Part shown: positions 1-64,000 of the stretch, one piece after another
Layout: each line of letters begins with the position of its first letter
Numbering within the stretch: the first letter of the stretch is position 1
Assembly (NCBI GenBank): GCA_029246545.1
Contig: JAQWMX010000007.1
Coordinates: 1-64,000, forward strand
Source: Gammaproteobacteria bacterium
GTDB taxonomy: Bacteria; Pseudomonadota; Gammaproteobacteria; Pseudomonadales; Pseudohongiellaceae
Reading direction: 5' to 3'
Length of the DNA: 64,000 nucleotides
Position numbers and translations under genes: made by a program
The notes under the pieces: model-generated
What the model saw: only the letters and a program-made list of their open reading frames with translations
Database searches by the model: none
What the model was told of the DNA's origin: nothing

Positions 1-365
<365 letters not shown>

Positions 366-552
366 TAATCGCAGGCTTTTTATAATAAAGTCAGAATTAG
401 ATTATATGTTCGTAGCAAGACACTATAAGCAACGCATATAGCAAAGCTGTTTTAAATAAACGGCAACTTGTACAGAACTAAGAAATAGATGAGATATGTC
501 AACGATTTGGTTTTTTTCGCTTTAAATATAAAGCGCTGAAAGCAAAAAGAAT
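366..552 (+). other. 23S-5S internal transcribed spacer
   Basis: This AT-rich stretch of about 187 bases separates 23S from 5S. I see no tRNA-like cloverleaf and no coding sequence in it. It should contain the precursor processing stems, but I did not identify them. Confidence 0.6.
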
Positions 553-672
553 TGCCTGACGACAATAGCAAGTGTGAACCACCTGATCCCATGCCGAACT
601 CAGAAGTGAAACCACTTAGCGCCGATGGTAGTGTGGGGTTTCCCCATGTGAGAGTAGGACATTGTCAGGCAT
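553..672 (+). rRNA. rrf: 5S ribosomal RNA
   Basis: The 120-base segment begins TGCCTGAC and ends GTCAGGCAT, so the two termini pair as helix I of 5S rRNA. The conserved interior segments CCCATGCCGAACTCAGAAG and GCCGATGGTAGTGTGGGG are present. The sequence is close to gammaproteobacterial 5S. It is the last gene of the rRNA operon and is followed by a strong terminator. Confidence 0.97.
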
Positions 673-680
673 TTAAATAT

Positions 681-715
681 AAAAACCCATCTAGCGAAGC
701 TAGGTGGGTTTTTTT
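681..715 (+). terminator. Rho-independent terminator of the rRNA operon
   Basis: A ten-pair stem CCCATCTAGC / GCTAGGTGGG (one T-G pair) with a GAA loop is preceded by A residues and followed by a run of seven T. It lies 10 bases after the 5S gene. Confidence 0.92.
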
Positions 716-820
716 ATTTCCGTTACTTAATGTTCTACTTGATGTATGAGAGGAGGGTAAAAGCGGTAGAAGTCAAAGCCAAAAATTTGGCATTGGTGTA
801 ATAAATTAATGTAATAGTTA

Positions 821-2158
821 TTAGTCTGTTTCTTTTATGACTTTACTTAATGTCTCGAAAATTTGATCAATTTGTTTCTTTTCGATAATGAGAGGTGGGC
901 TAAGGGCAATAATGTCTGCAGTTACTCTGATTAATAAATCTTCATCAAAAAAGCATTTGGTAAATACGTCGTAAGCACGTGATCCCGGTTTTCCTTCCCT
1001 GCTAGATAATTCAATTGCGGCAACCAGGCCATAGTTTCGAATATCGATGACGTTATCGAGTCCTTTTAATGAATGAGCGGCATCTTCCCAGTAGGATTCC
1101 AGCTCAATAGTGCGTTCAAATAACCCTTCTTGCTCATAAATATCCAAAGTTGCTAGAGCCGCAGCAGCTGCTACGGGATGTCCGGAATATGTATAACCGT
1201 GAAAGAGCTCGATTATATTTTCAGGGCCTTGCATAAAGGCATCATGAATAGAATCATTTACAAAGACAGCGCCCATGGGGATTGCACCACTAGTGAGCCC
1301 TTTTGCTGTTGTAATAATATCTGGTTTAACGTCATATCTTTCTGCAGCAAATGCCTTGCCAACTCGACCAAAACCGGTAATGACTTCATCAAATATCAAT
1401 AAAATACCATGCTTATCGCAAATATCCCGCAGTCTTTTCAGATATCCTTTAGGTGGTAAAATTACCCCTCCTGACCCGGCAATGGGCTCTATAATAATTG
1501 CAGCAATTGTGGTGGGATCATGTAAGAGACAAAGCCTTTCCAGATCTTCTGCCAATTCAATACCATGTTCAGGTAAGCCTCTGCTGAATGCATTTTTTTC
1601 TATGTCTAATGTATGACATATATGATCGGTACCTGGTAATAGATTACCGAATGCTTTTCGGTTTGCCGCTAATCCGCCGACACTAAGTCCGCCAAATCCG
1701 ACACCATGATACCCCTTCTCTCTGCCTATCAATCGCGTGCGTCCTTGATCACCACGAACCTGATGATATGCAAGAGCAATTTTAAGAGCTGTATCGACAG
1801 ATTCTGAGCCTGAATTGGTAAAGAAAACCTTGTTCAAACCGTCAGGTGAAATCTTGCTTAATCTTTGCGCCAACTTAAAGGGTAAAGGGTGTCCCATTTG
1901 GAAAGTGGGTGCAAAATCTAACTGATTAATCTGCTGATGCACAGCATCAGTTATAGTTTTACGACCATGTCCTGCATTACAGCACCACAGCCCAGCGGTT
2001 CCATCAAGGATTTTTCTATTATCATCAGATTGATAATACATCCCATCCGCAGAAACTAGGATTCTAGGCTTAGCTTTAAATTGTTTATTTGCAGTGAAAG
2101 GCATCCAGAATTCCTGAAAACTCGGGATTTCTGATGCTTGGCTTGGAGAATCGCTCAC
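821..2158 (-). CDS. Class III omega-aminotransferase (beta-alanine--pyruvate transaminase-like)
   Basis: A 445-residue, full-length PLP-dependent class III aminotransferase, expected to move an omega-amino group from beta-alanine or another omega-amino acid to pyruvate in the cytosol. Visible family marks are the glycine/serine phosphate-binding segment FFTNSGSESVDTALK, the PLP-contact aspartate in LLIFDEVITGFGRVG, and the Schiff-base lysine in TTAKGLTSGAIPMG. The gene is divergent from the XRE-cupin regulator at 2278 with 119 bases between them. That arrangement is common for PuuR-like regulators controlling an amine or amino-acid catabolic gene. The exact substrate cannot be read from sequence; putrescine-, taurine- or beta-alanine-pyruvate transaminases are alternatives. 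Confidence 0.88.
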   Translation of the reverse strand: MSDSPSQASEIPSFQEFWMPFTANKQFKAKPRILVSADGMYYQSDDNRKILDGTAGLWCCNAGHGRKTITDAVHQQINQLDFAPTFQMGHPLPFKLAQRLSKISPDGLNKVFFTNSGSESVDTALKIALAYHQVRGDQGRTRLIGREKGYHGVGFGGLSVGGLAANRKAFGNLLPGTDHICHTLDIEKNAFSRGLPEHGIELAEDLERLCLLHDPTTIAAIIIEPIAGSGGVILPPKGYLKRLRDICDKHGILLIFDEVITGFGRVGKAFAAERYDVKPDIITTAKGLTSGAIPMGAVFVNDSIHDAFMQGPENIIELFHGYTYSGHPVAAAAALATLDIYEQEGLFERTIELESYWEDAAHSLKGLDNVIDIRNYGLVAAIELSSREGKPGSRAYDVFTKCFFDEDLLIRVTADIIALSPPLIIEKKQIDQIFETLSKVIKETD

Positions 2159-2277
2159 AATTAAATCCTTTGTGCTGATTGGAAATTGAAGAAATGTTAA
2201 ATATAATTTACAAAAATGTCTACTATTAGCCGATTTTATGTTTAAAATAATTAACTCTAGCTTAAAGATTTGAGATT

Positions 2278-2829
2278 ATGACTATTGAGATTGGTCCGCG
2301 ATTAAAGACCGTTCGTAAGAACTTTCAGCTATCTCAACGGGAGTTGGCGAAGAAATCTGGCGTAACAAACGCCACTATTTCATTAATTGAAAAGAATAAG
2401 GTCAGCCCTTCAGTAAGCTCACTAAAAAAAGTGCTAGACGGTTTACCAATGTCCTTAGCTGAATTTTTTACATTTGAATCGGAAGAGATTTCGGAGCAGG
2501 TTTATTACAAACAATCGGACCAGCCAGATGTTGGTAGTGGTGAGATACATTTCCATTTAATAGGAGCGAATCGGTTTAACCGAAAAATGTGTGTGCTTCG
2601 TGAGATATTACTTCCGGGAGCAGACACTGGTGAGGAAATGTTACAGCATGATGGAGAGGAATCTGGCGTCATAATGAAAGGACAAATTGAATTAACTGTC
2701 GGAGAAAAGGTTCGTGTCCTTACTGAAGGTGAAGGGTATTATTTTGATAGCCATATTCCTCATCGCTTCAGAAATGTAGGCGATGAAGAAGCCATTATTG
2801 TAAGCGCCAATACACCAGCAAGTTTTTAA
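2278..2829 (+). CDS. XRE-family transcriptional regulator with C-terminal cupin
   Basis: A 183-residue two-domain regulator. Residues 8-62 form an HTH_3 DNA-binding domain (SQRELAKKSGVTNATISLIE as recognition unit). Residues about 105-180 form a cupin barrel with GEESGVIMKGQIEL and the PHRFRN motif, probably the ligand-sensing domain. The length and layout match the PuuR/SutR type. It is transcribed away from the aminotransferase at 821, which it probably controls from the shared 119-base intergenic region. Ligand and operator sequence are not evident. Confidence 0.88.
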   Translation: MTIEIGPRLKTVRKNFQLSQRELAKKSGVTNATISLIEKNKVSPSVSSLKKVLDGLPMSLAEFFTFESEEISEQVYYKQSDQPDVGSGEIHFHLIGANRFNRKMCVLREILLPGADTGEEMLQHDGEESGVIMKGQIELTVGEKVRVLTEGEGYYFDSHIPHRFRNVGDEEAIIVSANTPASF

Positions 2830-3236
2830 TGCAGAGTCATTAATAGTTATTAAATGAAATTGGTGCTATTCATTATAAGCTGGTTGATATTTGGAAAATG
2901 GATCAATCAGCACTAGAATTTGTTTCTCCTACAGCCCAATTTATGGGGGGTATAGAACTTACAGTAAGAGTTTCTGAATAAAGGTGTCGACTTAATAAAA
3001 AGAGAAGGATCAAATAAGTAGCTGATTCAAAAAAGAACTTTTATACTTCTTATATTATGGTTAAACATGTATTTATGGCTAATCTGGGCCTAAGTATTTG
3101 ATGGAAATGGTAAAGTTGCTGGTGCATCGAATTGGACTGACATGTCACGGCAATATTGATTTTTAATAGTTGTTGTAAGGTTTTGGCCTTAATTGTTTTA
3201 CCCATCATGATCAATAAAATTCTTAAGGAAAAATAA
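2830..3236. other. Non-coding stretch, possible eroded sequence
   Basis: This stretch of about 400 bases holds no convincing gene. A short open frame near 2899-2985 would give MDQSALEFVSPTAQF followed by 13 more residues, but it has no clear ribosome-binding site and I recognise no family. It may be eroded coding DNA or a long leader of the transporter gene. Confidence 0.35.
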
Positions 3237-3284
3237 ATGAGAACTAGAATACTTATATTAAACTTAGCTATATTTTTACTATGA
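3237..3284 (+). CDS. Possible 15-residue leader peptide before the BASS transporter
   Basis: An ATG at 3237 sits 7 bases after a good Shine-Dalgarno (AAGGA, 3225-3229) and encodes MRTRILILNLAIFLL, ending in a TGA at 3282-3284. That stop overlaps the ATG of the transporter (ATGA). The transporter's own start has no visible ribosome-binding site, so this short frame may load ribosomes by translational coupling. It could also be a fossil of a frameshifted N-terminus. No protein family is recognisable. Confidence 0.4.
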   Translation: MRTRILILNLAIFLL

Positions 3285-4186
3285 GTATTATTCCTCGTTT
3301 TTTTCCATTGATAGCAATCATTTTTGCGGCATTAGGTTTTTTTCTGCCGCAAGCTTTCATTCCATTATCAGGTTTTATCGTTCCTTTATTAGCCTTAATA
3401 ATGTTTGCTATGGGCTTAACATTGACCTTAGGTGATTTCCAAAGGGTATTACAAGAGCCATTAAAAATTGTATTTGGTACCTTACTGCAATTTATTTTGA
3501 TGCCTCTAGCAGCATACATAATCAGTAATTTTCTTGAACTTGAAAGAGAACTGATTATTGGATTGGTATTGGTAGGTTGTTGCCCTGGAGGGACTTCTTC
3601 TAATGTAATTTGTTATCTGGCAAAGGGAAATCTTGCTCTATCTATTTCTTTAACGATGGTTTCAACTTTATTGTCAGTTGTAGCAACGCCACTTTTAACT
3701 CTTTTTTATTTGGGGCAGGCCATTGAAGTTCCCATTTTAGACATGATGCTTAGCATTTTACAGATGGTCATTGTACCGGTATTTTTAGGAGTTTTATTAA
3801 ATACTTATTTTGGAGGCAGGGTTAGTAAACTAAGACCGGTGCTTCCTGCTATATCAATATTAGCTATCGTATTAATTATTGCTATCGTCTTTGCGTTAAA
3901 CAGTAGCAATCTGGTGGCGATTGGAGGGCTGGTAGTAGTTGCAGTAGTTCTTCACAACCTATTTGGAATTTGTAGTGCTTACGGTTTATCCAAGTTGTGT
4001 CGCTATGATGAAAGTACCTGTCGAACTATCGCAATAGAGGTTGGTATGCAGAATTCAGCTTTGGGTTCGGCATTGGCTTCTCAATTTTATACTACTGTAG
4101 CAACTTTGCCTGGGGCAATATTTAGTCTTTGGCATAACTTATCTGGGTCTGTACTTGCGAGTTTCTGGTCTAAAACCAAAAGTTAA
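3281..4186 (+). CDS. BASS-family (bile acid:sodium symporter-like) transporter
   Basis: A 301-residue integral membrane protein with about nine to ten hydrophobic segments from the N-terminus onward. It belongs to the bile acid:Na+ symporter superfamily, which moves organic anions with sodium. Family marks are LIMFAMGLTLTLGDFQRVL after the first helices, the discontinuous-helix motif VGCCPGGTSSNVICYLAKGN, and IEVGMQNSALGSALA near the C-terminus. The start has no clear Shine-Dalgarno and overlaps the stop of a possible leader peptide. Downstream lies a decayed SMP-30-like gene, so the transporter may once have been part of a small-acid or lactone uptake operon. The substrate is unknown. Confidence 0.9.
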   Translation: MSIIPRFFPLIAIIFAALGFFLPQAFIPLSGFIVPLLALIMFAMGLTLTLGDFQRVLQEPLKIVFGTLLQFILMPLAAYIISNFLELERELIIGLVLVGCCPGGTSSNVICYLAKGNLALSISLTMVSTLLSVVATPLLTLFYLGQAIEVPILDMMLSILQMVIVPVFLGVLLNTYFGGRVSKLRPVLPAISILAIVLIIAIVFALNSSNLVAIGGLVVVAVVLHNLFGICSAYGLSKLCRYDESTCRTIAIEVGMQNSALGSALASQFYTTVATLPGAIFSLWHNLSGSVLASFWSKTKS

Positions 4187-4284
4187 GGCGTTTTGTTTTG
4201 AATGGATAAACCACGTAAAAGAAAGGACATAAAATAGGAAATTTATTATTAACTATGCCTATTTCTAGGCTGAAGAGCATATGA

Positions 4285-4534
4285 CTTCCAGAGACTGGAC
4301 TTTTATTCACAGATGTTACTCTAGCCGAATCATATAGTTATCTCAAGATGGCGTAGCAGTTTTCTCAAAGGATGCTGAGATCGAACAGCTTATCAGTGTA
4401 GAATTAGAAGGCGCAACTAATGTGACTTTCGGTGGTGCTAGTCTAGATGTTTTTACATTACCGATGGTAATAAAATCTGGACTGTTGTTGCATTAGCTCT
4501 AGGCTATGTTGCTGGTTTAAGTCCCAGTCGTTAG
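4285..4534 (+). pseudogene. Remnant of an SMP-30/gluconolactonase-like gene
   Basis: Three short stretches in shifting frames read like one beta-propeller lactonase. They are LLFTDVTLAES near 4299, then DAEIEQLISVELEGATNVTF followed by GGASLDV from about 4373, then YITDGNKIWTV from about 4454 to a TAG at 4532-4534. The last two join if one T is restored in the T-run at about 4450-4455. A TAG at about 4355 interrupts the first. The middle of the protein, about 200 residues, is missing, so this is an internally deleted and frameshifted gene. The family assignment rests on the ATNVTFGG segment, recalled as typical of SMP-30 proteins. Confidence 0.6.
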
Positions 4535-4587
4535 AGTAACGCAAAAAAATATAAAAGACCGAGAGATCGGATCAATGAGGCCTTAAC

Positions 4588-5796
4588 TTGTTCAATAAAA
4601 TTCAGAATTACAAAAGTGATCCTATTGAATCTCTATTTGATAGGCTAGCTGCAGATAGTGACCCCGCTAAAATTGACCTTGGAATCGGTGTTTATCGTGA
4701 CGATTCCGGCAAGGTCCCTGTCATGCAAGCCGTACTTCGTGCTGAGCAGCAGTTAATTGAAAGAGGTTTGCCTAAGTCCTACCTTTCACCACTCGGAAAT
4801 GCGGCATATTGTGAAGATATTGAAAAGCTCGCCCTAGGTGCTGACCATCCAATTCTAATAGAAAAACGTATTGTGTCGGCACAAACTCCGGGGGCAGGAA
4901 GTGCTCTAAGGGCAGGGGCTGAACTAGTTAATAGTCTAAGTCCAGAATCTGCATTGTGGGCGTCACAGCCTATTTGGGGGCATCAGCTTGAGTTTTTCGA
5001 CAAGGTAGGCATGGATATTCATAGCTATCGTTACTATGACCAGCAGAACTCTGTACTAGACTTTGATGGAATGCTGGAAGACCTACAAGGTATGCGCCCT
5101 GACGACCTTCTGCTCGTACATGGCTGTTGCCACAACCCAACTGGGCAAGATTTGAATCTCCAGCAATGGCAGCAGCTTGCTGATGTGGTTATTCAAACTG
5201 GGGCTCTGCCTTTTCTTGATGTCGCTTACCAGGGCTTTGGCGAAGGTATAGAGGAAGATGTGGCAGGTATTCGCTTGTTCGCTGAACGAGTTCCGCAACT
5301 GTTATTAACTGTTTCTTCTTCTAAGTCATTTGGTATTTATAGGGAGAGGGCTGGGCTTTTATCCGTCATTGTTTCCGCTGATGATGGAACAGATATTCAA
5401 AGTGTACGCCTTAAACTACGAGATACACTACGACAACTCTATTTTATGGCTCCTGATCATGGTGCGGCTGTCGTACACGAGATATTGTCGACACCAGAGC
5501 TAGAGAAGCTTTGGCGTAAAGAGCTTGATGAGATTAGGCTTCATATCAATAAAATGAGAAAGATGTTGCGCCAAGCAATTGAATTGGCAAACTCGGATTT
5601 CGACGCAGAATTTATTGAGCGTCAACATGGTATGTTTTCCTGTTTGCCAATTACTGAAGATGAGCAAAAGCATATAGAGCAAAAGTATCATATTTACATG
5701 CTACCAAATGCGCGTATGAACGTAGCGGCAATGAAAGACGAACAGGCAGCCGTACTTGCAGAAGTTTTTGCTAAAGTCAGAGCAGCACGACAGTAG
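4588..5796 (+). CDS. Aromatic/aspartate aminotransferase (class I, TyrB/AspC-like)
   Basis: A 402-residue class I PLP aminotransferase of the aspartate/tyrosine subgroup, expected to exchange amino groups between aromatic or acidic amino acids and 2-oxoglutarate. It shows the subgroup N-terminus (DPIESLFDRLAAD...KIDLGIGVYRDDSG), VHGCCHNPTGQDL, the aspartate in PFLDVAYQGFGEG, and the Schiff-base lysine in VSSSKSFGIYRERAG. The C-terminal arginine contact is in LPNARMNVAAM. The TTG start is supported by GAGG seven bases upstream; a small CCGA/TCGG hairpin lies at 4560-4571. TyrB-like and AspC-like specificity cannot be separated by eye. Confidence 0.9.
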   Translation: MFNKIQNYKSDPIESLFDRLAADSDPAKIDLGIGVYRDDSGKVPVMQAVLRAEQQLIERGLPKSYLSPLGNAAYCEDIEKLALGADHPILIEKRIVSAQTPGAGSALRAGAELVNSLSPESALWASQPIWGHQLEFFDKVGMDIHSYRYYDQQNSVLDFDGMLEDLQGMRPDDLLLVHGCCHNPTGQDLNLQQWQQLADVVIQTGALPFLDVAYQGFGEGIEEDVAGIRLFAERVPQLLLTVSSSKSFGIYRERAGLLSVIVSADDGTDIQSVRLKLRDTLRQLYFMAPDHGAAVVHEILSTPELEKLWRKELDEIRLHINKMRKMLRQAIELANSDFDAEFIERQHGMFSCLPITEDEQKHIEQKYHIYMLPNARMNVAAMKDEQAAVLAEVFAKVRAARQ

Positions 5797-5868
5797 TTAA
5801 TTCGAGATAGGGCTTTAAACATTGACGCATATCTTTATTAATGTGTGTTGGTTTTCAAGGAGTTTGAA

Positions 5869-7215
5869 ATGAGTAGATTTTTAGGAGTTGCCCTGGCGCT
5901 GGGAGTGGGTTTATTAATAGGTTTATTAGGTAGCCAGATGATGATGTCGAAAAGTGAAAGTTCGGTATCGATGTCAATAGAACCTTCTGTACAAACAACT
6001 TCTGCGGAGTTAATTAGTTTTAGTGCTGTCCCCGATGCAATTGGTGCACAAGATATTTCTGGTCCTTATGATGTAGTTGAGGGTTGGCCGCAGGACTTAG
6101 CTTCTCTCCCAGGGCACGAAGATTGGACTTATGGTGGTGCCAGAGGGATTTACGCTGAAAGTCCAGATCGTGTATTTCTTCTTGGAGGTGGTGAATTACC
6201 TAATATTCAGCGTCCACAGATGCGACAGCTAACTGATATTGGTCCTAATGTGCTATTCCCGGTTGGTGGTTTACCTTGGCGAAATGCTAATCTCGCTACT
6301 CCCCCAGGCAGCGGAGGCTCACGTCAAGATCCATCTGTAGGGATGGATGCATGGCGCGGTTCAGAACCTCCTTATCGTGCCTTGGGGGTTGATGCGCGCT
6401 GGCACCATTCAATTATTGTTGTGAATCGTGAAGGAGAAATTATTGAGGATTGGTCACAATGGGATGATCTACTTAAACGTCCCCATTCTATTTATATTAG
6501 TCCTTACGATTCAGAGAAAAGAGTATGGATTGTGGATGATCATTCTCATGCTGTTTATATATTTTCAAATGATGGGCAGGAATTAGTGCAGACACTTGGA
6601 ACTCCAAATGTTGCCGGTGCGGATGCTACACATTTTAATCGTCCTACTTTTCTTGCTTGGGCACCTGACGGCAGTGTTTATGTCGCCGATGGTTATAACG
6701 GCACTCGTGTTGCTAAATTTGATTCGGAAGGCAATTTTCTTTTAGATTTTGGCTTGGATGGTAATCCGGGAAGTGAAACTCGGCCAGGTTATATGAATAA
6801 TGTTCACGGTGTGGCGGTTGATGCTAAAACTGAACGTGTCTTCGTCAATGATCGCGACAACCATCGAATTCAAATTTTCGATGCTGAGGGTAATTATTTA
6901 TCTGAATGGAGTATAAATGTTAGCCCTTCAAGTCTTCATTTTATTCAAATTGGCGCTGACGGCCATGCTGTAGTGTTCGATCGTAATACTCATAAAATGT
7001 TGAAATACGACCTTGAAGGCCGTTTGATTTATTCATGGGGTACGATTGGCAATTTTCCTGGTACTCTCTGGGGTGTGCACGGCATTTCAACTGATCAAGA
7101 AGGGAATCTTTATGTCGCTGAAGTCGATGCTGGACGTTTTCAAAAATTCCGACCACGTGAAGGTGCTAATCCAGCTACATTAATTGGTAAACCTGTCTAT
7201 GCGGCTTGGGAATAG
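5869..7215 (+). CDS. Exported PAL-like NHL beta-propeller (peptidylamidoglycolate lyase fold)
   Basis: I place the start at ATG 5869, preceded by AAGGAG at 5857-5862, giving 448 residues; an upstream GTG at 5845 would add 8 residues but has no ribosome-binding site. An N-terminal hydrophobic segment (FLGVALALGVGLLIGLLG) should export or anchor it. The rest is a six-bladed NHL propeller. Three histidines at matching blade positions (H206 in RPHSI, H313 in NVHGV, H404 in GVHGI) and Y276 in the DGYNGTR motif correspond to the zinc ligands and catalytic Tyr of peptidyl-alpha-hydroxyglycine alpha-amidating lyase as I recall them. The real substrate is unknown because no monooxygenase (PHM) partner is present. 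Confidence 0.8.
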   Translation: MSRFLGVALALGVGLLIGLLGSQMMMSKSESSVSMSIEPSVQTTSAELISFSAVPDAIGAQDISGPYDVVEGWPQDLASLPGHEDWTYGGARGIYAESPDRVFLLGGGELPNIQRPQMRQLTDIGPNVLFPVGGLPWRNANLATPPGSGGSRQDPSVGMDAWRGSEPPYRALGVDARWHHSIIVVNREGEIIEDWSQWDDLLKRPHSIYISPYDSEKRVWIVDDHSHAVYIFSNDGQELVQTLGTPNVAGADATHFNRPTFLAWAPDGSVYVADGYNGTRVAKFDSEGNFLLDFGLDGNPGSETRPGYMNNVHGVAVDAKTERVFVNDRDNHRIQIFDAEGNYLSEWSINVSPSSLHFIQIGADGHAVVFDRNTHKMLKYDLEGRLIYSWGTIGNFPGTLWGVHGISTDQEGNLYVAEVDAGRFQKFRPREGANPATLIGKPVYAAWE

Positions 7216-7361
7216 GACTTTATAAAATCTTTGGTTGTGATTTAAGTGATTTGAAAATGCTAGTTTGTGTGGCTTTCTTTTATAATTAAGGACAAAAGCC
7301 TCAACATTTATATCAATTTTTAAATACCAAAAAAATATGCAATTATCTTTGAACTTGGTGG

Positions 7362-7949
7362 CTACCTAAAGTTTAAACCTTCTACCCAGCTAACCATCGC
7401 GTGCCTTTCCCCTTGTGTTACTGGTGTAACCATATGTCTGACAAAGGATGGAAAAATTATCACAGTTCCTAGCTTGCGTACGGAATCTTTTGGCGGGCAT
7501 AACTCTTCAGGTAAATCAAAAATTAAGTCGCCACCTTCATAGCTGTCAGGGTCGGATAACTGAGCCGAAAAAGAAAGCTTGCGTTGAAACATATTTTGGT
7601 TACACCAGGTTATATCTTCATGCCAGTTATAAAAGCCTTTTTCATTGGCCAAATATTTCGTGTATTGAACATCTATAGCTTGTTGGATTTCGAAACCAAA
7701 AGTAGATCGATTTGCGGCAATTGCATGATCAAACACTATATCAAATAGAACTTTATGCCTTGGGGTGCTGTAATCAAAAAATTTTACATTTGAACGTCTC
7801 GAGTTTTCTTTTGCATCACCATCATTGCCAGTTTCTTTTCTTTTCCCAACCAGGCCTTCAGTATCAGGTATCTCTGCACCCATACGTTTAATTTCTTCGC
7901 ATAGTTCAGGAGATAATCTGTTTTCCCAGACACAGTACCAGTTTTTCAT
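7362..7949 (-). CDS. 2-oxoglutarate/Fe(II)-dependent oxygenase (prolyl 4-hydroxylase-like)
   Basis: A 195-residue cytosolic protein with the double-stranded beta-helix oxygenase signature. The HxD iron ligands are in NWHEDITW, the distal histidine in SFVRHMVTPV, and the 2-oxoglutarate-binding arginine in QGERHAMVSW. This matches the P4Hc/PKHD-type hydroxylase family, which hydroxylates protein or free amino-acid side chains. It stands alone between a propeller gene (opposite strand) and the TonB receptor (same strand, 250 bases upstream). The target is not evident. Confidence 0.82.
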   Translation of the reverse strand: MKNWYCVWENRLSPELCEEIKRMGAEIPDTEGLVGKRKETGNDGDAKENSRRSNVKFFDYSTPRHKVLFDIVFDHAIAANRSTFGFEIQQAIDVQYTKYLANEKGFYNWHEDITWCNQNMFQRKLSFSAQLSDPDSYEGGDLIFDLPEELCPPKDSVRKLGTVIIFPSFVRHMVTPVTQGERHAMVSWVEGLNFR

Positions 7950-8136
7950 ACTTGCTTATTCTCTTGTTGTTATAAAGCTTTAGTAAATATTACTTGTTAC
8001 TTTAATGGTTTTAATCTAATTGGTATTCAATCGTTACTAGATTCTAGAAATTCTAGCAGCGCCCTTGGTAAATAACTAATTATAAATACATCAATATGTT
8101 GGTTTAAATCAATTTGTACTGAAAATTATCTTGGGC

Positions 8137-8172
8137 AAAAAAAACGGCCACCCTTCAAAGAAGGATGGCCGC
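8137..8172 (-). terminator. Terminator of the TonB receptor gene
   Basis: Read on the minus strand, a 12-base stem CGGCCATCCTTC / GAAGGGTGGCCG (one mismatch or wobble) with a short loop is followed by a run of eight T. It starts about 30 bases after the receptor stop codon. Confidence 0.88.
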
Positions 8173-8203
8173 TTTAGTTTTAGCTTACTAAAGAACTACA
8201 GTT

Positions 8204-10717
8204 TTAGAAGTTATATTTAGCTCTAATACCATAAGTTCTTGGATCACCATACCCAACTACTTGGGCTCTAGCAGATGCAATATAAACCTCATCAGCTAAG
8301 TTTCTGACATAAGCTTGCACTGTCCAATTCTCGTTCTCAAAAGTGAGTGAGAAATTAGTCAGACTACGCTCATCATTCATGTTATATGGCTGTTGATCTA
8401 GATGCGCATAGTTCTCATCAGTATAGGAATAATCCAAACGAGGAGTTAAGGTTCCACTACCAAATGGGAATACATAGTCAATACCTAAGTTATATGACAC
8501 ATCAGGCGCCTGAATTTGCTGTTGACCGCTGAAGTTCAGCTCATATGCAGAATAGTCAAAGCAATCGCCATTAGGCACACCAGCTGAAATCATTGCAGTA
8601 GATGGCGTTGTTCCACCGACACCACATTGTGGCAGACGAGAGAAGCCGTTATTGATTGCTGTAGCTGTATTAGCCCATGTTGGTAGAGATGCCAAAACCA
8701 CATCCGATGCCGTTCCAATTTCTGAATCAGCAAAAGCGAATGAAGCATTTATACCCAGATCACCAATATAAGCCTGGAATGAACCTTCGATACCCATCAA
8801 CTCAGCATCAGCGATGTTAGAGTTGGTGAATGAAGAACCTATAGGATTGGTTCTCACGAAAGTCTCACCTTGCATATCGGTATAGTCCATGAAGTAGAAA
8901 CCTAAGTCACCAGTCACAGCTCCATCAAACAAGGAACCTTTCCAACCAAACTCGTAATCATCGATTGATTCTGGGGCTACGCCGTTACCTTGCCCGCTGG
9001 GGGCTTTATAGCCTTTAGCGTAGAAAGCATAGAAATAGTCAGTGTCAGTTGGTGACCAGTTCAAGCCGACTTTATAAGTAGGCGTTTCATTATCAACGTT
9101 AAAGTCTTCGAGAGTGTTAACAGGCTGCGCTATACCAAAACAACCTTGAGAAGGCTGTGTACCATTAATATCTGGAACACCTAGGTTAGTACCATTAATA
9201 CCGACTTCATTACAGCCAGCAGCAGTAAATGGGCCAACACCATTTGGACCACGTGGAACTACACGCGTTTGGCGATGACTGTCATCGAAATTGTAGCGAG
9301 CGCCAATGGCCAACTCTAACTCATCGGTAATTGCATAGTTGTATTGACCAAAAATTGCGTCATGTTCAACAGCTGCTGGTGAGATAATGTGTGTCCACGT
9401 AGATGGCACTACAAGTGCACCACAAGGTACATGCACACCAGTATTTTGCCATCCACAGGCCTGATTAACGCCTTGTTGGCCTGGAATTTGAAGATTCACC
9501 GGTGTTACTCGTTGCTGGTGAAATAAACCCACAATCCAGTTAGTAGGGCCGTCCGCAGAGGCAATATTTATTTCTTGGGTCCAAGAACGGTTATCTTCAT
9601 CCAGACTGAAATACGTTGGGAAAATAGGTACAGCGTTGTTACCGCCACTAGTATCACCACTCAACCATGTGAGCTGATCAGTATACAGTTTGTTATGACC
9701 AGTATTGGACATAATGGTCATACCATTTTGAAATTCATAGGTAAGACGCATAGACCACTGCTGGTTTTCCTGATTATCCGTACTTGGGAAGTTCTGAGAG
9801 AGTTCGAAAGGATCAGTTGGTGAATATTCACGGTATTGTGAAAAAGTTGTTATTGCAACCGGCAGACCTGTAACTGGGTCTGGAATTGAAACATTTAGAG
9901 GTAGTGTTTTTGGCTTACGGTGGTCACCACCATGGTTAACGGCATTCTGCTCAACTTTGAAGACTGCTTCAAACTGATCAGTTGGCTGCCATAACAAGCT
10001 CAAACGAACTTGGCGGTTATCCAATATCCCTGGGGATACATCACTGTGTTGAGAGCCATTACCGTATATCTGTCCGCGTGTGTTTAGAAAATAGCTATCG
10101 CGTTCTTCAGTGTTCCAGGCAATACGAGCTGCCCAGGTATCACTCATTGGAAGGTTAAGAGCGCCAGTTACAGCATTATGCTGATAGTTACCCAGTCTGC
10201 CTTCTACATAGCCGTTTATGCCATCAAAGTTAGGATTAGCTGAGTTAATCAGGATCGCGCCACCAGCAGCAGATTGTCCTACGAATGTACCCTGTGGTCC
10301 ACGAAGAACCTCAATTGTACCAACGTCGAAGAAACCACCGTTCAAGCCCATTGGCTCACCGTGGGTTAGACCATCATTTACAACCTGCACACCCATCTGA
10401 ACAGAAGGAGAGAAAGTGTTATTACCAACACCCCTGATGTTAATGTCATTACCTACACCATTATTAGTAATCTGAATACCAGGCATTGCATCTTGCAAAT
10501 CCTGAAGTTCAGTAATGGAGTTAGCTGATAATGCATCTTGAGTAAATACTTCCATCGAAATAGAAGTCGTTTGTTCTGTAGCTTCACGACGTTCCGCCGT
10601 AACTACCACTTCTTCAATCTGTCGCTGTGCAAAGCCGGCGTTGGCACCCAAGCCAACAGCTACTGCGGTAGCGATAGAAAGTGTAAGCGGTTTAATCTTG
10701 TAAGATTTGGATTTCAT
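8204..10717 (-). CDS. TonB-dependent outer membrane receptor
   Basis: A TonB-dependent receptor of about 837 residues that imports a large or scarce ligand across the outer membrane. A signal peptide ends at NAGFAQ, followed directly by the TonB box region IEEVVVTAERR. The plug domain has DLQDAMPGIQITNNG, INIRGVGNNTFSP and IEVLRGPQGTFVGQSAAGGA. The C-terminal barrel ends in phenylalanine (GIRAKYNF). I prefer ATG 10717 because the AAAGGGGG ribosome-binding site is properly spaced for it; GTG 10726 is too close. It is divergent from the metallo-hydrolase gene at 11303. The layout resembles receptors for plant- or algae-derived organics as well as siderophores, so the ligand is open. Confidence 0.93.
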   Translation of the reverse strand: MKSKSYKIKPLTLSIATAVAVGLGANAGFAQRQIEEVVVTAERREATEQTTSISMEVFTQDALSANSITELQDLQDAMPGIQITNNGVGNDINIRGVGNNTFSPSVQMGVQVVNDGLTHGEPMGLNGGFFDVGTIEVLRGPQGTFVGQSAAGGAILINSANPNFDGINGYVEGRLGNYQHNAVTGALNLPMSDTWAARIAWNTEERDSYFLNTRGQIYGNGSQHSDVSPGILDNRQVRLSLLWQPTDQFEAVFKVEQNAVNHGGDHRKPKTLPLNVSIPDPVTGLPVAITTFSQYREYSPTDPFELSQNFPSTDNQENQQWSMRLTYEFQNGMTIMSNTGHNKLYTDQLTWLSGDTSGGNNAVPIFPTYFSLDEDNRSWTQEINIASADGPTNWIVGLFHQQRVTPVNLQIPGQQGVNQACGWQNTGVHVPCGALVVPSTWTHIISPAAVEHDAIFGQYNYAITDELELAIGARYNFDDSHRQTRVVPRGPNGVGPFTAAGCNEVGINGTNLGVPDINGTQPSQGCFGIAQPVNTLEDFNVDNETPTYKVGLNWSPTDTDYFYAFYAKGYKAPSGQGNGVAPESIDDYEFGWKGSLFDGAVTGDLGFYFMDYTDMQGETFVRTNPIGSSFTNSNIADAELMGIEGSFQAYIGDLGINASFAFADSEIGTASDVVLASLPTWANTATAINNGFSRLPQCGVGGTTPSTAMISAGVPNGDCFDYSAYELNFSGQQQIQAPDVSYNLGIDYVFPFGSGTLTPRLDYSYTDENYAHLDQQPYNMNDERSLTNFSLTFENENWTVQAYVRNLADEVYIASARAQVVGYGDPRTYGIRAKYNF

Positions 10718-11302
10718 GGAACCCACCCCCTTTAATTAGACATTTATTTATTTTTAGAAAGTTATAAAAACCAAATTTTTAAACGACTCAAATATGCTGA
10801 AAAGCCATACTTAAGCTGTGTAAAAATTGTGGATTTCTACATCCAAGTGCCATCTTGCCATGGATTTACATTAAATAAAAGTTTTTATTAAGATATTATA
10901 TGTCAGTCATGCGCTTGACAGTTGCCAATCTTTCATTCTTGATTCAAATTAATAAAATTATCTGCTTAAACAAGCTTTGAAATCACTTATATAATTTAGT
11001 TTAGTGTTTCGAGGTGAATCTTGGCTAGTTTGAAGGTTGGCATTAGCTTGACTGCTACTTGTTCTTCATGAAAATATTACTATTCTGCACATTATATTCA
11101 ACAATGGGAAAAATCTATCTAGCTTACTTGTTAGATTCTGTAAATCATAAGAACAGTTTTATTGGAATAAAGTATTTGCTTAGTTTAATTGTAACTGAGA
11201 CTGTGAGCCCAACGGGCTATGCTAGTCTTTATAAAAAAGGGTATTTATACTTTGCTTTAATCAAAAACAGTCAATTAAAATAATAATAGGCTAGGAGTAG
11301 AA
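10718..11302. promoter_or_regulatory. Divergent intergenic region, TonB receptor / metallo-hydrolase
   Basis: About 585 AT-rich bases between two divergent genes. On the minus strand a TATAAT hexamer lies near 10893-10898, about 175 bases before the receptor start, with only a poor -35 match. A 74-codon open frame at 11059-11283 shows no homology-like features and looks accidental. No operator is recognised. Confidence 0.35.
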
Positions 11303-12913
11303 ATGAAAAAGTATCAAGTAGTAGCCATGATGACCTTGTTTATCAGCACTTCACTATCAGCTCAGCTATTTCCAACAGGATACGTAGATCCTGAACCGCT
11401 TCTGGCTGCTGTCGCCGAAGAAATCGGTGAAGCAAATTTACAATGTATCAGCTACTCAGGTACAGGCTATAACGGCGCAGTAGGACAGACTTTTGAAAAT
11501 GCCGTTAATATTGACTGGCCACGACCTAATGCGCTAAACAACTATACAAGAACCATTAACTGGGAAACTGGCACTAGTGTAGAAACTTTTGACCGTGAAC
11601 CCGGTTTGAATCCAGCATCTTGGAAATATGGTCTTGGCTGGGTTGGGGGGACGCCGACTCAACAAGAGAGTAGACAAACACATATTGTTAATGGTGAATA
11701 CGCCTGGCATATAGACGGTAGCGGAGAACCAGTAGCAGTGTCGCCAGAGATAGCCGAGATATATAGGATGGATATGTGGCTAAATCCGCATGGTTTCCTA
11801 AAAGCGGCGCGAATGCCCGATGCTAATCCAGTAGCAGTTTGGCGCTGGGAGCAAATTGAGAAGGGTAGAGACGGAAATGTTGTATATCCACAAAAGATGT
11901 ATGTGGTAGCGATCACGATGTTTGGTAAATACAGAGTTGATGCAACCATTAACGCTCAAAATCAGATCCAGCGAATCAAGACAACCGTTGATATACCAAC
12001 GCTTGGTGATTTTAATATTGAACATGAATCAACCAATCAACTCACTTTTGGTGATGTGAAATGGCCAATTCGTTGGCATTCGCACCAAGGCTGGGATGAT
12101 AACTGGCAATTTTACCGCCACAGTACTGGACATAATGCCTACGGAGGTGATTTTCCTGATGTAGTACCACATGCCTGTGGTGATCCGGTACCCGTCCCCC
12201 AAGTAGTAGCAGATGCAACTTTTGAAGTAGAAGTAACAGTTGATGAAATTGCTGATGGCGTCTATTTATTAGGCGGTGGTCCAGCTAATAGCTATATGAT
12301 TGAATTTACTGATTTTGTCGCTGTATTTGAGTCGCCAGGCAATGAAGAAAGAAGCTTGAAGGTGATTGATGAAATTACAAAATTAGCACCAAACAAGCCA
12401 ATACGCTGGCTAATCACTTCCCACCCTCACTTTGACCATATTGGAGGTCTCCGGACATACCTTCACATTGGTTCTACGATAGTAACCCATATGATTAATC
12501 TAGATTTTTTAAATCATGATGTACTGAGCTATGAGCCCCGTACAGTTAAACCAGATATGGTTTCAATGTGGCCGCCCACTGAGCTTGCTGAGGGATACAA
12601 TTATGAAGCCGTCCAAGAGAGTTATGTCATAGCTGATGATTCTCGAATTTTGCGAGTTTCTTATGTACAGCCACTGGGCCATGTCGCCGGCATGCTGATG
12701 GCATATTTGCCTGAAGAAGGGATAGTCTTTCAAGCAGATTTATTCGACACCCATGAAGCCCCAAAAGCAGCTCAACTGCCCGCTATGCAAAGCCTCAGCA
12801 ACCAGGTCCAACGCATGGACATGAATGTTGAAACACTAGCACCTGTTCATGGTGAACCAGTGCCTTGGAGCGTATTTGAAGAAGCATTGGAAACCCTAGA
12901 GGGCGGTAATTAA
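11303..12913 (+). CDS. Exported metallo-beta-lactamase-fold hydrolase with N-terminal extension
   Basis: A 536-residue secreted protein. The signal peptide (MKKYQVVAMMTLFISTSLSA) is followed by a domain of about 300 residues with no motif I recognise. From about residue 315 comes a metallo-beta-lactamase fold. The di-metal motif is H374-P-H376-F-D378-H379, with further ligands in PLGHVAG (H), VFQADLF (D) and PVHGEP (H), so the active site looks complete. A GGAG ribosome-binding site precedes the ATG. It is transcribed divergently from the TonB receptor, which suggests that an imported or periplasmic compound is hydrolysed. Lactonase, esterase or thioesterase activity are all possible. Confidence 0.85.
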   Translation: MKKYQVVAMMTLFISTSLSAQLFPTGYVDPEPLLAAVAEEIGEANLQCISYSGTGYNGAVGQTFENAVNIDWPRPNALNNYTRTINWETGTSVETFDREPGLNPASWKYGLGWVGGTPTQQESRQTHIVNGEYAWHIDGSGEPVAVSPEIAEIYRMDMWLNPHGFLKAARMPDANPVAVWRWEQIEKGRDGNVVYPQKMYVVAITMFGKYRVDATINAQNQIQRIKTTVDIPTLGDFNIEHESTNQLTFGDVKWPIRWHSHQGWDDNWQFYRHSTGHNAYGGDFPDVVPHACGDPVPVPQVVADATFEVEVTVDEIADGVYLLGGGPANSYMIEFTDFVAVFESPGNEERSLKVIDEITKLAPNKPIRWLITSHPHFDHIGGLRTYLHIGSTIVTHMINLDFLNHDVLSYEPRTVKPDMVSMWPPTELAEGYNYEAVQESYVIADDSRILRVSYVQPLGHVAGMLMAYLPEEGIVFQADLFDTHEAPKAAQLPAMQSLSNQVQRMDMNVETLAPVHGEPVPWSVFEEALETLEGGN

Positions 12914-12982
12914 TAGTAATTTAAAGGTTCTGTATTGAAGTATAGAATACTGTGTAGCTCAGTTAACTTGTTAATAGAGGGG

Positions 12983-13948
12983 CTACACAACTTTACTGGG
13001 TAAAGTTACACCTGCAAAGAAAGCATCTAAATTATCTACAGCAAGCATTCCCATCGCGGTTCTCACTTCTACAGTAGCTGAACCGATATGCGGCAATAGG
13101 GTTACATTGTCCAACTTTCTTAATTCGTCAGGAACATTTGGTTCTTGCGTGTAAACATCTAAGCCAGCACCAGCTATTTGGTTTTCAGTTAAAGCTTTTA
13201 TGAGGGCGGTTTGGTCAACGCAATCCCCACGGGCAGTATTAATCAAATAGGCAGTGGGTTTTAGTTTGGCAATGTGGCTTGCGTTAATCAAATGAGAAGA
13301 ACCTCCACCAGGTACATGTATTGAAACAACATCAGCTGATGCCATCACTTCATCAATGGTGTCCATTTGTGTGGCTTCAAAATCTAGATTGGTAATAACG
13401 GATCGATTAAAGAAAATCACTTTCATGCCTAAACCAAAAATCGCGCGTTTAGCTGTAGCTTGACCAATACGTCCCATCCCTATAATCCCTAAAACTTTCC
13501 CTTGCACACTAGAGCCTAAGCCTTGTACTAATGAGAATTCATTCCACTGATTTTCTCGTAATTTCTTCTCAGCCGCATAAGCGCCTCGAGTTGCAGCAAG
13601 AATTAATAACAGTGCAATATCAGCAGTAGCATCAGTCAACACATCTGGAGTGTTTGAAACAGTAATACTTTCGGAGCGGGCAGTATTGGTATCTATGTTG
13701 CTATAACCAACGCCGACGTTAGCAATCATATGGACTTTACGACCGGTTGTGCACAGGATGTCTTTATCTAGTCGGTCACTGATTGTTGAGACAAGAGCGT
13801 TATATTGTGTCATTGCCCTAGATAGCTCATCTTTACTTAAGAATTTATTATCAGTATTTAGAGTCACGTCATAAGTTGAACTTAATCTTGATTCTACGGC
13901 TTCGGGTAATTTGACAGTGGCTAAAACTTTTGGACGTGGTTCTTTCAT
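12983..13948 (-). CDS. D-isomer specific 2-hydroxyacid dehydrogenase (glyoxylate/hydroxypyruvate reductase-like)
   Basis: A 321-residue NAD(P)-dependent dehydrogenase, likely reducing glyoxylate or hydroxypyruvate to glycolate or D-glycerate. The nucleotide-binding loop is IIGMGRIGQATAKRA. The catalytic triad is visible as Arg in NTARGDCVDQ, Glu in DVYTQEPNVP and His in LLPHIGSAT. Length is normal for the family. It converges with the hydrolase gene at 11303 and is divergent from the propeller gene at 14054. It fits the glyoxylate theme set by the class V aminotransferases elsewhere in the window. Confidence 0.9.
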   Translation of the reverse strand: MKEPRPKVLATVKLPEAVESRLSSTYDVTLNTDNKFLSKDELSRAMTQYNALVSTISDRLDKDILCTTGRKVHMIANVGVGYSNIDTNTARSESITVSNTPDVLTDATADIALLLILAATRGAYAAEKKLRENQWNEFSLVQGLGSSVQGKVLGIIGMGRIGQATAKRAIFGLGMKVIFFNRSVITNLDFEATQMDTIDEVMASADVVSIHVPGGGSSHLINASHIAKLKPTAYLINTARGDCVDQTALIKALTENQIAGAGLDVYTQEPNVPDELRKLDNVTLLPHIGSATVEVRTAMGMLAVDNLDAFFAGVTLPSKVV

Positions 13949-14053
13949 AAAATATTTTCAGTTAAAGTTGTTTCAACAAACAGATTATTCCAGTATGAAT
14001 TTCTACGCAATTATTTGTATAGTTAGATATTCAATAAAAGGCTGATTATTTTT

Positions 14054-15157
14054 ATGATAAATCCACTTTTAAATAAATTAAGCATTAAATTATTTCTTAT
14101 ATCCTCCTTTGTGTTTTTATCGTCAGGGGCATGGGCGCAAGCACAATCTTCTAAACCTAGTTTTGAATTAGACCTTTTGTGGCCGCAAGTTCCAATGAAT
14201 GGAAATTGGCTCACTGGTGGTTTAGGTGGAATGTGTATGGGTCATGATGATGAGGTCTATTTAATGAACCGGCAGAATGTCGTGGAAGCTGACCTTGATG
14301 CCGCTTTACTTGCGCCACCGGTGGTTGTGCTAAATAAACAAGGCGAAGTCATAGATGGTTGGGGTGATCCTGATGTCATAGGTGGGCGCTTGCACGATTG
14401 CCATGTTGATAGCTTAGGAAATGTTTGGATAGTTGCTGCAGCGACTGGTTATATTCAAAAGTATTCTTCTGCTGGAGAACTTCTGCTTCAGTTAGGCGAA
14501 AGTGGGAGGTTTGACTCTTCTGATGGCACAAACGAAGGCATGCCTCTAAATTCGAATAGCGCACGTTTTTTTCTTCCATCTTCAATTGATGTCGATAGCA
14601 GAAATGGTGAGATTTATGTCGCCGATGGTGAAGTACCTGGTGGGAATACCCGAATTGCTGTGTTTAATAATGATGGCGATTTTTTAAGACAATGGAGCCT
14701 TCATAGACAAGTTGGAAAAGAAGATATATTTGCAGGTCCACATTGCCTTCGTCTCTCCAATGATGGTTTGGTTTATGTCTGCGATCGATTTGCTAACCGC
14801 ATTCAAGTGTTTGATAGTGAAGGTCAGTTACAGCAGATTATTGATGTGGGCTTTGAGCCTCTCACTACGCCAATCGGCAGGCAAAGTGGAGAGCGGGGCA
14901 ATGTAGTTGTTCTAGCGTTTTCTTCAGATCCAGAACAACGTTATTTATATGTTTTGAATCAAAACGCAGTTCGAGTAGAAGTTCTTGATCGATTAAGCGG
15001 CGAGGTACTAACTAGTTTTGGTGATGGGCCTGGACGGTATAGAGGTCAGTTTGAATTGCCGCATGGAATTGGAGTTGATTCAGAAGGCAATGTAATTATC
15101 GCTGAGCAAGAAGGTCGCCGAGTGCAAAAATTTAATTTCTTAGGTTTGACACTTTAA
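14054..15157 (+). CDS. Exported NHL-repeat beta-propeller protein (PAL-like)
   Basis: A 367-residue exported protein. The signal peptide ends near SSGAWAQA and is followed by NHL blades such as GEIYVADGEVPGGNTRIAVF, LVYVCDRFANRIQVFD and GIGVDSEGNVIIAEQEGRRV. Histidines occur at equivalent blade starts (LHDCHVD, GPHCLRLS, LPHGIGVD), the same three-His pattern seen in the propeller at 5869. The tyrosine of the DGY motif is replaced (DGEVP), so lyase chemistry would differ or be lost. The gene is divergent from the 2-hydroxyacid dehydrogenase and ends in a bidirectional terminator. Confidence 0.78.
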   Translation: MINPLLNKLSIKLFLISSFVFLSSGAWAQAQSSKPSFELDLLWPQVPMNGNWLTGGLGGMCMGHDDEVYLMNRQNVVEADLDAALLAPPVVVLNKQGEVIDGWGDPDVIGGRLHDCHVDSLGNVWIVAAATGYIQKYSSAGELLLQLGESGRFDSSDGTNEGMPLNSNSARFFLPSSIDVDSRNGEIYVADGEVPGGNTRIAVFNNDGDFLRQWSLHRQVGKEDIFAGPHCLRLSNDGLVYVCDRFANRIQVFDSEGQLQQIIDVGFEPLTTPIGRQSGERGNVVVLAFSSDPEQRYLYVLNQNAVRVEVLDRLSGEVLTSFGDGPGRYRGQFELPHGIGVDSEGNVIIAEQEGRRVQKFNFLGLTL

Positions 15158-15192
15158 GTGAAATAAAAAACAAAATAAAAACTTTTAAAAAA

Positions 15193-15231
15193 TAAAAAGC
15201 CCACTTAAGGCTAACTAAGTGGGCTTTGTTT
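15193..15231. terminator. Bidirectional terminator between convergent genes
   Basis: The stem AGCCCACTTA / TAAGTGGGCT (10 pairs, 8-base loop) is flanked by A residues on the left and T residues on the right. It can terminate both the plus-strand propeller gene and the minus-strand aldehyde dehydrogenase. Confidence 0.88.
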
Positions 15232-15255
15232 TATGTGAAACTTAATGCTGTTGCT

Positions 15256-16707
15256 TTAGAAAGGGTAATGCTCAGGCTGAGTAGCCACAGTAATCCAACG
15301 CAATTCTGTAAATGCATCAATACCTGCTTTCCCACCAAAACGGCCATAACCAGAATTCTTTACACCACCAAAGGGAATCTGAGCCTGATCTTGAACTGTA
15401 GGACCATTCACATGGCATATACCAGAGTTAATTTTACGAGCTACTTGCAGACCACGTGCAATGTCACGAGTGAAAACAGCAGCTGATAAACCATACTCAC
15501 TATCGTTAGCAATTTTAATTGCTTCTTCTTCATCTGCCGCTCGAATCACACCGACAACTGGTCCAAAAGACTCTTCACTGTAAATTCTCATCTCAGGTGT
15601 TAATTCTGAAACCACATTGGCTGGCATTAATACACCATCAGCATCGCTACCGCAAAGTCTGGTAGCACCTTTGTCTACAGCATCAGCAATCAAACTCTCA
15701 ACGTGATCAACTGATTTTTGATGCACCACGGCACCCAAAGGCGTTTTACCTTCTGCAGGATCACCAACAGCAAGTTGATCAACTTTAGTTTTAAATTTCG
15801 CAAGGAAATCATCGGCAATTGCATCAACTACGACGACTCTTTCAGTGGACATACATATTTGGCCTTGATTCATGAATGCACCAAATGCAGCCGCATCAAC
15901 AGCAGCATCTAGGTCTGCATCATCCAATACAACCAAAGGTGCTTTGCCACCTAATTCAAGCAATACTGGCTTAAGGTTTCTTGCCGCACGTTCAGCAATA
16001 ATTCTTCCTACATTGGATGAGCCCGTGAAATTAATTCTTCGCACTGCCGGATGATCAATTAATGCCCCTACAATTTCGCCAGCATCTTCAGGCGTGTTAG
16101 TGATGAAATTAACAACACCATCACCCAAGCCAGCTTCCATAAAGGCACTGGCAATAAGAAAATGTGTCCGTGGACATAGTTCAGAGCCTTTAAAAATAAC
16201 CGTGTTACCACAGGCGAGAGGTACAGCAATAGATCTGACACCTAGAATAATTGGAGCATTCCATGGAGCTATGCCTAAGATGACCCCCACAGGCTCTCTC
16301 AATCCCATTGACAATTGACCTGGCTTGTCTGAAGGAATCACTTCTCCACTAATCTGGGTAGTCAGAGAAGCTGCTTCTCGAATAATTGAAGCAGCCAGCA
16401 TTAAGTTAAAACGTGCCCAACCCTCTGTTGCGCCGATTTCTTCCATCATGGCTGAAACGAAATCATCTGCTTTAGCTTCAAGAGCATTTGCAGCATTATT
16501 AAGTGCCGCTCTTCGGGCATTTGGGGTTTGTGCTGACCATTCCGGGAAAGCTGCGCCTGCAGCTTCTGCTGCACTATTTGCATCGGCAACTGATGCTGCC
16601 GCTGCTACAGTGACTAAGTCTCCTGACAATGCACTTTTAATTTCTAAGTGCTTGCTAGTGTCTTGGCTTTTGCCGCCTATTAATAATGGAATGTTTGATG
16701 TAGACAT
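15256..16707 (-). CDS. NAD(P)-dependent aldehyde dehydrogenase, aromatic-aldehyde type (pchA-like)
   Basis: A 483-residue aldehyde dehydrogenase. The catalytic glutamate lies in LELGGKAPLVVLDD and the nucleophile is C285 in NQGQICMSTER. The N-terminal region and APWNAPIILGVRSIA resemble vanillin, salicylaldehyde and 4-hydroxybenzaldehyde dehydrogenases. Two genes away lie cytochrome, Tat-signal protein and flavoprotein genes like pchC-pchX-pchF. In Pseudomonas, as I recall, pchA encodes the 4-hydroxybenzaldehyde dehydrogenase of p-cresol degradation. The inferred role is oxidation of the benzaldehyde made by the flavocytochrome. Specificity is not proven by sequence. Confidence 0.88.
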   Translation of the reverse strand: MSTSNIPLLIGGKSQDTSKHLEIKSALSGDLVTVAAAASVADANSAAEAAGAAFPEWSAQTPNARRAALNNAANALEAKADDFVSAMMEEIGATEGWARFNLMLAASIIREAASLTTQISGEVIPSDKPGQLSMGLREPVGVILGIAPWNAPIILGVRSIAVPLACGNTVIFKGSELCPRTHFLIASAFMEAGLGDGVVNFITNTPEDAGEIVGALIDHPAVRRINFTGSSNVGRIIAERAARNLKPVLLELGGKAPLVVLDDADLDAAVDAAAFGAFMNQGQICMSTERVVVVDAIADDFLAKFKTKVDQLAVGDPAEGKTPLGAVVHQKSVDHVESLIADAVDKGATRLCGSDADGVLMPANVVSELTPEMRIYSEESFGPVVGVIRAADEEEAIKIANDSEYGLSAAVFTRDIARGLQVARKINSGICHVNGPTVQDQAQIPFGGVKNSGYGRFGGKAGIDAFTELRWITVATQPEHYPF

Positions 16708-16906
16708 TATTGCTCCTTAGAAAATGATTTTTTATGTAATTTGGTGAACTTTTGACTGATTATTAGCTGATTAATTAAATGCTATTAGCATATTAACTTC
16801 GAGCCAGCCAATATAGTGGTAGGTATAGGATAATTCAATTAACATTTAAGCTTCCTAATATAAGTTTTTGAGAAGAGCTTTAAATTTAAGAGTTGATTAT
16901 CTTCCT

Positions 16907-18220
16907 CTATTTAATAATTAAAATACGGCTGTTAGCTGGGTATAGCCATTCAACTCCTCTTTCAGTCACTATTGCATCATCTTCAAGAGGAATTCGGATT
17001 TTTGCATTATCCCAGTCAGGGTTAGCTGTGTAGGCAAATAGTTCGATAGAAATAAGCGTTGAAGGCCTTAGTTCATAAGTTAGTTGTTCGGGGTTAAAAA
17101 ATGCCAGAGAAGGGCCAATACCATGACCCCAGTTACCTACAGAGTGAGGTCCTATTACTACATCGGTTACCGAAGAGTCTGAACTTGGCTGATTGAAGGC
17201 TATTTGATTAAAACCAGCAGCAGTAATAGCAGCTAAAGTTACATCAAGTGCAATTTGTGCTGAAGCCGCAGGCTTGATGCTCGTCTTCATAACGTTTCGA
17301 ACTTCGAGAGCCTGATCGAAGGCAAATTGAATACCTTGTGGTGCTTCAGTTTCACCATCGCGCAATACATAGGCGATTCTTTTCATATCTGTGTAAAAGT
17401 CTAAATAACCAACACCCCAATCAAGCATAAGCAAGTCGCCTCGCTGAATGATTCTGTCAGTTGAGGTTGCAGCAATACCTTCTGGGCCCGTTATATAAAC
17501 AGAAGGCATGTCGAAGGAAGATTCCAAACCTCGTTCTAATTGTTGGTCAGACATCCACCAGGCAACATCTTCTAGGGTAGTTACTCCAGGAGTAATGACT
17601 TCGTTTGAAAATGCCCTTTCAGCGATCTCACGACTAATTTCACCTGCTTCAGCGAAGGCAGCGATTTCTATGGCAGTGCGAGTTGATCGGAAATCTGAAA
17701 CAAAACGTTCCGCTGAAACTAAGCGATTACCATAAGTGCCAAGTGTCTCTGTTAGATGTAAATAGGATGTGTGTGATAACCCATCGGCGCCGCCAATAGA
17801 ATTTGCCATGTTGATACCAATGCGATCAGGATTCCTAGCTGCAACATAGTCTGTAAGTTCATCAGGACCTCCAAAATAATCGTAAACGCCGCATTGTTCT
17901 AAGCGATAACCGCCTACTCCTAATACTGCTCGTTCAACTCTATCGCCTTGATTAGTAAATATATAATAAGCCCAGCCGGTCACATAACCTCTACCAAGAG
18001 CTTCCCAAAGGGGGTCAAGATTGCCTTCTCGCATCACCACTATCCACATATCAAGATTATTGTCTTGCATGGCTGCCGGCATAATCAGATCAAATTTTTC
18101 AGCGCGTATTTGGCACATGCGCTCCCAGCGGGCGCGAGCTTCTTGAGAATATGCAGGACTAGAAACTAATAATGAAATGGATGCCAGAAATAAGGTGACA
18201 GAAATGAGTCGTTTGATCAT
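16907..18220 (-). CDS. Exported M24-family (Xaa-Pro aminopeptidase-like) protein
   Basis: A 437-residue protein with a signal peptide ending near SSPAYSQ and an M24 'pita-bread' domain in the C-terminal half. The five metal ligands can be traced: Asp in LLMLDWG, Asp in DFYTDMKR, His in GNWGHGIGPS, Glu in ISIELFAY, and a Glu in PLEDDAIVTERG. It is probably a periplasmic metallopeptidase. M24 also includes creatinase-like hydrolases, and an exported member beside aromatic catabolism genes need not be a peptidase. It is followed on the same strand by the aldehyde dehydrogenase (200-base gap) and is divergent from the cytochrome gene. Confidence 0.82.
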   Translation of the reverse strand: MIKRLISVTLFLASISLLVSSPAYSQEARARWERMCQIRAEKFDLIMPAAMQDNNLDMWIVVMREGNLDPLWEALGRGYVTGWAYYIFTNQGDRVERAVLGVGGYRLEQCGVYDYFGGPDELTDYVAARNPDRIGINMANSIGGADGLSHTSYLHLTETLGTYGNRLVSAERFVSDFRSTRTAIEIAAFAEAGEISREIAERAFSNEVITPGVTTLEDVAWWMSDQQLERGLESSFDMPSVYITGPEGIAATSTDRIIQRGDLLMLDWGVGYLDFYTDMKRIAYVLRDGETEAPQGIQFAFDQALEVRNVMKTSIKPAASAQIALDVTLAAITAAGFNQIAFNQPSSDSSVTDVVIGPHSVGNWGHGIGPSLAFFNPEQLTYELRPSTLISIELFAYTANPDWDNAKIRIPLEDDAIVTERGVEWLYPANSRILIIK

Positions 18221-18469
18221 GTTAATCCTGTTGGGGTAGTTAAAGGGCTATGGGAGCTTATTAAATATTTCTCTTTTTAACAAATTAAAGTTAATTAGAA
18301 TTCTATATTGGGCTATTTCTCATTTCAGTTAAAGCCCAATATTCAGATAGGGGTTTAATGCTAATACCTAAATTTAATATTACTGGTCAAAATTGGAATA
18401 CCTTTTTATATACCAATGGTTTATATTCTTTTACATAGTTATTGTCATTCCCATTGGAAGGAGTAAGTA

Positions 18470-18775
18470 TTGAAAATCATAAAAATTATTTGCTTGCCAT
18501 TTAGTTTGCTGTTCTTAAATTCGGCAGGCTGGTCGCAATCAGCCAACGATTGGGAATCAGGCGAGCAAATTTTCGATAAGGTATGCCAGTATTGTCATAT
18601 TAATGATGTTGGGCCGATCTTAACGGGCCGTAATTTACCTCCAATTTATTTTTCTACCATTGCTCGCAATGGGCAAAACGCAATGCCAGCTTTTAGGCCG
18701 ACTGAATTATCTGCTGCAGACCTTGAAAAAGTCGCAAATTTTCTGAGTCAAAGTCTTAGTGAGGAAAACCAATGA
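18470..18775 (+). CDS. Class I c-type cytochrome, likely cytochrome subunit of a PCMH-type flavocytochrome
   Basis: A 101-residue exported monoheme cytochrome. The signal peptide ends near GWSQS; the heme motif is C39-Q-Y-C42-H43 and the likely axial ligand is M72 in NAMPAFRP. The TTG start is backed by GGAAGGAG at 18455-18462. The stop overlaps the next start (ATGA), and the flavoprotein gene follows one gene later. Size and context match PchC/EhyA, the small electron-accepting subunit of p-cresol methylhydroxylase and eugenol hydroxylase. It would pass electrons from the flavin to the respiratory chain in the periplasm. Confidence 0.88.
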   Translation: MKIIKIICLPFSLLFLNSAGWSQSANDWESGEQIFDKVCQYCHINDVGPILTGRNLPPIYFSTIARNGQNAMPAFRPTELSAADLEKVANFLSQSLSEENQ

Positions 18776-19269
18776 GTGTTGAGTTTTCCAGACGCCAAAG
18801 TTTGAAAATGATTGGTGCTGCTGGAATACTATCAATCATGCCTTTGGATGCGGTTTCCGCTGGTGATTCAAATCATGCATTTATCATTTTCAGTAAAGAA
18901 AATGAAATGGATGTTTTTACACAGACTATAAATAAGTCAATAGATACAAGTACTATCCAAGTTAACCTCAAAAGTTATGAAAGCTTTTTATCAATATCTG
19001 ATTTGCCTAAAGGGACACTACTTATAGGCTTAGTTAATGAAGCTGAAAAAGTATTGATCGATGCTATTGTGCAAAATCGAAGTGGGATCATAAATACCAC
19101 GGCACGTGTTAATGCTATGAATACTGAAAACTCAATTGCTTTAATTCCGGAAATTGCCGATTCGACAGTTAATTCTGCGCTCTCTTTTTCAAGCGATCAC
19201 AATTTTGATGAAGTCCAAAATAGTGAGTTATCTTCGGGTTCCTTAATTAGTTTTTATGCTTATTTGTAA
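18772..19269 (+). CDS. Tat-signal protein between cytochrome and flavoprotein genes (pchX-like position)
   Basis: A 165-residue protein of unknown function. The N-terminus carries a twin-arginine signal: S-R-R-Q-S-L-K, then MIGAAGILSIMPL and a cleavage-type AVSAG. The remaining 130 residues contain no cysteine, heme or metal motif that I recognise; the central segment (NTTARVNAMNTENSIALIPE) is predicted only as a small alpha/beta domain. It overlaps the cytochrome gene by 4 bases and precedes the flavoprotein by 55 bases. Its position equals that of pchX (unknown function) in the Pseudomonas pchACXF operon, as recalled. A role as export or assembly partner of the flavoprotein is my inference. 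Confidence 0.75.
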   Translation: MSVEFSRRQSLKMIGAAGILSIMPLDAVSAGDSNHAFIIFSKENEMDVFTQTINKSIDTSTIQVNLKSYESFLSISDLPKGTLLIGLVNEAEKVLIDAIVQNRSGIINTTARVNAMNTENSIALIPEIADSTVNSALSFSSDHNFDEVQNSELSSGSLISFYAYL

Positions 19270-19324
19270 GCCTATTCAGTAACGATTTACTAACACCACA
19301 AAATTTATAGTTTAGGAGATTTTA

Positions 19325-20866
19325 ATGGCTGAATTCAATGTTTTACCTGATGGCGTTTCTGCTGAAGATTTCGGTAATGCTATCGAAGAATTTGCTGCAA
19401 TTGTTGGCGACGAAAATGTATTTGTTGCTGCTGATAATCTAAGCAGCTACAACAAAATAATGATTCCAGCTGACAGTGATGATCACGCAGCTTCAGGTGC
19501 GCTGGCACCTGCTTCGACTGAAGAAGTTCAGGCGATCATCGGGGTTTGCGATAAATATATTATTCCGGTTTGGCCTATATCTACAGGTAAAAACTTTGGT
19601 TATGGATCGGCTGCTGCTGCAACTAGGGGTCAGTTGATTCTTGATTTACGCCGTATGAATAAAATTATTGAAGTTGATGCTGAACTGGGTACTGCACTCA
19701 TAGAGCCGGGAGTTACCTATAAACAATTAAAAGACTACCTGGTTGAAAATGAAATTCCATTATGGCTTTCACCACCAGCGCCTTCTGCTCTTGTAAGCCC
19801 AGTTGGCAATGCTGTAGACAGAGGTGTTGGTTATACCCCTTATGGTGATAATTTTTTTATGTCATGTGGAATGGAAGTAGTGTTAGCAGATGGTCAAGTT
19901 CTTCGTACTGGTATGGGTTCAATGCCAAACTCCACAAGCTGGCAGGTATTCAAATGGGGTTATGGGCCATCTTTAGATGGCATATTTACTCAATCCAATT
20001 ATGGCATAGTGACCAAACTTGGTATGTGGTTGATGCCACAACCTCCGGCGTTTAAAGCATTTGTTATTCGATTCCCTGATGATGCAGATATTGAAAGAGC
20101 CGTAGAAATTTTGAGACCTTTACGGATTAATCAAATTATTCCTAATGCTGTTGTTATAGCGCATGCTCTTTGGGAAGGCGGGGCAGAGGTAGTGCGCTCT
20201 GACTATTACCAAGGTGAGGGATCAATTTCTGATGAGGCTGTTGAAACCATGAAATCTGATTTAGGTATGGGTGCCTGGAATATTTATGCCGGCCTTTATG
20301 GTACACCTGATCAGATTGAGCTTAACTGGAATATTGTGAAAGGTGCTTTCGAAGGCTCTGGGGCAATTATTCAGGAAGAAGAAGATATGGTAGGGAATGC
20401 TTCTTTCGAATATCGCGCTAAATTGATGCGTGGCGAAATGACCTTAAAAGAGTTTGGGCTTTATAACTGGCGAGGAGGCGGTGGTTCAGCCTGGTTTGCG
20501 CCAGTCGCTCAGGCCAAGGGTCCCGAAGCTCTGAGTCAAATGGAGCTAGCTAAAGAAATATTAGGTAAGTATGGATTTGATTATGTGGCTGAGTACATTA
20601 TTGGTTGGCGTGAAGGGCATCATATTATTGACCTGTTGTTTGATAAAACTAATGCAGAAGAAACTGCGAAAGCAGGTCAGTGTTTTGATGAGCTTTTAAG
20701 GGAATTTAGTGAGCGTGGCTGGGGATCTTATCGCACGAATATTGCTTACATGGATAAGGTTGCTGATACCTTTGGGCCAGTTAAAAAAGATGTTAATCAA
20801 CGTATTAAACGGGCCTTGGATCCAAAAGGCATCATAGCTCCTGGTAAATCTGGTATTTATACTTAA
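19325..20866 (+). CDS. FAD-linked 4-cresol dehydrogenase / vanillyl-alcohol-oxidase family flavoprotein (pchF-like)
   Basis: A 513-residue flavoprotein. The N-terminal PCMH-type FAD-binding domain has PVWPISTGKNFGYGSAAA and the aspartate/arginine stretch LILDLRRMNKIIEVDAELG. The C-terminal substrate domain contains GKYGFDYVAEYIIGWREG and ends DPKGIIAPGKSGIYT, typical of the PchF/VAO group. It is expected to oxidise the para-side chain of 4-alkylphenols by hydride transfer and water addition, with covalently bound FAD. A cytochrome gene two positions upstream favours dehydrogenase (cytochrome-linked) over oxidase. No signal peptide is visible, although the partner cytochrome is exported. A GGAG ribosome-binding site precedes the ATG. 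Eugenol or vanillyl alcohol are alternative substrates. Confidence 0.92.
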   Translation: MAEFNVLPDGVSAEDFGNAIEEFAAIVGDENVFVAADNLSSYNKIMIPADSDDHAASGALAPASTEEVQAIIGVCDKYIIPVWPISTGKNFGYGSAAAATRGQLILDLRRMNKIIEVDAELGTALIEPGVTYKQLKDYLVENEIPLWLSPPAPSALVSPVGNAVDRGVGYTPYGDNFFMSCGMEVVLADGQVLRTGMGSMPNSTSWQVFKWGYGPSLDGIFTQSNYGIVTKLGMWLMPQPPAFKAFVIRFPDDADIERAVEILRPLRINQIIPNAVVIAHALWEGGAEVVRSDYYQGEGSISDEAVETMKSDLGMGAWNIYAGLYGTPDQIELNWNIVKGAFEGSGAIIQEEEDMVGNASFEYRAKLMRGEMTLKEFGLYNWRGGGGSAWFAPVAQAKGPEALSQMELAKEILGKYGFDYVAEYIIGWREGHHIIDLLFDKTNAEETAKAGQCFDELLREFSERGWGSYRTNIAYMDKVADTFGPVKKDVNQRIKRALDPKGIIAPGKSGIYT

Positions 20867-20941
20867 GCTTGGTCGTTGTCATCGATTAACTCTTAGTTAA
20901 TAATTAATGCTAATAGGTAAATCGGTAACCTTGTATTAAGT

Positions 20942-23086
20942 ATGTTAATCCATGAAAAAAGTCATAATAGACCTGTAGAACTTGGCTCTTACCCGCTAGA
21001 GGCTTTAACTCAAGACCTAAGCATTATTGAACAGGAAAGCCAGCGTCCAGCTATAGCAGGCTCACTTTATCTTGGTTCAGAAAAAAAATTAGCCCAAGCT
21101 TCTAATGCCTATTTAGGCTATTTAGCTCCTTTCTCACAAGGCGATATTGTTCCGCATAAAGCACCAGTGCCTGACTCTTTAGAGCGCAGGTCTGTTGATA
21201 TAAAGGGCGCGATATATTTTCTCGATGCTTCTCATGCAGGTATCTGCAAAATTCCTCAAAATAGCTGCCTAACTAATACTGAGCGATGTGAGCACACATT
21301 TGCCATTATCATCCTTGTAGCCTATGGCAGATTACCCGAACAGGAAAACCTAGCGTATGAGTGGTTAAGCGGAGTCGAGCATGACATTGCTCGATTGCGC
21401 TGTGTTGAAATTGGTGCTTCGATTTCAGGCTACATTCGGAATTTAGGTTTTGAAGCCAGGTCTCACTTTGAAGGTAATACTTTACTTGATTTAAATCGTC
21501 TGGCTGTCTTATCTGGGGTAGCTGAACGCACAGAAAATCAGTTAGATGTCCAAAGTCCATTTTTAGGAAAAAGTTTTGCTTTGGCGGTTATTTCTACTAA
21601 CTATGAATTGGCTGTAGATATACCCTACAAAACAGGCTCCAGAGTTGGTCAATTTTCTCACTGGCGCGGAATTAGCGGCGCGATGTCATCGCGTGAAATT
21701 AGTCGAAGGAAAAAGCGCCAAAGTCATCTCAGCCGTTACCCAATGGAGCAAGTAAAAAGAATAGACCGACCGACAACACTTATTCTTGATGATGAAGTTC
21801 CTCGCGTACCAAAGCGTGCAGCATTTTTTGCACGAGCAGCTCATGGCGATTTGGGTGCTAAGGCACAAAAAGAAGTGACAAGGTTTGCCTATAAACATCC
21901 TATGACTGGGGGCATGATGCCCTTATTAAGGACGCTTGCTGGCAAGCAGGAGGGTGAAGTAACACAACTACAAAGCACAGACTTAACTGATCCAAATGCC
22001 AACGCAAAAGCCCTGAAGTCACTTGCTTATCATTTGGGAGCAGATTTAACCGGCATTTGTGAAATTCCTCGCTATGCTTGGTATAGCCATCATATGGATG
22101 GCAGAGAAATTGAAACTTATCATCGTTATGCCGTTGTTATGCTGATTGATCAGGGACACGGGACTATGGAAGGCGCGAGCGGTGATGATTGGGTATCAGG
22201 CGGGCAGTCTATGCGTGGTTACCTGCGTGGTGCAGAGATTGCTGGCGTTATGTCAGAGTTTCTGCGAGCAAAAGGGCACTCTGCTCGGCCACATACCCAA
22301 GCTGATAGTGACGTTTTACATATTCCGCTGGTCTTGTGGGCGGGTTTAGGTGAGCTAAGCAGGATAGGGGAGTTGGTGCTCAACCCTTATGTTGGTCCTA
22401 GATTTAAATCAGTCGTATTAACAACAGATATTCCGCTCGAAATTGATAAGCCGATAGATTTTGGACTGCAGTATTTTTGTCAAAACTGTTTAAAGTGCGC
22501 GCGCGAATGTCCGGTTAGTGCAATTCCTTTTAAAGAAAAAGTGATGTTCAATGGTTACGAAATATGGAAGCCGGATGTTGAGCGTTGTACACGATATCGG
22601 GTAACAAACCAGAAAGGTTCGGCTTGTGGTCGCTGTATGAAAACGTGCCCTTTGAATAAAGTTGTCACGGCAGATGGATCAATATTACATCGAGTTGGTA
22701 CCTGGTTAGGGGTTCATGCGCGCTGGCTCAAACCAATTATGGTGCCAATCGCTGTGTTTTTTGATGACTGGTTAGGTTATGGCAAGCGTAATCTTGTTAA
22801 AAAATGGTGGTTAGACCTAGAAGTGGTTGATGGTGTTTGTGTTATACCCAAGGCCACTAATGAGCGGGATATTGATGTGACTAGAGATACCTCTGGTGAT
22901 AAATCTCCAGTAGGCTATTATCCTGCCAATGTCATGCCGCCACCTAATTCAACCGAACCGGTTTTGATTAATCATCGTGATGCAATTAAACGCAGTGCGG
23001 AAGTAGAAACTGTCAATGCTGCATTCACTAGGCACAATAATAAAGGTGCAAAACCTGAACACTATATTCCGACAAAAAATATTTAA
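20942..23086 (+). CDS. Cytosolic cobalamin-dependent reductive dehalogenase, NpRdhA-like
   Basis: A 714-residue protein without Tat or Sec signal. Residues about 357-510 form the corrinoid-binding domain, followed by two ferredoxin motifs: C513-x2-C516-x2-C519-x3-C523 and C549-x12-C562-x2-C565-x3-C569. Residues about 85-240 repeat the corrinoid domain without Fe-S motifs; compare AGICKIP with TGICEIP. This duplication and the length match the catabolic dehalogenase NpRdhA of Nitratireductor. Its catalytic Tyr426, Lys488 and Arg552 (numbers from memory) correspond, with a constant +1 offset, to Y427, K489 and R553 here. Expected reaction: reductive removal of ortho-halogens from phenols in the cytosol, using cob(I)alamin or cob(II)alamin and an external reductase. 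It lies 75 bases after the PCMH-like gene. QueG-like non-dehalogenases share the fold but lack this layout. Confidence 0.85.
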   Translation: MLIHEKSHNRPVELGSYPLEALTQDLSIIEQESQRPAIAGSLYLGSEKKLAQASNAYLGYLAPFSQGDIVPHKAPVPDSLERRSVDIKGAIYFLDASHAGICKIPQNSCLTNTERCEHTFAIIILVAYGRLPEQENLAYEWLSGVEHDIARLRCVEIGASISGYIRNLGFEARSHFEGNTLLDLNRLAVLSGVAERTENQLDVQSPFLGKSFALAVISTNYELAVDIPYKTGSRVGQFSHWRGISGAMSSREISRRKKRQSHLSRYPMEQVKRIDRPTTLILDDEVPRVPKRAAFFARAAHGDLGAKAQKEVTRFAYKHPMTGGMMPLLRTLAGKQEGEVTQLQSTDLTDPNANAKALKSLAYHLGADLTGICEIPRYAWYSHHMDGREIETYHRYAVVMLIDQGHGTMEGASGDDWVSGGQSMRGYLRGAEIAGVMSEFLRAKGHSARPHTQADSDVLHIPLVLWAGLGELSRIGELVLNPYVGPRFKSVVLTTDIPLEIDKPIDFGLQYFCQNCLKCARECPVSAIPFKEKVMFNGYEIWKPDVERCTRYRVTNQKGSACGRCMKTCPLNKVVTADGSILHRVGTWLGVHARWLKPIMVPIAVFFDDWLGYGKRNLVKKWWLDLEVVDGVCVIPKATNERDIDVTRDTSGDKSPVGYYPANVMPPPNSTEPVLINHRDAIKRSAEVETVNAAFTRHNNKGAKPEHYIPTKNI

Positions 23087-23134
23087 CTTTTTAAAATTAT
23101 TAGAATTAATACATATAAAAATGGAGTTAGCCCA

Positions 23135-24727
23135 ATGAAAAAAATAAAAATAATATTACTCATTCTTTTGTTTCCCTCAACATTATTGGTTGCTCAGGAA
23201 CAAGCCTTTACAGGTCTCAAGGCAGATGCTGTGGATGCAGTTGATGACATGGAAAAACTTACTCAAGTGGTCGTTGATACTCTATTTTCTTATTCTGAAT
23301 TAGGCTTTCAGGAATTTGAAACCCAAGCTTATTTAACAGGAATACTTGAAGAAAATGGCTTTGATGTGGAGCTTGGTGTTGCCGGTATTCCTTCAGCATG
23401 GTTGGCTAGCTGGGGTAGCGGCTCACCCGTCATAGCATTAGGTTCTGATGTCGATGGAATTCCAAGAGCCTCTCAGATGCCGGGAGTAGCCTATCGACAA
23501 CCAATGATTGAAGGTGCACCTGGACATGGAGAAGGACATAACTCTGGTCAGGCAGTGAACCTTGTGGCTGCTCTTGCGGTGAAAGAAATCATGGAGCGAG
23601 AGAATTTACCTGGCACAATTGTTTTGTGGCCTGGCATTGCAGAGGAACTGTTAGGAACTAAAGCCTGGTATGCCAGAGATGGGATGTTTGATGGGGTGGA
23701 CGCTGTTTTATTCACACACGTAGCCAACAATTTGGGCGTTAGTTGGGGCAGAGGTCGTGGCACTGGCTTAGTCTCAGTAGAGTATATGTTTGATGGAGTA
23801 GCTGCTCATGGAGCAGGAGATCCTTGGCAAGGACGCAGTGCCTTGGATGCCGTTGAACTGATGAATGTGGCTTGGAATTTCCGACGTGAACATTTGCACC
23901 CATTACAACGATCTCATTACGTCATCAGCAATGGTGGTGATCAGCCAAATGTCGTTCCAAGTTACGCCAGTGTTTGGTACTTCATTCGAGAAATTACTGC
24001 CGAGGGTATTCGTGAGAATTTCGCAACTCTGCAGCGTATTGCTGAAGGTGCAGCAATGATGACTGACACTCAAGTTAGTAGACGTATTGTTGGTGCAGCC
24101 TATCCACGTCATTTTAATCGCCCTATAGCTTTAGCGATGGATGAGAATATCCAAAACGTTGGGTTACCTATTTGGTCAGAGGATGATCAACAATTCGCTG
24201 TTGCCTTACAAGAATTGATGGGTTCTGAAGAAACTGAAGGATTGGCAACAGAACTTACGGGTATAGGAGAGCCATTAGAGAATCCTGTCTCTGGAGGCTC
24301 TGATGATATCGGCGACGTTTCTTGGAATGTTCCAACGGTGACACTCAGATTTCCTTCGAATGTTGGTGGCTTGCAAGGCCATCATTGGTCTAGTGCAATG
24401 GCCATGGCAACGCCTATAGCCCACAAAGGAGCAGTTGCTGGTGCAAAAGTTATTGCAACAACCATGATTGATTTATTACAAGATGAAACTCTTGTAGAAG
24501 AGGCGCATAACTATTTTGAAAATGTACAGACAGCTGAAGAACAATACGTGTCTTTTGTTGGGCCGGACGATGCACCAGCTATTGAAAAGAATGCTGAAAT
24601 CATGGAGCAATATCGTCCTTTGTTAGAAGAGTTTTATTTCGATTCTACACAGTACGATACTTATCTTGAGCAGTTAGGAATCGAATACCCGCAATTAGAA
24701 CCAAACACCATTCAGCCTGGTCAATAA
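23135..24727 (+). CDS. Exported M20-family amidohydrolase (AbgB-like)
   Basis: A 530-residue metallo-amidohydrolase with a signal peptide (MKKIKIILLILLFPSTLLVA). The M20 catalytic core shows YSELGFQEFET, ALGSDVDGIP, the histidine/glutamate cluster GHGEGHNSGQA, and a lid domain with VAAHGAGDPWQGRSALDAVE. GGSDDIGDVSWNVPT is characteristic of the AbgB (p-aminobenzoyl-glutamate hydrolase B) subgroup. It is probably a periplasmic amidase releasing an amino acid or aromatic amine. It starts an operon with an aminotransferase, permease and protease behind it; GGAG precedes the start. Confidence 0.87.
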   Translation: MKKIKIILLILLFPSTLLVAQEQAFTGLKADAVDAVDDMEKLTQVVVDTLFSYSELGFQEFETQAYLTGILEENGFDVELGVAGIPSAWLASWGSGSPVIALGSDVDGIPRASQMPGVAYRQPMIEGAPGHGEGHNSGQAVNLVAALAVKEIMERENLPGTIVLWPGIAEELLGTKAWYARDGMFDGVDAVLFTHVANNLGVSWGRGRGTGLVSVEYMFDGVAAHGAGDPWQGRSALDAVELMNVAWNFRREHLHPLQRSHYVISNGGDQPNVVPSYASVWYFIREITAEGIRENFATLQRIAEGAAMMTDTQVSRRIVGAAYPRHFNRPIALAMDENIQNVGLPIWSEDDQQFAVALQELMGSEETEGLATELTGIGEPLENPVSGGSDDIGDVSWNVPTVTLRFPSNVGGLQGHHWSSAMAMATPIAHKGAVAGAKVIATTMIDLLQDETLVEEAHNYFENVQTAEEQYVSFVGPDDAPAIEKNAEIMEQYRPLLEEFYFDSTQYDTYLEQLGIEYPQLEPNTIQPGQ

Positions 24728-24762
24728 ATAGAGTAATTTTTTATAGCGATTAAGGACAAGTA

Positions 24763-25938
24763 ATGAGTAATGCGTCGTACAAACCTGGAAGGCATTTTTT
24801 GCAAATTCCAGGACCTTCTAATGTCCCAGATAGTGTTTTACGAGCCATGGCGCAGCCAGTGATGGATCACAGGGGGCCAGATTTCCCTGCTTTAACCTTT
24901 AATATTCTTGAGCAAATTAAACCTGTTTTTAATACGGAGTCACCCGTTTTTATTTACCCTGCATCAGGTACTGGGGGTTGGGAGTGTGCTTTGCTAAACA
25001 CGCTATCTCCTGGTGATAAAGTCCTGGCTTTTGAGACGGGACATTTTGCAACTTTATGGAAAGAAGTGGCAGACAAGTTGGGTTTAGAAGTGCAGTGGGT
25101 TACGGGTGACTGGCGCCATGGCGTAGATCCTGCAAAAGTTGAAGAGGTTTTGAGAGAGGACAGTGAGCACAACATTAAAGCTGTACTTGCTGTGCACACT
25201 GAAACATCTACTGGTGTTACCAGTCGGATAGATAAAGTTCGTCAAGCTATTGATGCAGCTGCTCATCCAGCTTTATTTTTTGTCGACGCTGTTTCATCTT
25301 TAGCCTGTACAGAATATTTCCATGATGAATGGAAAGTTGATGTCACAGTCAGCGGATCACAAAAAGGCTTAATGCTTCCTCCTGGATTAAGTTTTAATGC
25401 AGTAAGTGAAAAAGCCTTGGCAGCATCAAAACAGTCTAAATCTCACCATTCTTATTGGCGTTGGGATGCGATGCTCAGCTTTAACGCAAAAGGTTATTAT
25501 CCCTACACGCCAAGTACAAACCTGATGTATGGCCTTGAAGAAGCGCTTTCCCTATTACACCAAGAAGGTTTAGCTAATGTTTTTGCTCGGCATCATCGAT
25601 TTGCGGAAGCTACTCGACGGGCTGTAGGCGCTTGGGGCTTAGAAAATATTTGTTTAAACCCTGATGAGTTTTGTAATTCAACAACGGCTGTTTTAGTGCC
25701 TGAAGGAAGTGATGCTGATGCATTACGCACAATAATTTTAGAGCGTTTTGATATGTCTCTGGGTACTGGCTTAGGTAAACTGAAAGGGAAAATATTTAGA
25801 ATAGGCCACATTGGGGACTTCAACGAATTAATGCTAGCAGGCACACTCGGTGGCGTTGAAATGGGTCTCAGTCTTTCTGATATTCCTTATCAAAAGGGAG
25901 GTGTCAATGCTGCATTGGACTACCTCGCTCAAAGCTAA
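24763..25938 (+). CDS. Class V aminotransferase (alanine/serine--glyoxylate type)
   Basis: A 391-residue PLP enzyme of the AGT/SGA family. It begins GRHFLQIPGPSNVPDSVLRAM...MDHRGPDFP, which is typical of serine- or alanine-glyoxylate aminotransferases, and carries the Schiff-base lysine K201 in VSGSQKGLMLPPG. The cofactor-phosphate region ASGTGGWECAL is also present. Expected reaction: amination of glyoxylate to glycine with serine or alanine as donor. It lies 35 bases after the M20 gene and 33 before a GntP permease. A second, diverged class V enzyme is encoded at 47720. Confidence 0.9.
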   Translation: MSNASYKPGRHFLQIPGPSNVPDSVLRAMAQPVMDHRGPDFPALTFNILEQIKPVFNTESPVFIYPASGTGGWECALLNTLSPGDKVLAFETGHFATLWKEVADKLGLEVQWVTGDWRHGVDPAKVEEVLREDSEHNIKAVLAVHTETSTGVTSRIDKVRQAIDAAAHPALFFVDAVSSLACTEYFHDEWKVDVTVSGSQKGLMLPPGLSFNAVSEKALAASKQSKSHHSYWRWDAMLSFNAKGYYPYTPSTNLMYGLEEALSLLHQEGLANVFARHHRFAEATRRAVGAWGLENICLNPDEFCNSTTAVLVPEGSDADALRTIILERFDMSLGTGLGKLKGKIFRIGHIGDFNELMLAGTLGGVEMGLSLSDIPYQKGGVNAALDYLAQS

Positions 25939-25971
25939 GAGCCAAACTAACAAATAATCTAAAGGGAAACA

Positions 25972-27348
25972 TTGATGGATGCTTCTACAGCGGTAAGTAA
26001 TAGCGCCACAGTTTCATTGATTGGTTTTGCGATTGTTATTTTTCTATTGCTGTTTCTTATAGCTAAATGGAAATGGCATGTGTTTTTCGCTTTGCTCATT
26101 CCTATTATGTTGTTCGGTATTTTACCGGGCGTTCAACAAAATAATTTTATCGATGCTTTTGAAAGCGGTTTTGGTAATACGCTAGGTTCAATAGGTGTTG
26201 TGATTGTGCTTGGTTCAATTATTGCGGAGGCCTTAAAGCATACTGGTGCGATACAAGTCATTACCAAATCGATGGTTAACCTGGTGGGCACAAAACGTAT
26301 GCCATTGGCACTTACGCTTACAGGTTTTGTGATTGGTATAGCGATTTTTTCAGACGTAGCTTATGTCATATTAAACCCTTTAGTGCACTCGGCGGCTAAA
26401 ACTATGGGCGTAGGTATTGCCACAATGTCGACCGGTTTAGTTGGGGCATTGCAATTAACCCATGCCATTGTTCCGCCAACACCAGGGCCATTAGCAGCGG
26501 CTGCAATTGTTGGTGCAGATATAGGCAAGACAATTATTTTTGGTGGGATTGCTTGTTTCTTTGGTTCACTCGCAGGCTGGGCATGGGGCGCTTATATAGC
26601 AGGCCCTCGTATTAGCACCCAGGCAAGTGATGAGTTTGAAGGGATTTCCATTGATGATCTTGATGCTGATGGTCCGTCTGAATTACCCAGTGCTCTTAGT
26701 TCTTATATGCCAATTCTTATTCCTATCATCTTAATCGGTACGCAAAGTGTTGTTTCTCTTGTATTTGAAGATGGGCATATTCTCAGAACGATATTCGCCT
26801 ATCTCGGTTGGCCAGTGATCGCGTTATCAGTCGGTGTGTGGCTGGCTTATCGAAATATTAAAAGTGAGGATGATAAGGATAAAGCCAAAGATGAGTGGGT
26901 TGAATCGGCCTTGAAGACTTCAGCCATGATACTCGTGGTGACCGGGTTAGGAGGATCATTAAGTGCCATTCTTCGTGGAACTCCGGCAGTTGATTATATC
27001 GCGGCAATTTTCACGGATTACGGTTTGCCTACCATCATGTTACCATTTGTTATTGGCATAATTGGCAATATGATAACGGGCTCAACAACTGTAGGTGTAA
27101 TAACTGCAGCTTCATTAGTGGCGCCTATGCTTGGTACTCTTGGACTTTCGCCTGAAGCAGCTATGCTTGCTGGTGCTAGTGGTTCGGTCATCATTAAATA
27201 CGTGAATAGCAGCTACTTTTGGGTTTGTACTTCGCTATCACGTTTAAGTGTAGCGGATGCAGTTTTCAGTTATGGCGGTGCAACCCTAGTCGGTGGTTTG
27301 GTGTCTTTTATGACAGTTTGCATCATGTGGATGATTGGATTGATTTAG
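25972..27348 (+). CDS. GntP-family organic-acid:H+ permease
   Basis: A 458-residue membrane protein with about 11-12 hydrophobic segments. The family pattern is clear: LIPIMLFGILPGV near residue 45, GSIGVVIVLGSIIAEALKHT, IFSDVAYVILNPLVHS, LTHAIVPPTPGPLAAA and GNMITGSTTVGVITAASL. GntP members import gluconate, glycerate, serine or other hydroxyacids with protons. Placed directly after an aminotransferase of glyoxylate type, a glycerate- or hydroxyacid-like substrate is a reasonable inference. Confidence 0.9.
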   Translation: MMDASTAVSNSATVSLIGFAIVIFLLLFLIAKWKWHVFFALLIPIMLFGILPGVQQNNFIDAFESGFGNTLGSIGVVIVLGSIIAEALKHTGAIQVITKSMVNLVGTKRMPLALTLTGFVIGIAIFSDVAYVILNPLVHSAAKTMGVGIATMSTGLVGALQLTHAIVPPTPGPLAAAAIVGADIGKTIIFGGIACFFGSLAGWAWGAYIAGPRISTQASDEFEGISIDDLDADGPSELPSALSSYMPILIPIILIGTQSVVSLVFEDGHILRTIFAYLGWPVIALSVGVWLAYRNIKSEDDKDKAKDEWVESALKTSAMILVVTGLGGSLSAILRGTPAVDYIAAIFTDYGLPTIMLPFVIGIIGNMITGSTTVGVITAASLVAPMLGTLGLSPEAAMLAGASGSVIIKYVNSSYFWVCTSLSRLSVADAVFSYGGATLVGGLVSFMTVCIMWMIGLI

Positions 27349-27401
27349 AATTTTAAAATGCAAAGGATTTCAATGTATTGGTAAAAATAAAGGAGTTGGT
27401 A

Positions 27402-28994
27402 ATGGTATTAAAACTGGTAGTAATCGCTTCCATTTTCCTCTTTTTATCTGCCTGTGGTGGAGGGGGAGGAGGAGCTCCCGCAGCTATTGCGCCAGTTGTT
27501 GTACCACCTCAAATTAACGGACGAGAAATTCCAGATGTCTCAAGCTTTGATGCAGCTTCTTTCGAATCTCCGGATTATTATGAGGCATTTTGTGAAAACC
27601 CAAGGTCGGGCACCACAGATCTACAAGGTAGTTTATTGACAGAAAACTATTGGTTGAGGTCTTGGACGCAATTATTCTACCTTTGGTATGGTGAGGTTGA
27701 TTATCAAAATCCTGAATTATTTGACGATAAACTTGATTACTTTGATGTTCTTAAAACAAATGGGTTAACACCATCAGGGGCACCTCTTGATAAGTTCCAT
27801 TTCACCTTTGATACAGAAGAGTGGGAGCAGTTGTCACAATCAGGCGTAAGCACGGGATATGGTATGTCCTTTATTACGCTTAATGCTTCTTTACCAAGAC
27901 AAGTCTATATTCGATATGTGCAACCTGGCTCACCTGCATTTAATGCAGGTATTAGGCGGGGCAGTAGAATTATTGAAGTTGATGGTGCCGATTTACTAAA
28001 CGGCAATACTCAAACTGATTTTAATGCTTTTAATGCAGGCTTGTTTCCAGCAAGTAGTGGCGAGTCTCATGCTTTTGTCATGCTTCATCCTGGTGATGCA
28101 AGTAATAGTAGTTTTAGTATGAGTTCAGCCAATGTAGTTTCTTCACCTGTACTTGCTCAGGAGGTAATTACAACTGCTTCCGGTAAAGTCGGCTACCTAA
28201 TGTTCAATGATCATATTGCAACGGCTGAAGAGCAATTAGTTGATGCGTTTACGGACTTTCAGGCTGAAGGTTTGTCAGATCTCGTATTGGATTTGCGTTA
28301 TAACGGAGGAGGCTTCCTTGCGATTTCCTCACAGCTAGCCTATATGATTACAGGAACGGCAGATACAACTGGCAAAACTTTTGAATCCCAGGTTTTTAAT
28401 GATCAGCATCAAGTGCTGAATCCTTTTAGTGGACAAACGCTCGAACCTTTACCCTTTCTTGATGAAACTATTGGATTTTCATTAACAGCAGGACAGGCGT
28501 TGCCATCACTAGGCTTACGTAAAGTATATATTCTGACTGGAAGTGGCACTTGCTCTGCTAGTGAGTCAGTCATAAACAGCTTACGAGGTATAAACGTTGA
28601 AGTTGTTCAGATTGGTACTACTACTTGTGGCAAGCCTTATGGTTTTTACCCGACCGATAATTGCGGTACGACCTATTTTAGTATTCATTTTCGAGGAGAA
28701 AATGATATTGGTTTTGGAGACTATGCTGCTGGATTCAGCCCTGCAAATACAAACGGCCTTGTCGGTGAATTAGTAACAGGTTGTGCGGTGTTAGATGATT
28801 TAGGCAACCCGTTTGGTGATATTAATGAGGCACTGTTTGCTACCGCATTACAGCACAGGTTGACGATGACTTGTCCGGCACCTCCTGTTGCAACAATTTT
28901 TGCTGTAGAAGGGCTATCCCTAAATGTAATTGAACGTAATAATTTACAACAGTCTTTCGCATTAGATAATAAAGTTCTTGGGATGCCAAAATGA
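27402..28994 (+). CDS. S41-family peptidase lipoprotein with PDZ domain
   Basis: I place the start at ATG 27402, six bases after AAGGAG; a TTG at 27378 would add 8 residues but lies before this site. The product has 530 residues. A lipoprotein signal ends LFLSACGGGGGG. A PDZ-like region (YVQPGSPAFNAGIRRGSRI) is followed by the tail-specific protease core with LVLDLRYNGGGFL and the nucleophile S387 in GTCSASESVIN. It should be a membrane-anchored periplasmic protease. Several cysteines (TCGKPYGF, TDNCGTTY) suggest disulfides. Its stop overlaps the start of the next small gene. Confidence 0.87.
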   Translation: MVLKLVVIASIFLFLSACGGGGGGAPAAIAPVVVPPQINGREIPDVSSFDAASFESPDYYEAFCENPRSGTTDLQGSLLTENYWLRSWTQLFYLWYGEVDYQNPELFDDKLDYFDVLKTNGLTPSGAPLDKFHFTFDTEEWEQLSQSGVSTGYGMSFITLNASLPRQVYIRYVQPGSPAFNAGIRRGSRIIEVDGADLLNGNTQTDFNAFNAGLFPASSGESHAFVMLHPGDASNSSFSMSSANVVSSPVLAQEVITTASGKVGYLMFNDHIATAEEQLVDAFTDFQAEGLSDLVLDLRYNGGGFLAISSQLAYMITGTADTTGKTFESQVFNDQHQVLNPFSGQTLEPLPFLDETIGFSLTAGQALPSLGLRKVYILTGSGTCSASESVINSLRGINVEVVQIGTTTCGKPYGFYPTDNCGTTYFSIHFRGENDIGFGDYAAGFSPANTNGLVGELVTGCAVLDDLGNPFGDINEALFATALQHRLTMTCPAPPVATIFAVEGLSLNVIERNNLQQSFALDNKVLGMPK

Positions 28995-29347
28995 AAAGTA
29001 TATTTCCATATGGCTTAATACTTTTTCTTCTCGCCTGTAGTTCTACTGAGTTGGCACCATCTTTGAGAAGGCCTGCGCTAAGCAATAATATAAATGTCGA
29101 ACGTATGCTATTAGAAACAGCTATCAGCGAAATGATGAATGGTACAGATATAATTGTTGCTGATGATGCTTTTGTAAATAGTTCAGATCTGATAATTGAA
29201 AGGCGTCTGCAAAGTTCAGGGAGAGACTTTGATATGCCAGATCATTTTAGATTATGGAAGCGGGGAGAAAGCTGTTTGCTAGAACATGTAGAGTCTGGTG
29301 AGATGAAAAATATCGAAGAATTAAATTGCGTGAAAAATACAAACTAA
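28991..29347 (+). CDS. Small putative lipoprotein, unknown function
   Basis: A 118-residue product whose N-terminus MKSIFPYGLILFLLACSS ends in a lipobox-like LLAC. The mature part is about 100 residues, mostly polar, with one further pair of cysteines (ESCLLEHV and ELNCVK). I recognise no family. It overlaps the S41 peptidase gene by 4 bases (ATGA), so the two are probably translated together, and the small lipoprotein may be a partner or substrate adaptor. Confidence 0.7.
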   Translation: MKSIFPYGLILFLLACSSTELAPSLRRPALSNNINVERMLLETAISEMMNGTDIIVADDAFVNSSDLIIERRLQSSGRDFDMPDHFRLWKRGESCLLEHVESGEMKNIEELNCVKNTN

Positions 29348-29361
29348 TTTTCTTTCTAAGT

Positions 29362-32250
29362 CTAACTAATCAATGCCATTTGTATGACTCTGGCGACATG
29401 CACGGCTTCACGTCCAGTCCCATGTTGGATCTGGCTACGGCAACTAGTGCCATCAGCGACGATAATGCTATCACTTGTATCAGCTTTAATTGCTGGGAAT
29501 AATGAAAGTTCAGCCATTTGCATGGATACATCATAGTGTTCAACTTCATAGCCAAACGATCCTGCCATCCCGCAGCAAGAACTATCAATAGTTTTAACTT
29601 CAAGCTCTGGAATTAATTCAAGAACTTGCTGCACAGGTGACATAGCAGCGAAAGCTTTCTGGTGACAATGACCATGCAATAAGACTTGTTTGTTTGCGAT
29701 TGGATTTAACTTAAGATTTAATTTTCCAGCGTCCTTTTCTTTCGCGAAAAACTCTTCAAATAAATAAGCATTCTCTGAAAGAGTCTGAGATTTTTCTCCA
29801 GGCAGTAAGGCAAGATATTCATCTCTTAGTGTGAGCAAACAAGATGGCTCAAGTCCAATCACTGGAACACCACGTGATACAAAAGGCAATAGGGAGTCAA
29901 TCATTCTATTAGCTTCAACACGTGCTTCATCGAGTAAACCATTACTGAAAAAGGTTCTGCCGCAGCACAAAGGACGGCCCTTATCGGCAGGACTTGGGCA
30001 GATGACTTTATAGCCAGCGGCAGTAAGTACTTCAAATGCCGCATTAGCATTTTCGGTTTCAAAACAGCTGTTAAAAGTATCTACCAGCAGGACAACCTCC
30101 GGCTTATTCTCAGAGCTACTTAAATTCTTTGGGCCAGCTTTGAAATGATCTGTACGCCATTTTGGTAGTTTACGTTTACTGCTTACACCCAAGGCCCATT
30201 CTGAAATTTTTGCAAAACCGGGAATCTGATCACGAAGGTTTAATAAGAAGCTAAAATATTTCAACTTTGGCGCATAGCGAGGTAAATAAGCGAAAATTCG
30301 ATCTCTAAGTGTTAAGCCATTTTTTTGATGATAATGGTGCAGAAATTCTGTCTTCATTTTAGCCATATCGATGCCAGTAGGACACTCGCGTTTACAACCT
30401 TTACAGCCAACACAAAGGTCCATGGTCTCGTACATCGTATCGGAGGTAAAAGCGTCTTCACCTAACTGACCAGTTATGGCAAGGCGTAAAGTATTGGCGC
30501 GGCCCCGGGTTAAATGTTGCTCATTTTTGGTGACGCGATAAGAAGGGCACATGACACCGACATTAGATTTACGGCAGGCACCATTGTTATTGCACATCTC
30601 AATGGCGCGATCAAAACCATCCCAGTCGGACCAGTCTAAGCTGGGTTTTATTTCTATTGGTGCATAGCCTGGAGCGAAGCGCATGATGGTTCGATCGTCC
30701 ATTTTATGGGGGTTAACGATCTTGCCTGGATTAAATAAACCGGTTGGATCAAAGTGGCGTTTCACCTCTTCAAAATTTTCAACCATGCGTCGACCAAACA
30801 TAGGTTCATGAAATTCAGAGCGAGAAATACCATCACCATGTTCACCTGAATGAGATCCTTTATATTCACGTACAATCTCCATAGTTTCTTCAACTATGTC
30901 GCGCATTTTGGTAGCACCGCTTTCTTCTTTCATATTTAAAACAGGTCTGACATGCAGAGTGCCTACAGACGCATGCGCATAGAAAGTGCCAGTTGTCCCA
31001 TGTTTGTGAAAAATGTCGGTTAGTCGTCGTGTGTATTCTGCTAGATCTTCTAGGCGAACGGCGCAATCTTCAATAAAAGAAATGGGTTTTCCATCACCCT
31101 TCATTGACATCATAATATTTAGGCCGGATTTTCGAACTTCCCAAATTTCATTTTGAAAATCGTCAGTTGCTTCAACAACAGCGTTTGGAAAACCGAGGTC
31201 AGCCATTAACTCAACTAGTTGCTTTAGGCCTTTAAGTTGTTCGTCATAATCTTCACCAGCAAATTCTACTAATAAGAGTGCTTGTGGCTCACCCTGAACG
31301 AAACGATTTACGATTGGTGCATAGATGGAAATGTCGCGGGCCAAATCAATCATGGTTCGGTCAATCAACTCAACTGCTGAAGGATTAAGTTTCACAATAT
31401 GCTGTGTATTTTCCATGGCTTCATAAAAAGTTGGGAAATGGCAAACACCAAGAACTTTATTTTTTGGAATGGGTTGCAGATTTAAATGAATACGTTGAAA
31501 GAAACCTAGCGTTCCTTCAGAGCCAACTAATAGACTTGCTAGATTAGGGTCGGCTTTCGCTAACTCATCAATATTGTATCCACCTACCCGTCTTAATAAA
31601 TCTGGAAAACGTTCTGCTATTTCATTAGCTTCTCTCTGACCAAGTGCAAGTAGTTGATTAACTAATTCTTGGTGGTTTGCATTTGAATATGATTCGCCAT
31701 TGAGCTTTTTGAAATGAGCACGACTACCATCGGCCATTAATGCTTCAATTGATCTGACATTGTGAACCATATTGCCATAGCGAATTGAGCGCGCACCGCA
31801 GCTGTTATTACCAGTCATGCCGCCTATAGTGGCGCGGTTAGCTGTTGATACATCTACTGGATACCAAAGGCCGTCGACTTTTAATTTTCGATTAAGCTCA
31901 TCCAAGACCATGCCAGGCTGAACACATACTGTGGATTTTTCTTTATTAAAATCAATTAGTTGGTTCAGGTTACGGGTAGTATCAATCATCAGCGCTTCAC
32001 CGATGGCTTGGCCGTTTTGTGAAGTACCACCGCCTCTTGGTAAGACTGGTACACCTTCTTCTGCGGCTATTTGAACCGCGATTTCAACATCCTCTTCTGA
32101 TGCGGGAATAACAATACCTAAAGGAAATAATTGGTATATAGATGCGTCAGTGCTGTAGCGCCCTCTGGAAAAGTTATCGCTGAGAACATCTCCTTGAATT
32201 TCTTGTTGTAAGCGGCGAAACATTGGACTGTTATTTTTATTTGATTTCAT
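29362..32250 (-). CDS. FAD- and Fe-S-containing D-2-hydroxyacid dehydrogenase (YdiJ/Dld-like)
   Basis: A 962-residue fusion. Residues about 40-260 are an FAD-binding PCMH-type domain (PRGGGTSQNGQAIGEALMI), followed by the FAD-oxidase C-terminal domain with STGTFYAHA-like THGTTGTFYAHASVG. A two-cluster 4Fe-4S region has CNNNGACRK and CVGCKGCKRECPTGID. A C-terminal CCG repeat domain has CCGRTFFSNG and CCGMAGSFGYEVEHYD. This architecture is that of YdiJ-type D-2-hydroxyglutarate and D-lactate dehydrogenases feeding electrons to the quinone pool. It is convergent with the operon at 23-29 kb. Confidence 0.92.
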   Translation of the reverse strand: MKSNKNNSPMFRRLQQEIQGDVLSDNFSRGRYSTDASIYQLFPLGIVIPASEEDVEIAVQIAAEEGVPVLPRGGGTSQNGQAIGEALMIDTTRNLNQLIDFNKEKSTVCVQPGMVLDELNRKLKVDGLWYPVDVSTANRATIGGMTGNNSCGARSIRYGNMVHNVRSIEALMADGSRAHFKKLNGESYSNANHQELVNQLLALGQREANEIAERFPDLLRRVGGYNIDELAKADPNLASLLVGSEGTLGFFQRIHLNLQPIPKNKVLGVCHFPTFYEAMENTQHIVKLNPSAVELIDRTMIDLARDISIYAPIVNRFVQGEPQALLLVEFAGEDYDEQLKGLKQLVELMADLGFPNAVVEATDDFQNEIWEVRKSGLNIMMSMKGDGKPISFIEDCAVRLEDLAEYTRRLTDIFHKHGTTGTFYAHASVGTLHVRPVLNMKEESGATKMRDIVEETMEIVREYKGSHSGEHGDGISRSEFHEPMFGRRMVENFEEVKRHFDPTGLFNPGKIVNPHKMDDRTIMRFAPGYAPIEIKPSLDWSDWDGFDRAIEMCNNNGACRKSNVGVMCPSYRVTKNEQHLTRGRANTLRLAITGQLGEDAFTSDTMYETMDLCVGCKGCKRECPTGIDMAKMKTEFLHHYHQKNGLTLRDRIFAYLPRYAPKLKYFSFLLNLRDQIPGFAKISEWALGVSSKRKLPKWRTDHFKAGPKNLSSSENKPEVVLLVDTFNSCFETENANAAFEVLTAAGYKVICPSPADKGRPLCCGRTFFSNGLLDEARVEANRMIDSLLPFVSRGVPVIGLEPSCLLTLRDEYLALLPGEKSQTLSENAYLFEEFFAKEKDAGKLNLKLNPIANKQVLLHGHCHQKAFAAMSPVQQVLELIPELEVKTIDSSCCGMAGSFGYEVEHYDVSMQMAELSLFPAIKADTSDSIIVADGTSCRSQIQHGTGREAVHVARVIQMALIS

Positions 32251-32629
32251 AAGACTCTATTCAAAAATAAAAAAGACCTCTTAGCTAAACTGACCTCAAC
32301 CACGTCGTTCTAAATTCTACCTTAAAAGTATGGCCTTACCTATGCATGCTATTCATAATCTCTTTAGATATTTATGGCTCTCTTAGCTAGTTTAACGATC
32401 AGGATTGTCAGGTCTAAAGAGTCCAAGTAAACTATCTGAATGAGGGTCGAAAAGGGTGCGGTATATGGGCAAGCAGCGGTAATAAAACGCCTTGGTTGAA
32501 TGTAGATGGTGTTGGAAGTAAACCGATGATTGTGCATTTTCAGATGAGACCACAGCCTTTAGCAGATTAATATTACAATGGCTGATAAATAGCTGATAGA
32601 ACAATAGCTGATTAATAGAGGATAAAATT
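32251..32629. other. Gene-free intergenic region
   Basis: About 380 bases between the divergent dehydrogenase and TIGR02647 genes. It must hold both promoters, but I recognise none with confidence. A 70-codon minus-strand frame at 32392-32604 has no familiar motif or ribosome-binding site; its tail, PHSDSLLGLFRPDNPDR, could be a fossil of a lost gene. Confidence 0.4.
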
Positions 32630-32872
32630 GTGGCAATTAGGCCTGAGTTTATAGAAGAATTAAAATTATTAAGTCTGTTTAATCTGGACAGCGTTCAGGA
32701 AGGCATCAAAATTCATCATGATGCCGGTGCTGAAAAAATTCAGGCAGCTGAGCGCTTATTTGAAAAAGGTATTATTTCCCAGGTTGACGGTGGCTATTTA
32801 ACTAGCCTGGGCATTGAGGCAGCTGAGCATGCTCATGCCCTGATTAATATATTAATGCTAGTTGAACATTAA
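32630..32872 (+). CDS. TIGR02647 family small protein
   Basis: An 80-residue, mostly helical protein that matches the short gammaproteobacterial family TIGR02647 as I remember it. The pattern is PEFIEELKLLSLFNLDSVQEGIKIH, then GAEKIQAAERLFEKG and DGGYLTSLGIEAAEHA. The family has no established function; the DGGYLTSLG segment resembles a winged-helix beta hairpin, so DNA binding has been suggested. The start codon is GTG. Confidence 0.82.
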   Translation: MAIRPEFIEELKLLSLFNLDSVQEGIKIHHDAGAEKIQAAERLFEKGIISQVDGGYLTSLGIEAAEHAHALINILMLVEH

Positions 32873-32904
32873 AGAGTATTAGTCGAGATTATTAATAGAG
32901 AGTA

Positions 32905-33414
32905 TTAATTCCTAACCGAGATATGCATAACATACTCTTTTTCATTAGGAATCCCACCACCAAAAGTTTCACGTATTGAGCTATCAAAAAACTCTTCTAC
33001 ATACTCCATGGCTTCTCGACCTCGACGAACTAACAAAGTAAGTTCAATAGTGTCGCCAGCAGTTATTGAATCTTCGATTTCATTTAATTGAATATGCATG
33101 CCGCCAGAACCCATAACTAAACGTTCTCTTGGTAGAACTTCGATATATTCAAGCTCTTCGTTATTACTGTTTTTCAAAGTAGCATTCCCAAAAATCTCGC
33201 CACTTGCGCTTAAGATAAGGATGGGCTCATGGTGTAGATTAGTCAGAGTAAGATACGCGCTTGCAGAATCAGAATCTGATGCTTCAATGTATGAGCTTTC
33301 TATTCCTAAAAATCCGGGAATAACGAGCGGTTCAGCAAATGCGGTTGATTGAATAAACACTATTGCGAGTGTAGTTGCTATGCACTTACGTAGAATATTG
33401 ATGCCTAAGTTCAT
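32905..33414 (-). CDS. Exported PCuAC-like (DUF461) protein lacking most copper ligands
   Basis: A 169-residue protein with a signal peptide ending at STAFA. The fold pattern follows the periplasmic copper chaperone PCuAC: ASAYLTLTNLHHEPILILSA, LPRERLVMGSGGMHIQLNEI, ITAGDTIELTLLVRRG. The canonical ligands are two His and two or three Met in the form HxM...HxM. The first pair is replaced (NATLKNSN) and the second is reduced to HIQ. Copper delivery in the usual way is therefore doubtful. No cytochrome oxidase genes lie nearby. Confidence 0.72.
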   Translation of the reverse strand: MNLGINILRKCIATTLAIVFIQSTAFAEPLVIPGFLGIESSYIEASDSDSASAYLTLTNLHHEPILILSASGEIFGNATLKNSNNEELEYIEVLPRERLVMGSGGMHIQLNEIEDSITAGDTIELTLLVRRGREAMEYVEEFFDSSIRETFGGGIPNEKEYVMHISVRN

Positions 33415-33636
33415 TCTTCACCTCTAATGGTTTGATGATTGTAATGACTTCTTATTTTGCTGTTTCAGAATCTATCACTTATCTAATAATTTACAAGTCA
33501 TTTATTTAACTAATATGCTTGGAAGTAATTTTTACTGTCCTAGCTTGGAAGTGCTTAACATGTTAACTTTCGTGTCATTGTATGAATCATCTACATTCTT
33601 TGAACTACTAATTTTATTATTCAAAAGGTTTTTTTA
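33415..33636. promoter_or_regulatory. Divergent region before the TPP-enzyme operon
   Basis: Some 220 AT-rich bases separate the PCuAC-like gene from the TPP-enzyme gene. An AAAAGG ribosome-binding site lies just before 33637. No clear sigma70 pair or operator was found. Confidence 0.3.
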
Positions 33637-35295
33637 ATGACTAAAAATATGACAGGTGGCGAAGCCATGGCAATGGCGGCAAAAGCCAACGGAATCAAGC
33701 AGGTTTTCGGTATTCCAGGTGCACAAATTTATCCGTTATTTGATGCTTTTGCGCGTGAAGATTTTGATGTGATTGTTCCGCGGCATGAGCAAACAGCCGG
33801 TTATATGGCAATGGGTGCAGCTAAATCGACAGGCAAGCCTTCTGCGATGGCTGTTGTCCCTGGGCCAGGTGTTTTAAATGCCTCAGCAGCACTTTGTACC
33901 GCCATGGGGAATTGTTCAGAAGTTCTTTGTTTGGTTGGGCAGGTGCCATCAACTTACCTTGGTGTTGGTAGGGGGCATTTGCATGAACTAGCGGATCAGG
34001 CCGGTACACTTAATAGCATTATCAAGGATGCTGTCCGCATCGATAAAGTTGAAGACTCTTCGGCTGTTATGAACGCTGCTTTCGAAACAATGACTAGTGG
34101 TCGGCCTGGGCCAGTTTCTGTAGAAATGTGCTGGGACACAATGGCTCAGAATTGGGATGTCGATATTGGTGCTGGTGCAAAACAAGGAAATAAACCTGAG
34201 CTTGATTTAGACCTTATAAAAGCTGCTGCCAAGGCAATTAGTAGTGCGAAAAAACCTATGATCATGTGTGGTTCTGGTGCGCAAGATGCAAGTGCTGAAG
34301 TAAAGGCCTTAGCAGAGCTTTTAAATTGTCCGGTAACAGCTTTTAGAAGCGGACGGGGGGTCGTAGCTGAGGATCATCCTTTAAGTATGCCACCTGTAGC
34401 TGCTCGCGTGCTTTGGGACGAATGTGACTTATTAATTGGTGTTGGATCTCGGCTTGAAATGCCCTACATGCGATGGGTTGCAGGGTCGGTTTATCATAAA
34501 GAGCCTACCGATGATCGTACTTTGGTTCGCATTGAGATAGACCAAGATGAGCTTGATCGTTTTGTGCCAGATTTTGGCTTATTGGCTGATTCAGCTGATG
34601 CTTGTCAGGCTCTGATATCTGAGCTGGAATCTCAAGTTAATCCAGACTCTTGGCGCCGCGATGAAATTGCCGAGGTTAAGGCAAAGGCATGGAAACTTAT
34701 TCACAAAGTGCAGCCACAAATGGATTACTTGAATGTGATTAGAGAAGTCTTACCAAGAGATGGTTGTTATATCCCAGAGCTTTCTCAAATGGGTTTTGCT
34801 ACTTGGGCTGGCGGTATGCCGATTTATGAGCCAAGAACTTATATTTCTGAGGGATTCCAAGGTAACTTAGGTTTTGGTTTTCCAACAGCGCTTGGCGTAA
34901 AAGCCGCTAATCCTGATCGTGCCGTGGTTTCTGTAACTGGTGATGGCGGATTTATGTTTGGTATGCAGGATTTAGCCACAGCGGCTCAGTACGGGATCGG
35001 CTTAGTCACCTTAGTTTTTAATAATAATTCATTTGGTAATGTGCGCAGAGATCAGCAAATGGGATTTGGTGGCAGACTCATTGGCGCAGATTTAGTAAAT
35101 CCGGACTTTATGCTCTTGGCTGAAAGTTTTGGTGTTACTGGTTATAGAGTCTCTACACCTGAAGAACTGAAGCCGGTGTTGGCGAAAGCTATTGATGATG
35201 ATAAACCAGCGCTAATCGAAGTGATGACAGAAACTGGATCTGAAGCTGCGGCTTGGGAATTTATTAATATTTATGACACACCTGAGTTAGGTTAA
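33637..35295 (+). CDS. Thiamine-pyrophosphate-dependent enzyme of the acetolactate synthase family
   Basis: A 552-residue TPP enzyme with the three expected domains. The N-terminal PYR domain has the catalytic glutamate E51 in VPRHEQTAGYMAMG. The central domain carries LIGVGSRLEMP. The C-terminal PP domain has the magnesium/TPP motif GDGGFMFGMQDLATA ... NNNSF. It resembles acetolactate synthase, but no regulatory subunit gene follows. Carboligases or decarboxylases acting on other 2-oxoacids, for example glyoxylate or oxalyl-CoA type, are possible. A methyltransferase gene follows after 28 bases. Confidence 0.87.
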   Translation: MTKNMTGGEAMAMAAKANGIKQVFGIPGAQIYPLFDAFAREDFDVIVPRHEQTAGYMAMGAAKSTGKPSAMAVVPGPGVLNASAALCTAMGNCSEVLCLVGQVPSTYLGVGRGHLHELADQAGTLNSIIKDAVRIDKVEDSSAVMNAAFETMTSGRPGPVSVEMCWDTMAQNWDVDIGAGAKQGNKPELDLDLIKAAAKAISSAKKPMIMCGSGAQDASAEVKALAELLNCPVTAFRSGRGVVAEDHPLSMPPVAARVLWDECDLLIGVGSRLEMPYMRWVAGSVYHKEPTDDRTLVRIEIDQDELDRFVPDFGLLADSADACQALISELESQVNPDSWRRDEIAEVKAKAWKLIHKVQPQMDYLNVIREVLPRDGCYIPELSQMGFATWAGGMPIYEPRTYISEGFQGNLGFGFPTALGVKAANPDRAVVSVTGDGGFMFGMQDLATAAQYGIGLVTLVFNNNSFGNVRRDQQMGFGGRLIGADLVNPDFMLLAESFGVTGYRVSTPEELKPVLAKAIDDDKPALIEVMTETGSEAAAWEFINIYDTPELG

Positions 35296-35323
35296 ATTTA
35301 TCTAAGTATTTGAGTTCTTCCAT

Positions 35324-36274
35324 ATGAAAAAAGTTATCTACAAAACTTTAGATATTTCGCTTTTGCCCTTTGTGTATTTTTCAGCATGGCTGTTAAAAGC
35401 TGTTCGGAAAAAAGGCGTTCATCGTTTGCCGTATATCAAACGGGCTCTGTTTCAAGTTGGGGTCTTTCCAATTCGCAATCATTACTATGAACCGCAATTC
35501 GATTTCCGTGCGCCTCATAAAGAGTTTTCCTTAGATAGAAGTCTGCCAGGAATTAAAATAAATAAAGAAATGCAGCTAGCTTATTTAGAAAAATATTCTT
35601 TTAGTAAAGAGCTTGAAAATATATCTATAGATAAAGTTGATGAGCTTGATTTTTATTTAAACAATGGCTCTTTTGGGCCGGGAGATGCAGAGTATTGGTA
35701 TCAAGTTGTACGAAGCACAAAGCCAAAAAGAATAATTGAAATTGGTAGCGGCAATTCAACTCTGATGGCGATTAAAGCTATTGAACAAAACCAAACAGAA
35801 GATTCTAGTTATACCTGCGAGCATACCTGTATTGAACCTTATGAAATGCCTTGGTTGGAAAAAACATCAGTGTCAGTGCTTCGAGAAAAAGTAGAAGAAG
35901 TTGATGTTGAGTTTTTTTCTCAGCTTGAGGAAAACGATATTTTATTTATTGATTCATCTCATGTTATTCGTCCACAAGGCGATGTCTTATTTGAGTATTT
36001 GGAGTTACTACCAACGCTTAAAAAAGGTGTAATCGTTCATGTGCATGATATTTTTCTTCCAAAGAATTATTCGAAAGCTTGGTTGGAGGACAAGGTAACT
36101 TTTTGGAATGAGCAATACTTACTAGAAGCTTTTCTAAGCCATAATGATAGCTGGGAAATTATTGGTGCATTAAATTATCTGAGCCACAATCATTTTGATG
36201 ACTTGAAACGTGTGACTCCTTTTTTAACGCCTGCACATGAGCCTGGTTCTTTTTACATGAAAAAGACTGCCTAG
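35324..36274 (+). CDS. Class I SAM-dependent methyltransferase
   Basis: A 316-residue protein. The N-terminus has a hydrophobic stretch (LLPFVYFSAWLL) that may touch the membrane. The Rossmann methyltransferase motif I is IIEIGSGNSTLMAIKAI (around residue 140), with motif II-like CIEPYEMPWL and IDSSHVIRPQGDV. The family acts in surface glycan or secondary-metabolite modification, but no glycan genes are adjacent. It lies 28 bases after the TPP-enzyme gene and probably shares its transcript. Confidence 0.78.
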   Translation: MKKVIYKTLDISLLPFVYFSAWLLKAVRKKGVHRLPYIKRALFQVGVFPIRNHYYEPQFDFRAPHKEFSLDRSLPGIKINKEMQLAYLEKYSFSKELENISIDKVDELDFYLNNGSFGPGDAEYWYQVVRSTKPKRIIEIGSGNSTLMAIKAIEQNQTEDSSYTCEHTCIEPYEMPWLEKTSVSVLREKVEEVDVEFFSQLEENDILFIDSSHVIRPQGDVLFEYLELLPTLKKGVIVHVHDIFLPKNYSKAWLEDKVTFWNEQYLLEAFLSHNDSWEIIGALNYLSHNHFDDLKRVTPFLTPAHEPGSFYMKKTA

Positions 36275-36310
36275 GCTCAGTTGCGTTAGAACGAATTTAT
36301 TTTTATTTAA

Positions 36311-38479
36311 TTACTCTTGGCTCGCTGCAAATTCTTGTCTAGTCATTATGTAATGTCGCACAGCCTCGGCATCTTCTGCATCTAGTTCTGAGCCAAAACC
36401 AACCATGCCTTGATCGGCAAAAATACCATCTAATACAACTGTAGCAAAAGCTGCAGAGTCAGATGGAAATGCACTATAGCGTAGGTCTTGTATTACACCG
36501 CTACCTACCGCACCAGCTCCATGGCATGCACCACAATAACGATCATAAACGGCAAAGCCTTGTTCAGCGAGTTCTCGGTCAATTTCGACATTCGTTAAGT
36601 CAGGAAGATCTGGAGAGCTTAATTCAAAATCAGGTAAGGTAGCTTCACCACCGATTTTGAAAGTTAGTATGCGGCTGTTATCAAGAGTTTGACCAGAGCT
36701 AAGTGAAAGCGGCCCGGTGATAATAGTAAATATTCCTCCCCATCCAGCCATAACGGTCAGGTATTGTTCACCATCAACTTCATAAGTAACTGGTGGAGCA
36801 ACAATGCCTGCTTGAGTAGGGTATTCCCATAGTTCAGTGCCATCATTGACGTCATAGGCTTTAAGAAAGCCTGCTGCTGTACCCTGAAAAAGCAAATCAC
36901 TCGCGGTAGTTAGGACGCCACCATTCCATGGCCCTGGATATTGCACACGCCATCTTTCTTCTTGAGCTACTGGATCCCACGCTAAGAGATGACCAAGTGT
37001 GCCAGCTTTTACAGCTTCAATGACCGCTGGATCATCAGGTAAGCGTGCAGCAGAAGTATCGACACCCAGATTAGCCGCCAAATTTTTTGCTTCAAAGTTA
37101 TTATCTGCCAAATAAGGGAAGCTCATTTCTTGAGCAGGCAAATAGACAAGACCTGTTTCCGGACTGTAAGACATTGGATGCCAGTTGTGGCCGCCTAAAA
37201 AAGCAGGTGATTGCAAAGAAACTTCGCCAGTTTCCCAATATTTCGCAGAGTCAACGACATTTGGTCTGCCGGTTTCATAATCAATGCCATCTGCCCAGGT
37301 GACAGGTACAAAATTTTCACCAGAAATAAATTCACCAGTGGCTCTATCAATGACATAAAAGAAACCGTTTTTTGGTGCTTGCATAAGAACTTGACGCAAA
37401 GCTCCATCAATTTCTAAATCAGCAAGGATCATGTGTTGAGTAGCAGTGTAATCCCAAGCATCACCGGGCGTGGTTTGGTAATGCCAAACATAATCACCAG
37501 TGTCGGCGTCTAAGGCGACAATAGATGAAACAAACAAGTTATCGCCAACACCTTCACTTCTAATTAATGGGTTCCAAGGCGAGGAATTGCCAGTGCCAAT
37601 ATATAAAAGACCGAGGTCAGGATCATAGGCCATCGAGTCCCAAGCAGTTCCACCACCACCTAATTCCCACCATTCACCTTGCCAAGTTTCAGCTGCCATC
37701 TCCATGGTATCTGATTCAAAGCCATAAGCAGGGTTGCCAGGAACAGTATAGAAACGCCAGCGCTGTTCGCCCGTTTCAATGTCATAGGCTGTGACATAGC
37801 CTCTGACGCCAAACTCCGCGCCACCATTACCAATAAAAACTAAACCTTCAGCCACACGCGGTGCGCCGGTGATGGTATAGGCTTGAGATAAATCTACTGT
37901 AAGCCTTGACCAAATCTCCTCGCCAGTTTCGGTGTCTATAGCAATTAGTCGTCCATCTAAAGTGCCTACAATGACGCGATCTTCCCACCAAGCAACGCCA
38001 CGACTAACTGCATCGCAACAACCTTTGACCGCATGAGAACGGTCAACTTCGGGGTCATAACGCCAGAGCTCTTCCCCGGTGGCTGCATTAAGTGCATAAA
38101 CCACACTCCATGCGGCAGTGGTGTACATAATGCCATCAACAATAATTGGGGATGCTTCCTGACCACGGCTTTCGGGTAAATCAACATACCAAGCCAGAGA
38201 CAAGTCGCTGACAGTTTCTGGGTTGATTTCTTCTAGAGGACTGAAGCGTTGCTCGGACCAAGTGCGACCATGCGCAAGCCAATCGCCCGGACGATTTTCA
38301 GCATCAGCAAGAGTTGGGCTAGTAGATTGAATCGTGGATGGTGGAGGGGACATAGCAGAATTTGTGTCTGCAGTATTATCAACAGCCTCTTGACTGCAAC
38401 TAGCGACAAACAAAATTGTTAAAGTTAACCCTGAAATAAATTTCAATTTCTTAACTGTATTTATAATTAACTGCTGCAT
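36311..38479 (-). CDS. PQQ-dependent alcohol dehydrogenase with C-terminal cytochrome c (lipoprotein)
   Basis: A 722-residue quinohemoprotein. The N-terminal lipobox LFVASCS suggests anchoring to a membrane, facing the periplasm. The eight-bladed PQQ propeller contains vicinal cysteines (GCCDAVSRG). It also carries the calcium/PQQ ligands: Glu in GAEFGVRG, Asn in YIGTGNSSPWN and the catalytic Asp in DAWDYTATQ. The C-terminal heme domain has C649-x2-C652-H653 and a candidate Met ligand in QGMVGFG. This is the type II (soluble ethanol dehydrogenase-like) architecture. It lies just downstream of a PAL-like propeller gene on the same strand (52-base gap). Confidence 0.92.
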   Translation of the reverse strand: MQQLIINTVKKLKFISGLTLTILFVASCSQEAVDNTADTNSAMSPPPSTIQSTSPTLADAENRPGDWLAHGRTWSEQRFSPLEEINPETVSDLSLAWYVDLPESRGQEASPIIVDGIMYTTAAWSVVYALNAATGEELWRYDPEVDRSHAVKGCCDAVSRGVAWWEDRVIVGTLDGRLIAIDTETGEEIWSRLTVDLSQAYTITGAPRVAEGLVFIGNGGAEFGVRGYVTAYDIETGEQRWRFYTVPGNPAYGFESDTMEMAAETWQGEWWELGGGGTAWDSMAYDPDLGLLYIGTGNSSPWNPLIRSEGVGDNLFVSSIVALDADTGDYVWHYQTTPGDAWDYTATQHMILADLEIDGALRQVLMQAPKNGFFYVIDRATGEFISGENFVPVTWADGIDYETGRPNVVDSAKYWETGEVSLQSPAFLGGHNWHPMSYSPETGLVYLPAQEMSFPYLADNNFEAKNLAANLGVDTSAARLPDDPAVIEAVKAGTLGHLLAWDPVAQEERWRVQYPGPWNGGVLTTASDLLFQGTAAGFLKAYDVNDGTELWEYPTQAGIVAPPVTYEVDGEQYLTVMAGWGGIFTIITGPLSLSSGQTLDNSRILTFKIGGEATLPDFELSSPDLPDLTNVEIDRELAEQGFAVYDRYCGACHGAGAVGSGVIQDLRYSAFPSDSAAFATVVLDGIFADQGMVGFGSELDAEDAEAVRHYIMTRQEFAASQE

Positions 38480-38531
38480 TTGTTACTCTAACTCCATGCT
38501 TAGACTAAGGTTTATGTAATTATTAGGCTGT

Positions 38532-39689
38532 TTATAAATTGCCTCGTGCTCGTTCAGCTTGGGCAGCTTCAGAGGCTTCCATCCATTCTTCATACCACTT
38601 GAAAACATTGCCAGTAAGGCTGCCAATATAGATTTCCCCGTTAGAACTTACATCTAACCAATGCCCAGGGCTTTCCATAGCGCCGAGTATTTCACCCGTA
38701 TCGATATCAATTCTCATGATGCGGCCGGCCAAGGTGTCATAAGTTATATTTTCTACACTGTCTCGGTGAGTCATTACCCAAACTTCATCGGCAGGTGTGA
38801 TAAAGATGTTTTGAGTTGCGCCGAGGTGAGTCCACATTCTGAGGAGGTTGCCATCTTCATCGAAAATTTGAATACGGTTGTTTTCCCTGTCAGCAACGTA
38901 AACATTGCCGACCGAATCAGTTGCTATGGAATGCACTAAATCAAATTGACCTGGCTCAGAACCTGGGGTTCCCCAAGTCCTGACAAAATTACCGTCAGAG
39001 TCGTACTTCACAACTCGGCTATTGCCATAACCATCGGCAACATAAAGCTCATCGTTTGGGCCAAAAGCAATATCTGCTGGACGACCAAAGGTCTCATCGG
39101 TGACGCCATCTTGTCCGGGAATGCCAAGTGTCATTAACACTTCGCCCTCATTGCTTAATTTCATCACGGTGTGATTGCGATTATCGGTAACCCAAACATT
39201 GTCATATTTATCGATACGCATGCCATGTTCATTAACGAAATCGATATCACCACCGATTGAGCGTAGATAGGTGCCTTCGCTATCAAAAATTATAATTGGG
39301 TCAGCAACGTTATCGCGTTGAAATACGTAGACATCATTGTTGGAGTCTGTGGCGACTGCTGATACACGCCCGAAATACCAGCCTGTTGGCATGGTGTTAG
39401 GCTCCATACCGAAACGAATATCGACACTGTATTCCATTAGCCCACCTTCATGAGGGTACCAACCAAGTTGTCCTTGAGCGTCGATAACTTGCCCAACTGC
39501 ATTGTTTCGATCAATGTCTCTGCCGGGTGCAGGTTGAGCAGGTTGGAGTACTTGCATCTCTGACATTTCAGGAGCAGCTGAGACTTCAACGGTATTAGTT
39601 TCAACACTACAAGCAGTTAGCATAAAAAATGAAATACTAGTGAATGCTAAAGCAATTTTTTGTTTTTGGCTGGTTGTTCGATAGGTCAT
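38532..39689 (-). CDS. NHL-repeat beta-propeller lipoprotein (PAL-like)
   Basis: A 385-residue lipoprotein (lipobox FFMLTACS) with at least five NHL blades, for example DNVWVTDNRNHTVMKLS and GNVYVADRENNRIQIFD. Two PAL-like zinc-His positions are kept (NEHGMRID and LVHSIATD) together with the DGYGNSRV tyrosine motif. The third His is not obvious: the equivalent position reads GATQNIFIT. It lies 52 bases upstream of the PQQ dehydrogenase gene on the same strand, so the two are likely co-transcribed, and the propeller may act on a product or partner of the alcohol dehydrogenase. Confidence 0.8.
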   Translation of the reverse strand: MTYRTTSQKQKIALAFTSISFFMLTACSVETNTVEVSAAPEMSEMQVLQPAQPAPGRDIDRNNAVGQVIDAQGQLGWYPHEGGLMEYSVDIRFGMEPNTMPTGWYFGRVSAVATDSNNDVYVFQRDNVADPIIIFDSEGTYLRSIGGDIDFVNEHGMRIDKYDNVWVTDNRNHTVMKLSNEGEVLMTLGIPGQDGVTDETFGRPADIAFGPNDELYVADGYGNSRVVKYDSDGNFVRTWGTPGSEPGQFDLVHSIATDSVGNVYVADRENNRIQIFDEDGNLLRMWTHLGATQNIFITPADEVWVMTHRDSVENITYDTLAGRIMRIDIDTGEILGAMESPGHWLDVSSNGEIYIGSLTGNVFKWYEEWMEASEAAQAERARGNL

Positions 39690-39950
39690 TCAATTCTCCA
39701 ATCTACTCTCAAGCAAGGATGAAAATTTATTATTAAAAAGTTAGCAAGCATATTAACTTAATTTTAAAACTGGCGGGAGTTTGCTGTAAAAAATATGATG
39801 ATCTAATTAATTAGCAGAATGTGCATATGTTCAGTATTTCTTGATTTAGGAATGCTTACTCTGGTCAGATCTTTTATCTTTCTTATATACTCGCAACACT
39901 TTAAGCAACTAATATAAATAATTAACTCAAGTTATTGATGGAGAGGGGAA

Positions 39951-41192
39951 ATGCAAAAAAGAACAAAAAGAGTAGTTAAGGCGCTTGCCTTAGGACTTAT
40001 ACCGTTATTAGCCTTTGATGCTATGGCGCAAGATTTAACGATCACCAATGCGCGTATCATAATGGCACCAGGCAATGTTATAGAGAACGGTTCTATTGTC
40101 GTTGAAGACGGTCGTATCTCTTCAGTAAGTTCTGGAGCGCCAGGTCAAACTGTTGGTCAAGTTATTAACGCAGAAGGCATGACAGCAATGGCGGGGTTTA
40201 TCGATGACCACAAACATGTGAGAGAAAATCCAGACTTTGCAGCTCAAATGATGTCTTTATTAGAGGCAGGCTATACCACCGTCTTAAATGGCAGTGGAGA
40301 AACAGAAGTTAATCTTCGTTTGAGCAATTTGATATCTAGTGGTGAAGTGGTAGGACCTAATTTGATTCCATCTGTCAGCATCAGCTTACGCCAGACGCCT
40401 GCTGAAGCTAGGGCAGCTATCCGCGCCATGGCAGATGCAGGGGTTTATCACACTGGTGAAATTGCCTTAACGCCTGAACCCGGTCCATCTTCAGCAGAAT
40501 TAACAGTGTTAAGTGCAATTTTAGATGAAGCAGAGCAAGTTGGTGTGCAAGTTAATGTACATGCAGTTAGTAGCCCTGCGACAGTGGCAGCCGCTGAAAT
40601 AGGTGTTACCCGTTTTGTGCATTTACCTAATAAAGATTGGACTAGTTATGATCAAGCAGAGGTTCTAGCAGAAAATGGTGCAATCATTTCAGGTCTTATC
40701 GCCTTTGGAGCGCCAACGCTTGAAAGAGAGTCTGCAGCGCCAGCACCAGTTCAATACCCTAGAGACAATATGCCACGATTTCGTGATGGCAATGCTTGGC
40801 CAGAAGCCATTGCTGGTGCAAACCGTGACACGCAAGGTCGTGCTACGGGTACTGAAGGTGGTTACACCATCATCAATGCACGTCGTGTTTGGGATGCAGA
40901 TCCATCTCACCGCACAATCTCTTATTCTACTGACCAGAACTTTGCCGATATCTCTGTTCTTGAGCATGAATTAAAGTCTTTTAGTATTGTCTTCTCGATG
41001 ACAGATATTCATCAGATTATGGGGCCAAATTCAGCACGCTATCTTGATATGGAAGATGAAATTGGCACGCTTGAACCTGGTAAACGCGCCGATATTATTT
41101 TGCAGTCTGGCGATCCGACTGAAAATATCTATGGCATGCTAACTAACATGCTTACCATTGTTGGTGGTGAAGTCGTCGTTGATAAGAGGTGA
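39951..41192 (+). CDS. Exported amidohydrolase-superfamily protein
   Basis: A 413-residue protein with a signal peptide (...LIPLLAFDAMAQ). The amidohydrolase HxH metal motif is present as FIDDHKHV at about residues 86-93, and the C-terminal strand has GTLEPGKRADIILQSGDPTEN, typical of the imidazolonepropionase/prolidase-type branch. Further His ligands are probably in VNVHAVSS and TRFVHLPN. It should hydrolyse a C-N or related bond in the periplasm. A GGAG-containing ribosome-binding site precedes the start, and a terminator follows. Confidence 0.87.
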   Translation: MQKRTKRVVKALALGLIPLLAFDAMAQDLTITNARIIMAPGNVIENGSIVVEDGRISSVSSGAPGQTVGQVINAEGMTAMAGFIDDHKHVRENPDFAAQMMSLLEAGYTTVLNGSGETEVNLRLSNLISSGEVVGPNLIPSVSISLRQTPAEARAAIRAMADAGVYHTGEIALTPEPGPSSAELTVLSAILDEAEQVGVQVNVHAVSSPATVAAAEIGVTRFVHLPNKDWTSYDQAEVLAENGAIISGLIAFGAPTLERESAAPAPVQYPRDNMPRFRDGNAWPEAIAGANRDTQGRATGTEGGYTIINARRVWDADPSHRTISYSTDQNFADISVLEHELKSFSIVFSMTDIHQIMGPNSARYLDMEDEIGTLEPGKRADIILQSGDPTENIYGMLTNMLTIVGGEVVVDKR

Positions 41193-41231
41193 GGTAAGGC
41201 GATAAGCGCTAAAATAATCTAAGTAACATCT

Positions 41232-41266
41232 AAAAAGCGTAGAGTTTAGGCTCTACGTTTTTTTTT
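41232..41266 (+). terminator. Terminator after the amidohydrolase gene
   Basis: The stem CGTAGAG / CTCTACG with a 6-base loop is followed by an uninterrupted run of nine T. It begins about 45 bases after the stop. Confidence 0.88.
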
Positions 41267-41366
41267 GCTTAATATAAAACGCCAGTTTAATCTGTGCTCT
41301 CATATGCCTATACTTACAAACCTAATTTAAGGCATAAAATAATGTATAGAATTAAAGGGTAAATCC

Positions 41367-43565
41367 ATGATGAATAGATTTTTAGTCGCTTGCTCTTTGG
41401 CTTGTGTTTTTATTCCTGGTGTTCAAGCTCAGCAAGTAGATGCCAGTCGTGGTGCTACAGTTTTCCAAGCAGAATGTATTCGCTGTCATATCCCTTTAGA
41501 AATTAATGCCCGTTTACAGAACGATTGGGTCGGTCGCAGTGCTCAAGAATTACATGATCAATTAAGTCGAACCATGCCAGCTGAAAACCCAGGTGGATTA
41601 AATACTCAGCAATACCTTGATGTCACCGCTTTTTTACTAGAGACAGCAAGAATCGATTTACCTGAAAATGCAACAAGTGCAATGTTCTCCTCGATTCAGA
41701 TTGACCCACCTTCTCAAATTATGACAAGCGGTGAAACAGTTAATTGGACTCATTTGGGTGGTGATGAAGCGTCCACTCGCTATTCACCTTTGGAGCAAAT
41801 TAACGCAGATAATGTTGAATCACTTGAAGTGGCCTGGATGTTTGATATTGGTCCCTTTGGACCATTTCCTGAAACTGACAGCGTCACCACACCTTTAATG
41901 GTGGATGGCATTTTGTATGCCACAGCCGGAGCAACTAGAAATATTGTCGCGCTTGACCCGTCTACTGGGCAGTTACTATGGATGTGGCGACCTCAAGAAG
42001 GCGAACGTTTCACTGTTGCGCCACGTAAAGGCTCTGGTAAAGGCTTGTCTTATTATAATAATGCCGGGCAAGAAACTATTTTTACTGTCACCCCTGGCTA
42101 TTATCTTGTCGCACTGAATGCTCGAACCGGTTTACCTAGAGAAGACTTTGGTGCGGGCGGTTTTATAGATTTAAAAAATGGCTTGCGACTTGCGATTGAT
42201 AGAGATGTTATTGATATCGGTATCTCATTTCCACCACTGGTGGTGGAGGATGTCATCATCGTTGGTGCTGCTCATACTGTTGGGTCTAGGCCTATAACAG
42301 CAAGTAATGTTAAAGGCGATATTCGTGGCTATGACGCCAATACCGGAGAGTTACTTTGGACCTTTCAATCAATTCCTGAAGCCGGAGAGCCAGGTTCTGA
42401 ATCTTGGATTACAGGTCTAGATATTACTGGTAACGCTGGGGCTTGGGCGCCTTTATCAGCCGACCCTGAATTAGATTTGGTTTATATACCAGTAGAAGCC
42501 CCAACAGGCGATTACTATGGTGGAGATAGGCATGGTGATAATTTGTATTCCAGCTCAACCGTTGCAGTAAATTATCGTACTGGTGAGATGGTTTGGAATT
42601 TTCAAACTACCCGCCATGATATCTGGGATTTCGATACGCCGGCTGCGCCAGTTGTTGCAGATCTGCCTGATGGCACGCCAATAGTGATACAAATGCTCAA
42701 GCAGAGCCATCTTTTTGCCTTTGATCGAAGCACTGGTGAACCATTATTCCCAGTAGAAGATAGAAGGGTGCCTTTATCCGATGTGCCAGGTGAATGGACA
42801 GCAGCAGTACAGCCATTTCCATTATTACCAGCGCCTTATGATAGACAAGGTGTTCAGCAAGAAGATCTAGTTGATTTCACACCTGAAATCGCAGCGATGG
42901 CCAGAGAGATTGCGGCAAATTATCGTTTCAGTAGCTTGTTTACGCCACCGAGTGTTTATCAAGATCCTAATGATGGCACCTTAGGCACTTTGCATTTACC
43001 ACATGCTACTGGCGGCTCAAATTGGGAAGGGGCGGCTTATGATCCAGAAACTGGCATGGTCTACATTCCAACCATTACCCGAGTTCATGTAAAAGCCCTG
43101 CAAAACTTGCCGGATGTTTCTACGATTGATTATGTGATGTATGAAGGTGTTGGCTCACCTACAGTTGAAGGTATACCGTTGATAAAACCGCCTTATGGAC
43201 GTATCACTGCTATAGATATGGTTTCTGGTGAGCACGCTTGGATGCAAGTAAATGGCGATACCCCCGATGAAATTAAAAACCATCCACTGTTGGAAGGTGT
43301 TGATATACCTCCAACCGGTAAAGACACGCATTCGACATTATTGTTAACTAAAACTTTATTATTTCAAGGTGAAGGCCAAGGTGGCGCATCAGGCTTATGG
43401 GTAAGAGATAAAGCTACTGGCGAGGTGATTACACATATTGAATTACCTGGAACAGTTTCTGGAATGCCAATGACCTTCATGCTGGATGGCACGCAATATA
43501 TTGTTGCCGGCTTGAGTGATTCGAGCACAACGGCTAAATTGGTTGCCTTACGATTGTCAGATTAA
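41367..43565 (+). CDS. PQQ-dependent dehydrogenase with N-terminal cytochrome c domain
   Basis: A 732-residue exported protein. The signal peptide ends VQAQ. A short cytochrome c domain comes first (C37-I-R-C40-H41, candidate Met in TMPAENPGG), followed by a PQQ propeller from about residue 125 (WTHLGGDEASTRYSPLEQIN). The propeller resembles the glucose dehydrogenase branch: TTRHDIWDFDTPAAPV carries the catalytic aspartate and WEGAAYDPETGMVYIP is a typical blade. The heme-first order is the reverse of the enzyme at 36311. A rhodanese-like lipoprotein gene follows after 31 bases. Confidence 0.88.
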   Translation: MMNRFLVACSLACVFIPGVQAQQVDASRGATVFQAECIRCHIPLEINARLQNDWVGRSAQELHDQLSRTMPAENPGGLNTQQYLDVTAFLLETARIDLPENATSAMFSSIQIDPPSQIMTSGETVNWTHLGGDEASTRYSPLEQINADNVESLEVAWMFDIGPFGPFPETDSVTTPLMVDGILYATAGATRNIVALDPSTGQLLWMWRPQEGERFTVAPRKGSGKGLSYYNNAGQETIFTVTPGYYLVALNARTGLPREDFGAGGFIDLKNGLRLAIDRDVIDIGISFPPLVVEDVIIVGAAHTVGSRPITASNVKGDIRGYDANTGELLWTFQSIPEAGEPGSESWITGLDITGNAGAWAPLSADPELDLVYIPVEAPTGDYYGGDRHGDNLYSSSTVAVNYRTGEMVWNFQTTRHDIWDFDTPAAPVVADLPDGTPIVIQMLKQSHLFAFDRSTGEPLFPVEDRRVPLSDVPGEWTAAVQPFPLLPAPYDRQGVQQEDLVDFTPEIAAMAREIAANYRFSSLFTPPSVYQDPNDGTLGTLHLPHATGGSNWEGAAYDPETGMVYIPTITRVHVKALQNLPDVSTIDYVMYEGVGSPTVEGIPLIKPPYGRITAIDMVSGEHAWMQVNGDTPDEIKNHPLLEGVDIPPTGKDTHSTLLLTKTLLFQGEGQGGASGLWVRDKATGEVITHIELPGTVSGMPMTFMLDGTQYIVAGLSDSSTTAKLVALRLSD

Positions 43566-43596
43566 AATAAAAATTTAAATCAGAGGAGTAATAAGT

Positions 43597-43953
43597 ATGA
43601 ATCTTAAATATGTAGCTAGAGTTTTTGCTTTGTTATTAACAGTATTCTTGATGTCTTGTTCGAGTATGACTAGCAATCAAAATGCAGTAGATAACACCGT
43701 CTGGATTGATGTCAGAACGGTAGAAGAGTACACAAATGATCACATCAATGGTGATGCAAATATACCGATACAAACTTTCAGTGCTGCTTCTATAGCTTCA
43801 CAACTGGGTTTGGATCAGGATACTAAAATAGGTCTTTACTGTGCTTCAGGCGGGCGCGCTGGCCGTGCCTTAATTATGTTAGAAGAAGCAGGGTTCACCA
43901 ATGCTTTTAATGCTGGCGGTATTAGTGATGCTCGTGAGCAGCGTGGGCTTTGA
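43597..43953 (+). CDS. Rhodanese-like domain lipoprotein (PspE-like)
   Basis: A 118-residue protein with a lipobox (FLMSCSS) and a single rhodanese domain. The domain shows WIDVRTVEEYTNDHINGDANI and the active-site cysteine loop YCASGGRAGRA. It is expected to transfer sulfane sulfur or bind thiols in the periplasm. It lies 31 bases after the PQQ dehydrogenase gene and is the last gene of that transcript. GAGG precedes the start. Confidence 0.9.
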   Translation: MNLKYVARVFALLLTVFLMSCSSMTSNQNAVDNTVWIDVRTVEEYTNDHINGDANIPIQTFSAASIASQLGLDQDTKIGLYCASGGRAGRALIMLEEAGFTNAFNAGGISDAREQRGL

Positions 43954-43969
43954 TAAATAGAAGATAAAT

Positions 43970-44009
43970 AAAAAAGCCCCTATGCTTTAAAGCTAGGGGC
44001 TTTTTTTGT
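43970..44009. terminator. Bidirectional terminator
   Basis: The stem AAAGCCCCTA / TAGGGGCTTT encloses an 11-base loop, with A residues before and seven T after. It serves the rhodanese gene and may also stop transcription of the convergent gene at 44070. Confidence 0.88.
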
Positions 44010-44026
44010 CTTGATTTCTAGAAGGA

Positions 44027-44090
44027 AAAATCAGAAGTTAAAATCAGAAGTCAAAATCAGAATACAAAATCAGAATACAAAATCAAAGGC
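44027..44090. repeat. 13-base tandem repeat spanning a stop codon
   Basis: Four direct copies of a 13-base unit, AAAATCAGAAGTT, AAAATCAGAAGTC and twice AAAATCAGAATAC, run from 44027 to 44078, followed by a partial fifth copy. The last full copy and the partial copy contain the final codons and the stop of the minus-strand gene at 44070. Confidence 0.85.
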
Positions 44091-45104
44091 ATCATCAAAT
44101 ACAGGGTTTTTTTCCTGGCCTGTTAGACCTTGAGGCAAATCAGGGTTACGAGTAGTCGGGACTCCTCGTGGATCAACATACCCTGGCTCACCAGGCAAGC
44201 GATATTGCGTGTTGGGCCGACCTTCTTCATCAAAGGTCAGATAGGTATTGTTGTTTTGCGCGCATTCCCAGTAGCGGATTCTAAAACCAGCATCTATCAT
44301 ATCTTGGCGATATTGATAGGTATAAACAAGGTCGACTGGTTTTTGGAGCATCAAATTATCATAAAAATAGACATTCACGGCTATTTTTATCATATCGTTT
44401 TCTGCATCCCACCATTCGTACCAAATCTCTACTGTTTCAGCCTGATTACTGGTTGGCGGTGTGCCGCGAAAAAAATCCGCAGGGTAAATATCCTCAGTAT
44501 GCACAACTAGTACATCACCCAACTCTTCATCCACAGCCCAGAAACCTATGCTATCTCCCGCTGCAAAATGTGTACCGTCAATGTTGATGTGTTCCTGATT
44601 GATGTAAATACGACGGGTGTCATTTCCAAGGTCGTTATGCCATAGAGAATAGCTTGGTGTATTGAGAAACTCCCTAATATAAGGTTCCATGAACCAGCGT
44701 GGTAGCCCTGCAGGTTCACAGGTTGTTAATCGATCATAATCTACTCCGGCATTGAAGGCTTGATCCCCCAGGTTAAGGCGATATTCCCAGGCTGCTTTGT
44801 ATTCCGGTGTGAGCACGCCATCTCTAATTTCTCCGTCTTCGTCCTTAAACAAGGCATTAGAACGGACGCCGCTATCACCACCGGCATTCCAGAGTCCAGG
44901 CCACTGTGGCACACTCGAAAAATCATGAGTGACGCCGCCTTCGTAGTGATCCAGCAAATAATCGTAATGTTCTCTGGATGTTTCAAACTCCATAGGAAAG
45001 GGAATCAATTCTGGAATGTTTCCACCACGTTGTGAAAAAGCCAGGCTTGAAAGAACCAGTGTGCTTCCCGCGATTAAAAGTTGTAAGTGAGTGTTAAGTT
45101 TCAT
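44070..45104 (-). CDS. Exported protein of unknown function
   Basis: A 344-residue protein with a clear signal peptide (LLIAGSTLVLSSLAFSQ). I recognise no family. It is rich in Trp, Tyr, Asp and Asn and contains two cysteines (TTCEPAG, YWECAQ) that could form a disulfide. Segments such as RRIYINQEHINIDG and VEIWYEWWDAENDMIKIAVNV suggest a beta-rich fold. The C-terminus DAFDFVF ends in Phe and falls inside a 13-base tandem repeat, so its last residues may vary between strains. It stands alone, divergent from an MFS transporter. Confidence 0.72.
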   Translation of the reverse strand: MKLNTHLQLLIAGSTLVLSSLAFSQRGGNIPELIPFPMEFETSREHYDYLLDHYEGGVTHDFSSVPQWPGLWNAGGDSGVRSNALFKDEDGEIRDGVLTPEYKAAWEYRLNLGDQAFNAGVDYDRLTTCEPAGLPRWFMEPYIREFLNTPSYSLWHNDLGNDTRRIYINQEHINIDGTHFAAGDSIGFWAVDEELGDVLVVHTEDIYPADFFRGTPPTSNQAETVEIWYEWWDAENDMIKIAVNVYFYDNLMLQKPVDLVYTYQYRQDMIDAGFRIRYWECAQNNNTYLTFDEEGRPNTQYRLPGEPGYVDPRGVPTTRNPDLPQGLTGQEKNPVFDDAFDFVF

Positions 45105-45324
45105 GCTTTCCTCTTCTTAAGTTCGTTCATTATTTTTAAATCTGTAAAAGCCTAAAGCTACATGAATTTTTAGCTTCATGGTAGGGTTATAAGGTTAGGC
45201 TAATTAGAGCAATTATATTGCTGAGTAAGTTTTAAACTTGGTAGATTGTTAAATTAAGTGATTAGCAAGGGTATAACTTATTAAATCTTTACTGAAAGGT
45301 CGAAACTTATCCCGAATCTTAGCA

Positions 45325-46593
45325 TTGCTGTCCTTAGTGATTGCTGGTGAAGCCATATTCCTATTACCTTTTGTTTTGTCTCGAGTTTTTCGGCCCACTT
45401 TTCTAGATATTTTTGGTATCTCCAATCTGCAATTAGGCACAGCATTTTCACTTTACGGTGTAGTAGCAATGTTTTCCTATTTCGCAGGTGGTCCACTTGC
45501 TGACAGATATTCAGCACGCCGTCTAATTGTTACTGCTATGTTATTCACTTCAGCAGGTGGTTTAGTGATGTCGACTATTCCTGCTTTAGGAATACTTAGC
45601 TGGCTTTATGCATTCTGGGGACTAACCACTATCTTTTTATTTTGGGGAGCCTTAATAAAAACCACGCGAGAGTTAGGTAGATCAAATCAAGGGCAGACGT
45701 TTGGATTATTAGATGGAGGGAGAGGTCTTTTTGCTGCTTTGTTATCATCGTTTTCTGTATTAATTTTTGCTGCCTTATTGCCTCAAGATGTTGAAACAGC
45801 GACATTTGAGCAACGCTCAGAAGCTCTTAGCACAATCATATTGATATTTTCTGGCCTTGGAGTTTTGTCTGCGATATTGGTTTGGGTTTTTGTTCCAGAA
45901 AATAAAAATGATGATGCTTCAGGCGATGTTCCAAAACCCCTGATAAATTTTCAAAGCTTAAAACAAGTAAGCTCAATGCCAACCGTTTGGCTACAAGCCT
46001 TAATTATCTTATGTGCCTATGTAGCGTATAAAAGCACTGATGATTTCTCTCTCTATGCAAGAGATGCTTTTGGTTTTAACGAAGTTGAGGCTGCACAAAT
46101 TGGTACCTTATCATTTTGGATGCGACCGGTTGCTGCGATTGCAGTTGGCTTTCTGGCTGATAAGATAAGTAGCCAGGTGGCATTGTTAGGTAGCTTTTTA
46201 GTTGTAATGGCCGGCAGTTTAGTGATTTCGACAGGAATCTTAATACCTGGTATTACTTGGCTTTTGTTATTGACCATAGCGTCGACTAGCGCTGGTATAT
46301 ATGGGCTTAGAGGTTTATATTTTTCTATTCTTGGTGATGCTAAAGTTCCTTTAGCCTATACCGGTGTGGCAGTTGGTTTAGTTTCATTTATTGGTTATAC
46401 ACCAGATGTCTTTATGGGACCATTGATGGGGTATTTGTTAGATAGGTCTCCAGGGGCTGCTGGTCACCAACATGTATTTATGGTGATTTTTATTTTTGGA
46501 CTGATTGGTTTTTTCGCTTCAATGTTATTTAACTATGCTAAGAATTTACATTCTGACAGAACAGAAAGTAAAACCGGAATTTATGAAAGTTAG
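45325..46593 (+). CDS. MFS transporter
   Basis: A 12-helix major facilitator protein of at least 422 residues. The loop between helices 2 and 3 carries the MFS signature GGPLADRYSARRLIV, and the matching loop of the second half is VGFLADKISSQVALLG. The start is unclear. TTG 45325 lies inside what looks like the first helix, and the open frame extends upstream to 45277. In-frame ATT at 45280, 9 bases after AAGG, would add 15 residues (KSLLKGRNLSRILAL region), which match the N-terminus of related transporters as I recall them. The substrate is unknown; neighbours give no firm hint. Confidence 0.85.
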   Translation: MLSLVIAGEAIFLLPFVLSRVFRPTFLDIFGISNLQLGTAFSLYGVVAMFSYFAGGPLADRYSARRLIVTAMLFTSAGGLVMSTIPALGILSWLYAFWGLTTIFLFWGALIKTTRELGRSNQGQTFGLLDGGRGLFAALLSSFSVLIFAALLPQDVETATFEQRSEALSTIILIFSGLGVLSAILVWVFVPENKNDDASGDVPKPLINFQSLKQVSSMPTVWLQALIILCAYVAYKSTDDFSLYARDAFGFNEVEAAQIGTLSFWMRPVAAIAVGFLADKISSQVALLGSFLVVMAGSLVISTGILIPGITWLLLLTIASTSAGIYGLRGLYFSILGDAKVPLAYTGVAVGLVSFIGYTPDVFMGPLMGYLLDRSPGAAGHQHVFMVIFIFGLIGFFASMLFNYAKNLHSDRTESKTGIYES

Positions 46594-46604
46594 CGCCTGA
46601 ATTT

Positions 46605-47639
46605 CTAAGTGATAAGTTTTACTGGCCAAGCATTAGCCTTTAAATATTCTTGTAAATTTTTTGGTCGATACTTAGCATTATTTTCCCAGCGATCCTTCAC
46701 TGACTGATGAATCAATATGTCACCGCAATTGTGATTAAGAGGGCGGTTAAATTTCTTCTTCACCCGGTAAAAAGTTCGACGTGAATTATGCAGAGTTGCC
46801 AAGGAATTGGGATTTATTTTTTGTATGAGGTGAGCTTCCATGCCTAAACCGGCTCTCTTGGCTTCTTTCAGCATCCAGGTCAATGGAATATCTGACAATA
46901 AACTCCCATCTTTGTCGGGTTTATAACTGCCGCCAATATTACTGTGCGCACCAGAAAACCAAACTTGCTGAATATCCATATTGGCTTGGGGTATCCAAAT
47001 TGTTGGTTCGAAATCACTACGATGCTCATCAATTGCCATTGCATGGCGGGCGATGCTCACATTCTTGCCAATCTTGGTGTCGTAAAATTCGTCTTTGTCA
47101 TTGAATAGCCCGAGAAATGACAGTGGTATACCCATCGCACCAACCGTATCCCAAACACCAACAAATTTTATTTGTCGAGATTTATGAGAGTATTTTTCTC
47201 TAAATTTTAAGGATTTCTCACCTTCTGGTGCATAAGCAGACCCGGGCTTTTTATAGTGATCAAAAGCAGTTTGAATCAATGCGGCGTCAGGTCTTTTTAA
47301 AATTCCGCAATTATTAATGAGACCGCATAAACAACGAATAGTATAAGAACCACGACTAAAACCGAAAAAGAAGAGCTCATCACCAGGCGAGTAATTTTGA
47401 ACGATGTAACGATAATCGTCTTGTATATTCTTATGCAGGCCCTTGCCCGTAGAGCCTGCGACGACTTGGTCATGATAAGAACCAATGCCCCAATCATAAA
47501 AAACTTGTTGGTTAATATTTCCGGCAGCGCTAGGTTTAATTGCCCGGGCTAATTTAAGTACATTAGTGGGAAAGTCTTTACTTAAATCGTGCTCTGGTCG
47601 ATTCCAGGTACCATCTGCACAAATTACAATTCTTTTCAT
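46605..47639 (-). CDS. DUF2235 alpha/beta-hydrolase-like protein (Tle1-related fold)
   Basis: I place the start at ATG 47639 because AAAGGA precedes it at proper spacing; an upstream ATG at 47654 would add five residues. The product of about 344 residues opens with KRIVICADGTWNRPEHD, the hallmark of DUF2235, and has the GxSxG nucleophile elbow in FFGFSRGSYTIR. The later region FVGVWDTVGAMG is also typical. Known relatives include type VI secretion phospholipases (Tle1), but no T6SS gene is nearby and no signal peptide is present, so a cytosolic esterase role is equally likely. Confidence 0.87.
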   Translation of the reverse strand: MKRIVICADGTWNRPEHDLSKDFPTNVLKLARAIKPSAAGNINQQVFYDWGIGSYHDQVVAGSTGKGLHKNIQDDYRYIVQNYSPGDELFFFGFSRGSYTIRCLCGLINNCGILKRPDAALIQTAFDHYKKPGSAYAPEGEKSLKFREKYSHKSRQIKFVGVWDTVGAMGIPLSFLGLFNDKDEFYDTKIGKNVSIARHAMAIDEHRSDFEPTIWIPQANMDIQQVWFSGAHSNIGGSYKPDKDGSLLSDIPLTWMLKEAKRAGLGMEAHLIQKINPNSLATLHNSRRTFYRVKKKFNRPLNHNCGDILIHQSVKDRWENNAKYRPKNLQEYLKANAWPVKLIT

Positions 47640-47719
47640 GACGCATCCTTTCATTTTCCTTAATCAAAGGTATTTAATAAGGAGAGTGTTATTGCAAATT
47701 GAGCTAATTTAAAACTTGA

Positions 47720-48859
47720 TTAGTTAGAGTGTTTATTCAATACAGTTTCAAGAGCGCTCAGGCAATAAAGTACATTGCCGCTATTCGCTGAATAACCCAT
47801 TAAACCAATACGCCACAGTTTTCCTGCGCTATCGCCAAGTCCAGTGCCAATCTCAAGGTTATAGTCTGTTAACAAAAGGTTGCGGACTGTAGAGTCATCA
47901 ACACCTTCGGGAATAATCACAGCGTTTAATTGTGGTAAACGTTCAGCCTCTGGCACGGATAACTCTAGGCCCATTCTTTCAAGACCAGCTTTAAGATCAT
48001 TATGCTGCGCACGATGACGATCCCAGGAATTTTCAAGCCCTTCACTATACAAGATACAAAGTGCTTCATGTAGGCCATAAAGCGGGTTAATCGGAGCGGT
48101 GTGATGATAAGCACGCTTACCTTCACCATCCCAATAACCCAGCATAAGGTTTAAATCTAAAAACCATGATTGAACTTTAGATTGACGATTTTTAACTTTT
48201 GCCATTGCTCTTTCATTAAAAGTAACTGGTGAAAGGCCGGGTATGCAGGATAAGCATTTTTGCGTACCAGAATACACCGCATCCAATTCCCATTCGTCTA
48301 CCTTAAGCGGAACTCCTGCCAATGATGTGACTGCATCAACAATTGTCAGGCAATCATATTCATGAGCAAGTTTTGTTAAAGCTTCGGCATCTGATAATGC
48401 GCCAGTAGATGTCTCTGCATGTACAAAGGCAAGAATACAGGCATCAGGATTAGCTTTAAGTGCTGCTTCTACTTTTGCTGGATCAACTGCACGTCCCCAG
48501 GGATCATCAACAATGATGGCTTCACCGCCGCAACGGATTACATTTTCTTTCATTCTGCCGCCAAAAGCGCCGTTGCAACAAACAATAACTTTGTCTCCAG
48601 GTTCGACTAAATTCGCGAAACAACATTCCATACCAGCTGAACCAGGTGCAGAAATTGGCAGTGTTACTTCATTCTCGGTTTGAAAGGTATAACGTAAAAG
48701 GTTTTTGAGTTCATCCATCATTCCTATGAATAAAGGATCAAGATGCCCAATAGTTGGACGTGATAAGGCCTCTAGTATTCGAGGGTTTACATCAGAAGGG
48801 CCAGGGCCCATGAGTTTACGTTGGGGCGGATGAAATGAACTATAACTACTTTGTTGCAT
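47720..48859 (-). CDS. Class V aminotransferase (alanine--glyoxylate type), second copy
   Basis: A 379-residue PLP enzyme of the same family as the product of the gene at 24763, but clearly diverged. The N-terminus KLMGPGPSDVNPRILEAL...GHLDPLF is the AGT signature, and the Schiff-base lysine is K201 in YSGTQKCLSCIPG. A glyoxylate- or phosphonopyruvate-type reaction is expected. It is divergent from the lactate permease/lactate dehydrogenase pair with 215 bases between, suggesting joint regulation of C2/C3 acid metabolism. Confidence 0.9.
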   Translation of the reverse strand: MQQSSYSSFHPPQRKLMGPGPSDVNPRILEALSRPTIGHLDPLFIGMMDELKNLLRYTFQTENEVTLPISAPGSAGMECCFANLVEPGDKVIVCCNGAFGGRMKENVIRCGGEAIIVDDPWGRAVDPAKVEAALKANPDACILAFVHAETSTGALSDAEALTKLAHEYDCLTIVDAVTSLAGVPLKVDEWELDAVYSGTQKCLSCIPGLSPVTFNERAMAKVKNRQSKVQSWFLDLNLMLGYWDGEGKRAYHHTAPINPLYGLHEALCILYSEGLENSWDRHRAQHNDLKAGLERMGLELSVPEAERLPQLNAVIIPEGVDDSTVRNLLLTDYNLEIGTGLGDSAGKLWRIGLMGYSANSGNVLYCLSALETVLNKHSN

Positions 48860-49074
48860 GAGGAACCCTTAAGCTATTGTTTGATTACTGGCAGTCTGTT
48901 TTTAGCGTTAATACATTTTATATAGTTAAGATATATACGTAATGAATTAATAATCCAAGGCACGCACTATAAACGTCAAAGTATGAATCTTGCAATCAAG
49001 AAATGCGTCCTTGATAATGTTTTGAAGTGGATCAAAAGTCGATAACTGGCTCTTAATTTAAAAGGAAAAGTAAA

Positions 49075-50877
49075 TTGAATACATTAACGCTTTCGTTACT
49101 TTCATTTCTTCCCATCCTTGTTGTCGCAATATTTTTAGTTGTTTTGAAATGGCCGGCAAGACGTGCTATGCCATTGGCTTATATAACTGCTGCGGGATTG
49201 GGCTTAGGCGTTTGGAAATTGCCATTCAATCAAGTTGCTGCCGCTACAGTGAATGGATTAATTGTTGCGTTAACACTGCTTTATATAATCTTTGGCGCCA
49301 TATTGCTTTTGAATACCCTACAACAAAGTGGGGCGATACGTGCTATTCGCCAAGGCTTCATCGATATTTCTCCGGATAGACGGATTCAGGTCATTATTAT
49401 TGCTTGGTTATTTGGATCTTTTATTGAGGGTTCTTCAGGATTTGGTACACCTGCAGCGGTAGCTGTGCCTTTGTTAGTAGGTCTTGGTTTCCCTGCAATG
49501 GCTGCTGTCGTTTCTGGTATGATAATTCAAAGTACACCGGTATCTTTTGGTGCACTTGGAACGCCAATGTTAGTCGGGGTAGGTACAGGACTTTCAGGTG
49601 ATGACAGTGTTTATCAATTTATCCAGCAAGCGGGCATAGCTGGCGCCACAGCTGAGTCTGTTGGCCGACCCTTTGTAGAATTAATCGCGCAAAAAGTTGC
49701 AATATTGCATGCCATCACTGGTACGTTTATTCCTTTGTTTGTGGTCGCTTTGATGACACGTTTTTTTGGTGCCAAGAGATCATTTGTTGAAGGTCTTAAA
49801 GTCTGGAAATTTGCGTTATTTGCTGCTTTTTCGATGACTATCCCTTATGTCATTGCTGCACATATTTTTGGGCCAGAATTTCCTTCTATTGTTGGTGGCA
49901 TGATTGGCTTGTTGATTGTTGTTCCGGCCGCAAAAGCTGGCTTGTTTATGCCGAAGGAAGATGAGATTTGGGACTTTCCCGATAAAGCTGATTGGGATCC
50001 TGAATGGAGCGGCCTAGTTGAATCTCAACCTGACCAGGCTGATGTTGAAGGCAAGAAACTGATGAACATTACCTTGGCCTGGGCGCCTTATCTAATTCTT
50101 GCATCGTTATTAATAATTACACGTGTGCCAGCACTTGGTGTGAATACTTTCTTACAGTCCTTTGCCTTTGATTGGTCAAATATTTTTAATTCAACAGTAG
50201 GCACAGGAAATATACAATTACTCTATTCACCTGCAGCTATATTTATTGTCGTATCTCTTTCAACCTTTTTCTTGCATAAAATGACCATACAATCCTATGG
50301 TCTAGCGGTTAAAGATTCTTGTAAAAATATAGTCAAAGTTTCATTGCCTTTGTTAACAACAGTTCCCATGGTGCAAGTTTTTCTTAATTCGCAAGATGGC
50401 TTAGCAGGCTTTGCAAAAATGCCGAATGCATTAGCCGAAGGTGTAGCAGAATTAGCTGGGTCTGCCTGGCCGATATTCTCGACATTTATTGGTGGCTTTG
50501 GTGCTTTTGTTGCAGGCAGTAATACTGTTAGTAATATGACTTTTTCTCTTTTCCAATTTGGTGTGGGTGAAAGGATTGGTGTTGACCCAACCTGGATTGT
50601 TGCATTACAGGCAGTCGGTGGTGCTGCTGGAAATGTTATTTGCGTTCACAATGTTGTTGCTGCATCTGCAGTGGTGGGGCTGTTAGGTAAAGAAGGTTTG
50701 GTTATTCGAAAAACTTTAGCGGCTTTTGTTTACTACGCCTTACTTGCTGGCTCGATGGGCTATGCAATTGTTTGGTCAGGTACCAAGGGCTGGCTCAATC
50801 TAGGTAGTATATTAAGTGTATTAATTGTAGTAAGTCTTGTTAGCTTCGTGAGTATGCAGTTAAAAAAGGAGCAGTAG
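49075..50877 (+). CDS. L-lactate permease (LctP family)
   Basis: A 600-residue membrane protein with about 14 hydrophobic segments. Strong family segments include [53 protein letters not shown] and [19 protein letters not shown]. LctP carries lactate, and in some members glycolate, in with protons. The TTG start is supported by AAAAGGAAAAG upstream. The FMN-dependent lactate dehydrogenase gene begins 5 bases after the stop. Confidence 0.93.
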
Positions 50878-50882
50878 TCTAG

Positions 50883-52037
50883 ATGTTTAAACGCTTGAAA
50901 GATGTTCATAATATTTCAGATTTTCGCAGTTTGGCTAAGCAACGTTTGCCGGGGCCGATATTCCACTATATAGATGGAGCTGCTGATGATGAGGTGACCT
51001 ACCGTCGCAACACATCAGCTTATGATGAAGTAGACCTGGTGCCTAATGTATTAGCTGGGGTAGAAGATATAGATTTATCAACAACTGTGATGGGCCAAAA
51101 AATTGATATGCCGTTGTTTTTATCACCGACTGCTTTGCAACGCTTATTCCATCATGATGGTGAAATGGCAGTTGCTCGCGCAGCAGAAAAATATAACACG
51201 ATGTTTGGTGTTTCTTCTTTAGGTACGGTGAGTGTAGAAAAAATTGGTCGAGAAATTAGTACGCCTAAGATGTTCCAACTTTATTATCACAAAGACAAAG
51301 GTCTCACCACTAGTATGATTGAGCGCAGTAAAGCGGCAAATTTCGATGTTTTAGCGTTGACAGTTGATACTATTGTTGGCGGTAATCGTGAACGAGACTT
51401 ACACACCGGTTTTACCACGCAACCAAAATTAACGTTAAAAAGTCTGATGAGTTTTGCAACACATCCGGCCTGGGCTTTTAATTATTTCACCCATGAAGCT
51501 TATGAGTTATCTCAATTAAAAGACTACGTTCAAGAAGGCACTAATATCTCTATCAGAATTGGAGATTACTTTAGTACAATGATCGACCAATCGATGAACT
51601 GGAAAGATGCTGAAGAGATAAATAAAAATTGGGGAAGAGCTTTTGTGCTTAAAGGTATTATGTCTGTAGAGGATGCCAAAAGAGCTGTAGATATCGGTGC
51701 TAGTGCCATAATGGTTTCCAATCATGGTGGCAGACAATTAGATGGTTCAAGGTCACCCTTTGACCAATTGGCTGAAATTGTTGATGCGGTAGGCGACAAG
51801 ATAGATGTAATTTGTGACGGTGGCATTACTCGAGGCACCCATATTCTCAAGGCTTTATCTGTCGGTGCCAAGGCTTGTTCAGGCGGGCGATTATATCTTT
51901 ATGCCCTTGCAGCTGCAGGGCAGGGCGGAGTTGAGAAGGCACTCTCGATATTGCATGCTGAATTAGTCAGGGATATGAAACTAATGGGCTGCACATCGAT
52001 CAATGATTTACATCGCGGGAATCTCAGATTCAGATAA
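50883..52037 (+). CDS. FMN-dependent L-lactate dehydrogenase / alpha-hydroxyacid oxidase (LldD-like)
   Basis: A 384-residue member of the FMN-dependent 2-hydroxyacid dehydrogenase family. It shows LPGPIFHYIDGAADDEVTYRR near the N-terminus and the catalytic histidine H281 in SNHGGRQLDGS. The phosphate-binding site is GGITRGTHILKALSVGAKAC. It should oxidise L-lactate (or glycolate) to pyruvate (glyoxylate) and pass electrons to the quinone pool. The AGGAG site lies within the end of the permease gene, and the genes are nearly contiguous, so they form an uptake-and-oxidation pair. Confidence 0.93.
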   Translation: MFKRLKDVHNISDFRSLAKQRLPGPIFHYIDGAADDEVTYRRNTSAYDEVDLVPNVLAGVEDIDLSTTVMGQKIDMPLFLSPTALQRLFHHDGEMAVARAAEKYNTMFGVSSLGTVSVEKIGREISTPKMFQLYYHKDKGLTTSMIERSKAANFDVLALTVDTIVGGNRERDLHTGFTTQPKLTLKSLMSFATHPAWAFNYFTHEAYELSQLKDYVQEGTNISIRIGDYFSTMIDQSMNWKDAEEINKNWGRAFVLKGIMSVEDAKRAVDIGASAIMVSNHGGRQLDGSRSPFDQLAEIVDAVGDKIDVICDGGITRGTHILKALSVGAKACSGGRLYLYALAAAGQGGVEKALSILHAELVRDMKLMGCTSINDLHRGNLRFR

Positions 52038-52116
52038 ATGAGCATGTGTTATTATCTTTGAACTGAAAATTAATCTAGGACTTAAACTGAAAATTTTAAT
52101 CTTTTAGTATTGATAT

Positions 52117-52471
52117 ATGAAAATAAGAAGTAGAGAAATAAATATATTTAGTATGTCGGCACTTGACCTTTTTGCGTCTGCGCTGGGTGCTTTTATGTTG
52201 CTAACTATTGCTGCTTTGCCCTTTTGGAGCAGATGAGTCAAGAGCTGTAAACTGTAGCTGATGCTCTGGAGCAGACTCAAATTGAATTGGCGATGTGTGA
52301 GGCGGCGGCTCAAAATATCCCTGAGATTATACTGACATTGTTGTTTCGGAACGTGCTGTTGATTCACACATGAGCCGACACGGTGATTTGCGCTTAAATA
52401 TTTATGGGGAATGTGGGGATGATCCATTACCACCTCCAGGACCACCAACACTTCCTCCTCCAGGCACCTAA
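52117..52471 (+). pseudogene. Decayed gene for a single-pass membrane protein with Pro-rich tail
   Basis: Three frames must be joined to read one protein. ATG 52117 gives MKIRSREINIFSMSALDLF, continues ASALGAFMLLTIAAL and stops at TGA about 52235. A second frame gives LEQMSQEL, a stop, then TVADALEQTQIELAMCEAA. A third gives SERAVDSHMSRHGDLRLNIY, continues GECGDDPLPPPGPP and ends at a TAA at 52469-52471. The N-terminal SALDLFASALGAF helix is a signature I recall from membrane-anchored proteins with a cytoplasmic or periplasmic coiled coil. At least one internal stop and two frame changes make this non-functional, and the middle seems deleted. Confidence 0.7.
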
Positions 52472-52505
52472 TAGTCAAAATTAACGACTAAAGAGTAGTG
52501 TCGAT

Positions 52506-52547
52506 TAAGCCTACGCTCTAGCTTCTAGTGCGTGGGCTTTTTAATTT
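52506..52547 (+). terminator. Terminator after the decayed membrane-protein gene
   Basis: The stem AAGCCTACGC / GCGTGGGCTT (one T-G pair, 13-base loop) is followed by a T-rich run. It probably ended transcription of the now broken gene. Confidence 0.75.
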
Positions 52548-52913
52548 TTGAAAGCTTGAAAAGTCAGAGTTTTGTTAACTTCATTTACTCTGCTCATAGA
52601 CGGTTTCAGCTACAGTCTTAACCAGGGGATGGCCAGCGCCATTCCAATGTTAAGCCTACCATTTACAGCCATAGCCATATTCTTAATTGTCTGGCGTATA
52701 CATGTAGCGTTTTCTTGAGGTTTTATTTGAGTTTCCGGAGCGCTTATTCCAGTTTTTAACTAATCAGAATGATTCAAAAAAACTGCAATGCCTTGTCAAG
52801 CCAGTTTACTATTAGGATCTGTGATACTTTATTGATTCCTATCTTCCTAGACAGTATCGAAACCCTTGCATACAATCTAGTACAAATACTTATTCGTTAA
52901 CAATGAGGTTCCT
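52548..52913. other. Intergenic region without recognised gene
   Basis: About 365 bases with many stops in all frames. I see no family-like peptide and no terminator. The last 100 bases must hold the promoter of the propeller gene at 52914; a GAGG lies just before its ATG. Confidence 0.4.
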
Positions 52914-53987
52914 ATGAAACTTTTATCAGTGCTAACTGGTTTATTCACTTTTATTGCTTTCCCAGCATTCGCGCAAAATGTGTCAGATGCCTTCGACCCC
53001 AGCTATAGTTTGCAGTCTTGGCAAGATCCGCAATTAGCTAAGGTGCGTGCAAATTGTCGTAACCCTGCACCGGTCTTTGTCATTCCTGCAAGAGAACCTC
53101 AATCAGGTGCAATGGAAGCCCCTGCAATGGAAGTAATACCAACATCATCATCTATTCCAAATGTAGTAGGAGCAGATCAAGAATGGGAATTGGTATGGTC
53201 ATGGAATGGCAATCAAGCCGATGGGCATATTGCAACTGAAGATGGCGGTTTAATGTTTGCTAATAATGATGCAAGCAATGTTATTCGCCTAAACCTTGAT
53301 GGCTCAGCTGAAATTGTTTATGAAAATACCAACACAGGCGGTGCTTTATCTCGTAGCAAGAATGGGGATTTATTCTTGTTAAATAGAGGTTTGAATTCTT
53401 CAATCGTTAAACTTGAGCCTGAGCGTCATATTTTAGCTGATAAAATTAATGGTGATCCTCTAGATTGCCTCAGTGGCATTATGAATGATCTAGTTGCTGA
53501 TAGTTTAGGTGGTGTGTATTTCACTATCTCAAGAGCGGGCTTTTTCTATGCTGATGCTGACGGAATAGTCACACAATATGGCGATGATGTGATTGCTACA
53601 AACGGCGTCATACTAAGCCCAGATGAAGACAAAGTTTATGTAACCAATGGCCCTGTAGTTGTTGCTTTTGATGTGGAAAGTAATGGATCGTTAAGTAATC
53701 AACGTGATTTTGGCAGGCTCAGTGTGGGTAATGGGGATGGAATGGCTATTGATGCTGAAGGACGTGTTTATGTTAGTACAGGTTCATCAGTTAATGTTTT
53801 TTCGCCTAATGGCGACTTCCTAGGAAATATTGCGGGGCCAAGAGGTTTACATGGTGTGGCATTTAGTGGCGAAGATAAACACTATATTTATGCAATTGTT
53901 CTCAATAATAATTTTGCACCCAACACCAGGCATAGAATTTTTAGAATGCCAATGCTAGCTCAAGGTTATTTAGGTCGAGCAAAATAA
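52914..53987 (+). CDS. Exported SMP-30/gluconolactonase-like beta-propeller
   Basis: A 357-residue protein with a signal peptide ending FPAFAQ. The mature part is a six-bladed propeller of SMP-30/LRE type, with blades such as DGHIATEDGGLMFANNDASN, ATNGVILSPDEDKVYVTNGP and GDGMAIDAEGRVYVSTGSSV. The gluconolactonase metal site would use Glu, Asn and Asp at blade starts; the NGVILSPDE and GDGMAID segments are in place. A lactonase or related hydrolase in the periplasm is likely. It is followed after 22 bases by the CorC/CNNM-type gene, an unusual pairing. Confidence 0.82.
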   Translation: MKLLSVLTGLFTFIAFPAFAQNVSDAFDPSYSLQSWQDPQLAKVRANCRNPAPVFVIPAREPQSGAMEAPAMEVIPTSSSIPNVVGADQEWELVWSWNGNQADGHIATEDGGLMFANNDASNVIRLNLDGSAEIVYENTNTGGALSRSKNGDLFLLNRGLNSSIVKLEPERHILADKINGDPLDCLSGIMNDLVADSLGGVYFTISRAGFFYADADGIVTQYGDDVIATNGVILSPDEDKVYVTNGPVVVAFDVESNGSLSNQRDFGRLSVGNGDGMAIDAEGRVYVSTGSSVNVFSPNGDFLGNIAGPRGLHGVAFSGEDKHYIYAIVLNNNFAPNTRHRIFRMPMLAQGYLGRAK

Positions 53988-54009
53988 TTAAGAAGCAAAG
54001 ATATTTCTA

Positions 54010-55086
54010 ATGACTCTGCTCATCATATATGTCGCAATTGCTTTGGTGTTTTCATTCCTTTGCTCTATAACTGAAGCTGTATTCCTGAGTGTATCCAAAG
54101 CTCATATTACCTTAATGGAGCAAAAAAATAGCTCTGGAGGTTTGATACTGCGTGAGCTAAAAGCCGATATTAATAAGCCATTAGCCGCCATTCTGACTTT
54201 AAATACTATTGCTCACACAATAGGTGCCGCTGGAGCTGGGGCACAAGCAGCTATTGTGTTTGGTAATGCTTGGGTTGGCTTAGCATCAGCGATACTAACG
54301 CTACTGATTCTGGTTTTCTCAGAAATAATCCCAAAAACTTTAGGCGCAGTTTATTGGCGTCAATTGTCTAATATGACTGCTCATGTCTTAAAGTTTTTAG
54401 TATGGGTGCTTTATCCTTTTGTTTGGTTTTCTGAAAAAATTACTAGAGGTTTTTCTAGCAACGAAGGACCTGAAGGTTTTTCGCGTGAAGAGTTTGCAGC
54501 GATGGCAGATCTTGGTGAGCAAGAGGGACAACTACAAGAGCAGGAGTCTCGCATATTAAAAAATATTTTTCTCCTAAATAAAACACCAGTAACCGCCGTG
54601 ATGACGCCTAGAACAGTAGTTTTCTCAGTACCAGACTCCATGAAAGTGTCAGAATTTTTCAGCGCTTATGATGATACGCGTTTTTCACGTATACCTATTT
54701 ATGATCATAACCGTGAACATCTGGATGGCTTTGTTCTTAAAAGTGATTTGCTGTTAGCGCAAATTCAAGGTAATTCTGAGAATAAGCTTAAACACTATCA
54801 GCGAGACCTTAAAGCCATGGTTGAAACCCAATCGGTTTATGATGCCTTTGAAGTATTTATAAAAGACCGTCTGCACATCATGCTGATTGTTGATGAATAT
54901 GGCGGCATGGAAGGAATAATTACCCTAGAGGATATCCTGGAAACTTTGCTAGGTTTAGAAATAATAGATGAGAAAGATAAGCAGATGGATATGCAAGAAC
55001 ACGCGAGACGTCGATGGCGTAAACGGGCTGATAAAATGGGTCTAGATATTCCTGGGAGTGCTGAAGAGAAAAACTCTGATTCTTAG
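54010..55086 (+). CDS. CNNM/CorC-type transporter (DUF21 plus CBS domains)
   Basis: A 358-residue inner-membrane protein. The N-terminal DUF21 domain has about four hydrophobic segments (ITEAVFLSVSKAHI, LTLNTIAHTIGAAGAG, VFSEIIPKTLGAVYW). Two CBS motifs follow (VMTPRTVVFSVPDS and IMLIVDEYGGMEGIITLEDILE). Families of this layout (YoaE, CorB, MpfA) are linked to Mg2+ or other cation efflux. It lacks the C-terminal CorC_HlyC domain seen in longer members, ending about 45 residues after the second CBS unit. Confidence 0.88.
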   Translation: MTLLIIYVAIALVFSFLCSITEAVFLSVSKAHITLMEQKNSSGGLILRELKADINKPLAAILTLNTIAHTIGAAGAGAQAAIVFGNAWVGLASAILTLLILVFSEIIPKTLGAVYWRQLSNMTAHVLKFLVWVLYPFVWFSEKITRGFSSNEGPEGFSREEFAAMADLGEQEGQLQEQESRILKNIFLLNKTPVTAVMTPRTVVFSVPDSMKVSEFFSAYDDTRFSRIPIYDHNREHLDGFVLKSDLLLAQIQGNSENKLKHYQRDLKAMVETQSVYDAFEVFIKDRLHIMLIVDEYGGMEGIITLEDILETLLGLEIIDEKDKQMDMQEHARRRWRKRADKMGLDIPGSAEEKNSDS

Positions 55087-55096
55087 TAATGTATTA

Positions 55097-55546
55097 CTAA
55101 ATAATTTCGCCATCGGATATATAAGCGATAGGACCTTCTATTTCTTCTCCGCGAATTTTAGCTCGTACACTTCGCTGAGATTCACGATCGGGTAATAAAT
55201 AGATGGATACAATTCTTCCAGGTCTTGATGGCTGGTTCAGTACCTGAACCAGATCAACATTTTTCCTTACTCTGGAATTTCTAGAAGAAATTTTAATTTG
55301 TTCAGTATATTTAATTGCCCAGACATTTCGATCTAAGATTAATAAATAAGATTGAGAAGGGTTAATATTGACAATGAGAGAGCGTGAATCAACAGCTTGC
55401 CATCCTCCTACTTGCCAGTAAAGAAAGTCATCCACTTGTTCAAGATCATCAAAGATATAGTTCTCATCATCTAAAACTGATGCTTTTAGAGAAAAAATAA
55501 AAGTGAAATTGAATATGATGAGTAAGATTACAATTGTTTTCTTCAT
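55097..55546 (-). CDS. Small exported protein of unknown function
   Basis: A 149-residue protein with a signal peptide (MKKTIVILLIIFNFTFIFSLKAS). The mature part is about 125 residues, beta-rich in appearance, with DDFLYWQVGGWQAVDSRSLIVNI and SYLLILDRNVWAIKY. It contains no cysteine. Similar short proteins with a 'DUF6491'-like pattern occur in gammaproteobacteria; that link is from memory and weak. It converges with the CorC/CNNM gene. Confidence 0.65.
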   Translation of the reverse strand: MKKTIVILLIIFNFTFIFSLKASVLDDENYIFDDLEQVDDFLYWQVGGWQAVDSRSLIVNINPSQSYLLILDRNVWAIKYTEQIKISSRNSRVRKNVDLVQVLNQPSRPGRIVSIYLLPDRESQRSVRAKIRGEEIEGPIAYISDGEII

Positions 55547-55673
55547 AATTGCCTCTCAAATTGCTTCAGAATTTTAAACCAATTTTAATGTTCAAAAACA
55601 GTGTAAAAAAGCTGTGATGAATCCAAGCTTAACATGGGGGTGAAGAATAAAATGAAGGATTGGAATTTGACAA

Positions 55674-55706
55674 TAAAAAAAGGGATCAAAGATTGATCCC
55701 TTTTTA
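55674..55706 (-). terminator. Terminator of the tandem SnoaL-like gene
   Basis: On the minus strand the stem AGGGATCAA / TTGATCCCT with a short loop is followed by a run of T (A-run 55675-55680 on the plus strand). It lies 25 bases after the stop at 55732. Confidence 0.85.
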
Positions 55707-55731
55707 AGGTATTACGATAACTTACTAGGTG

Positions 55732-56757
55732 TTAGTTACTGAAAGAGATAAACCCTTCAGGTGGCTCTACACTAGGAGGGACATTGTTGTCACGAGTTGC
55801 TGAATCCCAATGTTCTTGTACCAGGCCGTTTTCAACACGAAACATATCAAACCAGTTCCATTTATAAACTTCATTGTCTCTGGCAGGGTCTTCTGAATAG
55901 CGAGTCATGATGTATAGAGCGATATCATCGTGCGTTATGATCACTTCAGGTTCGTCAGGCCATGCATCTTGAATCGGCTGTGGGTCAGCAAATTGGCTGA
56001 AGAATTCAACAAAACCAGCGCGTCCATCAGGTACATTCGGATTATGCTGAATATAATCTTCAGCCATTACTTCCATTGCTAAATCAATATTTTGATACTG
56101 AAGAATATCTTTCATTTCAATAGTAACTAGGTCTTCAACAGCTTGTTCTGCCGCAGAATTTGCAGGTGCAACTGGTCGAGGACCTACACCAGGAGCAACT
56201 GGCATTACTGCTATGCCTTCTGGAGGTGTAGCGCGGAATACGCTGTCCCAATGTTCATCAACTTTGCCATCTTGCATACGCAAAACGTCGAAGAAACTGT
56301 AATCATAAGAGTCGCCAGTAGTTGGGTCTTCAGCTTGTCTTTCCCAGACAAATACCACGTAATCACCTTCAGCGAATTTCACATCAGTTGGTGGAAAGTC
56401 TTCAGGGATTGGTCCAGGTTGAGCAAAAGCACCGAAAAATTGTAAGAATCCATCACGCCCTGTAGAGACATCAGGGTTATGCTGTATATAACGTTCAGTC
56501 ATGTATTGTTCAGCTTGATCAAGGCGTCCACCCATTAAAACAGTACGCCACCATTCTTCAGCTATGCGTAAATTCTCTTGCTCAGCAGCATTCATGCCAC
56601 TTTGATCTTCTGTTGCTACTACTGCCACTTCAGAGGCCATATCTGCAGCCATGTCATTTGCCTGTTCAGGCATTGTTTCTTCTTGAGAGCAAGCCGCTAC
56701 TGAAAGTGCAGTAAATAAGATTATTGCCACTTGCAAAGGATTTTTATAAATACTCAT
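55732..56757 (-). CDS. Lipoprotein with two tandem SnoaL/NTF2-like domains
   Basis: The likely start is ATG 56757, preceded by GGAG and followed by a lipoprotein signal (LSVAACSQ); a longer frame begins 96 bases upstream but lacks a ribosome-binding site. The 341 residues contain two SnoaL-like cone domains in tandem. Residues about 55-170 and 195-320 share the pattern YIQHNPDV..GRDGFLQFFGAFA / YIQHNPNV..GRAGFVEFFSQFA and VDEHWDSVFR / VQEHWDSATR. Such domains bind small organics or catalyse isomerisation or hydrolysis. A duplicated, membrane-tethered form is uncommon. The ligand is unknown. Confidence 0.85.
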   Translation of the reverse strand: MSIYKNPLQVAIILFTALSVAACSQEETMPEQANDMAADMASEVAVVATEDQSGMNAAEQENLRIAEEWWRTVLMGGRLDQAEQYMTERYIQHNPDVSTGRDGFLQFFGAFAQPGPIPEDFPPTDVKFAEGDYVVFVWERQAEDPTTGDSYDYSFFDVLRMQDGKVDEHWDSVFRATPPEGIAVMPVAPGVGPRPVAPANSAAEQAVEDLVTIEMKDILQYQNIDLAMEVMAEDYIQHNPNVPDGRAGFVEFFSQFADPQPIQDAWPDEPEVIITHDDIALYIMTRYSEDPARDNEVYKWNWFDMFRVENGLVQEHWDSATRDNNVPPSVEPPEGFISFSN

Positions 56758-56981
56758 GTAAATTCTCCGTTGGAAACTTGTAGATTGATTGATAGCCGAG
56801 CAAGTATACGCTCCTTGGATGCTAGAGCAAGGGTTTGTTGTAGTAATACTCATCGATTTGATGTATCTATATAGCCTATTTCATTGTTTTATTATGGGTT
56901 ATCATTATCGGCTCTATTTGAAATAGCAGCCGTTCAAATAAGTATAAGAATTTTAATAGAATTAAGACTTAAGGAGAGAAA

Positions 56982-57884
56982 ATGAAAACAACATTAGTAG
57001 CAGCAGTTTTTTCAGTGTTATCGCTATCGGCATCCGCGCAAGAATTTCAAGTTGGTGAGCCGCTAGGTACTATAAATGAAGCCGGCATAAGAATGCAGAT
57101 GTCTCAGAATGTAAAAGTATTTGGTAGCTTTAATTTTACTGAAAGCTGTACTTTTGACCCACATAAAAACCTTATCTTGTCTATGAATGCTGGTAGACGT
57201 GATGATGGTGCAGAAGCTGATGGTTATGTGTCACTGATTAACCCTGATGGCAGTGTACATACGTCTAAGTGGATTGGTGCCACTAGAGATGGCCTAGAAT
57301 TAGCAAGCCCAATCGGCAGTGCTGTACAAAATGGTGTGCTTTATACCGTTGATTCTGGTTACTTGCGCTCTTTTGATTTGGCCAGTGGAGCACCTTTGAA
57401 TTCAATTTTTGTTTCTGATGCTGGTTTTTTAAATGGTATAGGAGTGGCTGAGGATGGAACTGCCTATATTTCTGATTCACCTTCTGATTTGATCTATAAA
57501 GTCATGCCTAATGGCAATAGCTCGATTTTTGCAGAAGGCGGTCCTTTAGCAACGCCAAATGGTGTAGCCATGGATAACGATGGCAATGTCGTTGTTATTA
57601 ATATTAATTCAAATGCTGTAATTACTTATGACACTGATGGCGAAATTATTAATACTGAATATGCAGCAGAAGCAGGTAACGATGGAGTTGTTGTAACAGC
57701 TGATGGGACTAAGTATGTCAGTAGTGTTCGCTTTGGTAGTGTATCAAAAATCGTTCCTGGTCAAGATGCACTAGTAATTGCGGTTGGTATTCCTAGTGCT
57801 GCATCCATGTGCTATGACTCAGTACAACATCAATTAGTTATTCCTATGAACCCTAATAATGCTTTAGCTTTCATTAAACTGTAA
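56982..57884 (+). CDS. Exported SMP-30-like beta-propeller
   Basis: A 300-residue protein with a signal peptide ending SASA. The mature part shows SMP-30/NHL-like blades (NGIGVAEDGTAYISDSPSDL, NGVAMDNDGNVVVININSN, NDGVVVTADGTKYVSSV). NG or ND at the blade starts fits the gluconolactonase metal site. It is one of six intact propeller proteins in the window. GGAG precedes the start; the gene is divergent from the SnoaL-like lipoprotein gene. Confidence 0.8.
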   Translation: MKTTLVAAVFSVLSLSASAQEFQVGEPLGTINEAGIRMQMSQNVKVFGSFNFTESCTFDPHKNLILSMNAGRRDDGAEADGYVSLINPDGSVHTSKWIGATRDGLELASPIGSAVQNGVLYTVDSGYLRSFDLASGAPLNSIFVSDAGFLNGIGVAEDGTAYISDSPSDLIYKVMPNGNSSIFAEGGPLATPNGVAMDNDGNVVVININSNAVITYDTDGEIINTEYAAEAGNDGVVVTADGTKYVSSVRFGSVSKIVPGQDALVIAVGIPSAASMCYDSVQHQLVIPMNPNNALAFIKL

Positions 57885-57977
57885 ATGTGAAACAACCAGG
57901 GCCAGTTAATTATCAGCAAATTTTTCTGGCTCTGGATTCTTAGCTTTAAAACTCATAAATATAATATTGAGACATTC

Positions 57978-58715
57978 TTGAACTACGTTTACCTTCGAAG
58001 AAATTTTAAGAATTACTTTCTGTTTCTCATCTTAATGTCTATTACTCCTGTTTTAGCAAACGCCCAAGGAAGTGATTCTGTTGAATTTGTTTATTCCGAT
58101 GCTTACGACCAACGTGGGCGGGATGAGCAGACTATCTTAACCTATGTGCACAGCAATACATGGGATATAGGCGATAATTTTTATTTTCTGGATCTTTCTA
58201 ATCTCGGAAATTTTGAAAATGCAGGTAGCACTTATTTTGAGTGGAGGCCAAGGCTTAGTCCTGGCAAGATGTTTGGAGATGGGCCAACTAAGCTTGGTTT
58301 TATAAACGATTTTTACTTGACTGGTGAGTTTGATTACATAAAAAATAAAAGAGTTGAGAAAGCCGTTTTATTGGGTGGGCTGAGCGTTGATCTTGAGATT
58401 CCTGGTTTTCAATTCTTCAAGCTAAATCTCTTTAATAGAAATGACCCCACACTAATGGGCCACACACAGCAAATGACAATCGCTTGGAATTCACCTTTTA
58501 ACTTATGGAGTCAAAATTTTTCTTTCAGCGGTTTTTTTGACTACACAGGCAGTGAAGGGAGAAATGCGAGTGGTTATCAAGGCCAGCCTCAACTTTTATG
58601 GCACATGAATGAGCAAGTATATTTAGGCTTGGAATACTTATACTGGCACAATAAATCTGGCAGGGAAGGTTTTAATGAGTCTGCTATGCAAGGTGTTTTT
58701 CGAATTAACTTTTAA
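57978..58715 (+). CDS. Tsx-like outer membrane channel (DUF5020 type)
   Basis: A 245-residue beta-barrel protein with an N-terminal signal (LFLILMSITPVLANAQ) and a C-terminal Phe (GVFRINF). The alternating aromatic pattern and motifs such as GSTYFEWRPRLSPGKMFGDG, GFINDFYLTGEFDY and HMNEQVYLGLEYLYWHNKSG match nucleoside-specific Tsx-like channels. The TTG start at 57978 is not well supported; no other in-frame start is better. It follows the SMP-30-like gene after 93 bases. Confidence 0.78.
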   Translation: MNYVYLRRNFKNYFLFLILMSITPVLANAQGSDSVEFVYSDAYDQRGRDEQTILTYVHSNTWDIGDNFYFLDLSNLGNFENAGSTYFEWRPRLSPGKMFGDGPTKLGFINDFYLTGEFDYIKNKRVEKAVLLGGLSVDLEIPGFQFFKLNLFNRNDPTLMGHTQQMTIAWNSPFNLWSQNFSFSGFFDYTGSEGRNASGYQGQPQLLWHMNEQVYLGLEYLYWHNKSGREGFNESAMQGVFRINF

Positions 58716-58806
58716 ACGTAATGGATTTTATAGAATAATTCTAAACGTTATTTCTAAAAGAGTTCTCGTTGGCATAGAAAAAAAGAAAATAAGGGAAAAG
58801 TAAAAA

Positions 58807-59658
58807 TTAACTTTCCGTTTTTACAGTATTAATTAAAGTGCCAACCTGTCCAATAGAAACTTCAACTTTATCACCTGGTTTCATCCATAAAGGTGGTTTG
58901 CGAGCCGCGCCAACTCCACCTGGAGTGCCGGTTACAATTACATCGCCAGGATGTAGTTGAGTGAATGAAGAAATGTAATTTATGAGGTAGGGAATCGGAA
59001 ATATTAAATCAGAAATTGGTTGGTCTTGAACAATTTCATTATTGAGTGTCGTAGCTACATGCTGATCCTCTAGATTTTTAATTTCATTTGGTGTGACTAA
59101 GTAAGGGCCAAAGCCGCCTGTGGATGGAAAATTCTTACCAGGGATATATTGGCTAGCGTGTCGTTGCCAATCTCGAATAGAAGCCTCGTTAAAGCAACTA
59201 TAGCCAGCAATATGTTCAAAGGCATCTTGTTCAGCTATAGCGCGTCCACTCTTACCAATAACCACAGCCAATTCACCTTCATAATCAAGTTTAGTTGAAG
59301 CTAGGGGCTGTATTATTGGCTCATTATGAGCAACTAGAGTATCGGCAAAGCGAGAAAAAATAACCGGATAGCTTGAATCTTTTCCCAATCCCGTTTCATC
59401 TCGGTGAGATTTATAATTTAAGCCCACACATATAATTTTCGTAGGTTTTGGAATAGTTGGTAGAAAACTTATGTCACTCAGACTATAAGTCTGACCTTCA
59501 ATAAGTTGGTTTAGAATGTTGTTAGTTAAGGCAGATTTTAAATCAGTAAGACTATTATTTTCTGCCAACAACTCAATGACAGAATTGTCTTTATTGTCAC
59601 CAGCTAATTTCCCCATTGTGGCCTGACCATCAGGCCGAATAAAACTTAAATATCTCAA
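58807..59658 (-). CDS. Fumarylacetoacetate hydrolase-family protein
   Basis: A 283-residue FAH-fold enzyme. The N-terminal segment (MRYLSFIRPDGQATMGKLAGD) is followed by the core motif IICVGLNYKSHRDETG and the divalent metal ligands in LDYEGELAVVIGKSGR. GDVIVTGTPGGVGAARKPP is the conserved C-terminal loop. Family members hydrolyse C-C bonds in aromatic catabolism (for example ureidoglycolate lyase, acylpyruvase or 2-oxo-hept-3-ene dioate hydratase types). It stands alone, so the substrate cannot be assigned. Confidence 0.9.
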   Translation of the reverse strand: MRYLSFIRPDGQATMGKLAGDNKDNSVIELLAENNSLTDLKSALTNNILNQLIEGQTYSLSDISFLPTIPKPTKIICVGLNYKSHRDETGLGKDSSYPVIFSRFADTLVAHNEPIIQPLASTKLDYEGELAVVIGKSGRAIAEQDAFEHIAGYSCFNEASIRDWQRHASQYIPGKNFPSTGGFGPYLVTPNEIKNLEDQHVATTLNNEIVQDQPISDLIFPIPYLINYISSFTQLHPGDVIVTGTPGGVGAARKPPLWMKPGDKVEVSIGQVGTLINTVKTES

Positions 59659-59784
59659 CGTAGTGTTACCTTTTTATTCTATCTGCAAATACATGATGCT
59701 ATTACGTGCATGCATAAAGTGTCAATGTATGCAGAATTTTCTATTATTATTCAATTTAATGATTTGTATCATGATTAGTCTTGA

Positions 59785-60288
59785 TTACTCAGCTTCTTTT
59801 TCAAGTCGTTTCACAGCGGATTCTTTAGACATGTGAAACCAGAGTTTTATAATTATTACGCTGTCATTGGCGAGCATGCGCTCAAACTCACAGATATTTT
59901 TTAATCGTCTTTCAAATTCGGCTTCATCGATTTCATTAAATACTTTTTTGATGATTGGTTTTGTGTACCATGAACCAAATAAAATGCCTATATTGCCACG
60001 CGCAGGTAAGGTTCACCAAAATCGCCAATAATCCGGGCGCAATGCTTGTTCATCAGTTTCATCCCAAAAGGCATTAGTAGCAATACCGCGTGAATCAAGC
60101 CATTCATTGAGGCGATTAACAACCTCGCCCTTGCCAGCACCTTCCACCCCAGAAATAATAATGACGACTGAATGTCCGGACTTTTGTAATTTGAATTGTG
60201 CTTGCAGCAGGCGGGTATGTAACTGAGGTGCTAATTCATCAAACTGTTTTTTTGAAAGTTTATGACCTATTTCTGCGACTTCAAACAT
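59785..60288 (-). pseudogene. pap: Polyphosphate:AMP phosphotransferase (PPK2 family) pseudogene
   Basis: From ATG 60288 the frame encodes the first 91 residues of a PPK2-type phosphotransferase, including the Walker-like VIIISGVEGAGKGEVVNRLNE and ending RPDYWRFW. A TGA at 60013-60015 interrupts it where relatives have an arginine (CGA). The same frame continues for another 75 codons with family sequence: LPARGNIGILFGSWYTKPII and LWFHMSKESAVKRLEKEAE. It then stops at TAA 59785-59787, about 330 residues short of a full protein. The second catalytic half is missing. It is a nonsense-mutated and truncated gene. Confidence 0.85.
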
Positions 60289-60433
60289 ACAGTCTGCTCC
60301 ATAGTTTCTATAAAAAATTTTGATTAAAAGTTACTAATATTGACAGGGAATTGCTTGATACGGGTCAAGTAAAAGCGTTAGAAAGAGGGGGGGATAAAAA
60401 AGCTTACTTAATTATAGACTTAAATTATATTGC

Positions 60434-60694
60434 TTAATGTGAATGGTCGTGGCTCATTTCTTTTTTAAGGAAATCGCTTTCTGCAACTTTTAAATCTTTA
60501 TGCACTTTACCTCTGTCTTGGCGTTCACCAGATTCAGAGCGGCGCTTACTTTTTGTTGTGCGTATACCTGGGGCATTAAATAGCTTTTCCAGATCTGCGC
60601 TATTGCAAGATTCGCAATCAGGTGATTCATTAATCTTTACAATTTTTTCAAATTGATGTCCGCAGCTTCGGCATTTATATTCGTATATAGGCAT
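60434..60694 (-). CDS. FmdB-family zinc ribbon protein with His-rich tail
   Basis: An 86-residue protein starting at ATG 60694 with the family opening MPIYEYKCRSCGHQFEKIVK. The CxxC pairs (CRSC and CESC) form a zinc ribbon, and the second half is charged (SKRRSESGERQDRGKVHK) and ends HDHSH. Shorter and longer FmdB proteins are common in proteobacteria; the function is not established. No Shine-Dalgarno is evident. A start at 60712 would add six residues. Confidence 0.88.
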   Translation of the reverse strand: MPIYEYKCRSCGHQFEKIVKINESPDCESCNSADLEKLFNAPGIRTTKSKRRSESGERQDRGKVHKDLKVAESDFLKKEMSHDHSH

Positions 60695-60812
60695 AGCTGA
60701 ATAATACACCATTAGTTTAAATTCCGGCTAGTGTTCTGCAAAAGATTATTGGCTTGTGATAATATTCATTTCCTTTAAGTTTTCGCGATAGCTCTCATAA
60801 GGAGTGCCAGCA

Positions 60813-61919
60813 ATGCTAAAAATATATAGAACAACCCTAGCACTCTTCCTGCTTTTATTTTCAGTAACTATTTATGCTGCTGATGCGAGTTCGATGGATA
60901 GCTCGATGAATGGCTCAATGGAAAGTTGTGATAGTTCGGGAGAATTACATTTTATTTGTGGAATTAGCGCCCCTGAAGATTTAGTTATCGTCCCTGGGAC
61001 TGACTGGGTTGTCTCTGGCGTTATGTCTACCGAAGATCAAACTGGGCTATTTCTAGTTAATTCGATTTCAAAGATGGCTAGCCCACTATATTCTGCTGAA
61101 GAAGGTAGAAATCGTTTTAATCGAAACCTCTATGGCGCATGTCCCGGAGCACCAGATCTGTCAAATTTCTCATCACATGGTTTGGCAATACAGACATATC
61201 CTAATGCTGAAGAAAATTATAATTTATATGCTGTAAGTCATGGTAGCCGAGAAGCGATAGAGGTTTTTGAGCTTGATGCTAGCTCGGATATGCCAGAAGT
61301 TACATGGATTGGCTGTGTGCTTATGCCAGAGGGTTTAGATGCCAACGACGTGAGCGCAATGCGCGACGGCACAATTTTAGCGACGGTATTAATGCATCCT
61401 GGCTTTAGCTTTGATGATTTATTATCGGGTGTTCCCGTCGGTGGCGTTTATAAATGGGAGCCAGGATCTGCTGGTTTTTATATGCTGGAAGGTTCTGAGC
61501 TGGCTGGAAACAACGGTCTTCAAGTGTCACTTGATGAATCAGAAATTTTTGTCGCGGCTTCAGGGTCGAATGCAATTTTTACGATCTCTAATACCAATCC
61601 AACTCGTATACTTAGAAGAACCAGAACCATGGATTTTGGACCGGATAATATTGTCTATGACAGTAATGGTTATTTACTTACCGGTGGCATGCGTAATGAT
61701 GAGCCAGCTTGTGCAGGGCAGAGCCCGGTTAGTGGCTGCGCAAGAGGCTCAATAGCAAGCTATATTCACCCTGATACAATGGTAGATACAGTTATTGTAA
61801 ATGCACCTGGAAACCCTGATTTTAATGGAGCAACCATGGCTATCATTCCAGGCGGTAGAGAAGTCTGGATGGGTTCATTTACTTCTTCACGAATAGCCTA
61901 TCAATTATTAAATAATTGA
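60813..61919 (+). CDS. Exported SMP-30-like beta-propeller protein
   Basis: I place the start at ATG 60813, eight bases after AAGGAG (60799-60804); the upstream GTG overlaps that site. The 368-residue product has a signal peptide (LFLLLFSVTIYAAD) and a Ser/Met-rich linker (SSMDSSMNGSMES). Propeller-like segments follow (PEDLVIVPGTDWVVSG, AMRDGTILATVLM, NGLQVSLDESEIFVAASGS). Paired cysteines (SCDSSG/HFIC and ACAGQSPVSGC) suggest disulfides. It is the most diverged of the propellers here, and a strictosidine-synthase/SMP-30 relationship is only suggested. Tpx follows 80 bases downstream. Confidence 0.72.
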   Translation: MLKIYRTTLALFLLLFSVTIYAADASSMDSSMNGSMESCDSSGELHFICGISAPEDLVIVPGTDWVVSGVMSTEDQTGLFLVNSISKMASPLYSAEEGRNRFNRNLYGACPGAPDLSNFSSHGLAIQTYPNAEENYNLYAVSHGSREAIEVFELDASSDMPEVTWIGCVLMPEGLDANDVSAMRDGTILATVLMHPGFSFDDLLSGVPVGGVYKWEPGSAGFYMLEGSELAGNNGLQVSLDESEIFVAASGSNAIFTISNTNPTRILRRTRTMDFGPDNIVYDSNGYLLTGGMRNDEPACAGQSPVSGCARGSIASYIHPDTMVDTVIVNAPGNPDFNGATMAIIPGGREVWMGSFTSSRIAYQLLNN

Positions 61920-61999
61920 GTAAAACCCTACTATAAAGTTTATTTAAACTCGAAATATTAATTTATAAATTAATCTGAAAACAAACCTAAGGAAATAAA

Positions 62000-62497
62000 A
62001 TGGCTGAAATAACATTAAGAGGCAATCCAATTCAAACTAACGGTGAACTACCTGCTGCAGGTTCACAGGCGCCTGAATTCACATTGATAAAAACCGATTT
62101 GTCAGAATTGAGTAGCAATGACTTAAAAGGTCAACGTGTAATTCTGAATATTTTTCCAAGTATAGATACTCCTACTTGTCAGGCATCAACACGTGAATTT
62201 AATGCTAAAGCCAGTGCTTTAGAAAATACCACAGTGGTTTGTGCCTCAGTAGATTTACCCTTTGCTATGGATCGATTTTGTGGTGCTGAAGGCTTAGAAG
62301 ATGTTGTGCCAGCTTCTGCCTTTCGTTCAGGCTTTGCTGCCGATTATGGCGTTAAACAAACTGACGGGCCCTTACAAGGTTTAACAGCTCGTGCCGTGGT
62401 TGTTATAGATGAAGAGGGCACTGTTAAATATTCTCAATTGGTTGGTGAAATTGCTGATGAGCCTGATTATGATGCAGCGATTGCGAGTTTGTCTTAA
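62000..62497 (+). CDS. tpx: Thiol peroxidase
   Basis: A 165-residue peroxiredoxin of the Tpx type, which reduces hydrogen peroxide and alkyl hydroperoxides with thioredoxin. The peroxidatic cysteine is C60 in DTPTCQASTREFN and the resolving cysteine is C94 in AMDRFCGAEGLEDV; these equal C61 and C95 of E. coli Tpx. It opens ITLRGNPIQTNGELP, as in the family. AAGGA precedes the ATG. A terminator follows 25 bases after the stop. Confidence 0.95.
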   Translation: MAEITLRGNPIQTNGELPAAGSQAPEFTLIKTDLSELSSNDLKGQRVILNIFPSIDTPTCQASTREFNAKASALENTTVVCASVDLPFAMDRFCGAEGLEDVVPASAFRSGFAADYGVKQTDGPLQGLTARAVVVIDEEGTVKYSQLVGEIADEPDYDAAIASLS

Positions 62498-62520
62498 GCA
62501 AGATTTAATTAAGTTACTCT

Positions 62521-62552
62521 AAAAAAAGCCGCCTCCTAAGGCGGTTTTTTTT
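62521..62552. terminator. Bidirectional terminator between tpx and the antiporter remnant
   Basis: The stem CCGCCT / AGGCGG with a 4-base loop is flanked by seven A and eight T. It terminates tpx. The same hairpin overlaps the last codons of the minus-strand antiporter remnant (stop at 62536), so that gene's final residues are encoded by terminator sequence. Confidence 0.88.
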
Positions 62553-63333
62553 GAGCTTTAAACAAATTCTGTGGAGGTTTAGAGAAGTAAGTGATGTTTT
62601 CTCGGCTTCCCATACTCATCAGTTTTTCTCCGACAAAATAAAGTTTCCACCAAGCAATTAGAATGGGCACTGAGACGTTTAAAAAGAAAGTTGTTCCCAT
62701 TAAGGTATAGAAAACGTCGGTTGTAATTATTTGGGTTTGTACATAACCGATATCCATTACCACAAAAGCCAGTTCTGCCCACCCCAGCATACCAAAGCCA
62801 ATCATAATACTTTCGTGCCAAGCAAAATTGCCGGTATATCTTGCTGCCAAACCAGCTGAGACTATCTGTACGAAAAGCAAACCAAAGGTTAATAAAATAA
62901 TCTGCGGGATGACGCTGACTAAAATGCTTTGCTCAAAGGCAATTTCAGTACCTAATTGAACAAAAAATACGGGGCCGATCCAGGAAAAAGCCACATTATC
63001 GACTATCTTTTCAGATTCTTTATAAGTGTCGCCAGGTACATCATGAAAATGAAAATATTCTTCTTTCATAATTAACCCTGCCATATAGGCGCCTACCGCA
63101 GGATGAAAACCAAAGTAATACGACAGCAGACCAATTAAGAGGGCGATAAGCAGTAAACCTAAGGTGGCATGCTGTCCGCCACCCATCTGCAAGAAACTTC
63201 TTATGCCAAAGCTGCGTAAAAAAGGAAATCTGTTGAAAAGTGTTAAGTTGCTCTTATGCGGAAATAAAATCAATTCAAACAATGTGATGATGAAAAAGAA
63301 TAAAAAAGCCTTTGAGAGAATAGTAGCAATCCC
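62536..63333 (-). pseudogene. CPA2-family cation:proton antiporter, 5'-truncated
   Basis: The frame encodes about 265 residues of a Kef/CPA2-type Na+(K+)/H+ antiporter. It includes the second-half segment LLSYYFGFHPAVGAYMAGLI, IGPVFFVQLGTEIAF and GFGMLGWAELAFVVMDIGYV. The first half, about 130-150 residues, is absent: the reading frame extends upstream past TTG 63282 with family-like residues (ATILSKAFLFFFIIT) and meets a stop at 63334-63336. At this point sequence related to an acetolactate-synthase-like gene begins on the other strand. The core transport helices are incomplete, so the product is probably inactive. Confidence 0.78.
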
Positions 63334-63334
63334 T

Positions 63335-64000
63335 TATGTATTGGTAATGCAGCACTTTCTGATGGTGACTTTTTACATCAGGCCATCAAAAAAGCGGACC
63401 TGATTATAAATGTAGGTCACGACGTGGTCGAAAAGCCACCATTTTTTATGCGAGATAATGGTCTTAATGTTATTCACATTAATTTTAGTACTGCTGAGGT
63501 TGACCCAGTTTATTTTCCTCAGACTGAAATGATTGGGGATATTGCTAACAGTATCTGGCAGCTCAATGAAAGGTTATCTCCGCAAGCGCATTGGGATTTC
63601 ACTTATTTCATGAAAGCCAGAGATGCCATGTTGGAGCATGAGCATAAAGGCATCGATGACCCACGTTTCCCCATGTATCCGCAGCGCTTGGTAGCAGATG
63701 TGCGCAAAGTCATGGGCAAGGAAGACATTATTGCTTTAGATAACGGCGTCTACAAAATATGGTTTGCTCGAAATTATCACGCCAATTCACCTAATACAGT
63801 ATTACTGGATAATGCACTGGCATCCATGGGAGCAGGCTTGCCTTCTGCTATGGCCGCCAAGATGGTGAGCCCTGATAAAAAGGTGGTGGCTATCTGTGGT
63901 GATGGTGGCTTTATGATGAACTCTCAAGAATTATAAACGGCGGTTCGATTAAAACTCGATCTAGTGGTCCTAATTTTGAATGACAGCGCTTATGGCATGA
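63335..64000 (+). pseudogene. Acetolactate synthase-like TPP enzyme, 5'-truncated and nonsense-mutated
   Basis: Homology begins near 63340 with IGNAALSDGDFLHQAIKKAD and NVGHDVVEKPPFFM, the middle of an acetolactate synthase large subunit. It continues into the TPP-binding motif ICGDGGFMMNSQEL. About 250 N-terminal residues, including the catalytic glutamate, are missing. A TAA at 63934-63936 stands where relatives have Glu (GAA). The same frame then continues TAVRLKLDLVVLILNDSAYGM to the window edge. This gene is distinct from the intact TPP enzyme at 33637. Confidence 0.82.

Follow-up and report, generated by a model that had tools for sequence, protein, structure and literature searches.

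The window, the whole 64-kb stretch of DNA that was analysed, carries the genes of a p-cresol methylhydroxylase followed by a gene for a reductive dehalogenase (RdhA). The four genes stand on a single strand in the order pchC-pchX-pchF-rdhA, with an aldehyde dehydrogenase gene before them on the opposite strand. The features of the locus are as follows:

15256..16707, minus strand: aromatic aldehyde dehydrogenase with a putative pchA-like role, closest to salicylaldehyde dehydrogenase (6qhn, E 3.9e-210) and vanillin dehydrogenase (9ihb, 9.1e-209), then to 4-hydroxybenzaldehyde dehydrogenase (9jw2, 1.1e-102)
16907-18220: M24 peptidase-family gene, between the aldehyde dehydrogenase gene and the pch genes
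18470..18775, plus strand: pchC, cytochrome c subunit (CxxCH), best PDB match the p-cresol methylhydroxylase cytochrome 1dii_C (E 2.3e-15)
18772..19269, plus strand: PchX-like protein of 165 amino acids between pchC and pchF, with a Tat-like SRRQSLK start
19325..20866, plus strand: pchF, p-cresol methylhydroxylase flavoprotein (1dii_A, E 3.9e-200; 280/505 residues identical, 55%)
20867..20941, plus strand: pchF-rdhA gap of 75 bp, with one 10-of-12 promoter-like match inside
20942..23086, plus strand: rdhA, an open and complete reading frame of 714 amino acids, predicted cytosolic catabolic reductive dehalogenase
23135-24727: M20 peptidase-family gene, downstream of rdhA
24763-25938: gene for a BhcA-like aminotransferase (440.7 bits against a cut-off of 650), adjoining a GntP permease gene

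The p-cresol methylhydroxylase is recognisable in both subunits. Eight of the eleven PchF positions examined are identical, including Y384, E380, E427, D440 and R474, and positions 38, 73 and 512 differ; the list and the roles of these positions are our assumption, with Y384 taken to be the covalent flavin link. A flavoprotein with the covalent-flavin tyrosine and an adjoining c-type cytochrome subunit are thus both in place, as in PchCF. On PchF itself no obvious signal was seen by eye. The small gene between the two subunits overlaps pchC by 4 bp and sits where we presume pchX to belong, pchACXF being, as we take it, the name of the p-cresol methylhydroxylase operon; no text for the name ‘pchX’ was found in the open-access literature. 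Its product matches nothing in Pfam or NCBIfam, its predicted structure is poor (mean pLDDT 39.7), and the SRRQ motif is present in all five copies of the genus. The sequence is otherwise fast-evolving, with 35-51% identity to the window copy. The PchX-like protein might carry folded PchF out through the Tat pathway.

No terminator-like site was found in the 75 bp between pchF and rdhA, and scans of the region for promoters (16 against a mean of 18.5) and terminators (7 against 6.8) were no richer than shuffled sequence. Downstream of rdhA, the M20-type amidohydrolase, the BhcA-like aminotransferase and the GntP permease have no evident link to it. The BhcA-like gene and the permease gene lie beside the pch locus in four of the five genus genomes (the window, G050, G051 and G052). 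The GC content of rdhA (0.438) falls inside the range of nine neighbours (0.345-0.444), so a foreign origin is unsupported by composition. At its start (1-670) the window holds the end of a 23S rRNA gene and then a 5S rRNA gene; no tRNA was found anywhere in the 64 kb.

RdhAs are best known from anaerobic respiration. The earlier note had read the present one as a cytosolic, catabolic, NpRdhA-like enzyme of a presumably aerobic host, neither QueG-like nor respiratory, and profile scores, residues and fold support this reading. RdhA is a full-length homologue of NpRdhA: residues 7-703 match NpRdhA residues 6-698 (phmmer, 4ras, E 2e-192), with 47% identity (321/684 aligned residues). It passes the NCBIfam reductive dehalogenase model TIGR02486 (185.6 bits against a cut-off of 160.35) and falls far below the cut-off of the QueG model TIGR00276 (22.3 bits against 200); a best match to epoxyqueuosine reductases, which the note had named as fatal to its reading, was not what was found. 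The catalytic half is repeated, without clusters, in the N-terminal half (hhalign of the N- against the C-terminal profile: probability 99.6, E 3e-24, 180 columns), as the note had also proposed, and the secondary structure of the predicted model agrees with such a vestigial corrinoid domain. Inspection of the N-terminus (MLIHEKSHNRPVELG) by eye revealed no twin-arginine motif, in keeping with the claim that a Tat signal is absent. Nor is a reductase fused to the enzyme, which is colinear with NpRdhA to its C-terminus and has no reductase domain in Pfam; BhbA-type fused proteins of the same order reach 1,065-1,114 amino acids, against 714 here. An AlphaFold2 model built from 30 sequences (mean pLDDT 87.3, pTM 0.92) aligns best to NpRdhA (6zxx_C; Z 44.8, rmsd 2.1, 669 residues), against Z 22-24 for respiratory enzymes and 13-14 for QueG.

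The catalytic residues and cluster cysteines, with two pocket positions that differ from NpRdhA, are encoded as follows:

21875..21877, plus strand: V312 codon, where NpRdhA has K307
22220..22222, plus strand: Y427 codon, corresponding to NpRdhA Y426
22298..22300, plus strand: Q453 codon, where NpRdhA has N452
22406..22408, plus strand: K489 codon, corresponding to NpRdhA K488
22478..22510, plus strand: first 4Fe-4S motif, C513-C523 (Cys 513, 516, 519 and 523)
22586..22648, plus strand: second set of 4Fe-4S cysteines, C549, C562, C565 and C569
22598..22600, plus strand: R553 codon, corresponding to NpRdhA R552

In the alignment, Y427, K489 and R553 fall on the catalytic Y426, K488 and R552 of NpRdhA, all with the offset of +1 that the earlier note had given, and none is off the active site. 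The two ferredoxin-type motifs that it had described comprise eight cysteines, each kept in 88 of the 89 alignment rows; the one row without them is a badly extracted fragment of 38 aa (L104). Y427 is likewise present in 88 of 89 rows, and K489 and R553 in 86 each, the exceptions being the same fragment and two divergent RdhA-like rows (L103 and L105).

Twelve positions of the NpRdhA pocket, with roles as given in the accessible part of PMC7565698, were compared with RdhA. Eight are identical (F290, F291, F310, S422, M423, Y426, K488 and R552 in NpRdhA numbering), among them the proton donor Y426. The remaining four differ, from NpRdhA to RdhA: K307 to V312, P311 to A316, A419 to G420 and N452 to Q453. 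According to the same part of that source, K307 makes a salt bridge with the carboxylate of the benzoate at the mouth of the pocket, in only one of the three conformations in which the ligand is bound, the non-productive one, and N452 shifts slightly upon ligand binding. Across the 89 rows the K307 position is occupied by R in 58, V in 10, A in 9, S in 5, I in 2 and K in 2, with a gap in 3, and BhbA carries S there. Since the contact of K307 is non-productive in NpRdhA and BhbA has a serine, the change to valine is no more than a hint, and it was rejected as proof that the substrate is neutral. Glutamine at position 453 is confined to four of the 89 rows (the window RdhA, L063, L082 and L083).

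The wider family is large: a scan of named genomes gave at least 593 pattern matches, with at least 590 encoding a relative, and 79 loci were kept among the matches listed, in which NpRdhA is the sole characterised protein, as far as we could recognise one by title. A tree made by a quick method with midpoint rooting (85 rows; L058, L103, L104 and L105 were dropped from the 89, and L132, L040 and L009 carry a long-branch warning) places the window RdhA with L063 and L082 (support 100), then L083 (99), then L129, L037, L002 and L038 (100). NpRdhA lies in a separate clade of 14 (support 100). By sequence, RdhA belongs to a described subfamily of catabolic reductive dehalogenases, in a clade other than that of NpRdhA, and it probably uses vitamin B12 to remove bromine or other halogens from phenols. 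A search for plasmid homologues returned eight records, all below 60% identity, so that no close plasmid source is apparent. At a threshold of 80 bits and with many flanks short, a PchF homologue lies near rdhA in one of the 79 kept loci among the matches listed, that of a congener (L063), and an aldehyde dehydrogenase homologue, at the same threshold, in eight of the 79.

Within the genus, rdhA is present in three of five genomes (G000, G051 and G052). The order pchC-X-F-rdhA-BhcA-GntP is kept in G051 (L100) and G052 (L101), the three RdhAs are 80-84% identical, and the gap from the pchF stop codon to rdhA measures 75 bp in the window, 100 bp in G051 and 145 bp in G052. The gene is under purifying selection (dN/dS 0.054 against L101, at a dS of about 1.9, which is near saturation). 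In G050 the locus holds pchC-X-F, BhcA, GntP and the aldehyde dehydrogenase gene, and where rdhA would lie there are 361 bp, counting the stop codon; no remnant of rdhA was found in this gap (best tblastn E for RdhA 5.8). In G049 pchCXF lies elsewhere and again lacks rdhA. The M24 gene is unmatched in the G050 locus and the M20 gene in the loci of G050, G051 and G052, suggesting that the place takes lineage-specific inserts. All five genomes have pchF (84-100% identity) and a PobA above the cut-off, with or without rdhA, so the p-cresol pathway as such needs no rdhA; the congeners that lack the gene are natural controls. Beyond the genus, 17 of 137 family genomes gave a match at E <= 0.001, four of which are of the NpRdhA-like kind (G000, G051, G052 and G072), and the other 13 show 28-32% identity over 117-138 residues. 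G072 has a 68% identical RdhA and, on other contigs, three more RdhA-like matches (L103, L104 and L105; 31-33% identity). Among 390 genomes of the order, five, including the window's own, matched at E <= 1e-80, and three of these matches are fused proteins.

The rest of the genome fits an aerobic aromatic degrader, as the earlier note had presumed of oxygen use: it has two COX1-family (PF00115) matches above the cut-off, as well as PobA and LigAB. PobA (628.8 bits against a cut-off of 538.7) is clustered with LigA, LigB and a 4-oxalomesaconate tautomerase, all above their cut-offs; the cluster also holds two Amidohydro_2 proteins and one GFO_IDH_MocA protein, which by position fit LigI, LigJ and LigC. 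Contig C17 also carries, within a few kb of PobA, what by eye looks like a homoprotocatechuate (hpa-like) gene set (L112 1963-6577). For the cofactor, BtuR is above its cut-off, and a full-length BtuB homologue (L138 5970-7808; 464.6 bits, below the cut-off of 599.7) is directly preceded by an Rfam cobalamin riboswitch (71.6 bits; L138 7909-8063, minus strand). CobS had no match in the genome, which is 97.4% complete, and was matched in 10 of 14 control genomes; the cell therefore probably imports B12, and the organism probably depends on its uptake. No ferredoxin-type reductase occurs among the eight RdhA-neighbouring proteins scanned, as the note had held. PF00175 matches a single protein of the genome, encoded on a different contig from rdhA: an Fpr-like ferredoxin-NADP reductase that scores 274.5 bits, below the cut-off of 390. 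This protein could plausibly supply the electrons, given that spinach ferredoxin with an E. coli flavodoxin reductase is reported, in the accessible part of PMC10463259, to sustain NpRdhA in vitro, slowly, at about 1 per min.

The p-cresol methylhydroxylase operon, which does not figure in the earlier note, gives the best clue to the substrate. The position of RdhA behind the p-cresol genes suggests that the bacterium can use halogenated cresols. The reading we favour, and hold with moderate confidence, is that RdhA is an accessory module which, working by the NpRdhA mechanism alongside the PchCF operon, lets the p-cresol pathway accept ortho-halogenated, likely brominated, p-cresols or their oxidation products. 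The cytosolic enzyme, dependent on a corrinoid and two [4Fe-4S] clusters, would remove an ortho halogen, most likely bromine, from phenols: the halogen would meet the cobalt, the phenol oxygen would be held by K489, R553 and S423, and Y427 would donate the proton. PchCF, probably in the periplasm, would oxidise the 4-methyl group to the aldehyde, which the aldehyde dehydrogenase would convert to 4-hydroxybenzoate, leaving PobA, LigAB and downstream enzymes to open the ring. RdhA may take the halogen off the cresol, the aldehyde or the benzoate and so clear the way for ring hydroxylation. Its electrons would probably arrive via the Fpr-like reductase and a ferredoxin, and the B12 probably by import. 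PchF would itself have to take ortho-halogenated substrates; related 4-phenol oxidases take 3-bromo-4-hydroxybenzyl alcohol, as stated in the available portion of PMC11148156. With 2,6-dibromo-4-methylphenol, JtRdhA reaches 8.2% of its highest debromination rate (PMC10463259, same part), a weak activity that places such a substrate chemically within reach.

The linkage of pch and rdhA has been observed in a single genus, in all three rdhA-bearing genomes of the five. Gene order around the locus is shared among these congeners in any case, and other genes have been inserted there, which means that rdhA may have come along as a passenger. Co-transcription with pchF is presumed, and the intergenic stretch (75, 100 and 145 bp) could hold a promoter for rdhA itself. 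The ferredoxin and reductase neighbours of the NpRdhA style are also missing beside rdhA, which counts against the accessory role. In a rival reading, RdhA would be a functional ortho-halophenol dehalogenase for detoxification or scavenging, its gene standing alone behind pchF by chance, and would act on compounds unrelated to p-cresol such as bromophenols or natural products that carry bromine. We consider this unlikely, with an appreciable minority chance of being right. It would suit the varied surroundings of close relatives, which include an FMO-like gene (L129), ankyrin/DUF1552 and P450 genes (L102) and an SDR gene (in L037 by Pfam; in L002 and L038 by membership of the same blastp cluster), the otherwise matching G050 locus without rdhA, and the many bromo- and iodophenols accepted by a known relative (PMC10463259, in the part available). 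Chance placement sits less well with a same-strand position 75-145 bp behind pchF that is kept in three genomes while their RdhAs have diverged to 80-84% identity, and with distant loci that pair RdhA with aldehyde dehydrogenase and PobA- or Lig-like genes. In one (L130) the gene of a fused RdhA has an aldehyde dehydrogenase gene behind it and P450-like and SDR-like genes in front, with ligJ/ligU-like genes close by (P450, SDR and Lig names by eye); in another (L131) a fused RdhA lies between an aldehyde dehydrogenase gene and a PobA-like gene (named by eye). The BhbA plasmid, described below, offers a further parallel. The rdhA frame of G139 (L129 8586-10760, 62% identical) starts before the FMO-like flavin monooxygenase gene has ended. 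The two overlap by some 10-50 bp, according to which start codon is used, and may be translationally coupled.

Two further readings concern the enzyme itself. That the protein has a non-dehalogenase reductive activity, or is inactive, is improbable: four of the twelve pocket positions are unlike NpRdhA and the function is assigned from sequence, but the Tyr/Lys/Arg set, S422, M423 and all eight cysteines are kept and the gene is under purifying selection. An epoxyqueuosine reductase-like or respiratory identity has a negligible probability; these proteins have the corrinoid and FeS fold in common with RdhA, and both identities were rejected on the profile scores and the Z values of the model, with the duplicated domain and the lack of a Tat motif by eye pointing the same way.

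A bolder form of the accessory-module proposal takes the pocket into account. The RdhA of this clade would have lost the basic residue at the pocket mouth, and exchanged N452 for Gln, because its substrates are uncharged halogenated p-cresols, dehalogenated ahead of the methylhydroxylase step, and not halo-hydroxybenzoates, so that one operon would couple reductive dehalogenation with oxidative attack on the methyl group in the presence of oxygen. If true, this would be a dedicated aerobic halocresol pathway. We regard it as doubtful: the rows with valine at the position of V312 include loci without a pch match, and BhbA, with its serine, is reported to be active on a carboxylated substrate (PMC13101508, in the part accessible).

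The enzyme kind is known, and RdhAs without a Tat signal have been published from aerobic and marine bacteria, as far as the available parts of PMC13101508 and PMC10463259 go, which makes the finding less surprising. The combination with the operon is apparently new: searches of the open-access literature turned up no account of an RdhA gene within an operon for p-cresol methylhydroxylase, itself weak evidence of absence. The accessory role, as we infer it, would be a concrete aerobic route by which a B12 dehalogenase extends the ordinary p-cresol pathway to halogenated substrates, in a probable B12 importer.

Among known systems, NpRdhA of Nitratireductor pacificus pht-3B (4RAS, 6ZXU) is like RdhA in length, two-domain layout, FeS motifs and the lack of both a Tat signal and a fused reductase. 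It differs in its clade, at 47% identity, and in its surroundings: the NpRdhA gene has ferredoxin/reductase neighbours (PMC10463259, accessible part), where the window has the pch operon. BhbA of Comamonas sp. 7D-2, to which the earlier note had also proposed an alignment, shares the catalytic residues (274/701 aligned residues identical), and its plasmid pBHB also carries LigA, an extradiol dioxygenase and an aldehyde dehydrogenase. JtRdhA has the same catalytic residues and accepts bromophenols (PMC10463259, same part). Both are self-sufficient through a C-terminal reductase, whereas a PDOR-type domain is absent from RdhA (no Pfam match). Ros_A3X954 of Roseobacter sp. MED193 is the Tat-less RdhA of a marine heterotroph and acts on 2,6-dibromophenol, according to the available part of PMC13101508; it seems to be without the N-terminal duplicate, judged from the motif positions given there (283-294 and 337-345) alone. 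Respiratory RdhAs have a Tat signal peptide, which by eye RdhA lacks. With the p-cresol methylhydroxylase operon the window locus has in common PchC, a protein in the place of PchX, PchF and an aromatic aldehyde dehydrogenase; it departs from that operon in the appended rdhA and in the aldehyde dehydrogenase gene, which lies on the opposite strand with the M24 gene between.
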